38,221 nt of DNA from Bacteroidetes bacterium HGW-Bacteroidetes-21. GTDB taxonomy: Bacteria; Bacteroidota; Bacteroidia; Bacteroidales; GWA2-32-17. Positions 1-38,221 of the stretch are shown here, piece by piece (position 1 is the stretch's first letter; each line of letters opens with the position of its first letter). The notes beneath the pieces were generated by a model. The model did not search any database. It saw only the letters and a list, made by a program, of their open reading frames with translations, and was not told where the DNA came from. The DNA is taken from assembly GCA_002840935.1 (NCBI GenBank), contig PHDH01000009.1, forward strand, positions 1-38,221, given 5' to 3'. A program made the translations under genes and the position numbers.

Positions 1-303
1 GTAGTCAGCATTTCTGCCAGAGAGGAGCATGAGTAAAAGGACGGCATCTGCCAACGGAGAAAGTTGAACGGGATTGCCAGGGAATAAAATAAGGGGAAGG
101 TTGGTCATTTTTTTAATCTTCTCTATGCTTTCGGTGACCGATAAAGAAACGTGACTTCCACCCAAAAGAATGATGTCCGGGCGATTACTTTTATTTGACA
201 AAAGGCTCATGAGTTTTTCGTTCAACTTGTCCGGGTCAATGAGAACGGCAAGTCTGGGCTTTTTCTCTGGTAAAAAGAGTTTATTATATAGAGATGTCTT
301 CAT
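1..303 (-). CDS. Geranylgeranylglyceryl phosphate synthase (GGGPS/PcrB family), N-terminal part
   Basis: This is an open frame of 101 codons running from an ATG at 303 off the left edge, so only the first part of a TIM-barrel enzyme of about 230-260 residues is present. Seen: LIDPDK at residues 21-26, GGSH at 48-51, LFPGN at 73-77 and SPLADAVLLLMLLSG at 82-96, all landmarks of the GGGP synthase family, including the phosphate-binding loops. Family members join geranylgeranyl (or heptaprenyl) diphosphate to sn-glycerol-1-phosphate by an ether bond; Bacteroidota versions belong to the GGGPS-type (group II) branch. The gene starts inside the end of the phosphopantetheinyl transferase gene (20-base overlap), so it is probably cotranslated with it. 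The substrate chain length cannot be told from this half. The family call is firm. Confidence 0.88.
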   Translation of the reverse strand, partial: MKTSLYNKLFLPEKKPRLAVLIDPDKLNEKLMSLLSNKSNRPDIILLGGSHVSLSVTESIEKIKKMTNLPLILFPGNPVQLSPLADAVLLLMLLSGRNADY

Positions 304-931
304 GTGTCCAAGCAATTACCTGATCTTCAAAAATACGATAAAAAACCTTTATTTTTTGTGTGTTATTCCGATTAATTATGTCAACGTGAAGCATTTCTTT
401 GTCGGGTCTGATATCTGATCTTATTAAAATACTGCTTTTAAAGTCAGGCTGACCGGATATTTTGTACACAGCCTCTTTCACCGACCAGATGATGGTATCT
501 GCTTGATTTTCGGTGTAGCCAGAAATTAAAAGGCGTTCGGAATCATGTACAAATTTATGGGCAATTTTGCTGGCTCTGGAAGAAATCGTTTCGACGTCGA
601 CACCACAAGAAGTAACCGAAAGAAATACGGCGGCATAATGTGAAGAGTGACTTATGCTTAGCGATAAAGGATTTCCCTTCAGATAAGGCTTATTGAACGC
701 ATCGTAGTGAACTATGTGCTTCGACCCCGTAGCTTTTTCCAGAAGAAAATGTGTTGTAATTACTTCGGCTTTTCTGGAATCTGATTTAAAACTTTCTATT
801 CTGTTAATGAGTTCGGAGGGAAGCTCAGACAAGTCCATATGAAGCACCTCGGTGTTCAATGGACATAACAGAAGAAAGGTGTCTGTTCCGGTGGTAATGG
901 GAATAATATGGGGTAGGGTTAGTTCTTCCAC
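284..931 (-). CDS. 4'-phosphopantetheinyl transferase, Sfp/HetI superfamily
   Basis: The enzyme moves the phosphopantetheine arm of coenzyme A onto a serine of acyl or peptidyl carrier proteins, in the cytoplasm. Seen: the two hallmark motifs, GVDVE (Mg2+-binding acidic residues, about residues 109-113) and WSVKEAVYK (about 149-157), with an SISHS substrate-loop match before them. At 215 residues it is the normal size for the Sfp type. The chosen start is GTG at 931, which overlaps the end of gldD by 13 bases; an ATG at 838 is a fallback that would shorten the N-terminal region. It sits last-but-one in the mutY-ssb-gldE-gldD run. No carrier protein or polyketide gene is visible nearby, so its client is not known; fatty-acid ACP activation is possible. 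The start is the uncertain part. Confidence 0.87.
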   Translation of the reverse strand: MEELTLPHIIPITTGTDTFLLLCPLNTEVLHMDLSELPSELINRIESFKSDSRKAEVITTHFLLEKATGSKHIVHYDAFNKPYLKGNPLSLSISHSSHYAAVFLSVTSCGVDVETISSRASKIAHKFVHDSERLLISGYTENQADTIIWSVKEAVYKISGQPDFKSSILIRSDIRPDKEMLHVDIINRNNTQKIKVFYRIFEDQVIAWTHEDISI

Positions 932-1494
932 TGTAGCGTTTCTATTATATGTTGAATATCGGGTTCGATAAATTTTATGACAGGCGCCAGGCTATCTTTG
1001 TTGGGGATAGAATTAAAATAAAGAGCTCCCCGTATAAAATGATTGAGACTGTCGGTGGCATAAAACTGAAGCGAAGATGCAGCATCTCCTTTAATCTCAT
1101 ATAAAACACTATAAACATTTCGGACCGAATCAATAAAAAGTTTTTCATTAATAGCGTCGGCTTTTATGGTATGTTTATATACAAGGTTGTGACTATCTTC
1201 GATATATCCGGCAATTTTTTCTTTTCCGCTTTTATAACTCATATGAATTTTTGCGTTAAAAGCAGGAAACGAAATGTTGAAAAAACAAGGTTCAGCACCA
1301 GGAGTATTATCTCTTTCAATAATGGCATAAGCTGGGTATTCAAAAGCAAATGGACATAGAGTATCGTATGTAACATATTTTTTTTCAGGGAAATCGATTC
1401 GAAAATACCCTCTGGGTTTGGGGACATAGTCTTGGCCGCAGCTCCATAAAACTAAGTTAAGTAGGATGAATAGACCAAGAATATTATTTTTCAT
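919..1494 (-). CDS. gldD: Gliding motility lipoprotein GldD
   Basis: An outer-envelope lipoprotein needed for gliding in Flavobacterium johnsoniae and widely kept in T9SS-bearing Bacteroidota. Seen: a short hydrophobic N-terminus ending in a lipobox-like LWSCG, followed by PKPRGYFRIDFPEK, the characteristic opening of mature GldD, and a protein of 191 residues, the usual size. An upstream in-frame start at 1524 exists, but ATG at 1494 puts the signal peptide directly at the N-terminus and is preferred; it overlaps gldE by 11 bases. The gldE-gldD pairing is typical and supports the name. The precise molecular role is unknown even in the model organism. Confidence 0.9.
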   Translation of the reverse strand: MKNNILGLFILLNLVLWSCGQDYVPKPRGYFRIDFPEKKYVTYDTLCPFAFEYPAYAIIERDNTPGAEPCFFNISFPAFNAKIHMSYKSGKEKIAGYIEDSHNLVYKHTIKADAINEKLFIDSVRNVYSVLYEIKGDAASSLQFYATDSLNHFIRGALYFNSIPNKDSLAPVIKFIEPDIQHIIETLQWKN

Positions 1495-2758
1495 CTTTCG
1501 TAGGGTTTTTAGGAACAGAAACAAATACCTGTTTTATTCGGCGGGTATCAACCGATTTTATTTTAAAAGTGAAGATTCCGATTTCAATCTTTTCATTTTT
1601 AGAAGGTATTCTCCCGATTTTTTCGAGAATAAGTCCTCCTAAAGAATCTGTTTCGCCCCTTTCATTTTCGAAAATATCTTCTTCGATATCGAAAACCCTG
1701 TAAAAATCCATGAGTTGAGTTTTTGCCTCAAAAAGCCAGGTGGTTTCGTCAATTTTCACATAATCTTGTTGGTTATTGTCGAATTCGTCGGTAATGTCTC
1801 CTACGATTTCTTCCAGAATATCTTCCAGCGTGACAATGCCTGATGATCCTCCGTATTCGTCAACAACCACAGCCATATGAATTTTTCGTGTTTTAAATTC
1901 TGTTAGTAAGTCATTTATTCTTTTAGTTTCTGGGACAAAATAGGGAGCGCGAACCAAAGTCTGCCATTTAAAATCGGTTTTATGAATATGAGGCAGTAAA
2001 TCTTTAATATAAAGTATGCCCTGAACATGGTCAAAGTCACCTGAAACGACAGGGATACGACTGAATCCCGATTCTACAATGATAGAATTTATCTTAGAAA
2101 AAGGCGCTTTAAGATCCACAAAAACAACATCAAGCCGAGGTTGCATAATTTCTTTTACAAAGGTATTGCTGAAGTTTACAATGCCTTTCAGAATTTTCTC
2201 CTCCTCTTGCAACTCATCCGATGCCAAATCGATGGCATAAGAAAGTTCGTTCATAGTAAATTCCTTTTTTCTTTTTAGTCTTTTTCCTACTACCGACGAA
2301 CTGCTTACCAATAAATACGAAATAGGAGAAAACAGGGTCATTAATATGGATAAAGGGATGGTCATGAGATGTATCATGGGAATTCGCTGGCGCGAAGCAT
2401 AGACTTTAGGTACTACTTCTCCGAAAAATAGCAGCAATACGGTAACAACAACGCCTTGAATGACCCACTTTAATGTCGATTCTTTTTCGAAATCAAAAAG
2501 ATTATTGGATACCCATACAGATAAAATAATGAAGGCTACGTTGATAGTGTTATTCGAAATAAGTATAGTGGCCAAGAGTTTTTCGGGATTTGCCAGAAGT
2601 TTTAAAGCGCTTTTAGTCTTATTCTTCTTGCTTTTTTTTATTCTTTCTATTTCTGATGGCGTGAGTGAATAAAAAGCCACTTCGGAGCCACTGATTAAGC
2701 CGGATAATATCAGCAGGATTATCATGACCATAATGCCAATGATTGAATAACTATCCAT
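1484..2758 (-). CDS. gldE: GldE, CNNM/CBS-domain membrane protein linked to gliding
   Basis: An inner-membrane protein of the CorC/HlyC-related family (DUF21/CNNM transmembrane part, paired CBS domains, C-terminal CorC_HlyC domain). Seen: hydrophobic helices in the first ~150 residues beginning with IIGIMVMIILLILSG, then the GSEVAFYSLTPSE motif of DUF21, a CBS pair (including VVVDEYGGSSGIVTLEDILEEIVGDI-type sequence, about residues 290-325) and a C-terminal domain with DSLGGLILEKIGRIP. GldE can suppress or support GldD function in F. johnsoniae; relatives transport or sense Mg2+/Co2+. The frame opens at a TTG (2800), but the first ATG at 2758 starts right at the membrane region and gives 424 residues. 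It lies 54 bases after ssb from that ATG. Confidence 0.9.
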   Translation of the reverse strand: MDSYSIIGIMVMIILLILSGLISGSEVAFYSLTPSEIERIKKSKKNKTKSALKLLANPEKLLATILISNNTINVAFIILSVWVSNNLFDFEKESTLKWVIQGVVVTVLLLFFGEVVPKVYASRQRIPMIHLMTIPLSILMTLFSPISYLLVSSSSVVGKRLKRKKEFTMNELSYAIDLASDELQEEEKILKGIVNFSNTFVKEIMQPRLDVVFVDLKAPFSKINSIIVESGFSRIPVVSGDFDHVQGILYIKDLLPHIHKTDFKWQTLVRAPYFVPETKRINDLLTEFKTRKIHMAVVVDEYGGSSGIVTLEDILEEIVGDITDEFDNNQQDYVKIDETTWLFEAKTQLMDFYRVFDIEEDIFENERGETDSLGGLILEKIGRIPSKNEKIEIGIFTFKIKSVDTRRIKQVFVSVPKNPTKDEK

Positions 2759-2812
2759 ATTGATTCCGGCAATAATAAAATTAGGAAGAGGGTAAATCAA
2801 CGATTCTATGAT

Positions 2813-3253
2813 TTAAAAAGGTAAGTCGGATTTGGTATTATCTGAAGTCAGTTCAATATCCGGGGTAGATGTATTTGTGTTCTGCGGGCTCTGATTTTCT
2901 GGTCCACCGGAAGATGCCGGGCCGTCATCTTTTTTTCCGAGGAGTTGCATCGTCTGGCCAATAATTTCGGTGAAATATAGTTTTTGGCCATCCTTTTCGT
3001 ACGAACGAGTTGAGATTTTCCCTTCGATGTAAACTTGTTTGCCTTTTTTTACATATTTCTGTGCTATTTCGGCCAAACCACGCCATAAAACGATATTATG
3101 CCATTCAGTAATTTCTTTTTTCTGATTATTCTTGTCGTTATAGACCTCGGTAGTAGCCAGAGGAAATTTTGCGACAGCCACACCACTTTCGATGAATTTT
3201 ACTTCAGGGTCTTTCCCTACGTTTCCTACTAAAATCACTTTGTTTACAGACAT
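2813..3253 (-). CDS. ssb: Single-stranded DNA-binding protein
   Basis: Binds and protects single-stranded DNA during replication and repair. Seen: an N-terminal OB-fold beginning VNKVILVGNVGKDPEV with TEWHNIVLW and KGKQVYIEGKI(STRSYEKDG), the standard SSB core over residues 1-105; a low-complexity Gly/Pro/Asn/Gln/Ser linker; and the acidic-hydrophobic tip SDLPF, the docking peptide for partner proteins. At 146 residues it is normal for the phylum. It starts 6 bases after mutY and precedes gldE. The tip is a little less acidic than the classical DDDIPF. The call is secure; other ssb paralogues may exist elsewhere. Confidence 0.96.
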   Translation of the reverse strand: MSVNKVILVGNVGKDPEVKFIESGVAVAKFPLATTEVYNDKNNQKKEITEWHNIVLWRGLAEIAQKYVKKGKQVYIEGKISTRSYEKDGQKLYFTEIIGQTMQLLGKKDDGPASSGGPENQSPQNTNTSTPDIELTSDNTKSDLPF

Positions 3254-3259
3254 ATTGCT

Positions 3260-4318
3260 TTATTTATTATGACAAAGATAGGTATTTTTCATCTGGTCTA
3301 AAAATTTTTCCGCCGGTCTGGGTTTGGCCAGAGTCATAGCCTTTTCGATAGAAAAACAATGATGATCCTTGGGAAGAGTTAATTTGCTCTTGGTTTTTGC
3401 TCTAAGAAAGAAAATTTTTAAGGTAATATGCGTCAGTTCGTGTTTCATTGGGCCTATCGTTGTTATTTCCTCTGGTTGGAATGGGTCCATGTGTTTGAGT
3501 ATGGCGGGAGTGATTTTATTAAGATGACCTTCGGTTTCGTAGGCAGGGAAGTCGTACATATGCTTCCATAAATCTTCCCCGTCGCGTTGCTTCATTATTA
3601 TATTATTATTGTGTTGAATGACAAAATATACTATACTTTTTTTCTTTTTAGTGAAGTTTTTTTTCTTGACGGGATATTTTGAAACAGTATTGTGTATTCC
3701 TGCTCCACAGTATTTAATAAAGGGACAGTTTTTACAGTCGGGTTTTCCCGGAATGCAGACTTTAGACCCGAAATCCATCAAGGCCTCGTTAAATAACCCG
3801 GGTTTTTTCTTGGGGATATGTTCGTTAAGGAAAGCTGTGACTTTGGCTGTGAAGTCGGCAGTATCCATGGGACTTTCAATCTCCAGCCATCGAGAAACGA
3901 TTCTTTTTACATTTCCATCTATCGCCGGGATGCATTCTCCATTGGCAATGGAAGAAATAGCTGCTGCGGTATAAGGACCTACTCCGGGTATTTTTTGCCA
4001 AGAATCGGCGTTTATAGGAAATTGACCATTATTTTCGTCAACTATCATGCGGGCAGCCTTATGTAGGTTAAGCGCCCTCGAATAATACCCCAGACCTTGC
4101 CAAAGTCGAAGAACTTCGTCTCTGCTGGCTGATGCAAGTTCCTGAACAGTAGGGAATCGCGCAATGAATCGCTGATAGTATTCTTCTCCCTGAGCAATTC
4201 GGGTCTGCTGAAAAATTATTTCGGAAACCCATAACTGATAAATGCTTCTGTTGATACGCCAGAAATATTTCTGGCGGTTTTTCTCATTCCATTTTTTTAA
4301 TATATCCCTGAAAATCAT
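3260..4318 (-). CDS. mutY: A/G-specific adenine glycosylase MutY
   Basis: Removes adenine mispaired with 8-oxoguanine in base-excision repair. Seen: catalytic-glutamate region WVSEIIFQQT (Glu33), the helix-hairpin-helix KIPGVGPYTAAA (109-120), catalytic aspartate in IDGNVKR (Asp134), and a four-cysteine [4Fe-4S] loop C188-C195-C198-C204 with the canonical 6-2-5 spacing. The C-terminal third (from about 225) resembles a MutT/NUDIX-like domain, which recognises 8-oxoG. At 352 residues it is full length. It is the first gene of the minus-strand run and faces the HU gene across a 134-base intergenic region; I do not see a clear -7/-33 pair for it. Confidence 0.96.
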   Translation of the reverse strand: MIFRDILKKWNEKNRQKYFWRINRSIYQLWVSEIIFQQTRIAQGEEYYQRFIARFPTVQELASASRDEVLRLWQGLGYYSRALNLHKAARMIVDENNGQFPINADSWQKIPGVGPYTAAAISSIANGECIPAIDGNVKRIVSRWLEIESPMDTADFTAKVTAFLNEHIPKKKPGLFNEALMDFGSKVCIPGKPDCKNCPFIKYCGAGIHNTVSKYPVKKKNFTKKKKSIVYFVIQHNNNIIMKQRDGEDLWKHMYDFPAYETEGHLNKITPAILKHMDPFQPEEITTIGPMKHELTHITLKIFFLRAKTKSKLTLPKDHHCFSIEKAMTLAKPRPAEKFLDQMKNTYLCHNK

Positions 4319-4401
4319 ATATTCGTCAAAAACAAATTGTCTAACTACGTTAAAATTAAAGAAAAAAAGAACATTATGTGTTTTCTTCTCAAAGAAACTT
4401 A

Positions 4402-4409
4402 TATATTTG
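4402..4409 (+). promoter_or_regulatory. Bacteroidota -7 box of the HU gene
   Basis: TATATTTG matches the TAnnTTTG -7 consensus of the Bacteroidota primary sigma factor. A start site some 5-8 bases downstream would leave an A-rich leader of roughly 35-40 bases before the HU ATG. No clean TTTG -33 element lies 18-20 bases upstream (the spot reads TGTG). Confidence 0.55.
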
Positions 4410-4452
4410 CAGTCTCAAAAAAAAATTGTTAACCATTTAAAATAAGTTTTTT

Positions 4453-4740
4453 ATGACAAAAGCAGACATCGTAAACGAAATTTCCAAATCAACTGGAATC
4501 GAAAAAGTAATCGTACAGAAAACTGTTGAAGCTTTCATGGATTCAATGAAACATTCAATGGTAAAAGGAAATAATGTTTATCTTCGTGGTTTCGGTAGTT
4601 TTATTATCAAAAAAAGAGCTAAAAAAACTGCTAGAAATATTTCAAAAAATACCACCATCATTATCCCCGAACATTTTATTCCCGCTTTCAAACCTGCCAA
4701 AACTTTTGTTTCTCAGGTGAAAAAAGCTGTTAAAAAATAA
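4453..4740 (+). CDS. HU-family DNA-binding protein
   Basis: A small histone-like protein that bends and compacts DNA as a dimer. Seen: TKADIVNEISKSTGIEK at the N-terminus, VEAFMDSMKHSM, then RGFGSFIIKKRAKKTARNI and the IIPEHFIPAFKPAK tail, which together are the complete HU/IHF fold in 95 residues. It has its own promoter and is followed after 14 bases by a 31-codon gene and then a strong hairpin terminator, so the two form a short separate transcript. It is not assignable to IHF alpha or beta; HU is the safer name. Confidence 0.95.
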   Translation: MTKADIVNEISKSTGIEKVIVQKTVEAFMDSMKHSMVKGNNVYLRGFGSFIIKKRAKKTARNISKNTTIIIPEHFIPAFKPAKTFVSQVKKAVKK

Positions 4741-4754
4741 TTAAACAAAGCACT

Positions 4755-4850
4755 ATGCCTTGCGGTAAGAAAAGAAAAAGACACAAAATGGCTACTCACA
4801 AACGTAAAAAACGTTTGAGAAAGAATCGCCATAAGAAAAAAATCCGTTAG
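4755..4850 (+). CDS. 31-residue basic protein, COX24/AURKAIP1 (mS38/bS22)-like
   Basis: ATG at 4755 to TAG at 4850. The product starts MPCGKKRKRHKMATHKRKK and ends in KKKIR; about two thirds of its residues are Lys, Arg or His, with one Cys. From memory, almost identical 29-32 residue proteins are common in Bacteroidota and are annotated as AURKAIP1/COX24-domain proteins, the family of mitochondrial ribosomal mS38 and mycobacterial bS22. That would make it a small-subunit ribosome component, which is inference here. It lies 14 bases after HU and 27 bases before a terminator, so it is expressed with HU. It is short enough to be missed by gene finders. Confidence 0.8.
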   Translation: MPCGKKRKRHKMATHKRKKRLRKNRHKKKIR

Positions 4851-4877
4851 TTTATTCTAAATAACGAAACTCCAAAG

Positions 4878-4920
4878 CAATAAACCTATAGTCTTACTAT
4901 GGGTTTATTGTCTTTGTTTA
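4878..4920 (+). terminator. Rho-independent terminator after the HU/small-protein transcript
   Basis: Inverted repeat 4878-4891 / 4897-4910 forms a 14-pair stem with one G-U pair and a 5-base loop (TCTTA), followed by the T-rich run TCTTTGTTTA. It separates the HU unit from RNase G, whose GTG start lies 25 bases after the stem. Confidence 0.8.
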
Positions 4921-4935
4921 TACACCTATTTATAC

Positions 4936-6483
4936 GTGAACAAAGAACTCATTATACAGACAGGTCCTACTGATATTTCTATAGCCCTGATAGAAGATAA
5001 GCAACTGGTTGAACTTAATAAAGTTAAGAACAATATCCGTTTTTCTGTCGGTGATATTTATGTGGGAAGAATCAGAAAAACCGTGCAAGGATTGAATGCT
5101 GCATTTATTGATGTGGGCTATTCTAAAGATGCTTTTTTGCATTATTTGGATATGGGGCCACAAGTAATGACTCAAAATTCTTTTCTTCAGTCGTTTATTT
5201 CGAATAAAAAAAATGCGGGCAAAGTATCCTCCATTGATCTCTTGCCAGATATTCCCAAAAACGGTAAAATAAGCGATATACTCAAAAATGGTCAGCCCAT
5301 TTTGGTGCAGATTGCCAAAGAACCCATTTCTACCAAAGGTCCGCGTTTAACCAGCGAGATTTCAATTCCCGGTAGGAATATTGTCTTAATACCTTTTTCC
5401 AATAAAATTAATATCTCCCAGAAAATTAAGTCGGTAGATGAGAGAAATCGACTTAAAAGTATTTTCGAAGCTTTCAAGCCCCGAAATTATGGTGTTATTG
5501 TAAGAACCGTAGCAGAGGGAAAGAGAGTCACCGAACTGGAACCGGAATTAAAAGAGTTGGTTGATAAATTTGAATCCTCATTCGCCAAGGCAAATGGAAT
5601 GCAGATACCTTCCCTTTTTGTTGGCGAGTTAGATCGTACCAATGCCATACTCAGAGATATGCTCAATACTTCGTTTTCGAATATTTATGTCGACGACGAA
5701 GTGATGTTCAGAGCAATTAAGGACTTTATCAGAACTATCAGCCCTGATCAGGAAAAAATTGTTAAGTTCCACAAAGGGACCGTCTCTGCTTTCGAGCATT
5801 ATGGTGTCGAAAAGCAAATCAAATCATCGTTCGGAAAAACGGTCACCATGCCTTCCGGCGCATACCTTATTATCGAGCATACCGAAGCTTTACATGTAAT
5901 CGATGTAAATAGTGGAAACAGAGCACTTAATCAAAGCGATCAGGAAAACAATGCTTTGCAGGTCAATATTCTGGCTGCCGAAGAAATCGCTCGTCAGTTG
6001 AGGCTTCGGGATATGGGTGGAATTGTTGTTGTTGATTTTATCGACATGTACAATGCCGAGCATAAAAAAGTGCTGTTCCAGAAAATGAGAGACCTGATGG
6101 CTTTAGACCGGGCCAAACATCATATTCTCCCTTTGTCGAAATTCGGAATCATGCAAATTACCCGCCAGCGGGTTCGTCCTGAAACCAACATTCTCAACAT
6201 GGAAGTCTGTCCGGTTTGCCAGGGTACAGGACAGATAACACCCTCAATAATACTTACCGACCAGATTGAAAGTAATGTGGAGTATATTCTCGAACACAAT
6301 AAAATTTCTTCTCTCACCATAAAAGCACACCCTTTTGTTTCGGCATATATTAATAAAGGACTGTTTTCTCTGAAGTGGAAATGGCGGTTTCGCTTTAAGA
6401 AATGGATTAAAATTGTACCCGTGACAAGCTACACTCTGTATGAGTATCATTTTTTTACAGGTGAAGACGAAGTGGATTTGTAG
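4936..6483 (+). CDS. rng: Ribonuclease G (RNase E/G family)
   Basis: An endoribonuclease acting on 5'-monophosphorylated RNA, in rRNA maturation and mRNA decay. Seen: the N-terminal opening with IALIEDKQLVEL and an S1 domain starting near GDIYVGRI (39-46), carrying an insertion of roughly 40 residues around 77-117; catalytic Mg-binding aspartates in VIDVNSG (Asp323) and VVVDFIDM (Asp367); and the zinc-link CPVCQGTG (Cys425, Cys428) used for dimerisation. It is 515 residues, the RNase G size, without the long RNase E scaffold tail. The start is GTG at 4936, which aligns with the usual family N-terminus MNKELII. It sits after the HU-unit terminator, so its promoter must lie in the short gap or transcription reads through. 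Confidence 0.95.
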   Translation: MNKELIIQTGPTDISIALIEDKQLVELNKVKNNIRFSVGDIYVGRIRKTVQGLNAAFIDVGYSKDAFLHYLDMGPQVMTQNSFLQSFISNKKNAGKVSSIDLLPDIPKNGKISDILKNGQPILVQIAKEPISTKGPRLTSEISIPGRNIVLIPFSNKINISQKIKSVDERNRLKSIFEAFKPRNYGVIVRTVAEGKRVTELEPELKELVDKFESSFAKANGMQIPSLFVGELDRTNAILRDMLNTSFSNIYVDDEVMFRAIKDFIRTISPDQEKIVKFHKGTVSAFEHYGVEKQIKSSFGKTVTMPSGAYLIIEHTEALHVIDVNSGNRALNQSDQENNALQVNILAAEEIARQLRLRDMGGIVVVDFIDMYNAEHKKVLFQKMRDLMALDRAKHHILPLSKFGIMQITRQRVRPETNILNMEVCPVCQGTGQITPSIILTDQIESNVEYILEHNKISSLTIKAHPFVSAYINKGLFSLKWKWRFRFKKWIKIVPVTSYTLYEYHFFTGEDEVDL

Positions 6484-6551
6484 GTGAAAAAATCATAACA
6501 TATTTTACAAGTATTATCTGAAAATACTTTATTATTGTAAAAAAATATTCT

Positions 6552-7835
6552 ATGAAAAGGATTTCGTTTCTAATCGTAATTTTATTTCTTTTTACAACAG
6601 CTTTTTCCCAAATATCGATGGATAAAATAAAGGATAAAGCCAATAAAAAGTTGGAGAAAAATGTAGATAAAGCAGTGGATAAAGCCTTGGATAAAACAGA
6701 AGAGAAGGCTAACAATGCCATAAATAAAACGGATAAACCCGAAGGAGTGGAGGAAAAATCTGAAGTCGATAATCAGAATAATCCCGAGGAAAGTACAAAC
6801 AACGTTAAACCCGACGAAACGCCAAAACTGACTAGTTATACAAAGTATGACTTTGTGCCGGGTGACCAGATTTTATTTTACGAAGATTTTTCACAGGATG
6901 CCATCGGTGATTTTCCTGCTTTGTGGACGACCAATGGTTCAGGAGAAGTTAGAACATTAAATAAATTTCCCGGAAATTGGTTTTTCCTGAATGGAGCAGA
7001 TAATGTTTATTGTCTGATGAAGGATTTAGTATTACCTGCCAATTATATTTTTGAATTTGATGTTGTGCCAGTTGGTGATGAAAATGGCAGTAATTCTTCT
7101 TTTTACCTTTCATTATTCAAAAGCAACGAAAGTGAATTTTTGACAGATGTACTTTATCCAGGAGATGCTGGTTTTGAAATGACGTTTAATCAATGGTTCA
7201 TAGAAGCCAAGGGATATAATAATCAGGTTGAAGGAAATGGCTTTACAGATGGCAGAAGAGAAATTGAATTAATGGGGAAAGAAAACCTGAAGCATGTTAT
7301 TGTTTGGGTTCAAGGACGCAGATTGAGAATGTATCTGGAAGGGCAAAAAATTCTGGATCTTCCCACATTGATTCCTGCTGGCTTTAATTTTAATCGTCTT
7401 CGCTATTCTCGCTGGGGACAAGAAGGATATTCCTATATTACCAACATCCGCTTTTCTACTACACAACCCGATACCCGTAGCAAATTGCTGACCGAAGGGA
7501 AATTAGTTTCTTATGGTATGTATTTCGATAGTGGAAAAGACGTAGTAAAACCAGAATCGTATGGGGCATTGAGCGAAATAGCCAAAGTGTTAAAAGAAAA
7601 TCCCGATGTGAAAATTTCCATTGTAGGACATACCGATTCAGATGGAAACGACGAAACAAATCTAGACCTATCTAAACGTCGTGCTGCCAATGTTAAAAAT
7701 GCTTTGGTAAAAGATTTTGCTATTAGTGGCGACAGAATTACAACCGATGGAAAGGGTGAAAAAGCACCTATTGCAGCGAATGACAAACCCGAAAACAAAG
7801 CAAAGAATCGTCGTGTTGAGTTTTTGAAATTATAA
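6552..7835 (+). CDS. OmpA-family envelope protein with a central lectin-like region
   Basis: Seen: signal peptide (MKRISFLIVILFLFTTAFSQ); a Lys/Asp/Glu-rich helical stretch (about 25-65) made of near-repeats of the type DKAVDKALDK; an acidic Asn/Pro linker; a beta-rich middle (about 95-305) opening GDQILFYEDFSQDAIGDFP, which resembles concanavalin/laminin-G-type folds; and a C-terminal OmpA peptidoglycan-binding domain (about 318-427) with VGHTDSDGNDETNLDLSKRRA and the closing NRRVEFLKL. It probably anchors the outer membrane or periplasm to peptidoglycan. The role of the middle region is not known. Stop overlaps the tail of the convergent FKBP gene by 6 bases. It starts 68 bases after rng. 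Confidence 0.88.
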   Translation: MKRISFLIVILFLFTTAFSQISMDKIKDKANKKLEKNVDKAVDKALDKTEEKANNAINKTDKPEGVEEKSEVDNQNNPEESTNNVKPDETPKLTSYTKYDFVPGDQILFYEDFSQDAIGDFPALWTTNGSGEVRTLNKFPGNWFFLNGADNVYCLMKDLVLPANYIFEFDVVPVGDENGSNSSFYLSLFKSNESEFLTDVLYPGDAGFEMTFNQWFIEAKGYNNQVEGNGFTDGRREIELMGKENLKHVIVWVQGRRLRMYLEGQKILDLPTLIPAGFNFNRLRYSRWGQEGYSYITNIRFSTTQPDTRSKLLTEGKLVSYGMYFDSGKDVVKPESYGALSEIAKVLKENPDVKISIVGHTDSDGNDETNLDLSKRRAANVKNALVKDFAISGDRITTDGKGEKAPIAANDKPENKAKNRRVEFLKL

Positions 7836-8732
7836 AACGGGAGTCGCTTTTTTAATATCTATCAGTTCAACTTCAAATACTACTGTTGTAAACGGGCCTA
7901 TAATTCCTGTTGATGATCCTTTGTTTCCAAATGCCAGTGAAGACGGAATAATAAATATAGCTTTTGATCCTTCGTCCATCATGCGAATTCCAGTTTCAAG
8001 TCCCGGTATAACCTGCCATTCATGACCCAATACAAACTGAAAAGGTTCTTTTCTGTCGTATGTGCTATCAAAGACTTTCCCATTCAGAAAACGACCTTCA
8101 TAATTTACCACCAAGGTATCTTTTTGGGCAGGTAATAGACCGTTCCCATGTGATACAAATCGGGGATATATTCCCGATTTGTTTGGGCTTACGGTAATTC
8201 GTTCCTCTTCGAAATAGCGTTTGAGTATTGCTTGCTCGTATTCACCAAAATCGCTGATCCATACCAGAAATTCTTCTTTTTCACGCTCGAATTCCTTTTG
8301 GGTTTTGATGTCAAGAATTTCAACCGAGACTTTCATTAAGCTACCGGGAATCATGAAACCCGGAAGGGGCGCTTCTAATGTTTTTTCGAAGAAATGGTCT
8401 GCGCTGATATAAAATGATGCACTATCTCCTTCGGCTAGCTTTAGAAAACATTCGTCAATAGCTCCCGGAAATTCAGGGGCCGAAATCTCAATAGTACGCA
8501 TGGCTTCAAAAAAGGTAGAATCGTCTCCGGTTTGGTACACCAGATTACATGAAACGTAATCTCCTGCTTTACAAAAGATAGTGTCGGTGCCAATTTTGTG
8601 TAATCTGAAATAGATACCTGAAGGCAGCGCCGAATAACCCGGAGGGGTATTCTTTCCGCAACCAGAAGCGAAAACAACAAGGCCCGCAAAGAGAATGTTA
8701 GTAATCTGTGATTTTAATGATTTCAACATCAT
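7830..8732 (-). CDS. FKBP-type peptidyl-prolyl isomerase lipoprotein, two FKBP-like domains
   Basis: Chosen start ATG-ATG at 8732/8729 gives a lipoprotein signal (NILFAGLVVFASGCG). Two FKBP-like regions follow: a first one (about 30-140) with GDYVSCNLVY and GSLMKVSVEILDI but without an intact active-site aromatic set, and a second canonical one (about 190-300) with KDTLVVNYEGRFLNGKVFDSTY, VIPGLETGIRMMDEGSKAIFIIPSSLAFG and a VVFEVELIDI close. The second is likely the active prolyl isomerase and the first may serve as chaperone or dimerisation module (inference). The start overlaps gldI by about 35 bases, so the genes are translationally linked. Function in folding of exported proteins in the periplasm is expected. 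Confidence 0.9.
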   Translation of the reverse strand: MMLKSLKSQITNILFAGLVVFASGCGKNTPPGYSALPSGIYFRLHKIGTDTIFCKAGDYVSCNLVYQTGDDSTFFEAMRTIEISAPEFPGAIDECFLKLAEGDSASFYISADHFFEKTLEAPLPGFMIPGSLMKVSVEILDIKTQKEFEREKEEFLVWISDFGEYEQAILKRYFEEERITVSPNKSGIYPRFVSHGNGLLPAQKDTLVVNYEGRFLNGKVFDSTYDRKEPFQFVLGHEWQVIPGLETGIRMMDEGSKAIFIIPSSLAFGNKGSSTGIIGPFTTVVFEVELIDIKKATPVL

Positions 8733-9240
8733 ATCTGATAATTGAGCGGGGAGGGATTTTGTTTTCGTCGCCAATCAATCCATGCGCAAGGAAGGGAGGC
8801 ATTACAAAAATGGCTTTTCCTCCTTCATTCAGCATGAGTATACCTATTTCCAGTCCGTTTTCTACACCACCTTGCCCGACGATAAAACTTTTAAGTCCGG
8901 TAGAATCGGAGCTATAACATATTTTTCCATCCAAAAGAGAAACTTTATAGGCGATGGTTACTACTTTTTTCTTCTCAACAGCCGGCCCTTTGCCTTTTTC
9001 GAGTACCCGGTACCATAGACCCGAATCGTTTACTTTGAGATTTAGTTTTTGTCTTTTACTGTAATCCGAAATTCTTTCATCGTCTATACCAACAAGGGTT
9101 TTGTTGACATTTACCAGAGGATCTTTATACTGTGAAATATTTTCGTCGGGAACCTGACGATGATTCTTGCCGCTGCATGACATCAGTAAAGATAATCCAA
9201 GCAGGATTAGTATGTATGAGATTTGATGTGTTAATCGCAT
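8698..9240 (-). CDS. gldI: Gliding-associated FKBP peptidyl-prolyl isomerase lipoprotein GldI
   Basis: A lipoprotein of 180 residues with lipobox LLMSCSG and one FKBP domain: VVTIAYKVSLLDGKICYSS, FIVGQGGVENGLEIGILMLNEGGKAIFVMPPFLAHG and an IIRYDVEIIKI close. GldI in F. johnsoniae is required for gliding and probably helps fold other motility or T9SS proteins. Size, lipoprotein character and position between a DHH phosphoesterase gene (10-base overlap) and a second FKBP gene match the usual gldI neighbourhood as I recall it. A generic FKBP lipoprotein is the alternative. Confidence 0.82.
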   Translation of the reverse strand: MRLTHQISYILILLGLSLLMSCSGKNHRQVPDENISQYKDPLVNVNKTLVGIDDERISDYSKRQKLNLKVNDSGLWYRVLEKGKGPAVEKKKVVTIAYKVSLLDGKICYSSDSTGLKSFIVGQGGVENGLEIGILMLNEGGKAIFVMPPFLAHGLIGDENKIPPRSIIRYDVEIIKITDY

Positions 9241-10253
9241 AGTTCTTTATATATAGGGAGTACAGAAACCAGCTTTTGGGATACTTCTTCAAGAGTCATG
9301 TTGAACACCTCACCTCCTGCAGCATTTTTGTGCCCTCCGCCACTGAAATGTTGAGCAATAAGTTTGTTTACCGAAAAATTCCCTCTTGATCTGAAGGAAA
9401 GTTTAATATGATCTTTCCTTTCCATCAGGAAGGCTGAAAAAATAATACCCTTGATGGATAATGGATAATTTACAAATCCTTCACTGTCGCCGGTTTTGAA
9501 CTGATATTTTTTTGCTTCGGCTAACGACATGGAAATAAATGCGGTTTTATATTCAGGGATTATGACCATCTTTTCAGAAAGCAAATACCCTAAAAGCTGC
9601 ATTCTTTCTGTCGAAAAAGTGTTAAAGACATTTCGGTAGATTTCGTCTTTGTCTATTCCGTATTTTAATAATGCGGCTGTTGTTTTGTAAGTGATTGGCC
9701 GGGAAGAATTGACTGTAAAGGAATTTGTATCGGTCATGATCCCTGTAAAAAGACAAGCGGCAGCTTCTTTGCCAATATTTTTTATAAGTCCGGAAGCCTG
9801 CGTTACCTGATAGACCAGTTCTGCTGTCGAACTCACACGAATGTCGGAGAACATGACTTCTGCTTTGATATCCGGGTAGGGGTGATGGTCGATGAGAACT
9901 ATAGGGGCTGTAACATTTTCAAAGCAGTTTTCCATTTTTCCTAACCGGCTAAGAGAATTAAAATCGACCATAATTATCAGGTTGCATTCGGCCAGTTTTT
10001 TGCAGACTTCATTCGGATTGTTCTGATATAAAAGAATATTTTCTGCACTGGGCATCCATTGTAGGAAATCGGGAAGATGGTTTGGAATGATTACAACTGG
10101 GTTTTTCTTCTTCTTTTTTAGGATATGATAGAGCCCAAGAGCAGAGCCAATCGCATCTCCATCTGGGTTATGGTGAGAAATAATGCAGATATTATCTGCT
10201 TTGTAAATCAGTTTACTGAATCTTTTTTCGGGGGTTATCAATGCTTTTTTCAC
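9231..10253 (-). CDS. DHH-family phosphoesterase, NrnA-type oligoribonuclease/pAp phosphatase
   Basis: Likely degrades short RNA oligonucleotides and/or 3'-phosphoadenosine 5'-phosphate with Mn2+. Seen: HHNPDGDAIGSALG near the N-terminus (motif I), IMVDFNSLSRLG (motif II), LIDHHPYPDI (the DHH motif) and SGGGHKNAAGG in the DHHA1 domain near the C-terminus. The frame opens at TTG (10265), but a TAGTTTTG -7 box at 10270-10277 would start transcription at about 10263, so the in-frame GTG at 10253 is the better start, giving 340 residues. It heads the operon nrnA-gldI-FKBP. Exact substrate preference cannot be told by eye. Confidence 0.9.
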   Translation of the reverse strand: MKKALITPEKRFSKLIYKADNICIISHHNPDGDAIGSALGLYHILKKKKKNPVVIIPNHLPDFLQWMPSAENILLYQNNPNEVCKKLAECNLIIMVDFNSLSRLGKMENCFENVTAPIVLIDHHPYPDIKAEVMFSDIRVSSTAELVYQVTQASGLIKNIGKEAAACLFTGIMTDTNSFTVNSSRPITYKTTAALLKYGIDKDEIYRNVFNTFSTERMQLLGYLLSEKMVIIPEYKTAFISMSLAEAKKYQFKTGDSEGFVNYPLSIKGIIFSAFLMERKDHIKLSFRSRGNFSVNKLIAQHFSGGGHKNAAGGEVFNMTLEEVSQKLVSVLPIYKELCD

Positions 10254-10269
10254 AACACAAATCAAACTT

Positions 10270-10277
10270 CAAAACTA
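10270..10277 (-). promoter_or_regulatory. -7 box upstream of the nrnA-type gene
   Basis: On the minus strand this reads TAGTTTTG, matching TAnnTTTG, about 16 bases before the preferred GTG start. No -33 TTTG at the ideal spacing is seen, so the call is moderate. Confidence 0.4.
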
Positions 10278-10317
10278 CATAATTTAGAGACAAAAGCAGA
10301 AAATGATCTGTTTTTTC

Positions 10318-10695
10318 TTAATGACGTAACCTGATGGGGATAGATAATACAAGATTCATTTTAACGGGCTGTCCATTTTGTATGCTGTAAACAAAAGTTT
10401 GTTTTTCAAGCAAAGATTGAACTTGTTCGTCGATTCCGTAACCCACTTTAGTGAGAAAAACAAAATTGACAGGTTTTCCATCTGATAAAACATCTATACT
10501 TACCATAATCTCTCCCGAAATGACATGCCCTTTAGATTGCTCGGTTGGAGTTAGATTCTGCCACACATAGGTAACCAGTGCTTCGTCTCCACCGGGATAA
10601 GAGGCTTCACGATCAATACGAACTTCTTGATTAACCTGAGCAAATCCGGTCAGGGAAAAAGCAAAAAAAAGTGAAATTAATACGAAAGTTTTCAT
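10318..10695 (-). CDS. Small exported protein with a TonB C-terminal-like domain
   Basis: 125 residues: signal peptide MKTFVLISLFFAFSLTGFAQ, then YPGGDEALVTYVWQNL, GEIMVSIDVLSDGKPVNFVFLTKVGYGIDEQ and a closing MNLVLSIPIRLR. This order (YPGG-x-EAL ... G-x-V-x-V-x-F-x-I-x-x-D-G ... PV ... I-P-I-x-F-like strand) is that of the TonB_C domain common in Bacteroidota. There is no transmembrane anchor or proline-rich spanner, so it is not an energy transducer by itself; it is probably a secreted or periplasmic stand-alone domain. A terminator hairpin ends only 7 bases before its ATG, so expression may depend on read-through. Role unknown. Confidence 0.75.
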   Translation of the reverse strand: MKTFVLISLFFAFSLTGFAQVNQEVRIDREASYPGGDEALVTYVWQNLTPTEQSKGHVISGEIMVSIDVLSDGKPVNFVFLTKVGYGIDEQVQSLLEKQTFVYSIQNGQPVKMNLVLSIPIRLRH

Positions 10696-10723
10696 AAAAA
10701 AAAGTCCGGCCTAAGCCGGACTT
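10694..10723 (-). terminator. Strong intrinsic terminator after the 10738-11202 lipoprotein gene
   Basis: Perfect 9-pair stem AAGTCCGGC / GCCGGACTT (10702-10710, 10715-10723) with a 4-base loop; on the minus strand it is followed by eight T residues that run straight into the ATG of the TonB-C-like gene at 10695. Confidence 0.85.
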
Positions 10724-10737
10724 AAAATAAAATGGGA

Positions 10738-11202
10738 TTAAATATTTACCTGAAGGGTAAGTTCACCGTTTTTAAACTGATCGGTGTTGAATTTACCAAC
10801 TACTTTGTATACTTTGTCGTCCATCATACCATCTTTGAAAAAGGTAACAGATTCGATGGTAACGGGAAATGTTTTTGCAGGATCAAATTCGGCGGTATTC
10901 CATACAATACTTTCGGTACTTTCCCAAATCATAACGTCCATTACTTTTCCGGCCATGCCATCAACAGTAATGTCGCTTCCGTCTTGCATCTTAAACTGAA
11001 CAACTTTTTGAGGACTTCCACCAAAAGTATTCATATATATACCCATAGAGTAGGAATAACCCAGATTGGAAGAACCAAAGGATACGTCTTTTCCAGCTTC
11101 ATCGGTATACTTTACCGAAAAATCTCCACTGGCCATGCCTCCGCAAGAGATAACAATGGTCGTCATAATAACGGCAGAAAGAATTAATAAGGCTTTTTTC
11201 AT
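10738..11202 (-). CDS. Lipoprotein of unknown function
   Basis: 154 residues with a lipoprotein signal (MTTIVISCGG, cysteine at about 20). The mature part is predicted beta-rich and unusually full of Met, Gly and Asp, for example DGMAGKVMDVMIWE and FFKDGMMDDKVYKVVGKF. I do not recognise a family. It is an isolated unit: a textbook -33/-7 promoter 28 bases upstream and a strong terminator 15 bases downstream, which suggests a well-expressed single-gene transcript. The last residues NGELTLQVNI look like a final beta-strand. Outer-membrane or periplasmic location is inferred from the lipobox only. Confidence 0.75.
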   Translation of the reverse strand: MKKALLILSAVIMTTIVISCGGMASGDFSVKYTDEAGKDVSFGSSNLGYSYSMGIYMNTFGGSPQKVVQFKMQDGSDITVDGMAGKVMDVMIWESTESIVWNTAEFDPAKTFPVTIESVTFFKDGMMDDKVYKVVGKFNTDQFKNGELTLQVNI

Positions 11203-11229
11203 AGTTTAATTTTTTTTATTGATGAAAAT

Positions 11230-11259
11230 CAAAGATAGTATAAAATACCTAAAATCAAA
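11230..11259 (-). promoter_or_regulatory. Consensus Bacteroidota promoter for the lipoprotein gene
   Basis: Minus strand: -33 TTTG at 11256-11259 and -7 TATCTTTG at 11230-11237, 18 bases apart. The predicted start site is near 11223, about 20 bases before the ATG at 11202. Of the rest of the 297-base gap 11203-11499, only the promoter of the plus-strand cyclophilin gene stands out. Confidence 0.72.
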
Positions 11260-11474
11260 AAAAATATTCGATTCTACATCCTTTTGTCCTCCGAAAAATT
11301 AGCAGGTATAGGTATATTTAATGTGGTCATATTCAATTATCAAAATTCGATATTTTTCAAAATTTTAAAATAAAAAAAACATTTAGATGGGTTTAATAAT
11401 TACGACTTGTACAATAATTGAATAGGTATTTTGAGTTTTATCCAGATAGCAACATCAATGATTTCTTTTTTTTG

Positions 11475-11482
11475 TAATTTTG
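11475..11482 (+). promoter_or_regulatory. -7 box of the cyclophilin-pheS-deoC unit
   Basis: TAATTTTG, a full TAnnTTTG match, lies 17 bases before the ATG at 11500, giving a leader of about 10-12 bases. It also argues against an earlier in-frame ATG at 11431, which would precede the transcript start. Confidence 0.6.
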
Positions 11483-11499
11483 AGCACAAAATAATTGTC

Positions 11500-12366
11500 A
11501 TGAAGAATTTTTATCTTTCCTTAATCTTTATTTTTATTGTTGGCTTTCAACCTGCCTTAGCGCAAAAGAAAGCAGCCGTACAGAATAAAAAAGTAGTAAC
11601 TATTACTGAGCTTAAACAGAAAGCGATAATACACACTTCATTAGGAGATATAACTATACTTTTGTACGATAAGACACCTTTACATCGGGATAATTTTATT
11701 AAACTGGCGAACGAAAAATATTACGATAGCACATTGTTTCATCGTGTTATACCTGAATTTATGATACAAGGCGGCGATCCCGATTCTAAGAAAGCCTTAC
11801 CCGGTACTGTTCTTGGCGATGGAGGACCCGAATATACCATTAAAGCGGAATTTGTTCCTGAACTAATACATAAAAAGGGGGCATTATGTGCTGCCAGAAT
11901 GGGCGACAATGTGAATCCCAATAAAGAATCTTCAGGCTCACAATTTTATATTGTACAGGGAAAAAAGTTTTCCGTTCAGGAACTTACAAATCTCGAAATG
12001 CGTTTCAACCAGGCAAAAAGGGCCGAAATTGCCAATCGGATTATTGCTAACCCCCCCGTTGAATTAAAAGCAAAAGTAGATTCTGCTCGTGCTATTGGTA
12101 CCAACGAAGCCTATTCTAATTTGGTTCAGAATCTGGAGCCGATCATTGAAACAGAATTGGCCAAGCAGGGAAAATTTGCTTTTACAGAAGAACAGAAAAA
12201 AGTATATTCAACCATTGGAGGTGCACCTCATCTTGATGGTGGCTATACTGTTTTTGGTGAAGTTATTAGTGGTTTGGAAGTCGTTGAGAAAATCGCTGCA
12301 TTGCCCAGAGATAAAAGCGACAGACCTCTAACAGATATTAAAATGACAATTGAACTGATAAAATGA
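11500..12366 (+). CDS. Exported cyclophilin-type peptidyl-prolyl isomerase
   Basis: 288 residues from the ATG at 11500, which places a signal peptide at the N-terminus (MKNFYLSLIFIFIVGFQPALAQ). The cyclophilin core is split: an N-terminal half with HTSLGDITILLYD, DSTLFHRVIPEFMIQGGDP and SSGSQFYIVQGK, then an inserted helical stretch of about 75 residues rich in Ala, Glu and Lys (FNQAKRAEIANRII...), and the closing half DGGYTVFGEVISGLEVVEKI. This split form is frequent in Bacteroidota and probably acts on exported proteins in the periplasm. Its stop overlaps the pheS start by 4 bases (ATGA), so the two are translationally coupled. Confidence 0.92.
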   Translation: MKNFYLSLIFIFIVGFQPALAQKKAAVQNKKVVTITELKQKAIIHTSLGDITILLYDKTPLHRDNFIKLANEKYYDSTLFHRVIPEFMIQGGDPDSKKALPGTVLGDGGPEYTIKAEFVPELIHKKGALCAARMGDNVNPNKESSGSQFYIVQGKKFSVQELTNLEMRFNQAKRAEIANRIIANPPVELKAKVDSARAIGTNEAYSNLVQNLEPIIETELAKQGKFAFTEEQKKVYSTIGGAPHLDGGYTVFGEVISGLEVVEKIAALPRDKSDRPLTDIKMTIELIK

Positions 12367-13379
12367 AAGAGATCATAGAAAAACTGACCGAAGAAATTAA
12401 TCAACTGGAGCTTTCAAAAACAGTTGACGCCGAAAATTTCAGACTTAAATATCTTTCCAAAAAAGGTCTTATCTCCGTACTTTTCGACGATTTTAAAAAC
12501 CTCGATACAGATCAGAAAAAAGTATCTGGCAAGCCACTCAACGATTTGAAAAATTATGCTCAAAATGTATGGGAACTGCTTAAAGCAGGATCCGTACAAA
12601 GCAGTGGAGATGAAAAGATAGACTTAACGTTGCCTGGCGTTGAATTGCCCGTAGGAAGTCGTCACCCATTATCGATAGTAAAAAATGAGATAATTGAGAT
12701 TTTCAATCGTCTGGGGTTTACTATCAGTGAAGGTCCTGAAATTGAAGACGACTGGCATGTGTTTTCAGCGTTGAACTTTCCGCCTGATCACCCTGCCCGC
12801 GATATGCAAGATACGTTTTTTGTGTCAAAGAATCCCGATATTGTACTACGTACTCATACTTCATCCGTGCAAGTTCGCGTAATGGAAAATCAGAAGCCAC
12901 CTATTCGAACTATTTCTCCGGGCAGAGTATATCGGAATGAGGCTATTTCGGCAAGGGCTCACTGTTTCTTTCATCAGATAGAAGGTTTGTATATTGATCA
13001 TGGCGTTTCTTTTGCCGATCTGAAACAAACGCTGCTGTATTTCGCCCGCGAAATGTTTGGTGAAAACACCGAGATACGCTTACGTCCCTCTTACTTCCCC
13101 TTTACTGAACCTTCGGCCGAAATGGATATCTCCTGCAACTTGTGTGGTGGAAAAGGCTGTGCTTTTTGTAAACATACCGGATGGGTCGAGATTCTGGGTT
13201 GTGGAATGGTCGATCCCAATGTACTTGAATATTGTGGAATCAATAGTAAAGAATTTACCGGATTTGCTTTCGGTATGGGTATTGAACGTATTACCAACCT
13301 CAAATTTCAGGTCAAGGATCTGCGTATGTTTTCGGAGAATGACGTGCGTTTTCTTGATCAGTTTAAATCTGCTTTATAA
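12363..13379 (+). CDS. pheS: Phenylalanine--tRNA ligase alpha subunit
   Basis: Catalytic subunit of the (alpha-beta)2 enzyme charging tRNA-Phe. Seen: an N-terminal coiled-coil tRNA-binding arm (1-85), then class II motifs: GPEIEDDWHVFSALNFPPDHPARDMQDTFF (motif 1 region and dimer interface), RAHCFFHQIEGLYID (motif 2) and GFAFGMGIERI (motif 3). A cysteine pair set SCNLCGGKGCAFCKHTG stands before EILGCGMV, resembling a zinc knuckle seen in a subset of the family. At 338 residues it is complete. pheT is not adjacent; it must lie elsewhere. Placed between a cyclophilin (4-base overlap) and deoC (12-base gap). Confidence 0.97.
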   Translation: MKEIIEKLTEEINQLELSKTVDAENFRLKYLSKKGLISVLFDDFKNLDTDQKKVSGKPLNDLKNYAQNVWELLKAGSVQSSGDEKIDLTLPGVELPVGSRHPLSIVKNEIIEIFNRLGFTISEGPEIEDDWHVFSALNFPPDHPARDMQDTFFVSKNPDIVLRTHTSSVQVRVMENQKPPIRTISPGRVYRNEAISARAHCFFHQIEGLYIDHGVSFADLKQTLLYFAREMFGENTEIRLRPSYFPFTEPSAEMDISCNLCGGKGCAFCKHTGWVEILGCGMVDPNVLEYCGINSKEFTGFAFGMGIERITNLKFQVKDLRMFSENDVRFLDQFKSAL

Positions 13380-13391
13380 AAATAAAATCAT

Positions 13392-14258
13392 ATGACAGAC
13401 ACTACGTATCAGAAAAATATTAGCCCCGAATGGGTAAACGAAGAGCTGGGCAAAATTCGCAAAACGATTAACCCCGGAGATGTTGAGATGATGAAGAAAA
13501 TTATTTCTTTCATGGATCTGACGACTCTTAATACACAGGATAATGGTACAATCGTAAAGAATATGATTGAAAAGGTTAATAAATTTCAATCTCTTTATCC
13601 CGGAATGCCTCAGGTAGCAGCTGTATGTGTTTATCCCAATTTTGTGAAAGACGTGAAAGATACGCTCACAGATAAAAATGTGCGAATTGCCTGTGTTACT
13701 GGCGGGTTTCCTTCGTCCCAGACATTTCTTTCGGTGAAACTGGTAGAAACAAATCTTGCTGTCGAAAAGGGTGCCGATGAAGTTGATATGGTTTTATCCG
13801 TTGGCACTTTTAACGAAAAAGATTATACCTTGTGTGCAGATGAAATTACACTCATTAAAACAGCAGCAGGAAAAGCACATTTAAAAGTGATCCTCGAATC
13901 GGGTATTTTGTCTTCTCTTAATGATGTACGCATTGCTTCAATTCTGGCGATGGAAGCGGGTGCTGATTTTATTAAAACAAGTACCGGAAAAGTAGAGCCT
14001 GCAGCTACACCCGAGGCCGTTTTTGTTATGTGCGATGCCATAAAGGATTATTACAATAAAACCGGACGTAAGGTAGGTCTCAAACCTGCTGGTGGGATAG
14101 CGACCACACCTATAGCCATGGAGTATGCTGCCATTGTAAAATATGTGTTGGGAGAAGAATGGCTAACCCCGGAACTTTTCCGTTTGGGAGCCAGTCGTCT
14201 GGCTAATCACGTACTGAATGCCATACTTAAACCCGAAAAAGAAATCAAGTATTTCTAG
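13392..14258 (+). CDS. deoC: Deoxyribose-phosphate aldolase
   Basis: Class I aldolase splitting 2-deoxyribose-5-phosphate into glyceraldehyde-3-phosphate and acetaldehyde in deoxynucleoside catabolism. Seen: GADEVDMVLSVG (Asp132), ADFIKTSTGK with the Schiff-base lysine Lys195, and VGLKPAGGI with Lys231, the three residues of the known mechanism. At 288 residues it is the longer form with about 40 extra N-terminal residues. It begins 12 bases after pheS. The minus-strand rluD gene follows tail to tail. Confidence 0.96.
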   Translation: MTDTTYQKNISPEWVNEELGKIRKTINPGDVEMMKKIISFMDLTTLNTQDNGTIVKNMIEKVNKFQSLYPGMPQVAAVCVYPNFVKDVKDTLTDKNVRIACVTGGFPSSQTFLSVKLVETNLAVEKGADEVDMVLSVGTFNEKDYTLCADEITLIKTAAGKAHLKVILESGILSSLNDVRIASILAMEAGADFIKTSTGKVEPAATPEAVFVMCDAIKDYYNKTGRKVGLKPAGGIATTPIAMEYAAIVKYVLGEEWLTPELFRLGASRLANHVLNAILKPEKEIKYF

Positions 14259-14264
14259 CGAAAG

Positions 14265-14284
14265 AATTGTCTTTTAAGACAGTT
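14265..14284. terminator. Possible bidirectional hairpin between deoC and rluD
   Basis: Inverted repeat with arms AATTGTCTT and AAGACAGTT (one T-G pair) around two T residues sits exactly between the converging stops. The tight loop and missing long T-run make it a weak candidate. Confidence 0.3.
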
Positions 14285-15323
14285 ACAATACAGACTTGAG
14301 CCATTTTTCCCATTTGTCAAGAAAATCTTGCATGTCGGTGGGAAGTTCGGAATCGAACATGATTTTCTTGCGTGTAGTAGGGTGAATGAAGCCCAGACTT
14401 TTCGCATGTAACGCTTGTCGGGGTAGTACTTCGAAACAGTTTTTAATAAACTTTTCGTACATCCCGTGTTGGGGACCTTTTACAGCTCTCGATCCGCCAT
14501 ATATTTCGTCGTTAAAAAGCGGGTGTCCAATCCACGACATATGGGCTCGTATCTGGTGCGTCCGACCTGTTTCGAGACGACATTCAATGAGCGAGATATG
14601 GCCCAGATCTTTGAGCACCGTATAATGAGTAACTGAATGTTTGCCCTGAGAACCGTCGGGAAAAACATCCTGACGTAAACGGTCGCGTAGCGAACGTCCG
14701 ATATGGGCATCTATGGTCCCTGTTTTTTCTTTGAAACTGCCCCATACAATCGCTTGATAAGTACGTTCTGAACTGTGATCAAAAAACTGCTTGGCCAGAT
14801 AGTTCAGGGCGAATTCGTTTTTTGCAACCACAATAATTCCCGAAGTGTCTTTGTCTATGCGGTGTACAAGTCCGGGTCGCACGGTCCCATTGTCGAAGCC
14901 AGGGATGTCTTTTAAATGATGAAGTAATGCATTAACGAGCGTGCCGGAATAATTGCCTTTGCCGGGATGAACTACCAGTCCGGGTTCCTTGTTTACAATG
15001 ATAATGTCGTCATCTTCATAAATAATGTTGATGGGAATATCCTGTGGAATCAGTTCTATTTCAATAGGTGGAAAAGGCAATACAACAGAAATGGTATCTA
15101 AAGGTTTTACCTTATAATTTTGTTTTACAGCAACGTTATTCACAAGTATATTACCGGCATCGGACGCACTTCGTATGCGAGTACGTGAAATCCCCGACAA
15201 TTTCATGGCTAGATATTTATCTATACGTAATAACTCTTGTCCTTTGTCGATGACAAAGCGATGATGTTCGTATAAATCTGGACTGTCTTCGTTAAGTTCG
15301 AATGGCTGTGTTTCTTCTGACAT
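14283..15323 (-). CDS. RluA/RluD-family 23S rRNA pseudouridine synthase
   Basis: Converts uridine to pseudouridine in large-subunit rRNA. Seen: an S4 RNA-binding domain (about 30-80, with RIDKYLAMKLSGISRTRI), the catalytic motif GLVHRIDKDTSGIIVVAKN (catalytic Asp157) and RLETGRTHQIRAHMSWIGHPLFND. At 346 residues with an S4 domain it best fits RluD, which modifies helix 69, but RluC/RluA cannot be excluded by eye. Its ATG overlaps the stop of the T9SS protein gene by one base (TAATG), implying coupled translation in a PASTA > T9SS cargo > rluD operon. Confidence 0.93.
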   Translation of the reverse strand: MSEETQPFELNEDSPDLYEHHRFVIDKGQELLRIDKYLAMKLSGISRTRIRSASDAGNILVNNVAVKQNYKVKPLDTISVVLPFPPIEIELIPQDIPINIIYEDDDIIIVNKEPGLVVHPGKGNYSGTLVNALLHHLKDIPGFDNGTVRPGLVHRIDKDTSGIIVVAKNEFALNYLAKQFFDHSSERTYQAIVWGSFKEKTGTIDAHIGRSLRDRLRQDVFPDGSQGKHSVTHYTVLKDLGHISLIECRLETGRTHQIRAHMSWIGHPLFNDEIYGGSRAVKGPQHGMYEKFIKNCFEVLPRQALHAKSLGFIHPTTRKKIMFDSELPTDMQDFLDKWEKWLKSVL

Positions 15324-17455
15324 TATTTTTGTATCATGAGCCGGGTTGTGCTAATGCCGGCAGGGTGGGTAAGTCTCACTATATAAACACCTGGACTTAG
15401 CATAGAGATGTTGGTTCCGTTTTCGTTCATTCGGCCTTGTAACCATTTACGGCCCTGCATATCAAATATTTCGAAGTGGGTATTTTCTTCGTTACAGAAT
15501 TCGGGACCTGTGATATAAAATATATCATTGGCAGGATTGGGATATACTTTAAAATCAGGTTCTGCTATGGTGAATTCGCTGTTCAGAAAAGGAGAGGAAT
15601 TAAATACCGGACGCATCATTAAGGCGCCTTCAAATGGACAGGTCTCCCATGCACCGTAAATATTGTAAAGTATTTGTGAACGTTGATCGTTATTCACGTC
15701 GAATCCAATGTTTAAGAGATCAATGGTTGTTTGCTTCCAGCCTACGTAGAATGTGTCAGTAATCATTAGAGGTGTATCTAGGGCATAATAGTAAAATCGG
15801 TTGAGGCCTTCATTGTATTCGGGTCGGATTCCAATTTTATTGTAGAGTTTGGTGCCTGGTTTTCCGCTGATACTGTTCCAAACCGTAAGGTAAAAATATT
15901 TCTGACTGGCATCATTTACAGTGCGATTGAAAAACATGTAAATACCTCGGAGCGTATCTGGTTTATTGGTGTGAAAACGATAAGCCAGTTCGGCGTTTTG
16001 AGTCCCAACTCCGCCCAAGCCAAAACCATTTTCAGCCGTACCATCATCATAGGCATAATGATGATTAAAGTATTGATGTTGAATTAATGTGTCGTTATTT
16101 CCGAAAAAGGGAAAGTTGCCAGCCAGTCCGGTTGAAATTACAGCAACAGCCATGAAGTGAGCCGAGTCTGTTTGAGATGAAACGAAATAATTGGTAATAG
16201 TAGGGATTTTTGCTAAAGAATCGCTGTAAGGTGCAATGTTCTCACTTCCAAAATTGGGAGTGAAAATGGAGGTTGACGGGTATTCGTAAATGGAAATCTT
16301 GCGGTTGAGGGTTTTAAAAAAGTTACTCAGATTTCTAATGTAGTATTTTATAGTATCTTTCCTGACAGATGGATCGTATTGAAAATGCGTCCAGGGAATA
16401 GAACAATAATTATCAAGAAAACTGATTCGCTGATCGGCAATGGTAACATCGTCAAATAGGGAATCGTTTGCCTGACGATTTTTGTTGATATAGAGATAGT
16501 CGATATTCCAGAAGTCGCAGTTGCTATTCCAGCTTGGGTTTGTGTTTCCACCAGTACTTACATAATTGCGAAAACGAAAACGGAAACTCTCGGTGAGATA
16601 GGTAGAATCCGGACTAAGAGGAATAAGGACATGTTTAAAATCGTGGTAACTCGTGCCTGCAGCTTTCCATACCGAGTGCCATTGAAGATCAGGAGTGTAA
16701 AATTGTAATACCAGGGAGTCGGCTTCTTCCGGAGCATTTAACGACAAACCCTGAGGTTGGTACATGAAACTAAAATAGAGGGAATCGGAGGGATGGTAGT
16801 CGTAGTTGAAGTAATAAGGAATGGCAACGTAATTCCCATTGTCTAAATAATATAAGTCGTTATTTGCCGGAATAGTAACGCTATCGGGCGGTGTATGTTG
16901 AATGTAGTATACGAACATGTCGACGGTGAAATGTCCTGTGTCATGTTGGCAATTCAATACAAGGGATCCTGAAACATACCACAGCGAGTCGGCTGGAAAA
17001 TATTGACCACTAAGGGCGTCAAAATAAAATAGTTCGGTAGTTTCCAGTTCAATGTCGTTTTTTACTTTATAGTTTGCCAAATTGATTATTTTACTGGTAA
17101 GATAGTCGCCAATGATTTCGTTTTCAGAAAGTCCTGGGTATAAATCGCCAACTTGATTCAGTGCGTCAAAAGTGGCTACCCCGGCCGAGGGGGCATTATT
17201 TCCAAAACTGCGGTTAACGAAAACAAAATTGTCTATCCAGTATTTTGTAGAAGGATAAGGTCCATTGTAACTAAAATCTTCAAAAAATGGGAGTGTTAGT
17301 GTATCTCCTGTAATCAGGCGTTGTTCTTGATGTTGTTGCAAATATTCTTTAATCACATGATTATCTGAGTTTTCCAGCAGGAAAACCTGGGCTTGCAAGG
17401 AGTATGTGCAAAGAGCTATTGTGAGGGTAATAATTCCTTTATTCCAATTCTTCAT
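15323..17455 (-). CDS. Large T9SS cargo protein with type A C-terminal sorting domain
   Basis: 710 residues. Seen: signal peptide MKNWNKGIITLTIALCTYSLQAQ; a beta-rich body with LPFFEDFSYNGPYPSTKYWIDNFVFVN (about 55-80), a start typical of jelly-roll or MAM-like modules; a central fibronectin-like zone; and a C-terminal T9SS type A domain beginning FKVYPNPANDIFYITG (about 640) and ending STTRLMIQK. The domain directs export through the type IX machine and attachment or release at the surface. No catalytic motif is recognised, so its job outside is unknown. It overlaps the upstream PASTA gene by 17 bases and rluD by 1. That an exported structural protein is fixed between an envelope PASTA protein and an rRNA enzyme is odd but the order seems recurrent in this phylum (recollection). 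Confidence 0.85.
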   Translation of the reverse strand: MKNWNKGIITLTIALCTYSLQAQVFLLENSDNHVIKEYLQQHQEQRLITGDTLTLPFFEDFSYNGPYPSTKYWIDNFVFVNRSFGNNAPSAGVATFDALNQVGDLYPGLSENEIIGDYLTSKIINLANYKVKNDIELETTELFYFDALSGQYFPADSLWYVSGSLVLNCQHDTGHFTVDMFVYYIQHTPPDSVTIPANNDLYYLDNGNYVAIPYYFNYDYHPSDSLYFSFMYQPQGLSLNAPEEADSLVLQFYTPDLQWHSVWKAAGTSYHDFKHVLIPLSPDSTYLTESFRFRFRNYVSTGGNTNPSWNSNCDFWNIDYLYINKNRQANDSLFDDVTIADQRISFLDNYCSIPWTHFQYDPSVRKDTIKYYIRNLSNFFKTLNRKISIYEYPSTSIFTPNFGSENIAPYSDSLAKIPTITNYFVSSQTDSAHFMAVAVISTGLAGNFPFFGNNDTLIQHQYFNHHYAYDDGTAENGFGLGGVGTQNAELAYRFHTNKPDTLRGIYMFFNRTVNDASQKYFYLTVWNSISGKPGTKLYNKIGIRPEYNEGLNRFYYYALDTPLMITDTFYVGWKQTTIDLLNIGFDVNNDQRSQILYNIYGAWETCPFEGALMMRPVFNSSPFLNSEFTIAEPDFKVYPNPANDIFYITGPEFCNEENTHFEIFDMQGRKWLQGRMNENGTNISMLSPGVYIVRLTHPAGISTTRLMIQK

Positions 17456-18257
17456 TTTTCGTTTCTTTTAGGGGTTCGGGAATCAGGTCCTTGTCTGTTG
17501 TGAGCCACATATCAACATAAGTTCCCAGTGAAACTTCTGTTTCGCGGCTGGGACGGGGATATTGCTTCCATACTTTGGCCTGTGCAGAGTCTTTGGCTGT
17601 TTTTACGGTATTATCATAGGTTACTGTGCCAGGGTTCAGGTAATGTGTTAAAAGTAGTTCTTCTGCTTCAGCAAATGAAACTCCTGTGACAGATGGTATG
17701 GTTGCTTTCTCCTGGCTTGTGCCTCTGCCAACGGTTAAATCAATGAGGCTTCCTTTAGGAAGCAGACTGCCTGGTTTTATTTTTTTGCCTTTAACGGTCA
17801 TATAAACTACAGTGGTTGAAATATCAGGCACATACGAAAGTTTTCCGATGCGGAAACCCATAAGTTCTGCATCTGCAGTAGCCTGACGTACAGATATGCC
17901 AATCAGATCAGGTACTTCAATGTTGTCTGGTTTGTCGGAATTGATGGTAAAAAGAATGAGTCTATCTCTTTTAACTTTATGATTGGCTTTAGGGTATTGA
18001 TCTACTACAGTACCGGGTTCTTTGTCTGAAAAGAAAGCTGAATCAAGAATTTGTGGAAGAAGATCTTTGTCTTCGGCCATTTTAAAAGCTTCTTCGGTTG
18101 TGTAACCAGTAAAATCGGGAACTACTATTGCTTCTCCGTGATGTGTGTAATATTTCATCCACCAAATTGTGATAAATGCAACGAGAATAAGGAACGCAAA
18201 GCCTCCCAGCAGATGGAAAATGATTTTCCTGTTCAGTATTTTAGATATGAAACTCAT
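17439..18257 (-). CDS. Membrane-anchored protein with three PASTA domains
   Basis: 272 residues: short cytoplasmic N-terminus, one transmembrane helix (about 12-32, LGGFAFLILVAFITIWW), then three PASTA repeats beginning AIVVPDFTGYTTEEAFKM, NIEVPDLIGISVRQATADA and KATIPSVTGVSFAEAEELL, each followed by a GxVxxQxP-type or GSxIDLxV strand. PASTA modules bind uncrosslinked peptidoglycan or lipid II fragments. There is no kinase or penicillin-binding domain, so it is probably a periplasmic cell-wall sensor or scaffold (inference). The acidic C-terminal tail (EPLKETKNEELE) overlaps the next gene by 17 bases. Confidence 0.9.
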   Translation of the reverse strand: MSFISKILNRKIIFHLLGGFAFLILVAFITIWWMKYYTHHGEAIVVPDFTGYTTEEAFKMAEDKDLLPQILDSAFFSDKEPGTVVDQYPKANHKVKRDRLILFTINSDKPDNIEVPDLIGISVRQATADAELMGFRIGKLSYVPDISTTVVYMTVKGKKIKPGSLLPKGSLIDLTVGRGTSQEKATIPSVTGVSFAEAEELLLTHYLNPGTVTYDNTVKTAKDSAQAKVWKQYPRPSRETEVSLGTYVDMWLTTDKDLIPEPLKETKNEELE

Positions 18258-18284
18258 AGGTTTTTCGGTTCAATAACGACAAAA

Positions 18285-18292
18285 CAAAAATA
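18285..18292 (-). promoter_or_regulatory. Possible -7 box for the PASTA operon
   Basis: Minus strand TATTTTTG matches TAnnTTTG, 27 bases before the PASTA ATG. It lies in an A/T run where chance matches are common and lacks a clear -33 element. Confidence 0.35.
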
Positions 18293-18355
18293 AAATTATA
18301 TTTTCAGATAGAGAAACTTATAAAGAGGGAATTGAAATTTGTTGCAAAAAGAATT

Positions 18356-19333
18356 TTAAACAACTCTCTGCGTTAGCTTTTCTGAAAAATTTTGAAGAAG
18401 AGTTACGGCTTTGTCAGGAATACCTGCCTTTTTAATGACTTGAATCGCTTTAGTATGATAATGAGTGATTTCATTATCTGTAAGTCCGGGGATATTAAGT
18501 TTGTTATATATGCTGGTGATTTGCCCAACGACTTTTTTATCTATGGAATTATTTTCCGAATAAGCTTTTTGTAGAAATGTTTTATCTGTTTTATTGGATT
18601 GTTCAAGTGCCGAAAGATAAAGAAATGTCTTTTTCCGGTTTATAATGTCATTACCAACGGGTTTCCCAAATTCTTCTACATTGCCGTAAACATCAAGATA
18701 ATCGTCGCGAAGCTGAAACGCAATTCCAGCAAAGATACCATAGTTATATAAAGCTATGGCTTGTTTTTTATCTGCTCCCCCAATGATGGCTCCGATATAT
18801 AATGATGCGGCCAGTAGTTCGGCTGTTTTAAGCCGGATCATTTCAATGTAGTCTGAAAGTTTTATGTTGGAAGATGTTTCAAAATCCATATCCATTTGTT
18901 GACCCTCGCATATTTTACGTGAAGTAGCGGCAAAAAATGGTAAAACCAGATGATAGGTGCTGGCAGGGAGATCATTGAAATATTCTGTGGCAAGAAACAT
19001 CATTACGTCGCCCGAAAGTATAGCTGTGTTAATATCCCATTTTTTATGAACGGTGGCTTTGTTTCTTCTAAAATCCGACTTGTCCATAATATCGTCGTGA
19101 ACCAGGGTGAAATTGTGGAGAATTTCAATGCCTACTGCTGGACGCAAAGCTTTTTTATAGGCTTTGCTGAATATACTACAGGAAAACAGGCAGAGTGAAG
19201 GACGTATTCTTTTTCCTCCCCCACTCATGATGTATTTTACAGGTTCGTATAAAGATACAGGAGAAAAAGGGATAGTTTGTAGTCTTTCAATTTCCTGCCG
19301 GATAATTTCAGAAGATTTTGTCAGACTCAGCAT
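18356..19333 (-). CDS. Polyprenyl diphosphate synthase (trans-isoprenyl synthase family)
   Basis: Builds linear isoprenoid diphosphates from IPP and allylic primers. Seen: GGGKRIRP at 38-45, first aspartate-rich motif DDIMD at 80-84, RRNKATVH, and second motif DDYLD at 210-214 followed by GKPVGNDI. The residue five before the first motif is Phe75, and the one four before is Thr76; bulky residues here limit chain growth, so a short- or medium-chain product (farnesyl or geranylgeranyl, C15-C20) is likely, although octaprenyl cannot be excluded by sight. 325 residues, complete. Last gene of the exporter-epimerase-synthase operon, starting 3 bases after the epimerase stop. Confidence 0.93.
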   Translation of the reverse strand: MLSLTKSSEIIRQEIERLQTIPFSPVSLYEPVKYIMSGGGKRIRPSLCLFSCSIFSKAYKKALRPAVGIEILHNFTLVHDDIMDKSDFRRNKATVHKKWDINTAILSGDVMMFLATEYFNDLPASTYHLVLPFFAATSRKICEGQQMDMDFETSSNIKLSDYIEMIRLKTAELLAASLYIGAIIGGADKKQAIALYNYGIFAGIAFQLRDDYLDVYGNVEEFGKPVGNDIINRKKTFLYLSALEQSNKTDKTFLQKAYSENNSIDKKVVGQITSIYNKLNIPGLTDNEITHYHTKAIQVIKKAGIPDKAVTLLQNFSEKLTQRVV

Positions 19334-19336
19334 AAT

Positions 19337-20278
19337 TTATATTTGATTAAACTCAAAAAGACCTTCTTTAATAATTCTTTGCAGGCCTTCTTCCAGACTG
19401 ATTCGTTCGCGAGGTAGAAGTTGCTTCATTTTATCAATATCCGGACATCTTCCATGCATATCCCCTTCGGCTAAAGGAGATAAATGTACAATGTTTGAAT
19501 TAGACCTGGTTAACTTTTTTATCAGTTCTGCTAATTCTTGAATTGTAACCTCCTTATCACCACCAATATTAACTACGTCATTTATGGCAAGGTCATTATA
19601 GAAAGCGCTTAGGGTAGCATCAATGTTATCATCAACATAACAAAACGTTCTAAATTGATTGCCGTCGCCGTAAATAGTAATATCCTGATTCGTCATGGCC
19701 AATAGCATAAAGCGACTTATGACAAAATTTTTGCTTTGCTTGGGCCCGAATGTGTTGAAGAAGCGGAAAATAGTATAATCTAAGCCAAATTCCTGCTGAT
19801 AGGCTTTAAGAAAAGCTTCACCAGCATTCTTAACGATGGCATAAGGGAGTCTTGAGTTAAGTGGAGTAGTGTCTTCGTGTTGTGGAAATTCTACGGGCTC
19901 ACCATAAATTTCGGACGAAGAGCTATAGAAAATTCTTTTTACACCGGTGTTTTTAGAAAGTTCTACAATATTCTTTAATCCTTCCAGATCGTTAAGTACT
20001 AGAACAGGTTTTTGTATCGTTAGTTCTACACCCACTACTGCAGCATAATGAAAAACGTAATCAAAACGATGCGACATCATGATTTCCGAAAGCTCCTTGC
20101 GGTTATTGACGTCTGCCTTAATGAACCTGAAGTTGGATGCAGGAGCAGGTAGCTTTTTAAGGTGTCCTGTTAATAAATTATCTACAGCAATAACTTCATT
20201 ATCTTTATCCTGAATGAGTTTTTCGGCAAGGTAACTTCCAATAAATCCGGCACCACCTGTGACTAGAATTTTTTTCAT
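19337..20278 (-). CDS. NAD-dependent epimerase/dehydratase (extended SDR)
   Basis: A nucleotide-sugar type enzyme with a Rossmann fold. Seen: TGGAGFIGSYLAEKL (GxxGxxG, 7-21), VDNLLTG (NAD-preferring acidic residue), FHYAAVVG, SSSSEIYGEP (119-128) and the active-site YAIVK (Tyr146, Lys150), then FRFFNTFGPKQS and FCYVDDNIDATLSAF. These fit UDP-glucuronate decarboxylase or dTDP/UDP-hexose epimerase-like proteins; the exact sugar cannot be assigned. 313 residues. It begins 5 bases after the RND gene stops and ends 3 bases before the polyprenyl synthase. Confidence 0.9.
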   Translation of the reverse strand: MKKILVTGGAGFIGSYLAEKLIQDKDNEVIAVDNLLTGHLKKLPAPASNFRFIKADVNNRKELSEIMMSHRFDYVFHYAAVVGVELTIQKPVLVLNDLEGLKNIVELSKNTGVKRIFYSSSSEIYGEPVEFPQHEDTTPLNSRLPYAIVKNAGEAFLKAYQQEFGLDYTIFRFFNTFGPKQSKNFVISRFMLLAMTNQDITIYGDGNQFRTFCYVDDNIDATLSAFYNDLAINDVVNIGGDKEVTIQELAELIKKLTRSNSNIVHLSPLAEGDMHGRCPDIDKMKQLLPRERISLEEGLQRIIKEGLFEFNQI

Positions 20279-20283
20279 TTTAT

Positions 20284-22686
20284 TTATTTTTCAGAATTAT
20301 TATCGTCTTCATCGCCATCTGCATCAGAATTATCGTCCGATTCTTCTTCAAATACATCCAGTATGGGTTTCTCAAACGCTTTGGTTGTAATAATCTTATC
20401 CAGTGCAAGCAACATGGACGGCAGGAATACAATATTGCAAAACATAGCTACAAATAGGGTGGTTCCAACCAGAATGCCTAATGCCTGTGTGCCACCAAAA
20501 TCGGATAAAATAAATATACCAAAACCAAAGACCAGAACGATAGAAGTATAGAGCATGCTATAACCCGTTTCGTGCATAGCAGAGACTACGGCATTGGGGA
20601 TACTGCACTTTCGCCGTCGTATTTCGAGCCGGTATCGCGAGAGATACTGAATGGCATTGTCAACCGAAATTCCCAGAGCTACACTAAATACAATGATGGT
20701 AGAGGGTTTAAGGGGAATGCCAAAAAATCCCATCATTCCAGCAACAACAACTAACGGTATGATATTGGCAATCATAGATACCAGTATCATTCTAAAGGAA
20801 GAAAACAATAACGTCATAAGTACACCAATAAACAGAATGGCGTATAAAACGCTTTCCATTAGATTGCTGATGAGAAATTCTGTGCCTTTTGTATATACCA
20901 CACTGTTGCCTGTGATTACAACATTATATTTTTCGGGGTCAAAGACAGAATCCGCCATGGCTTTAACTTCGGGAACAATCTCTTTCATTTCTGCCAACCC
21001 AACATCTTTCATTTGAAAACTAATGCGGGTAAATTGTTTACTTGTATCCAAAAATGCTTTGAGGAGATTTCCCTGTTTTTCTGTTCCTGATTTTGGCATA
21101 TAGTCGAAAATGAATGCCGATTCATTCTTGCTGGGCATATCGTATTTATCCGGGTTGCCATTGTAATATGCCTGACGGGTAAATTTAACGAGCTCTGCCA
21201 ACGACAAGGGTTTCGCAAAGTATGGCATAGCTAAAATCTGTTCCTGTAAGTCGTTTACTTTTTTAATCGTCTTATAGGTCATAGCCAACCGTTTCTTTTT
21301 CGTGTCTATAGATATTTCAAAGGGCATTACACCTTTAAAATTGTCCTCAAAAAAGCAAAGATCAAGATAAATAGGATCATCTTCCCGTAAATCATCCACT
21401 ACTTTGCCACTGGTGTGAATTTTAAGTGCACCAAAGATAGAAATACCCACTAATAAGATAGTGAAAGTAAAAACAATTACTCTATGTTTTGTGAAAAGCA
21501 AAATGATGTATTCAATAATCTTATTAAACCATCTGTTTTCAAGATGCTTGACGTGTTTCTCTTTGGGCGCAGGCATCATGCTGAAAAGTATGGGAATGAG
21601 TATGATAGACAACAAAAATTCAAGAATAATATTTACGGAAGCAACCAAGCCAAATTCACTCAGCATTTTATTGGGAGTGAACATAAATGTAGCAAAACCT
21701 ACTGCTGTTGTGGCATTGGTCATAAAGGTGGCAACTCCAACACGTTGTATGATGCGTGAAAGTGCTTTTATCTTGTTTCCATGGGATTTATATTCAAAGT
21801 GATATTTATTGACCAAGTAAATACAGTTTTCTATCCCAATGACAATTAGAAGAGAAGGCAGAAGTCCTGTAAGTATAGTGATTTTATAGCCCAGCATACC
21901 TATAAATCCAAGTGTCATGGTAACGCTAATCGCAACAATGATGAGTGATGAGAATACAGCTCGGGAAGATCGGAAAACAAAAGCCAGAATAACCATAGCA
22001 ATTAAAAGAGAAAGAAAGACAAAGAACATTAACTCGTCTTTAATTTTTTGAGATGTAACTGTGCGAATATAGGGTAATCCCGAGTAATGTAGCTCGACAT
22101 TCATCTCTTCCGAAAAGGCATCGGTTTTTGCTTTTATGTTCTTAATAAGGACAACCCGGCTTTTATCGTTTAGTTTTTTCTTGTCTAAGGTGATGCCTAT
22201 AAGGTATACGTCTGTAGTTGAATTATAAAGTAGTCCGTCGTAAAATTTTAGTGAATGGAACTTGTCTTTAAGACTGTCTACCTCTTTTTGAGTTTTAGGT
22301 AACTGACGAACAAGAGTAGAGTAGCTAAACTGATGAAGACTGTCATTCTTAAAAATGTTGATACAGCGGGCAGCAGATAATACTTCTTCTACACCTTCCA
22401 GTTTTTTTATCTCTTCTCCAAGGGTATATAATGCATTGAAATGCTCTAAGCTAAATAGTTTCGGATCTTTTAATCCGATAACCATCATGTTGCCGTCTTC
22501 CCCAAAACGTTTTTTAAATTCGGTATATTCCTGGAAGGTAGTATCGGTGTCTGGGAGCATCTGAGCCATTTCGTACGACATCTTTACGTTGGTCGCGAAG
22601 TAGCCCATAGTGATGGTTATTGCCCCTATAATGCCCAGAAGTAACCACCGTTGGCGCAAAACTATACGTGCAATCAGTGTCCACAT
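20284..22686 (-). CDS. RND/MMPL-family exporter, about 800 residues
   Basis: An inner-membrane proton-driven exporter of the MMPL/HpnN type. Seen: N-terminal TM helix (RWLLLGIIGAITITMGYFA), a large extracytoplasmic loop (about 40-205), a six-helix block with ILTGLLPSLLIVIGIENCIYLVNKYH (the GxxxD-like/sterol-sensing-type region around 270-300), a second loop, and a second block with ALGISVDNAIQYLSRYR. It ends in a long acidic tail (EEESDDNSDADGDEDDNN) in the cytoplasm. Such proteins move lipids, hopanoids, or lipid-linked products. It leads an operon with an epimerase and a polyprenyl synthase, which suggests an envelope lipid or lipid-linked glycan substrate (inference). A good promoter sits 30 bases upstream. 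Confidence 0.9.
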   Translation of the reverse strand: MWTLIARIVLRQRWLLLGIIGAITITMGYFATNVKMSYEMAQMLPDTDTTFQEYTEFKKRFGEDGNMMVIGLKDPKLFSLEHFNALYTLGEEIKKLEGVEEVLSAARCINIFKNDSLHQFSYSTLVRQLPKTQKEVDSLKDKFHSLKFYDGLLYNSTTDVYLIGITLDKKKLNDKSRVVLIKNIKAKTDAFSEEMNVELHYSGLPYIRTVTSQKIKDELMFFVFLSLLIAMVILAFVFRSSRAVFSSLIIVAISVTMTLGFIGMLGYKITILTGLLPSLLIVIGIENCIYLVNKYHFEYKSHGNKIKALSRIIQRVGVATFMTNATTAVGFATFMFTPNKMLSEFGLVASVNIILEFLLSIILIPILFSMMPAPKEKHVKHLENRWFNKIIEYIILLFTKHRVIVFTFTILLVGISIFGALKIHTSGKVVDDLREDDPIYLDLCFFEDNFKGVMPFEISIDTKKKRLAMTYKTIKKVNDLQEQILAMPYFAKPLSLAELVKFTRQAYYNGNPDKYDMPSKNESAFIFDYMPKSGTEKQGNLLKAFLDTSKQFTRISFQMKDVGLAEMKEIVPEVKAMADSVFDPEKYNVVITGNSVVYTKGTEFLISNLMESVLYAILFIGVLMTLLFSSFRMILVSMIANIIPLVVVAGMMGFFGIPLKPSTIIVFSVALGISVDNAIQYLSRYRLEIRRRKCSIPNAVVSAMHETGYSMLYTSIVLVFGFGIFILSDFGGTQALGILVGTTLFVAMFCNIVFLPSMLLALDKIITTKAFEKPILDVFEEESDDNSDADGDEDDNNSEK

Positions 22687-22715
22687 GAAAAAATAAATTA
22701 TTTAAAATCAGGGGG

Positions 22716-22746
22716 CAAAGGTAAGGTTTTATTATGCCAAAACAAA
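22716..22746 (-). promoter_or_regulatory. Consensus promoter of the exporter-epimerase-prenyl synthase operon
   Basis: Minus strand: -33 TTTG at 22743-22746 and -7 TACCTTTG at 22716-22723, 19 bases apart, the ideal Bacteroidota arrangement. It falls between the yfhO-type gene stop and the exporter ATG at 22686. Confidence 0.72.
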
Positions 22747-22755
22747 CAAAACAAA

Positions 22756-25185
22756 TTACACTACAGTTGCTTTCTTCATTTTACGAAACTCTCCAAAAAG
22801 AATTAAAAGTATCATTGCAAATAATATGACTGAACTTGCAAGAGAAACTTTTTCACCTAGGAAATAGGATGTAGGTTCAAATCTGAACTCAATTTCATGG
22901 TTTCCTTCGGGTATAATCATGGCACGAAGGACATAATTAACTCTGAAATAATTGGCGGGTTTCCCGTCGATAAATGCCAACCAGCCTTTGTCGTAGTATA
23001 TTTCAGAAAATACAGCCAGTCCGGTTTTTTGTGCTTTGGAGGTATAATTTAATTTTTCTGGGCTATAATGGGTTAATAAAATACTAGCTGTAGAATCGTT
23101 ATTTGGCTGATAGTTTTTCAGCTCTCCTTCAAATCGTTTGTCTACAATTGCTTCGTATTCGGGCTTGAACGTGTTTAGCGCCATTATTTCTGAATCAGCA
23201 TTGGCCACGATTCTAAAAGTGTCAACAAACCAAGCATTCCCTAATGCAAAGGGATTTTGTTGTGCTGTGGGTCCACCTTCTTTAGTAGGAACAATAAAAT
23301 ATTTTGTATTGAGCATATTAAGTACCGACATGTTTTTCTTGGCGATCTGATATTCAATTAGTTCTTGATATCTTTGCATTTTAGCGCCAGAATATCCGCC
23401 AATGGATTTATGATAATAAGAAGTGCTGGCATCGTTGAAAGAATTTACGGCCACATTAAAGACCCTGAAATTCGGATCTTTGTCTTCTAAAATCATTTTA
23501 TCAGCATTGGTAGGTGTAAATTCCTGTTTAACTTCCTTTTTTGTAATAAAATTATTGTTATTTACGTAACGTTTATCTACTGGCCATAAGTCAATAAGGA
23601 TAATTCCAGCAGCTATTGCAATGGCAAGGTTTGCTTTTATTTTTTTCTTCATAATGGCAAAAACAAGTCCGCCCATTAGTAAAATAAAAACCAGCGATCT
23701 AAAAGCATCTGAACGAAGCATAGACATTCGGTCTGCCGTTATTTCAGTGATGGGATAACCTGCTTCTTTTAAACGAGCGTCTTCGGGTGATGAAAAATCA
23801 AAAAATGAACTGCCAATCAATAGGATTAACAGAGTTAATCCGCCTAAAATGGATATACTTTTGATGAGTGCTTTTTTTACTTTTACGGGATCGAATTCCG
23901 ACTTTATTAGTTTGTCAAAGAAGATAATTGCGAGTAAAGGGACAGCAAATTCAACAATGACAAGTATCATAGATACAGCCCGAAATTTATTGTATCCTGG
24001 GGCATAATCAAGAAACAAATCTGTTAGTGGCATAAAATGTTTACCCCATGAAAGCAAAAGTGCGAGAATTGAAACAGAAAGCAGCCACCAACGCAGAGTT
24101 CCTTTTAATAGGAACATACCAAGCAGGAACAGTAATAATACAGAAGCTCCAAGGTAAACTGGCCCGCTGGTAAAGGGCTGGGATCCCCAATAGGTGGGTA
24201 TGCCGGCACATGCTTGTTTTGCCACATCGTGACCATAATTCTTGAAAAAATACTGGTAGGTTTCACTTTCCTTGTCCAATTTGGTAACTGAAGATCCGCC
24301 GCGAATATTTGGAATAAGTAAAGACATAGATTCTCCTATACCATAACTCCACGAAGTGGCATAATCCCTATCCAATCCAGTTGTTTTGTTTTCGCTGTCA
24401 AGGGTTAGTTCAGAATGTCCGCGGGTAGAATACTTGCCATATTCCCATGTTGTCCATAAATTTGTTGTATTGCATAAAACAGCCATGATAGCGCCAATGC
24501 AAAGTATAGCAAAGGTTTTTAGAAATAGTTTTATATGTTTTTTTACGAAAGCATTATATAGTTCAAAAGCACCAAAGAACAATACAATCATGAATGTGTA
24601 GTATGTAATTTGCAAGTGATTTACAAAGATTTGTAAGGTTAGAAAAACAGTCATAAGTGCTGTACCTAGGAGTACTTTTTTGTTAAAGGCGAGATATACA
24701 CCTCCAATAATCGGGGGCATATAAGCCAATGCAAATGCTTTTGTGATGTGACCGGGCTCTATTATAATAAAAAAGTAAGTTGAAAATGCATAGGCAATGC
24801 TTCCAACCATGCTGGTCCATGGATTAACGCCAAAAGCTAATAATGCCAGATAAAACCCTATCAGATAAAGAAAAACAAGGTTAACAGGTTTAAGGTTAAA
24901 TAAATTCAAGACCAAATGAGCATATCTAAAGATATTGGATTCTGGAGTGTGTGTGACAATGTAGGTTGGCATGCCACCAAAAAGACTGTTGGTCCATAAC
25001 GCAGCTCTGCCATTTTCATCTGCATAATCTAATGCCTCCTTGGCAGTTCCTTGATAATTTAACATGTCCGATTGACGGATTTTTTTCCCTTCTAGAACGG
25101 GAGAAAAGTAAATGAAAGATATTGTTAAAAAGACGACCACGGCAATAATGTGTGGCATGAGTTTGTTAATCAGACTTTTCTGCAT
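22756..25185 (-). CDS. YfhO-family polytopic membrane protein
   Basis: 809 residues, about a dozen hydrophobic helices: one at the N-terminus (HIIAVVVFLTISFIYFSPVL), a dense block to about residue 530, a soluble C-terminal part, and a final helix (ASSVILFAMILLILFGEF). Seen: DMLNYQGTAKEALDY and NSLFGGMPTYIV in the first loop and a C-terminal segment YSPEKLNYTSKAQKTGLAVFSEIYYDKGW, all typical of YfhO proteins (GT-C-like glycosyltransferase fold). In Gram-positive relatives this family adds sugars to teichoic acid; its role in Bacteroidota is not known. It has its own strong promoter and is followed by the RND operon on the same strand. Confidence 0.9.
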   Translation of the reverse strand: MQKSLINKLMPHIIAVVVFLTISFIYFSPVLEGKKIRQSDMLNYQGTAKEALDYADENGRAALWTNSLFGGMPTYIVTHTPESNIFRYAHLVLNLFNLKPVNLVFLYLIGFYLALLAFGVNPWTSMVGSIAYAFSTYFFIIIEPGHITKAFALAYMPPIIGGVYLAFNKKVLLGTALMTVFLTLQIFVNHLQITYYTFMIVLFFGAFELYNAFVKKHIKLFLKTFAILCIGAIMAVLCNTTNLWTTWEYGKYSTRGHSELTLDSENKTTGLDRDYATSWSYGIGESMSLLIPNIRGGSSVTKLDKESETYQYFFKNYGHDVAKQACAGIPTYWGSQPFTSGPVYLGASVLLLFLLGMFLLKGTLRWWLLSVSILALLLSWGKHFMPLTDLFLDYAPGYNKFRAVSMILVIVEFAVPLLAIIFFDKLIKSEFDPVKVKKALIKSISILGGLTLLILLIGSSFFDFSSPEDARLKEAGYPITEITADRMSMLRSDAFRSLVFILLMGGLVFAIMKKKIKANLAIAIAAGIILIDLWPVDKRYVNNNNFITKKEVKQEFTPTNADKMILEDKDPNFRVFNVAVNSFNDASTSYYHKSIGGYSGAKMQRYQELIEYQIAKKNMSVLNMLNTKYFIVPTKEGGPTAQQNPFALGNAWFVDTFRIVANADSEIMALNTFKPEYEAIVDKRFEGELKNYQPNNDSTASILLTHYSPEKLNYTSKAQKTGLAVFSEIYYDKGWLAFIDGKPANYFRVNYVLRAMIIPEGNHEIEFRFEPTSYFLGEKVSLASSVILFAMILLILFGEFRKMKKATVV

Positions 25186-25208
25186 TTTTTATTGTTTTTG
25201 AGTACAGC

Positions 25209-25239
25209 CAAAATTAAGCCCATTTTTTTCAATCTCAAA
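25209..25239 (-). promoter_or_regulatory. Consensus promoter of the yfhO-type gene
   Basis: Minus strand: -33 TTTG at 25236-25239 and -7 TAATTTTG at 25209-25216, 19 bases apart; start site predicted near 25202, about 17 bases before the ATG at 25185. The -33 element lies inside a 12-base palindrome (25235-25246). Confidence 0.72.
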
Positions 25240-25259
25240 ATTTTGAAAGCTTTATACAT

Positions 25260-25276
25260 ATCATTTTCAAAATGAT
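25260..25276. promoter_or_regulatory. 17-base palindrome between divergent yfhO and elbB promoters
   Basis: ATCATTTT and AAAATGAT flank a single C, a perfect 8-base inverted repeat. It lies upstream of the elbB -7 box and behind the yfhO promoter, a place where a dimeric regulator could bind. No regulator is identified. Confidence 0.4.
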
Positions 25277-25299
25277 TTATATTATTTAACTCTTTTTTA

Positions 25300-25307
25300 T
25301 AAGTTTG
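25300..25307 (+). promoter_or_regulatory. -7 box of elbB
   Basis: TAAGTTTG, a full TAnnTTTG match, 26 bases before the ATG at 25333. The position of a -33 element shows only TTTA. Confidence 0.55.
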
Positions 25308-25332
25308 TAGACAATATTAACGACTTATTATT

Positions 25333-25989
25333 ATGGCACATAAAAATGTTTTTGCAGTGGTACTTTCGGGTTGCGGGGTATACGATGGAGCTGAAATTCA
25401 GGAATCGATACTGGTAATGTATGCTATCGCTAAAATGGGTGCCGACTACGAAGTATTTGCACCGGATGTGCTTATGCATGATGTCGTAAATCATTTGACT
25501 AAGGTAAAAGAAAATGGTTCGCGAAACGTATTGACTGAATCAGCTCGTATTGCTCGTGGCAAAGTTCGACCTTTAACAGAATATAAGGCTTCGGCATATA
25601 GTGGAATTGTTTTTCCGGGTGGCTTTGGAGTAGTTAAAAATCTTTGCACTTATGCTTTTGATGGTGTCGATTGTAAAGTTCTTCCCGAAGTCGAAAAAGC
25701 TATTAAAGAAACAGCAAAACTTGGTAAGCCTATCGGTGCTTTGTGTATCTCTCCCGTCCTCATAGCAAAAGTTTTGGGGAATGTTACAATTACTATAGGT
25801 GACAACGAGGCTACAGTGGCAGATCTCGAAAAACTAGGGGGCAAGCATATGTTAACAACTCAAACGCAGGTAGTTGTTGATCCAGTCAATAAAATCGTGA
25901 CATCTCCCTGCTATATGCTCGAATCAACCATCGATCAAATAGGGGATGGTGCTATGAATGTGGTTCGCGAAATGGTTAAGATGCTGTAG
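25333..25989 (+). CDS. elbB: ElbB-type DJ-1/PfpI superfamily protein (glyoxalase-like)
   Basis: 218 residues. Seen: LSGCGVYDGAEIQESI near the N-terminus, FAPD, FPGGFGVVKNL (95-104) and the nucleophile elbow PIGALCISP with Cys138, in the order of E. coli ElbB (isoprenoid biosynthesis-associated protein with weak glyoxalase activity). DJ-1-fold proteins convert or repair glyoxals; the true substrate of ElbB is not settled. A single-gene transcript from its own promoter. The 3' end overlaps the convergent mfd gene by 14 bases, with no room for a separate terminator. Confidence 0.92.
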   Translation: MAHKNVFAVVLSGCGVYDGAEIQESILVMYAIAKMGADYEVFAPDVLMHDVVNHLTKVKENGSRNVLTESARIARGKVRPLTEYKASAYSGIVFPGGFGVVKNLCTYAFDGVDCKVLPEVEKAIKETAKLGKPIGALCISPVLIAKVLGNVTITIGDNEATVADLEKLGGKHMLTTQTQVVVDPVNKIVTSPCYMLESTIDQIGDGAMNVVREMVKML

Positions 25990-28900
25990 GTTCTTCAGCA
26001 GTGTTTATCTCAAATACGTAGTTGTATATATCCAACATTATTTTGCTTGCTCTTTCAATGCTTGGTACTTTGTCGATAGTAAGGCTTAGTTTCGATTTCG
26101 ACTCCTTAAGACCAGCGCCCATTTTATTTTGCATCAACCATTCGAGGATACGTTTATACGCATTGGTAGAATAATATGATGATTCCATGTCGCCAATAAA
26201 GTAGGCTATCATTTTCCTATTTTTAAGAATAAGCCTTTCGAATCCTGCCTGTATGGCATATTTTCGTAATATCCCTACATTTAATAGTTTTAATGTTTCT
26301 ATAGGGATTTTCCCATAAACATCTGTCAATTCAGTTTTTATTTTTTCAATTTGTGCTTCATCTTCAATTCCAGAAATCTCCCGGTAAAGTTTTAAACGCT
26401 CTGTCATACTTTCTACATAATCTTCGGGAATAAACAATTCAAGATCCGTTTCAATAGAACACTCTGTGGCTTTCACTAGTTCGGGCACTTTATTTTTGCT
26501 TTCAGGTTCCATCAGCCGGCCTTTAAAATCCGATTCTTTTAGCTCACTAATGGCTTCATTTAGTATTTTTCTATAGGTCTCAAAACCGATGTCGGCAATA
26601 TAGCCACTTTGCTCACCTCCCAACAAGTTTCCAGCTCCGCGAATATCCAGATCCTGCATTGCAATATTAAAGCCACTTCCTAGTTCGCTGAATGTTTCTA
26701 TTGCCTTTAGCCTTCTTCGCGCATCGTCTGATAGCATGGCTGGATTAGGCGTTAATAAATAGCAAAAGGCTTTTTTGTTCGATCTTCCTACTCTTCCGCG
26801 TAATTGATGGAGATCGCTTAGTCCGTAATTTTGGGCATCATTAATTATTATGGTATTGGCATTTGGAATGTCTAGTCCGTTTTCAATAATAGTCGTGGCA
26901 ATAAGAATATCATAAGAACCATCAATAAAACTGAGCATGGTTTCTTCCAGTTCTCCGGGTTTCATTTGACCATGACCTATAATGATGCGCGCATAAGGAC
27001 AAAGCTTAAGCAGCATTATTTTAATTTTGGCAATATTCTGAACTCGGTTGTGGACGAAAAAAACCTGACCGCCTCTTTCAATCTCTTTGTCAACCGCAGC
27101 TTTAATAACTTCTTCGTTAAAAGTGTGGATTTCAGTAACCATAGGTTGCCGGTTGGGGGGCGGGGTGTTTAATATGGATAAATCACGGGCTCCCATGAGT
27201 GAAAATTGTAAAGTTCGCGGAATTGGAGTTGCTGTCAATGTAAGAGTGTCTACGTTCACTCTCAAGGTACGAAGTTTTTCTTTGGCGGCCACCCCAAATT
27301 TTTGCTCTTCGTCAATAACAAGAAGTCCCAAGTCTTTAAAACGAATTTCTTTGCCTAGAATTTTATGAGTCCCTATGATAATGTCTGTTTTTCCTTCTTC
27401 TAGTTTTTTAATAGCAGCTTTTTGTTCCGAAGCAGATCTTAGCCGGCTTACATGATCAATTGAGCAAGGGAAATTTCTTAAGCGGTCGGAGAAGGTATAG
27501 AAATGTTGTAGTGCAAGTATAGTTGTTGGGACTAAAATAGCCACTTGTTTATTGTCTGCCACAGCTTTAAATGCAGCTCTTACAGCTAATTCAGTTTTGC
27601 CAAATCCCACATCTCCGCATATCAGACGATCCATGGGAATGTCGCTTTCCATATCTCTTTTGATATCGGTTGTGGCTTTTACTTGATCTGCCGTATCTTC
27701 ATAAATAAACGAGGCTTCCAGTTCGTTTTGCATATAGGAATCGGGCTGAAAGGCAAATCCTTTTTGTTCAAGACGCAAAGCGTAAAGATTAATCAAATCG
27801 CGGGCAATATCTTTGATTCTGCTTTTTGTCCGGCTTTTTAACTGCTGCCAGGCGCCAGTTCCCAGTTTGTTTAACTTTGGGGAGGTGGCTTCACCGCTTT
27901 TGTATTTGGAAATTTTATGCAGATTGTGAAGACTTACATAAAGAACATCATTGTCTTTATAAACCAGTTTAATCTGTTCTATTAGTTTTCCGTTGATTTC
28001 AGATTTTTCGAGACCAGCAAAAACGCCTATTCCATGATCTATATGTACAATATAGTCGCCTGGATTTAATGATAAGAACTCATGCAGCGTTATGGCTTCT
28101 TTTTTAGCAAAATCGCTTCTTATTTTGTATCGGTGATAGCGTTCAAATATTTGATGATCGCAATAAATAGCTGTGAGGGTATCGTGATCGATAAATCCTT
28201 CATGTAGAGCTATGGGAAGGTGAGTAAACAGTTGTTGAAACCCGAGGTCTTCAAAAATGGAGTTAAGTCGACTGGCCTGAACTTGGTTTTCTGCCAGAAG
28301 GAATACTTTATACCCTTTTTCCTTTTTTTCGGCCAGTTCGGAAGCAAGTAAATCAAATTTCTTATTAAAAAGAGGCTGACTGCTAGTGTTAAATTCAATG
28401 ATTTGTTTGCAGGTAAAAAGGGGAATCTGACTAAAATCAAGAATTGAAAATTGCTCTATCGTTTTAATACAGTCGTCCCAGCTAAAAAATATGGGAAGGT
28501 GGTCTTCTGTCGTTTCGCCATATATTTTTCGGCGTATACGAGGTTCATCTGAGAAATTATTAAGGTTGTGCCCGGATGTTTCAGAATCCACCATAAATAT
28601 AATGGTTTCTTCCGGATAAAACGACATGAGGGAAGTTTCAATAAATTGGGGGCAGGTAATTTGAAAGTCAGGCGTTATTACAATCGATTCGAGGGTAGAT
28701 ATACTAAGTTGCGATTCGATATCGAAAAAACGAATACTTTCTACTTCATCCCCAAAAAAGTCAATACGGACAGGTTTCTCATTTGAAAACGAAAATATAT
28801 CGACAATACTCCCTCTGCGTGAAAACTGACCAGGCACAGTTACAAAGTCAGTATATTCGAACTGATATTCAAACAAAACTTCTTCAAGAAATGCCGATGA

Positions 28901-29359
28901 TATTTTTTCGCCTTTACGAATGCAAATCGACTGTTCTTCCATTTGCAAAGGTGAAATCACTTTTTCTGCAAAAGCTTCTATATAGGTAATGAGAATGGTG
29001 GGCGACTTGTCTGTTTTTAATCCCGAAATAACTTCCGTTCTTTGAACCAATTGGTGATTGTCTGCTTCGTAGTTTGTCAGTTTTTTCCGGAACGACGAAG
29101 GGAAGAACATTATTTTATCAGCTCCGAATAGCCCCGAAAGGTCGTTGTGAAAATAAGCAGCAGATTCTTTATCTTTAAAAAGACATACTATCGGGGTCTT
29201 TGTCTTTGAAAATAACGCCGAAACCAGTAATGATTGTGATGATCCGGCTAACCCTTTAAGATGTATTTTTGTTTTAGGACTGGCTTGTATTGCAACACAG
29301 ATATCTTCTGTAGATTTGTGGCTGAGCCATGTGCTGATTAATTCTTCTGTAAAAGACAA
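25976..29359 (-). CDS. mfd: Transcription-repair coupling factor Mfd
   Basis: Removes RNA polymerase stalled at DNA damage and recruits UvrA. 1127 residues, full length. Seen in order: UvrB-like N-terminal module (PGQFSRRGSIVDIFSF near 175), RNA-polymerase-interacting CarD-like domain (GDYIVHIDHGIGVFAGLEK near 430), translocase motor with Walker A GDVGFGKTEL (about 580), DEEQ box (about 685), TATPIPRTL, QLRGRVGRSNKKAF, and the C-terminal TRCF domain (about 970-1060). No ATG exists before residue ~80: the frame opens at TTG (29359), preceded in frame by a stop, and the -7 box at 29376-29383 lies just upstream, so TTG is the likely start. Confidence 0.95.
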   Translation of the reverse strand: MSFTEELISTWLSHKSTEDICVAIQASPKTKIHLKGLAGSSQSLLVSALFSKTKTPIVCLFKDKESAAYFHNDLSGLFGADKIMFFPSSFRKKLTNYEADNHQLVQRTEVISGLKTDKSPTILITYIEAFAEKVISPLQMEEQSICIRKGEKISSAFLEEVLFEYQFEYTDFVTVPGQFSRRGSIVDIFSFSNEKPVRIDFFGDEVESIRFFDIESQLSISTLESIVITPDFQITCPQFIETSLMSFYPEETIIFMVDSETSGHNLNNFSDEPRIRRKIYGETTEDHLPIFFSWDDCIKTIEQFSILDFSQIPLFTCKQIIEFNTSSQPLFNKKFDLLASELAEKKEKGYKVFLLAENQVQASRLNSIFEDLGFQQLFTHLPIALHEGFIDHDTLTAIYCDHQIFERYHRYKIRSDFAKKEAITLHEFLSLNPGDYIVHIDHGIGVFAGLEKSEINGKLIEQIKLVYKDNDVLYVSLHNLHKISKYKSGEATSPKLNKLGTGAWQQLKSRTKSRIKDIARDLINLYALRLEQKGFAFQPDSYMQNELEASFIYEDTADQVKATTDIKRDMESDIPMDRLICGDVGFGKTELAVRAAFKAVADNKQVAILVPTTILALQHFYTFSDRLRNFPCSIDHVSRLRSASEQKAAIKKLEEGKTDIIIGTHKILGKEIRFKDLGLLVIDEEQKFGVAAKEKLRTLRVNVDTLTLTATPIPRTLQFSLMGARDLSILNTPPPNRQPMVTEIHTFNEEVIKAAVDKEIERGGQVFFVHNRVQNIAKIKIMLLKLCPYARIIIGHGQMKPGELEETMLSFIDGSYDILIATTIIENGLDIPNANTIIINDAQNYGLSDLHQLRGRVGRSNKKAFCYLLTPNPAMLSDDARRRLKAIETFSELGSGFNIAMQDLDIRGAGNLLGGEQSGYIADIGFETYRKILNEAISELKESDFKGRLMEPESKNKVPELVKATECSIETDLELFIPEDYVESMTERLKLYREISGIEDEAQIEKIKTELTDVYGKIPIETLKLLNVGILRKYAIQAGFERLILKNRKMIAYFIGDMESSYYSTNAYKRILEWLMQNKMGAGLKESKSKLSLTIDKVPSIERASKIMLDIYNYVFEINTAEEPTAS

Positions 29360-29375
29360 AGTAAATGTTTTTTTG

Positions 29376-29383
29376 CAAAATTA
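29376..29383 (-). promoter_or_regulatory. -7 box of mfd
   Basis: Minus strand TAATTTTG, full match, 17 bases before the TTG start, supporting that start. A possible TTTG -33 sits at 29406-29409 but with a long 22-base spacer. Confidence 0.45.
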
Positions 29384-29427
29384 ACAGGAAATTGCGAATT
29401 GGTCTCAAAAGGAAGTAAGTTCTCTGC

Positions 29428-29435
29428 TATTTTTG
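29428..29435 (+). promoter_or_regulatory. Possible -7 box upstream of comF
   Basis: TATTTTTG matches TAnnTTTG but would give a leader of about 155 bases before comF. A second, weaker TATATTTA occurs nearer (about 29535). The rest of the 238-base gap shows nothing convincing. Confidence 0.3.
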
Positions 29436-29597
29436 TAGAATTAGAAATTATGCATACCAATTGTCGTACAATTTACCATAAACTTGCAAGTATTTTTTTT
29501 ACAATGATTTGTTTAAGGCAAATACAAAAATATTATATTTACTCTGTAATATTAACAAAGGATTTCGGTTTAAATTCAGAAAACAAATTTCGTTAAT

Positions 29598-30290
29598 ATG
29601 AAGTTAGTCAAGTATTTTACGGATTTTTTCAACTTGTTTTACCCCGAACAGTGTGCAGCATGTCGCGGAAAGCTATTAAGACAAGAGAAGGTAATTTGCA
29701 CTAATTGTCTTTTAGATATGCCCACAACGGGATATCAGCCGGGTATTGAAAACCCTGTTTCTCAACTTTTTTGGGGTAGGGTAAATATTGAAGGGGCTTG
29801 TTCTTATTTTCATTTTCGAAAACTTTCAAAATACCAGCATTTGTTACATCAACTAAAATATAACGGACGTAAAGATGTTGGAGTCGAATTGGGGAGACAA
29901 TTTGGTTATATTATTGGAAAAAGCTTACACGAGCAAAAGGTATCTGTCATTATTCCCGTACCATTGCATCCAAAACGTGAGCGTAAAAGAGGTTATAACC
30001 AATCGACCATGATTGCTGAGGGCATTTCTGTCGCAACAAATATTCCTGTAGATGAGACAAGTGTCAGGCGTGTGGTTTCGACAACTACTCAGACTAAAAA
30101 GACAAGATTAGAACGATGGCAAAATGTGGAAAATATTTTCGACATAACCAATGGACAACTTCTTTCAAACAAGCACATTCTGCTTATTGATGATGTTGTG
30201 ACAACAGGTGCTACCCTGGAGGCATGTGCTCAAGCCTTACTCCGAATCGACGGAGTAAAAGTCAGTATAGCTACCTTAGCTCAGGCTTAG
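29598..30290 (+). CDS. ComF-family protein (phosphoribosyltransferase-like)
   Basis: 230 residues. Seen: N-terminal zinc-binding set C19, C22, C34, C37 (CAAC ... CTNC), a middle region with LKYNGRKDVGVELG, PVPLHPKRERKRGYNQS, and a PRPP-binding loop LLIDDVVTTGAT (about 196-207). ComF is a component of DNA uptake in competent bacteria, where it interacts with PriA or ComFA; many non-competent bacteria also carry it. No other competence genes are in the window. The stop overlaps the convergent small gene by 4 bases. Confidence 0.93.
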   Translation: MKLVKYFTDFFNLFYPEQCAACRGKLLRQEKVICTNCLLDMPTTGYQPGIENPVSQLFWGRVNIEGACSYFHFRKLSKYQHLLHQLKYNGRKDVGVELGRQFGYIIGKSLHEQKVSVIIPVPLHPKRERKRGYNQSTMIAEGISVATNIPVDETSVRRVVSTTTQTKKTRLERWQNVENIFDITNGQLLSNKHILLIDDVVTTGATLEACAQALLRIDGVKVSIATLAQA

Positions 30291-30493
30291 TCGATGAACC
30301 TTTTGTTTTCAAAAGCCTGATTTATAATGTCGGGATATTGATTGCCGTATTTATCCTGACACCAATTATACAGGTCTTTTACTTCCTCGTCCTCTTCCCC
30401 AAGCCAAATGACAAGTTTTTTTAATTCCTTGTTGAACAGATAGCGGTCAAAACTGACCTTTTCCAAAATTGTTTTTGAAAAGTCTAACGTCAT
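30287..30493 (-). CDS. Small conserved-looking protein of 68 residues
   Basis: Seen: FSKTILEKVSFDRYLFNKELKKL, a helical stretch, then GEEDEEVKDLYNWCQDKY. I recall similar short proteins in Bacteroidota with the pattern ILEKVSFD-x-x-LF-x-KEL and a C-terminal WC, but no function. Net acidic, one cysteine, no signal peptide, so cytoplasmic. The 4-base tail-to-tail overlap with comF and codon usage like its neighbours argue it is real. Moderate confidence. Confidence 0.65.
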   Translation of the reverse strand: MTLDFSKTILEKVSFDRYLFNKELKKLVIWLGEEDEEVKDLYNWCQDKYGNQYPDIINQAFENKRFID

Positions 30494-30635
30494 TATTTTA
30501 TGTTTTTATACTTCTTATATATATACGCAAGAGATTCAATTTTGTTTCTGAACTAAAAACTGTTTTTTAGCATTTATTCATTCTGGAATTAACATTTATT
30601 TAAATATAATTAAACTGTATAAGCATATAAAGCTC

Positions 30636-30643
30636 TAATTTTG
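30636..30643 (+). promoter_or_regulatory. -7 box of the peroxiredoxin gene
   Basis: TAATTTTG, full match, 24 bases before the ATG at 30668. The 174-base gap upstream is very AT-rich, with no clear OxyR-like palindrome. Confidence 0.5.
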
Positions 30644-30667
30644 ATATAAATTTTAAAAAAATGAATT

Positions 30668-31300
30668 ATGTCAGTATTAGTTGGAAAAAAAGCGCCGGGA
30701 TTCAATGCTAAAGCAGTAATAAATGGGAATGAAATTATGGAAAACTTTTCGTTGAATCAGTATTTAGGTAAAAAGCATGTAGTATTTTATTTTTATCCTG
30801 CCGATTTTACCTTTGTTTGTCCTACAGAAATTATTGCTTTTCAGAATAGAATAAAAGAGTTTGAAGATAGGAATGTTCAGGTCGTAGGTTGTTCTACAGA
30901 TTCTGAGTTTTCTCATTGGAAATGGTTGCAAACCGAGCAAAGAGAAGGCGGAATAAAAGGAGTTGCCTATCCTTTGGTAGCAGACAGTGCTAAAACAATT
31001 GCAGAAAATTATGGTGTAATGGCAGGTCATTACGAATATGATGAAGAAGGTAATGCTTCTTTTTCAGGAGAACCTGTGGCTTACCGAGGGTTGTTCTTAA
31101 TTGATAAGGAAGGAATTGTTCGTCATCAGGTGGTAAATGATTTACCTTTAGGCAGAAGTGTTGATGAAACCTTACGTATGGTTGATGCTTTACAATTTTT
31201 CGAAGAAAACGGAGAAGTCTGTCCTGCCAACTGGCATCGTGGCGAAGAAGCTATGAAGCCGACTCAGGAGGGGGTTTCAAGTTATCTGGGAAAACATTAA
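30668..31300 (+). CDS. Typical 2-Cys peroxiredoxin (AhpC/Prx1 type)
   Basis: Reduces H2O2 and organic peroxides. Seen: PADFTFVCPTEIIAFQ with peroxidatic Cys51, GVAYPLVADSAKTIAENYGV, and resolving Cys185 in VCPANWHRGEEAMKPT, with a short C-terminal extension SSYLGKH. 210 residues. It lies alone with its own promoter and ends at a shared bidirectional terminator. The reductant (AhpF or thioredoxin system) is not in the window; the thioredoxin-like fusion at 35394-36332 is not clearly linked. Confidence 0.94.
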   Translation: MSVLVGKKAPGFNAKAVINGNEIMENFSLNQYLGKKHVVFYFYPADFTFVCPTEIIAFQNRIKEFEDRNVQVVGCSTDSEFSHWKWLQTEQREGGIKGVAYPLVADSAKTIAENYGVMAGHYEYDEEGNASFSGEPVAYRGLFLIDKEGIVRHQVVNDLPLGRSVDETLRMVDALQFFEENGEVCPANWHRGEEAMKPTQEGVSSYLGKH

Positions 31301-31318
31301 AAGAAAAGTATTTAAAAC

Positions 31319-31347
31319 AAAAAAAGCCGGTTAAACCGACTTTTTTT
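31319..31347. terminator. Bidirectional terminator between peroxiredoxin and siaC
   Basis: A7-G-C-CGGTT and AACCG-A-CT7 form a long hairpin with one mismatch and the tightest of loops; A and T runs on both sides let it work in both directions. It serves the converging peroxiredoxin and siaC genes. Confidence 0.8.
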
Positions 31348-31364
31348 GTTTTCGAAATTCAATA

Positions 31365-31745
31365 TTATTCTTCTACTTCAATCATTTTGAAGGGAACTTT
31401 TACGATAGACTGATAGTCTTCGCCTGCTTCCAGCATATCTTCATCATCTTCTTCATAATACCAATTGATGATAACTTCGTGACCAGCTTTAACGATGGTT
31501 TCAAGTTTTTTAAATACATCCAGAATACATTTTGATGAACTGGTGTTAAAATACTCCAACTGTACATGTACATCAGTTAATTTCTGGGGAGCTGCTCCGT
31601 ACTCTTCAAGCCATTCTACTAATGGTTTATAAAATTCTATGGAGTTTTCTGGTATCGATCTGCCTTTAATTTCAATCTTTCCGGTTTCAGCTTCGAACTT
31701 AACCATTGGGGTTTTTGGGGTTCCTTCAATTGTTAAAGTTTTCAT
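31365..31745 (-). CDS. SiaC-family regulatory phosphoprotein (DUF1987)
   Basis: 126 residues. Seen: TIEGTPKTPMVKFEAETGKIEIKGRSIPENSIEFYKP-type opening (strands plus the PEN motif), VHVQLEYFNTSSSKCILDVF, and an acidic tail segment WYYEEDDEDM. DUF1987 proteins correspond to Pseudomonas aeruginosa SiaC, which is phosphorylated by SiaB on Thr68; here Thr68 falls exactly within the NTSSSK motif. Unphosphorylated SiaC activates the diguanylate cyclase SiaD in Pseudomonas; the partner here is not visible. The gene follows siaB after 24 bases. Family call strong; output unknown. Confidence 0.87.
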   Translation of the reverse strand: MKTLTIEGTPKTPMVKFEAETGKIEIKGRSIPENSIEFYKPLVEWLEEYGAAPQKLTDVHVQLEYFNTSSSKCILDVFKKLETIVKAGHEVIINWYYEEDDEDMLEAGEDYQSIVKVPFKMIEVEE

Positions 31746-31769
31746 GGTTTCAATTTTTTGTAAATATAG

Positions 31770-32312
31770 TTAAACAATTGTAATTTTCAAAATGTAAAAG
31801 TACAAATTTTCATTTAACGAAATGAAATTAAATTCAAGTTTTGTACCTGTTTTTCTTGCAATGTCTATAAGACCTAAGCCTCCACCTCCTTTTTCAGAAA
31901 ATTCCTGATTATTTAAAATTAGCTTATAAAGAGCTTTCAGTTCTTCTTTATTCAGGGCATTTATTTGTTCAATACGGTCTTTTACAATCTGAATTTTTTC
32001 GGAGTGAATATAGTTGCCACACAAAAGTGTGCTATTGTTATTGTTGTAAGAAATAGAGAAAAGAGCAATTTTTTCATTTATATTATTCTCAACATCTATG
32101 GGCGAGTGATGATATATGTTTTGCAAACTTTCTACCGATACATGCATGATAATTTTAAGTTGTTTGCCAATGTCCAAATCAGAATTGGTTACACTTTCTT
32201 CGATTTTGGATATAAGATCTGTGATGATATCAGAGTCAATCCGGCCTACGTACGAGACAAGAACTTGTCCCGATACATTGTTGTTTAACCAGATTTTAGG
32301 ATCAAAACTCAT
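31770..32312 (-). CDS. SiaB-family protein kinase (DUF6272)
   Basis: 180 residues. Seen: GQVLVSYVGRIDSDII near the start, the kinase N-box-like SVESLQNIYHHS (Glu61, Asn65), and a glycine-rich ATP-lid segment KGGGGLGLIDIARKTG (141-156), the pattern of GHKL-type serine/threonine kinases of anti-sigma-factor kind. SiaB phosphorylates SiaC; the antagonist phosphatase SiaA (PP2C with HAMP) and the cyclase SiaD are absent from this window. It has 71 bases before it to the NimA-like gene, with no clear promoter seen, and heads a two-gene unit siaB-siaC. Confidence 0.86.
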   Translation of the reverse strand: MSFDPKIWLNNNVSGQVLVSYVGRIDSDIITDLISKIEESVTNSDLDIGKQLKIIMHVSVESLQNIYHHSPIDVENNINEKIALFSISYNNNNSTLLCGNYIHSEKIQIVKDRIEQINALNKEELKALYKLILNNQEFSEKGGGGLGLIDIARKTGTKLEFNFISLNENLYFYILKITIV

Positions 32313-32383
32313 GCATTATTTATATACAGAACAAAGAAATAAAAAAAAAAGTATAAATACAACAAAATGATTTAAAGAATAAA

Positions 32384-32863
32384 CTATATCATTTCAAACT
32401 TTCTTCCGGTCATCTTATCGGCCTTTATTTTAATGATTACTACATTATTAACCGATGGAGCATTGAATTCGAAAGCCTGAGTAGAATATTGGGACATGAT
32501 AATTTTTAATGCTTTTAACTTTTCATCATAATTATCCGTGATTTCGGCTTGACCCCATAATAAAACGCTGCGATAACGCATCCTCCAGGAGCAAGCTACT
32601 GTCTCGTGACGGGAGAAAAATTCCTGATCAACATCAAAAGAAACACAGACGCGATTATTTTTTCTTAAAACATCAAGCTTATGCCCTTGCTTTGCACAGT
32701 GGAGATAAAGAGTGTTATCTTTGAATCCAAAATTAAAACCTAATACATAGGGGGTATCCCCATCTATCATGCCCATATGGCAATACTTTGCTTTTTTTAG
32801 TATTTCAAGTAATTCTGATTCCTGCGTTATATCTTTGATTGCGTTATCTCTCTTGTATTCCAT
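32384..32863 (-). CDS. Pyridoxamine-phosphate-oxidase-like flavin protein, NimA type
   Basis: 159 residues with the split-barrel fold: YCHMGMIDGDTPYVLGFNFGFKDNTLYLHCAKQGHKLD-type pattern, then NRVCVSFDVD and RYRSVLLWGQAEI, ending TGRKFEMI. These match the FMN-binding NimA/NimB-like family; some members reduce 5-nitroimidazoles, most have unknown substrates. It is not the pyridoxine-pathway enzyme. It sits downstream of a TetR regulator with a terminator between them, so it may be separately transcribed. Confidence 0.88.
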   Translation of the reverse strand: MEYKRDNAIKDITQESELLEILKKAKYCHMGMIDGDTPYVLGFNFGFKDNTLYLHCAKQGHKLDVLRKNNRVCVSFDVDQEFFSRHETVACSWRMRYRSVLLWGQAEITDNYDEKLKALKIIMSQYSTQAFEFNAPSVNNVVIIKIKADKMTGRKFEMI

Positions 32864-32883
32864 GTTTTTTATTGTAAAATTAC

Positions 32884-32915
32884 AAAAAAAAGCATCCGTT
32901 GTATCAGACGCTTTT
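32884..32915 (-). terminator. Terminator after the tetR gene
   Basis: Minus strand: AAAAGCGTC - TGATACAACG - GATGCTTTTTTTT. The stem GCGTC/GATGC (with one G-U pair) is extended by A-T pairs and followed by a run of eight T. It lies about 20 bases upstream of the NimA-like start codon, so that gene needs its own promoter or read-through. Confidence 0.7.
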
Positions 32916-32945
32916 CTACTTTTTCATTGAAAATATTTATGGTTT

Positions 32946-33551
32946 TTAAGAGGTTGTTTTTTTTGTAGAATGAACTAACCCATATACTATTAAATTTATA
33001 ATATCAGAAATACGTTCCTCTATATCGCTTAAATCTGCTCTGAGAAAAATTGGGATTTCGAGACCTTTTAACATAATGACAATAAGTTCTGCCGTTTTTT
33101 CAGGGTGTGATACTTTGAACGATCCTTCTTTAACTCCCTGAATTAAAATATCTTTTACTAACGATATCTCAAATTGGTCATAGTTCTTACGGACATTATT
33201 CATAAAATCAAGATGATCGAAAAGTTCATTTTTCATGGCATCATAAAAAATTGAAACATTTTGAAGCGTTTGCATTCTTGATTTAATATACAAGGTAAGT
33301 TTATTTATTGCGTTTTCTCCTTGGGCAGTCGAAGAGATAATGCTTTTCCCTAACATGCCGGCTTCTCTTTCAATAACCGCCCTAAAAATATCTTCCTTGC
33401 TTGTAAAATAATAGTATACGGCAGTCTTGCCTTTTTTTATGGCAGCACCAATATCGTCCATGGTGGATTTCTTATAACCGTATTTCCCAAAAACAATACT
33501 GGCAGCATCCAGTATTTGTTCGCGCATTAAGTCCTTTTCGTTGTATACCAT
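32946..33551 (-). CDS. TetR/AcrR-family transcriptional regulator
   Basis: 201 residues from the ATG at 33551 (an in-frame TTG lies 6 bases earlier). Seen: N-terminal helix-turn-helix with REQILDAASIVFGKYGYKKSTMDDIGAAIKKGKTAVYYYFTSKEDIF, the classical TetR DNA-binding pattern including YYYF. The C-terminal ligand domain is all-helical and has no recognised specificity. The gene is followed by a NimA-like protein and preceded by an exported hydrolase on the same strand. A palindrome overlapping its own promoter suggests autoregulation. Confidence 0.94.
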   Translation of the reverse strand: MVYNEKDLMREQILDAASIVFGKYGYKKSTMDDIGAAIKKGKTAVYYYFTSKEDIFRAVIEREAGMLGKSIISSTAQGENAINKLTLYIKSRMQTLQNVSIFYDAMKNELFDHLDFMNNVRKNYDQFEISLVKDILIQGVKEGSFKVSHPEKTAELIVIMLKGLEIPIFLRADLSDIEERISDIINLIVYGLVHSTKKTTS

Positions 33552-33567
33552 TAGCAATAATTGAACA

Positions 33568-33591
33568 TTAGACTAAAAAAGTCCAAAATTA
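33568..33591 (-). promoter_or_regulatory. tetR promoter with overlapping palindromic operator candidate
   Basis: Minus-strand -7 box TAATTTTG at 33584-33591. A 19-base inverted repeat at 33568-33586 (plus strand TTAGACT-AAAAA-AGTCCAA, 6 of 7 arm positions matching) covers the end of the box and the expected start site, where a bound dimer would block transcription. Confidence 0.5.
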
Positions 33592-33622
33592 TATCATTTT
33601 AAAGTAATAAAAAAGGGAAATG

Positions 33623-34804
33623 CTATCTTATTATCAATAACTTTTTCGAAATCTTGGAATTTTCATTGCTTATCCTTATATTAAATAGCCCTTCAGGTAA
33701 GTCAGAAAGGTCAAGCAGCGTATTTTTTTCAGATGAATACAAAGTTTTTAAAATAGTTCCGTAAATGTTTACTACTTCAATTTTATTGTTTTGATTTGAA
33801 AAATTTGAGAGGTTTATTTCAACGGAGTTATTTGCTGGGTTTGGATTTATATTAACCGAGAGATCGTAAATGTGGTCTTGAATGTTAACGGTTGAGCAGT
33901 CTCGGTTAAATGTTATTTGTGTAGAGCTATTCAATTTGTTTATAAAATCAAGGCCCATGGAAGCATCGTCGTACAAGTTATATTGTAGGTAGGGTTTGAG
34001 CAGAGAAAATACAGTTATTTGTTGTTCTTCTCTAGTTATAGTTGGCTGTGGACTCGATGAACTTTCACCAAAATCACAAGCCCAGTTTGAAAGTGCGTAA
34101 AGGCAATGTCCGCCGCCCAATATATTTACAAATGTTTTACAGGAACTTCCCAAATTATCGTACATGGGAATATGTGTCTCGTTGGGTAAAGTAACTCCAT
34201 CAAGTTCGCCAGAAAATACAAGTGCAGGGACTTCGACTCCTGTAGCAGCATCAATGGCAGATGTGTTTGTCTCGGCAGGAGCAAATACGATCATCGTCGT
34301 TATATCCTGATTGCCCGCAGATGCTAAAATAGATGCGCCTCCACCCATGGAATGTCCCATAATTGCCGATTTTCCAGATACCCGCCCGTAAAATACCGAT
34401 GTAGAAACAGTATTCTGAGATTTAATAAATTGATTTAAGAATTTAAGATCCGCAGCAAAATCTTCGTGATTTGGAAATGGAATGGGACCTACTTCAGTCG
34501 TAGGTAAAACTAGAATATAGCCCATAGGGACAAGTGTATCCCTGAAATTGAGATAAGCATCATAGCTCATCGAAAAACCATGTCCAAAAATTAGCAAAGG
34601 AAAACTTCCGTTGGCAAAATTTACATCTGTGCCAGCTACAGTAGCAGGATAATAAACCCGTGCAGCAATATTTCTACTTCGGGCAGGATCGTTAAAAGTA
34701 ATTTGTCTCGAACCTATAGGATAAGGCTGACAAAATGTTGTATTTGCAAGTGTCGTTAGAAGGATTAAAACGACTGATAATGAATAAGTAATGCTCTTTT
34801 TCAT
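33623..34804 (-). CDS. T9SS-exported alpha/beta hydrolase (esterase-like)
   Basis: 393 residues: signal peptide (MKKSITYSLSVVLILLTTLANTTFCQ), an alpha/beta-hydrolase domain and a type A sorting domain beginning VNINPNPANNSVEIN (about 315). Catalytic set seen: oxyanion HGFS (75-78), nucleophile elbow GHSMGGG with Ser152, acid LDG with Asp202, and His233 in GGGHCLY. Two cysteine pairs are possible. The order and motifs fit dienelactone-hydrolase/polyester- or triacylglycerol-lipase-like enzymes; the substrate cannot be determined. Surface or secreted location follows from the sorting domain. It shares strand with, and lies upstream of, tetR. Confidence 0.86.
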   Translation of the reverse strand: MKKSITYSLSVVLILLTTLANTTFCQPYPIGSRQITFNDPARSRNIAARVYYPATVAGTDVNFANGSFPLLIFGHGFSMSYDAYLNFRDTLVPMGYILVLPTTEVGPIPFPNHEDFAADLKFLNQFIKSQNTVSTSVFYGRVSGKSAIMGHSMGGGASILASAGNQDITTMIVFAPAETNTSAIDAATGVEVPALVFSGELDGVTLPNETHIPMYDNLGSSCKTFVNILGGGHCLYALSNWACDFGESSSSPQPTITREEQQITVFSLLKPYLQYNLYDDASMGLDFINKLNSSTQITFNRDCSTVNIQDHIYDLSVNINPNPANNSVEINLSNFSNQNNKIEVVNIYGTILKTLYSSEKNTLLDLSDLPEGLFNIRISNENSKISKKLLIIR

Positions 34805-34836
34805 AAAAATTGAATTGAATAAACAAACAAACTATT

Positions 34837-34867
34837 CAAATGTACAAATAATAGTTCGTAAAAACAA
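34837..34867 (-). promoter_or_regulatory. Promoter candidate for the exported hydrolase gene
   Basis: Minus strand: -7 TACATTTG at 34837-34844 with a TTG at 34865-34867, spacer 20 bases; start site near 34830, about 25 bases before the ATG. Confidence 0.5.
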
Positions 34868-34891
34868 TAGCATTATTTAAATATTAGAAAA

Positions 34892-35332
34892 TTATTTTGT
34901 TGGTTGAACCAAGTTAGGCTGACCGTCAAGGTCTTTGTCGGGTTTATCTTCAAAAAGAATATTTTGAAGTTTCCATGCATTGTCGGGTTTATAAAAAACA
35001 AAAGTCATGATAAAGGGCTGACGATCGTACCTTAATATATATTTAAGGTAGACATAATTTGGTCCGATTTCCTTTTTAGAATATAAATCCTGTCCATAAA
35101 ATTTACCGATGAGTGGTAACGATTTTTGGAGTTTGACTTTAATATTGTCTACCGTTTCTTTTGCTTGCATCATATATGGATTGGTAGATACAACATAATC
35201 CAGTGCTTTGTCGATACTTCCTTTAGAGAGCATAATAAAGAATGAATCCGTTAACATTTCAGGAGTTTTTACTGGTTGGGCAGATGTTTTAATGGTAATT
35301 GCTAGTAAAAGAAAGAATAAAAACGATTTCAT
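34892..35332 (-). CDS. Small exported protein of unknown function
   Basis: 146 residues: signal peptide MKSFLFFLLLAITIKTSAQ, then MLTDSFFIMLSKGSIDKALDYVVSTNPYM, a helical part, and a beta-rich part with YVYLKYILRYDRQPFIMTFVFYKPDNAWKL. The layout (helices, then a YVYLKYIL ... FYKPDNAWKLQN curved sheet) resembles NTF2-like or DUF3887-like periplasmic proteins, but I do not recognise a specific family. It lies between the hydrolase and the MauE-thioredoxin gene, each with its own promoter signal, so functional linkage is uncertain. Confidence 0.7.
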   Translation of the reverse strand: MKSFLFFLLLAITIKTSAQPVKTPEMLTDSFFIMLSKGSIDKALDYVVSTNPYMMQAKETVDNIKVKLQKSLPLIGKFYGQDLYSKKEIGPNYVYLKYILRYDRQPFIMTFVFYKPDNAWKLQNILFEDKPDKDLDGQPNLVQPTK

Positions 35333-35346
35333 AGGTGTTTTTTTTA

Positions 35347-35354
35347 CAAAGTTA
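35347..35354 (-). promoter_or_regulatory. -7 box for the 146-residue exported protein
   Basis: Minus strand TAACTTTG, full TAnnTTTG match, 14 bases before the ATG at 35332. No -33 TTTG seen. Confidence 0.4.
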
Positions 35355-35393
35355 GAAGAATATCATTACTTGAACTCAGATTTTTATGCTAAC

Positions 35394-36332
35394 TTAATGA
35401 GATGAAAGCCAGTCTTCAATTTTTTCTTGGCTAATATTTCTATAAGTGAATTTCCCTTCTATTTGTGAGTTATTTATCAGATAGATTGCGGGTAGACTGG
35501 GGCCGCTAATCGATAAGAATTTATCAGTCCCAAAGAAAAGCCTGTGGGGAATCTTTTCTGATTTTGTTTGCCTGAAGAAGTCATCAAGCAGCGATGAGTC
35601 TCCGTTTAATATCATGTACAGAGGCAAGTCAGGGTTTTGTTTATAAAGAGCAGCAATTTTAAAAGCAGCCAGCTGGCAGTGTTTACATTTCAGGCTAAAA
35701 AATGCGATTACAATTTTTCCCTTAGTTATATCAATTTCAGGAGGAGTATTTTGGGTATCTGTGTATAAAAGGGAGAGATTAATTTTCTCAGGTTTTTCCC
35801 AAAAAATGCTAGTAGGATAAATTATTTCGCCGGGTCTAAAAATAAAGGGAAGCGAGAATGAAAGTATTAGAATGGGAATAAGCCAAACCGTTGATTTCAT
35901 TGTGGCAGCTTCAGATAGAAAATAATAGGTAATGAGTAATACAATTAATACTACGTTTTTTAGAAGTGCCTGCACAGGCGTCATCATAAAAACACTTCCA
36001 AAACATGCGCAATTGCTTTCTTGTTCTTTGGATAATAATTGAATTATAAGTAAAGTGCAAAACCCAATCAGAGTGACCATGACTAATGGAATAGTGATTT
36101 TCTTCATTCTCCATCGGAATAAAAGTAATAGTCCCATTGTCCACTCAAATCCTATAAGAATTCGTGCAATCCATTCGGCAAACTCATTATTCATTCCGCT
36201 TCTGTCGATGATTACCGTTTCGAAATATTCTATGGGAAATAGTTTAGTAATACCCGATAGAATAAATATTCCTCCCGCTATTATACTTATAGCAAAAGAA
36301 AATATCATCTTGATTTTAGTCGTAGAATTCAT
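35394..36332 (-). CDS. MauE/DoxX-like membrane domain fused to a thioredoxin fold
   Basis: 312 residues from the ATG at 36332 (an in-frame TTG lies 6 bases upstream). Four transmembrane helices form the first ~140 residues, containing SGITKLFPIEYF and the paired-cysteine motif NCACFG (Cys108, Cys110), the mark of MauE/DoxX-type membrane proteins; a fifth helix follows (WLIPILILSFSLPFIF). The C-terminal part (about 185-312) is thioredoxin-like with FFSLKCKHC (Cys216, Cys219) and a cis-Pro SLPAIYLI. This pairs a quinone-type membrane redox module with a periplasmic or cytoplasmic thiol oxidoreductase in one chain, comparable in logic to VKOR-Trx fusions. Substrate unknown. A TATATTTG at 36343-36350 could be its promoter but would leave a very short leader. 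Confidence 0.84.
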   Translation of the reverse strand: MNSTTKIKMIFSFAISIIAGGIFILSGITKLFPIEYFETVIIDRSGMNNEFAEWIARILIGFEWTMGLLLLFRWRMKKITIPLVMVTLIGFCTLLIIQLLSKEQESNCACFGSVFMMTPVQALLKNVVLIVLLITYYFLSEAATMKSTVWLIPILILSFSLPFIFRPGEIIYPTSIFWEKPEKINLSLLYTDTQNTPPEIDITKGKIVIAFFSLKCKHCQLAAFKIAALYKQNPDLPLYMILNGDSSLLDDFFRQTKSEKIPHRLFFGTDKFLSISGPSLPAIYLINNSQIEGKFTYRNISQEKIEDWLSSH

Positions 36333-36374
36333 AAACAAAAAACAAATATATTAAGAAGATAATGAATTGTAAGA

Positions 36375-36400
36375 AAAAAGGTCGCGTAAGCAACCTTTTT
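36375..36400 (-). terminator. Terminator after the surface-adhesin gene
   Basis: AAAAAGGT-C-GC / GC-A-ACCTTTTT with loop GTAA and a single mismatch. On the minus strand a T run closes it, 27 bases after the stop of the large T9SS type B protein. Confidence 0.7.
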
Positions 36401-36426
36401 GAATCGAAAATATACGTATTCTGTTT

Positions 36427-38221
36427 TTATCTTATTAAAGAAACTTTACCGGCTTCTTCGTGCAGCACTCCATTACTGTCTTTAAAAATGGCTATCCAGG
36501 TATATGTGCCAATGGGAGCGGGCAGATTATTTTTCACTCTTCCGTCCCAGCCTTTCAGAATGCTTTTTGATTCGAAAATAGCTTCGCCCCATCTATCGTA
36601 AATTCGTAGTTTAAAATTATCGTTATCTATGTTCGTACCATAGACCATGAAAAATTCATTTTTATTGTCTTCGTTTGGACTAAATCCTGTGGGGGCGTAG
36701 AAAGTATAATCTCCTTTTACTAATATTTTCCCCTTAACAGTATCGGAGCAACCAAAAGGACTTATTGCGACAAGAGTGACGATGTAATCTGTAGGAATAG
36801 GCGGATAAACGTGCAAAGGATGCAATTCATTGGTTGTATCTCCATCTCCGAAGAACCAGAAGTAGTCGCTGGCAAAGGTAGAGAGATTTGTAAATCGAAC
36901 TAAAGTATTGACCACATTTACGGCATTTGGATTTGCGATAAAGGCTGCTTCAGGGACTGGATACGCATTTATAAAGTCGGGCGAAATTTGCGAGGTCTGA
37001 CATCCGTTAGCCGCAGTGACTGTTAGTGATACAGTATAAGAGCCAGGCTCATCGTAAATGTGTGTTGGGGCTTTGTTTGAGCTGTAGTTTGATGACCCGA
37101 GATCTCCAAAATCCCAATGATATATCTGACCCATATCTGGACTTCCTTCGATAAAGTGAACATAAAGAGGAACGCAACCTTCAGTCGTATCAGCTACAAA
37201 AGAAACTGGGGGAGACGGTTTTATAGTGATGTTAATAAACGAAATATCTGATGGTGTTCCGCAGTTGTCACTCACTGTTACAGTAAAAGCTGTGTCGTCT
37301 TCTGTATAAAAAACATGAGGCATAGAAATCCAGTTGCCGTTTATTGAATAGCTAAGATTTCCATTGCCGCCAGATGAATTGGACGCTACTACAACAGGTT
37401 GTCCTGCGCAAATGTCGGGATTGACAGCATAAACATCGGCTGTGATTTCGGGATAAACATAAACAGTTGTATGTCTAGTCGGGCTTATACATCCTCGGGT
37501 ATCGACAGCATATACAGAATAGTTTGAAGTAACTGTAGGAGAAACGATTTGAATAGAGTCGTTGTAGTTGTTGCTCCAGAAGTAACTATACCAAGGCGTG
37601 CCTCCTGTGGCGGAACATACTATTGTAGCAGATTGTCCTATACAAATATATTGAGGTTGAGTGACATCAATAATAACTTCGCTGGGTTCATTTATGTTGA
37701 CGGATGCAATGGTGGTGCAACCGTGACTGTCGGTTACTGTTACACGGTAGTAGCCTTCGAGTAATTGCGAAAGATCTTCACTTGCCGAGCCGGTATTCCA
37801 TAAATAGGTATATGGTGGAGTGCCTCCAGAAGTAGTGATGTCTATGGAGCCGTTGTTTTCTCCAAAGCATCGTACATCAGTACCGACAATAATTGTAGAA
37901 AGAACAGCTGCGGGTTCAATAACGGTTTCAGTAATTACAAAAGTACAAAGGTGGAAGTCTGTAATAGTTAATGTATATGTTCCTGCTGGGATATTTGTTA
38001 AATCCTGTGTGTTCTGGCCGGAGCTCCAGGCATAGGAATAGGGAACAGTTCCTCCGGCTGGGGTAATGTTAATTGCCCCGGTAAAGTCTCCATGGCAAAG
38101 TACATGAGTAATTTCAGATGTAGCCGACAATGGCGCTGCTGGTTGAATAATGACTGCCTGAGCAGAGGCAGTACATAAATAACTATCACTTACAGTTACC
38201 TGATACCCACCGGGAGGCAAA
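36427..38221 (-). CDS. Large SprB/PKD-repeat surface protein with type B T9SS signal, C-terminal part
   Basis: 598 codons visible; the start lies beyond the right edge, and the in-frame TTG at 38220 is only an edge artefact. Seen: end of one SprB-type repeat, two complete ones of about 76 residues each, Ig-like segments, PKD domains near visible residues 345-408 (YHWDFGD) and 425-500 (YFWFFGDGD), and the gliding-motility-associated C-terminal domain (about 505-597: APTGFSPNEDNKNEFF, LRIYDRWGEAIFE, GTYTWIAIFKD). Such proteins are surface adhesins secreted by T9SS; SprB moves in F. johnsoniae gliding. A terminator follows. Whether it is a motility adhesin or another surface protein cannot be told. 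Confidence 0.9.
   Translation of the reverse strand, partial: LPPGGYQVTVSDSYLCTASAQAVIIQPAAPLSATSEITHVLCHGDFTGAINITPAGGTVPYSYAWSSGQNTQDLTNIPAGTYTLTITDFHLCTFVITETVIEPAAVLSTIIVGTDVRCFGENNGSIDITTSGGTPPYTYLWNTGSASEDLSQLLEGYYRVTVTDSHGCTTIASVNINEPSEVIIDVTQPQYICIGQSATIVCSATGGTPWYSYFWSNNYNDSIQIVSPTVTSNYSVYAVDTRGCISPTRHTTVYVYPEITADVYAVNPDICAGQPVVVASNSSGGNGNLSYSINGNWISMPHVFYTEDDTAFTVTVSDNCGTPSDISFINITIKPSPPVSFVADTTEGCVPLYVHFIEGSPDMGQIYHWDFGDLGSSNYSSNKAPTHIYDEPGSYTVSLTVTAANGCQTSQISPDFINAYPVPEAAFIANPNAVNVVNTLVRFTNLSTFASDYFWFFGDGDTTNELHPLHVYPPIPTDYIVTLVAISPFGCSDTVKGKILVKGDYTFYAPTGFSPNEDNKNEFFMVYGTNIDNDNFKLRIYDRWGEAIFESKSILKGWDGRVKNNLPAPIGTYTWIAIFKDSNGVLHEEAGKVSLIR
37642..38097 (-). repeat. Two tandem SprB-type repeats, about 228 bases each
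   Basis: Repeat units begin at the cysteines CHGDFTGAINIT and CFGENNGSIDIT, 76 residues apart, and share GGT-x-PY-x-Y-x-W, (N/A)GTY or EGYYRV, and TD-x-H-x-CT. A partial third copy precedes them at the right edge, so the tandem array probably continues outside the window. Confidence 0.8.

Follow-up and report, generated by a model that had tools for sequence, protein, structure and literature searches.

A SiaB-SiaC pair in a Bacteroidales genome without a GGDEF match and a TerB/ABC exporter as its possible output

The siaB-siaC locus and its neighbors

The window (the whole stretch of 38,221 nucleotides analyzed here) is nearly the entire contig C304 of a 3.9-Mb genome that is assembled in 326 contigs and is 88% complete. 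Its reverse strand carries a kinase gene followed closely by the gene of a small phospho-acceptor protein. The features of this locus are as follows.

31365..31745 (−), SiaC-family (DUF1987) phospho-acceptor protein, 126 aa (PF09345 and alignment to 6kko_C)
31542..31544 (−), Thr68 codon of siaC, predicted phospho-site (core Y65-x-N67-T68-S69; sequence and alignment)
31746..31769 (−), siaB-siaC intergenic gap, 24 bp (ORF coordinates)
31770..32312 (−), SiaB-family GHKL protein kinase, 180 aa (PF19788 and predicted fold)
31872..31892 (−), glycine-rich lid K141-GGGG-L-G147 of SiaB (alignment of 47 sequences)
32118..32132 (−), N-box E61-S-L-Q-N65 of SiaB (E61 and N65 invariant, 47/47)
31314..31352 (−), terminator-like hairpin between siaC and a convergent peroxiredoxin-like gene (18-pair stem and T tail; pattern match only)
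32384..32863 (−), pyridoxamine-oxidase-like (PNPOx) gene upstream of siaB (PF12900, E 1.1e-19)

The product of the upstream gene matched DUF6272 (PF19788) with an E value of 7.7e-32 and 110.2 bits against a Pfam cutoff of 26.6. It scored 119.5 bits on the NCBIfam model for SiaB family protein kinases (NF038262), above the cutoff of 85, and 56.8 bits on the NCBIfam equivalog model for Pseudomonas SiaB, below the cutoff of 225. Across the 47 aligned SiaB sequences, E61, N65, G145, and G147 were invariant, and K141 and G142 to G144 of the lid were at least 90% conserved. By sequence, the protein matched SiaB as crystallized with SiaC (6kko; E 1.4e-7), and the best PDB match of its predicted model (pLDDT 90.7) was the same chain, 6kko_A (Foldseek E 3.2e-9). 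It thus combines a GHKL fold with the N-box Glu and Asn and the glycine lid. The original prediction, made from the sequence alone, of a GHKL-type kinase with Glu61, Asn65, and a KGGGGLG lid was borne out by the family match, the invariant residues, and the fold; the gene at 31770 to 32312 (−) encodes a SiaB-family GHKL kinase that lies outside the Pseudomonas equivalog cutoff.

The downstream product matched PF09345 (E 9.7e-46; 154.8 bits against a Pfam cutoff of 24.5), and its residues 2 to 121 formed a gap-free alignment with P. aeruginosa SiaC (6kko_C; E 1.5e-19). On the NCBIfam equivalog model for Pseudomonas SiaC, it scored 101.4 bits, below the cutoff of 150. T68 of the window protein lies in the context YFNTSSSK, opposite YLNTSSIK in P. 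aeruginosa SiaC, and the 172 distinct SiaC sequences of the loci read have T at position 68 in 149 cases, S in 22, and K in 1; the window protein thus has both the DUF1987 profile match and a Thr at a position held by Thr or Ser in nearly all relatives. Pseudomonas SiaC is phosphorylated at T68, according to the available part of PMC7647112. T68 of the window SiaC coincides with this known phospho-threonine and is a predicted phospho-site. The claim of a DUF1987 protein 24 bases behind the kinase, with Thr68 at the phospho-site position, therefore agrees with both the profile match and the ungapped alignment.

The 24-bp gap is consistent with a single transcript. A scan with a Bacteroidota-type promoter pattern found no match upstream of siaB on the siaB strand (7 in the whole window versus 2.8 expected), and a sigma-70 scan of the window gave 11 sites versus 13.3 expected. 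Related loci were the best 80 of 565; the set given held 82 loci, the genome's own two included, and L088 and L098 dropped out of the ORF table, leaving 80 rows. Since siaB lay immediately upstream of siaC in 78 of these 80 tabulated loci (exceptions, L070 and L073), the pairing is not due to chance. Blastp relatives of the PNPOx-like gene were found in 5 of the 82 loci, the window's own counted, and this gene, conserved only in some relatives, is probably outside the switch. The TetR neighbor, which had been put forward as functional context, gives little functional hint, because its relatives occurred in only 2 of the 82 loci (the window's own and L058), versus 80 of 82 for SiaB. Housekeeping neighbors (GuaA, an S41 protease, PnuC, a NadR-like kinase, and RlmL) recur upstream of window-type SiaBC; they look like frozen gene order and were set aside. 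At positions 36427 to 38220, the window end truncates a large repeat protein with, by eye, a gliding-motility-type C-terminal region.

Phosphatases and cyclases in the genome, the order, and the phylum

The genome held two SiaC matches and three SiaB domains across two genes. At the second locus, on contig C200, a tandem SiaB-SiaB protein (375 aa) is followed by SiaC2, and genes encoding a TPR-PP2C protein and a propeller-PAS-PP2C protein adjoin the pair on the opposite strand. Both halves of the tandem kinases in the loci read kept E61 and N65 (15/15); the lid KGG, as read from the aligned segments, was retained by 14 of the 15 first halves and by none of the 15 second halves, one of which has HGG. 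No SiaA (PP2C) gene was found among the ORFs around the window siaB-siaC pair. Genome-wide, 40 stretches matched SpoIIE, 39 of them above the cutoff, and we counted approximately 32 SpoIIE/PP2C proteins, whereas a profile search of the 88% complete assembly for GGDEF returned 0 matches. The switch had been described as lacking its phosphatase and cyclase. This description fits the locus and, for the cyclase, the assembled genome as well; it fails for the phosphatase genome-wide. Likewise, the statement that only the kinase and its substrate are present is contradicted by the approximately 32 SpoIIE/PP2C proteins and by another locus, SiaBB-SiaC, next to two PP2C genes.

The best SpoIIE match of the genome was a 408-aa PP2C protein on contig C188. 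Full-length relatives, with 42 to 64% identity over its N-terminal half, were present in 15 of 15 SiaC-positive, exporter-positive genomes fetched (for the exporter, see below), which had been picked because their best SpoIIE match looked alike. In G208 (SiaC negative) and G323 (SiaC positive, without the exporter), the PP2C region alone aligned. The comparison comprised 19 rows, including the C188 protein itself and one blind stretch without a match. This protein is the first candidate for the role of SiaA.

We sampled 148 genomes of the order, of which 65 were SiaC positive and 83 SiaC negative. Follow-up searches covered all 65 positives and 15 negatives, the latter being the first listed of the 83, not a random draw, and maybe related. 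SiaB was found in 65/65 positives versus 0/15 negatives, SpoIIE in 65/65 (2 to at least 43 stretches) versus 7/15 (1 to 2 stretches), and GGDEF in 1/65 versus 0/15. At least 10 SiaC matches occurred in 30 of the 65 positives, with a maximum of 21, and SiaC matches outnumbered SiaB matches in 43 of 65. The SiaC, SiaB, and SpoIIE counts correlated across genomes (Spearman 0.64 to 0.87, relatedness not corrected for). Altogether, the kinase-substrate-phosphatase set is kept and often expanded in the order, with the cyclase almost absent. The expectation that the output may differ from that of SiaD gained support from the near absence of GGDEF in these genomes and its absence from the window's own. 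GGDEF was also found in just 1 of 20 SiaC-negative genomes of the class; because it is rare class-wide with or without SiaC (among SiaC-negative genomes, 1/20 in the class and 0/15 in the order), its absence is uninformative about SiaC. In a sample of the phylum, SiaC occurred in 13 of 198 genomes: all 8 from other classes had GGDEF (in five of them as a single weaker match, E 1.6e-11 to 8.7e-14), and the 5 from the window's class had none.

Other arrangements were seen along the way. Tandem SiaC genes, or SiaC without an adjoining kinase, occur in L156:7043-8246 (a triplet), L149, L151, L158, L159, and L181, and one SiaC doublet of this set lies beside an HD-domain gene. Lone SiaB genes in L154 and L161, from two genomes, have a uridine-kinase-like gene nearby (by eye).

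Neighbors of SiaC: an exporter and a docking helix

The commonest further neighbor of SiaBC was a protein of about 1,030 aa that combines a TerB domain with ABC ATPase and ABC-2 membrane domains. Of the 80 loci, 46 had a member of this exporter family within six genes of window-type SiaBC, and 39 had it immediately downstream, encoded on the other strand; after the exporter there often come two proteins without Pfam matches, one small and secreted-looking and the other lipoprotein-like. Paralogous operons (L150, L162, L183, and L187), and also L215 and L216 from another family, have the gene order SpoIIE-SiaB-SiaC-exporter, with the same two proteins after the exporter where the stretch was long enough. 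L219 and L224, which belong to a different class of the phylum, have SpoIIE-SiaB-SiaC-GGDEF. By gene order, the exporter in the order and GGDEF in the other class occupy the same slot after SiaC, and the effector differs.

A profile of the first 250 residues of the exporter (A1) detected it in 61 of 65 SiaC-positive versus 0 of 15 SiaC-negative genomes of the order sample. It was missing in the SiaC-positive genomes G243, G289, G304, and G323, and G274 gave a weak match only (E 2e-12). In the phylum sample, 5 of 198 genomes had the exporter, all five SiaC positive; it was found in 5/5 SiaC-positive genomes of the window's class versus 0/8 of other classes, a split that assumes the two phylum draws to be identical (the handles shown agree). 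Three genomes (G049, G146, and G186) had one SiaC but three exporters. Within-family contrasts of SiaC and exporter were few; f9 and f51 agree and f57 disagrees. The co-occurrence is partly inherited, and relatedness is a real confounder. In the window's own genome, exporter matches lie on C117, on C85 (truncated where the contig ends), and on C280 (partial), unlinked to siaBC. The C117 exporter groups (four rows, 100*) with those of L058, L059, and L210. The exporter of L058 and L059 faces PNPOx-SiaB-SiaC, which is the gene order of the window, and in the family-mate G256, SiaBC and exporter likewise lie on separate contigs (L207 and L210). A rearrangement may thus have parted the exporter from SiaBC in the window's lineage.

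The TerB domain of the exporter matched Pfam just above the cutoff (26.8 and 28.5 bits versus 24.4). An AlphaFold model of the exporter head, built on 34 sequences, reached a pLDDT of 87.9, and its helical part matched two proteins, one for tellurite resistance (2ou3, Z 7.3) and one from Porphyromonas gingivalis that lacks annotation (2h5n, Z 9.4). For the beta domain (residues ~150 to 240), the leading Foldseek rows were FHA domains, with probabilities up to 1.00 and E values of 0.005 or worse; the best FHA row (VIA, Z 7.4) is below the tool's safe level and may be chance for such folds. Pfam gave no FHA match in the exporter. The canonical FHA signature is GR/SxxH, and none was seen in the beta domain. 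With no signature residues and modest scores, a phosphothreonine-binding FHA domain in the exporter was not adopted.

SiaC binds SiaD at two helical motifs, as described in the available part of PMC8457831. A docking core, [KRM]-hydrophobic-[ATSC]-[KR]-hydrophobic-[SG]-D-x-x-Q, had 6 matches in 1,870 distinct ORFs, all of them among the 345 SiaC-adjacent ORFs, and 0 to 1 matches in each of five shuffles; the pattern was written after five of the six matches and the contact list had been seen, and only L217, a histidine kinase, was new. A profile built from the six matches (A4) found four more proteins in SiaC loci that were added later (E 5e-7 or better; next match, 0.22), all adjoining SiaC: the GGDEF protein of L224, the PP2C protein of L225, and the two-transmembrane (2-TM) proteins of L229 and L230. 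Those of L224, L229, and L230 resemble proteins already in A4, and that of L225 represents a new protein class. Against all PDB sequences, the top match of A4 was SiaD, albeit weak (E 0.032 for the whole chain, 2.5 and 230 for single pieces), and the pieces fall on its two SiaC-binding sites. A docking helix, [KR]-hydrophobic-[AT]-[KR]-hydrophobic-[SG]-D-x-x-Q, appears to be common to SiaD and to GGDEF, histidine kinase, PP2C, 2-TM coiled-coil, and small proteins. The small proteins (77 to 99 aa) adjoin SiaC in L221, L222, and L223; in L221, an ATPase with three AAA domains follows, and in L223, by eye, a similar large protein.

Docking-motif neighbors were present in 8 of the 9 SiaC loci from other classes (L217 to L225), L218 being the one without; in the window's order, L229 and L230 had one and L227 and L231 had none. 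L229 comes from G304 and L230 from G243, two of the four genomes of the order without the exporter. Beside window-type SiaC, no docking-motif protein occurred in the loci read; the profile had no significant match in those own-genome stretches that were read, which make up a small part of the genome; and the motif went undetected in the exporter by pattern and profile. A docking-like K-V-x-K-I-C-x-x-I-N at residues 77 to 86, in a TerB helix of the exporter, was discarded, as the pattern had been loosened to fit and the docking profile misses the exporter. The first 118 residues of the L219 GGDEF protein, searched against the PDB, gave nothing relevant.

Compared to P. aeruginosa SiaC, the window SiaC is changed at SiaD-contacting positions, including D29R, Y31I, D79K, R103D, L107A, and D114I (contact list from the available part of PMC8457831). 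D29R, D79K, and R103-to-acid were considered as a loss of the SiaD-type docking surface and rejected, since SiaCs with R29, K79, and an acidic residue 103 also adjoin docking-motif proteins (L220, L229, and L230). At position 107, Ala was found in 45/45 distinct exporter-adjacent versus 0/10 docking-adjacent SiaCs, and the window SiaC has A107; the split may reflect common ancestry. The SiaC tree, with few columns and weak forks, was used for nearest neighbors only. Window-type SiaC proteins are 71 to 83% identical (best 80 of 565 loci), and of the 14 SiaD-contacting positions known from Pseudomonas, 13 are fixed across all 37 exporter-facing copies, which suggests constant SiaC partners.

A SiaABC-type switch and its alternatives

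We tentatively favor, at close to an even chance, a SiaABC-type switch without c-di-GMP, formed by SiaB, T68 of SiaC, dispersed SpoIIE/PP2C phosphatases, and the exporter as the most likely effector. This reading builds on the observed families, motifs, lack of a GGDEF match, number of phosphatases, co-occurrence, and gene orders. SiaB would phosphorylate SiaC at T68, and unlinked SpoIIE/PP2C sensor phosphatases, with the C188 protein as the first candidate, would strip the phosphate from it. Unphosphorylated SiaC would then bind and switch an effector, most likely the TerB/FHA-like/ABC exporter (the C117 copy) with its lipoprotein and small secreted-looking partners. We infer both the contact between SiaC and the exporter and its direction; the exporter is nonadjacent in this genome, and convergent neighbors are weak functional evidence. 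A wider idea, of which we are less confident, is that SiaC is a general phospho-adaptor with exchangeable effectors recognized by the docking helix, and that in the window's order it was rewired to gate the exporter, with up to ~20 SiaCs and without c-di-GMP output. The general adaptor was anticipated by PMC8457831, which suggests, in its available part, that DUF1987 proteins commonly modulate adjacent proteins.

The same switch could instead have SiaC act on an unlinked effector with a SiaD-like docking helix (e.g., a kinase, a phosphatase, or a coiled-coil protein of the 2-TM kind), a reading that we consider possible but rather unlikely. Such proteins directly adjoin SiaC in ten loci, two of them (L229 and L230) in the window's order, and SiaCs with the window-like R29/K79 still adjoin them (L220, L229, and L230); however, no significant profile match was found among the ORFs of the best 80 of 565 loci or in the own-genome stretches read, and A107 places the window SiaC with the exporter-adjacent copies, although ancestry could account for this. 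If the unlinked effector is rather unlikely, a classical RsbV/RsbW-like switch, in which the kinase or SiaC controls a sigma factor, is quite improbable. The SiaB model does resemble the anti-sigma kinases SpoIIAB and RsbW (Foldseek E 0.017 to 0.17), and the nearest structural relative of SiaC is an anti-sigma antagonist, according to the available part of PMC7647112. Four of the 80 loci had a sigma-70-like ORF, all of the same cluster, no more than six genes from SiaC, and the one tested (L084:10454-11777) is an ECF sigma factor that lies two genes away from SiaC, next to an anti-sigma-like gene. Nonetheless, 4 of 80 is few, none is directly adjacent to SiaC in the table, and the window kinase is closest to SiaB by both sequence and fold.

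The two SiaC and two SiaB genes share approximately 32 phosphatases, and no other of the 65 SiaC-positive genomes has so many SpoIIE matches per SiaC match (counted in stretches, some of them being halves of a single protein). These numbers would suit a SiaC that serves mainly as a competing phosphatase substrate, in cross talk with SiaBB-SiaC2 and without an effector of its own; the sequence identity of SiaC and its fixed contact positions argue against this, and we regard it as very improbable. Lastly, a diguanylate cyclase could be encoded in the missing part of the 88% complete assembly, which would make the pathway an ordinary SiaABCD system, but the 97% complete family-mate G256 also has 0 GGDEF matches, and GGDEF is nearly absent from the SiaC-positive genomes of the order, so that this is extremely unlikely.

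The favored exporter-linked switch shares with SiaABCD, the c-di-GMP-producing biofilm pathway of P. aeruginosa (6kko, SiaB-SiaC; 7e6g, SiaC-SiaD), the adjacent SiaB and SiaC, the T68, and phosphatases of the SpoIIE/PP2C kind; unlike SiaABCD, the locus has no SiaA and the genome no GGDEF match. Rv1747 is an FHA-domain ABC transporter, and the candidate output likewise couples an FHA-like fold to an ABC exporter; it differs from this type in also having TerB, in the lack of a Pfam FHA match or visible GR/SxxH, and in its presumed partner, a GHKL/SiaC switch instead of a Hanks-type kinase. The RsbU/RsbV/RsbW and HsbR/HsbA switches have the same logic of PP2C phosphatase, GHKL kinase, and STAS-like acceptor (for HsbA, see the available part of PMC8457831), but the window proteins are closest in sequence and fold to SiaB and SiaC. 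A search of mostly nonsubscription literature, preprints excluded, turned up no publication about SiaB/SiaC of Bacteroidota and none about a TerB-ABC link. The parts are known; the wiring is new and undescribed in the literature searched, in which SiaC activates a diguanylate cyclase. A SiaABC network that spans the order and nearly lacks cyclases suggests a switch independent of c-di-GMP. The finding points to an output that can be tested and supplies a motif by which any genome could be searched for SiaC effectors, and it would provide the TerB-ABC protein with a role, as well as DUF6272, a domain of unknown function in Pfam.

Two further architectures place the switch proteins on one chain. 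Ten fetched stretches (L168 to L177; e.g., L168:5697-7253) encode single-chain SiaB-SiaB-SiaC fusions of 502 to 518 aa, and in 4 of the 10, a MurU-like nucleotidyltransferase gene (by eye) adjoins the fusion. In L220:5662-7539, a response regulator, a PP2C phosphatase, and a SiaB kinase form one protein adjoining SiaC, so that both switch enzymes lie on one polypeptide; its surroundings resemble, by eye, a flagellar gene region.
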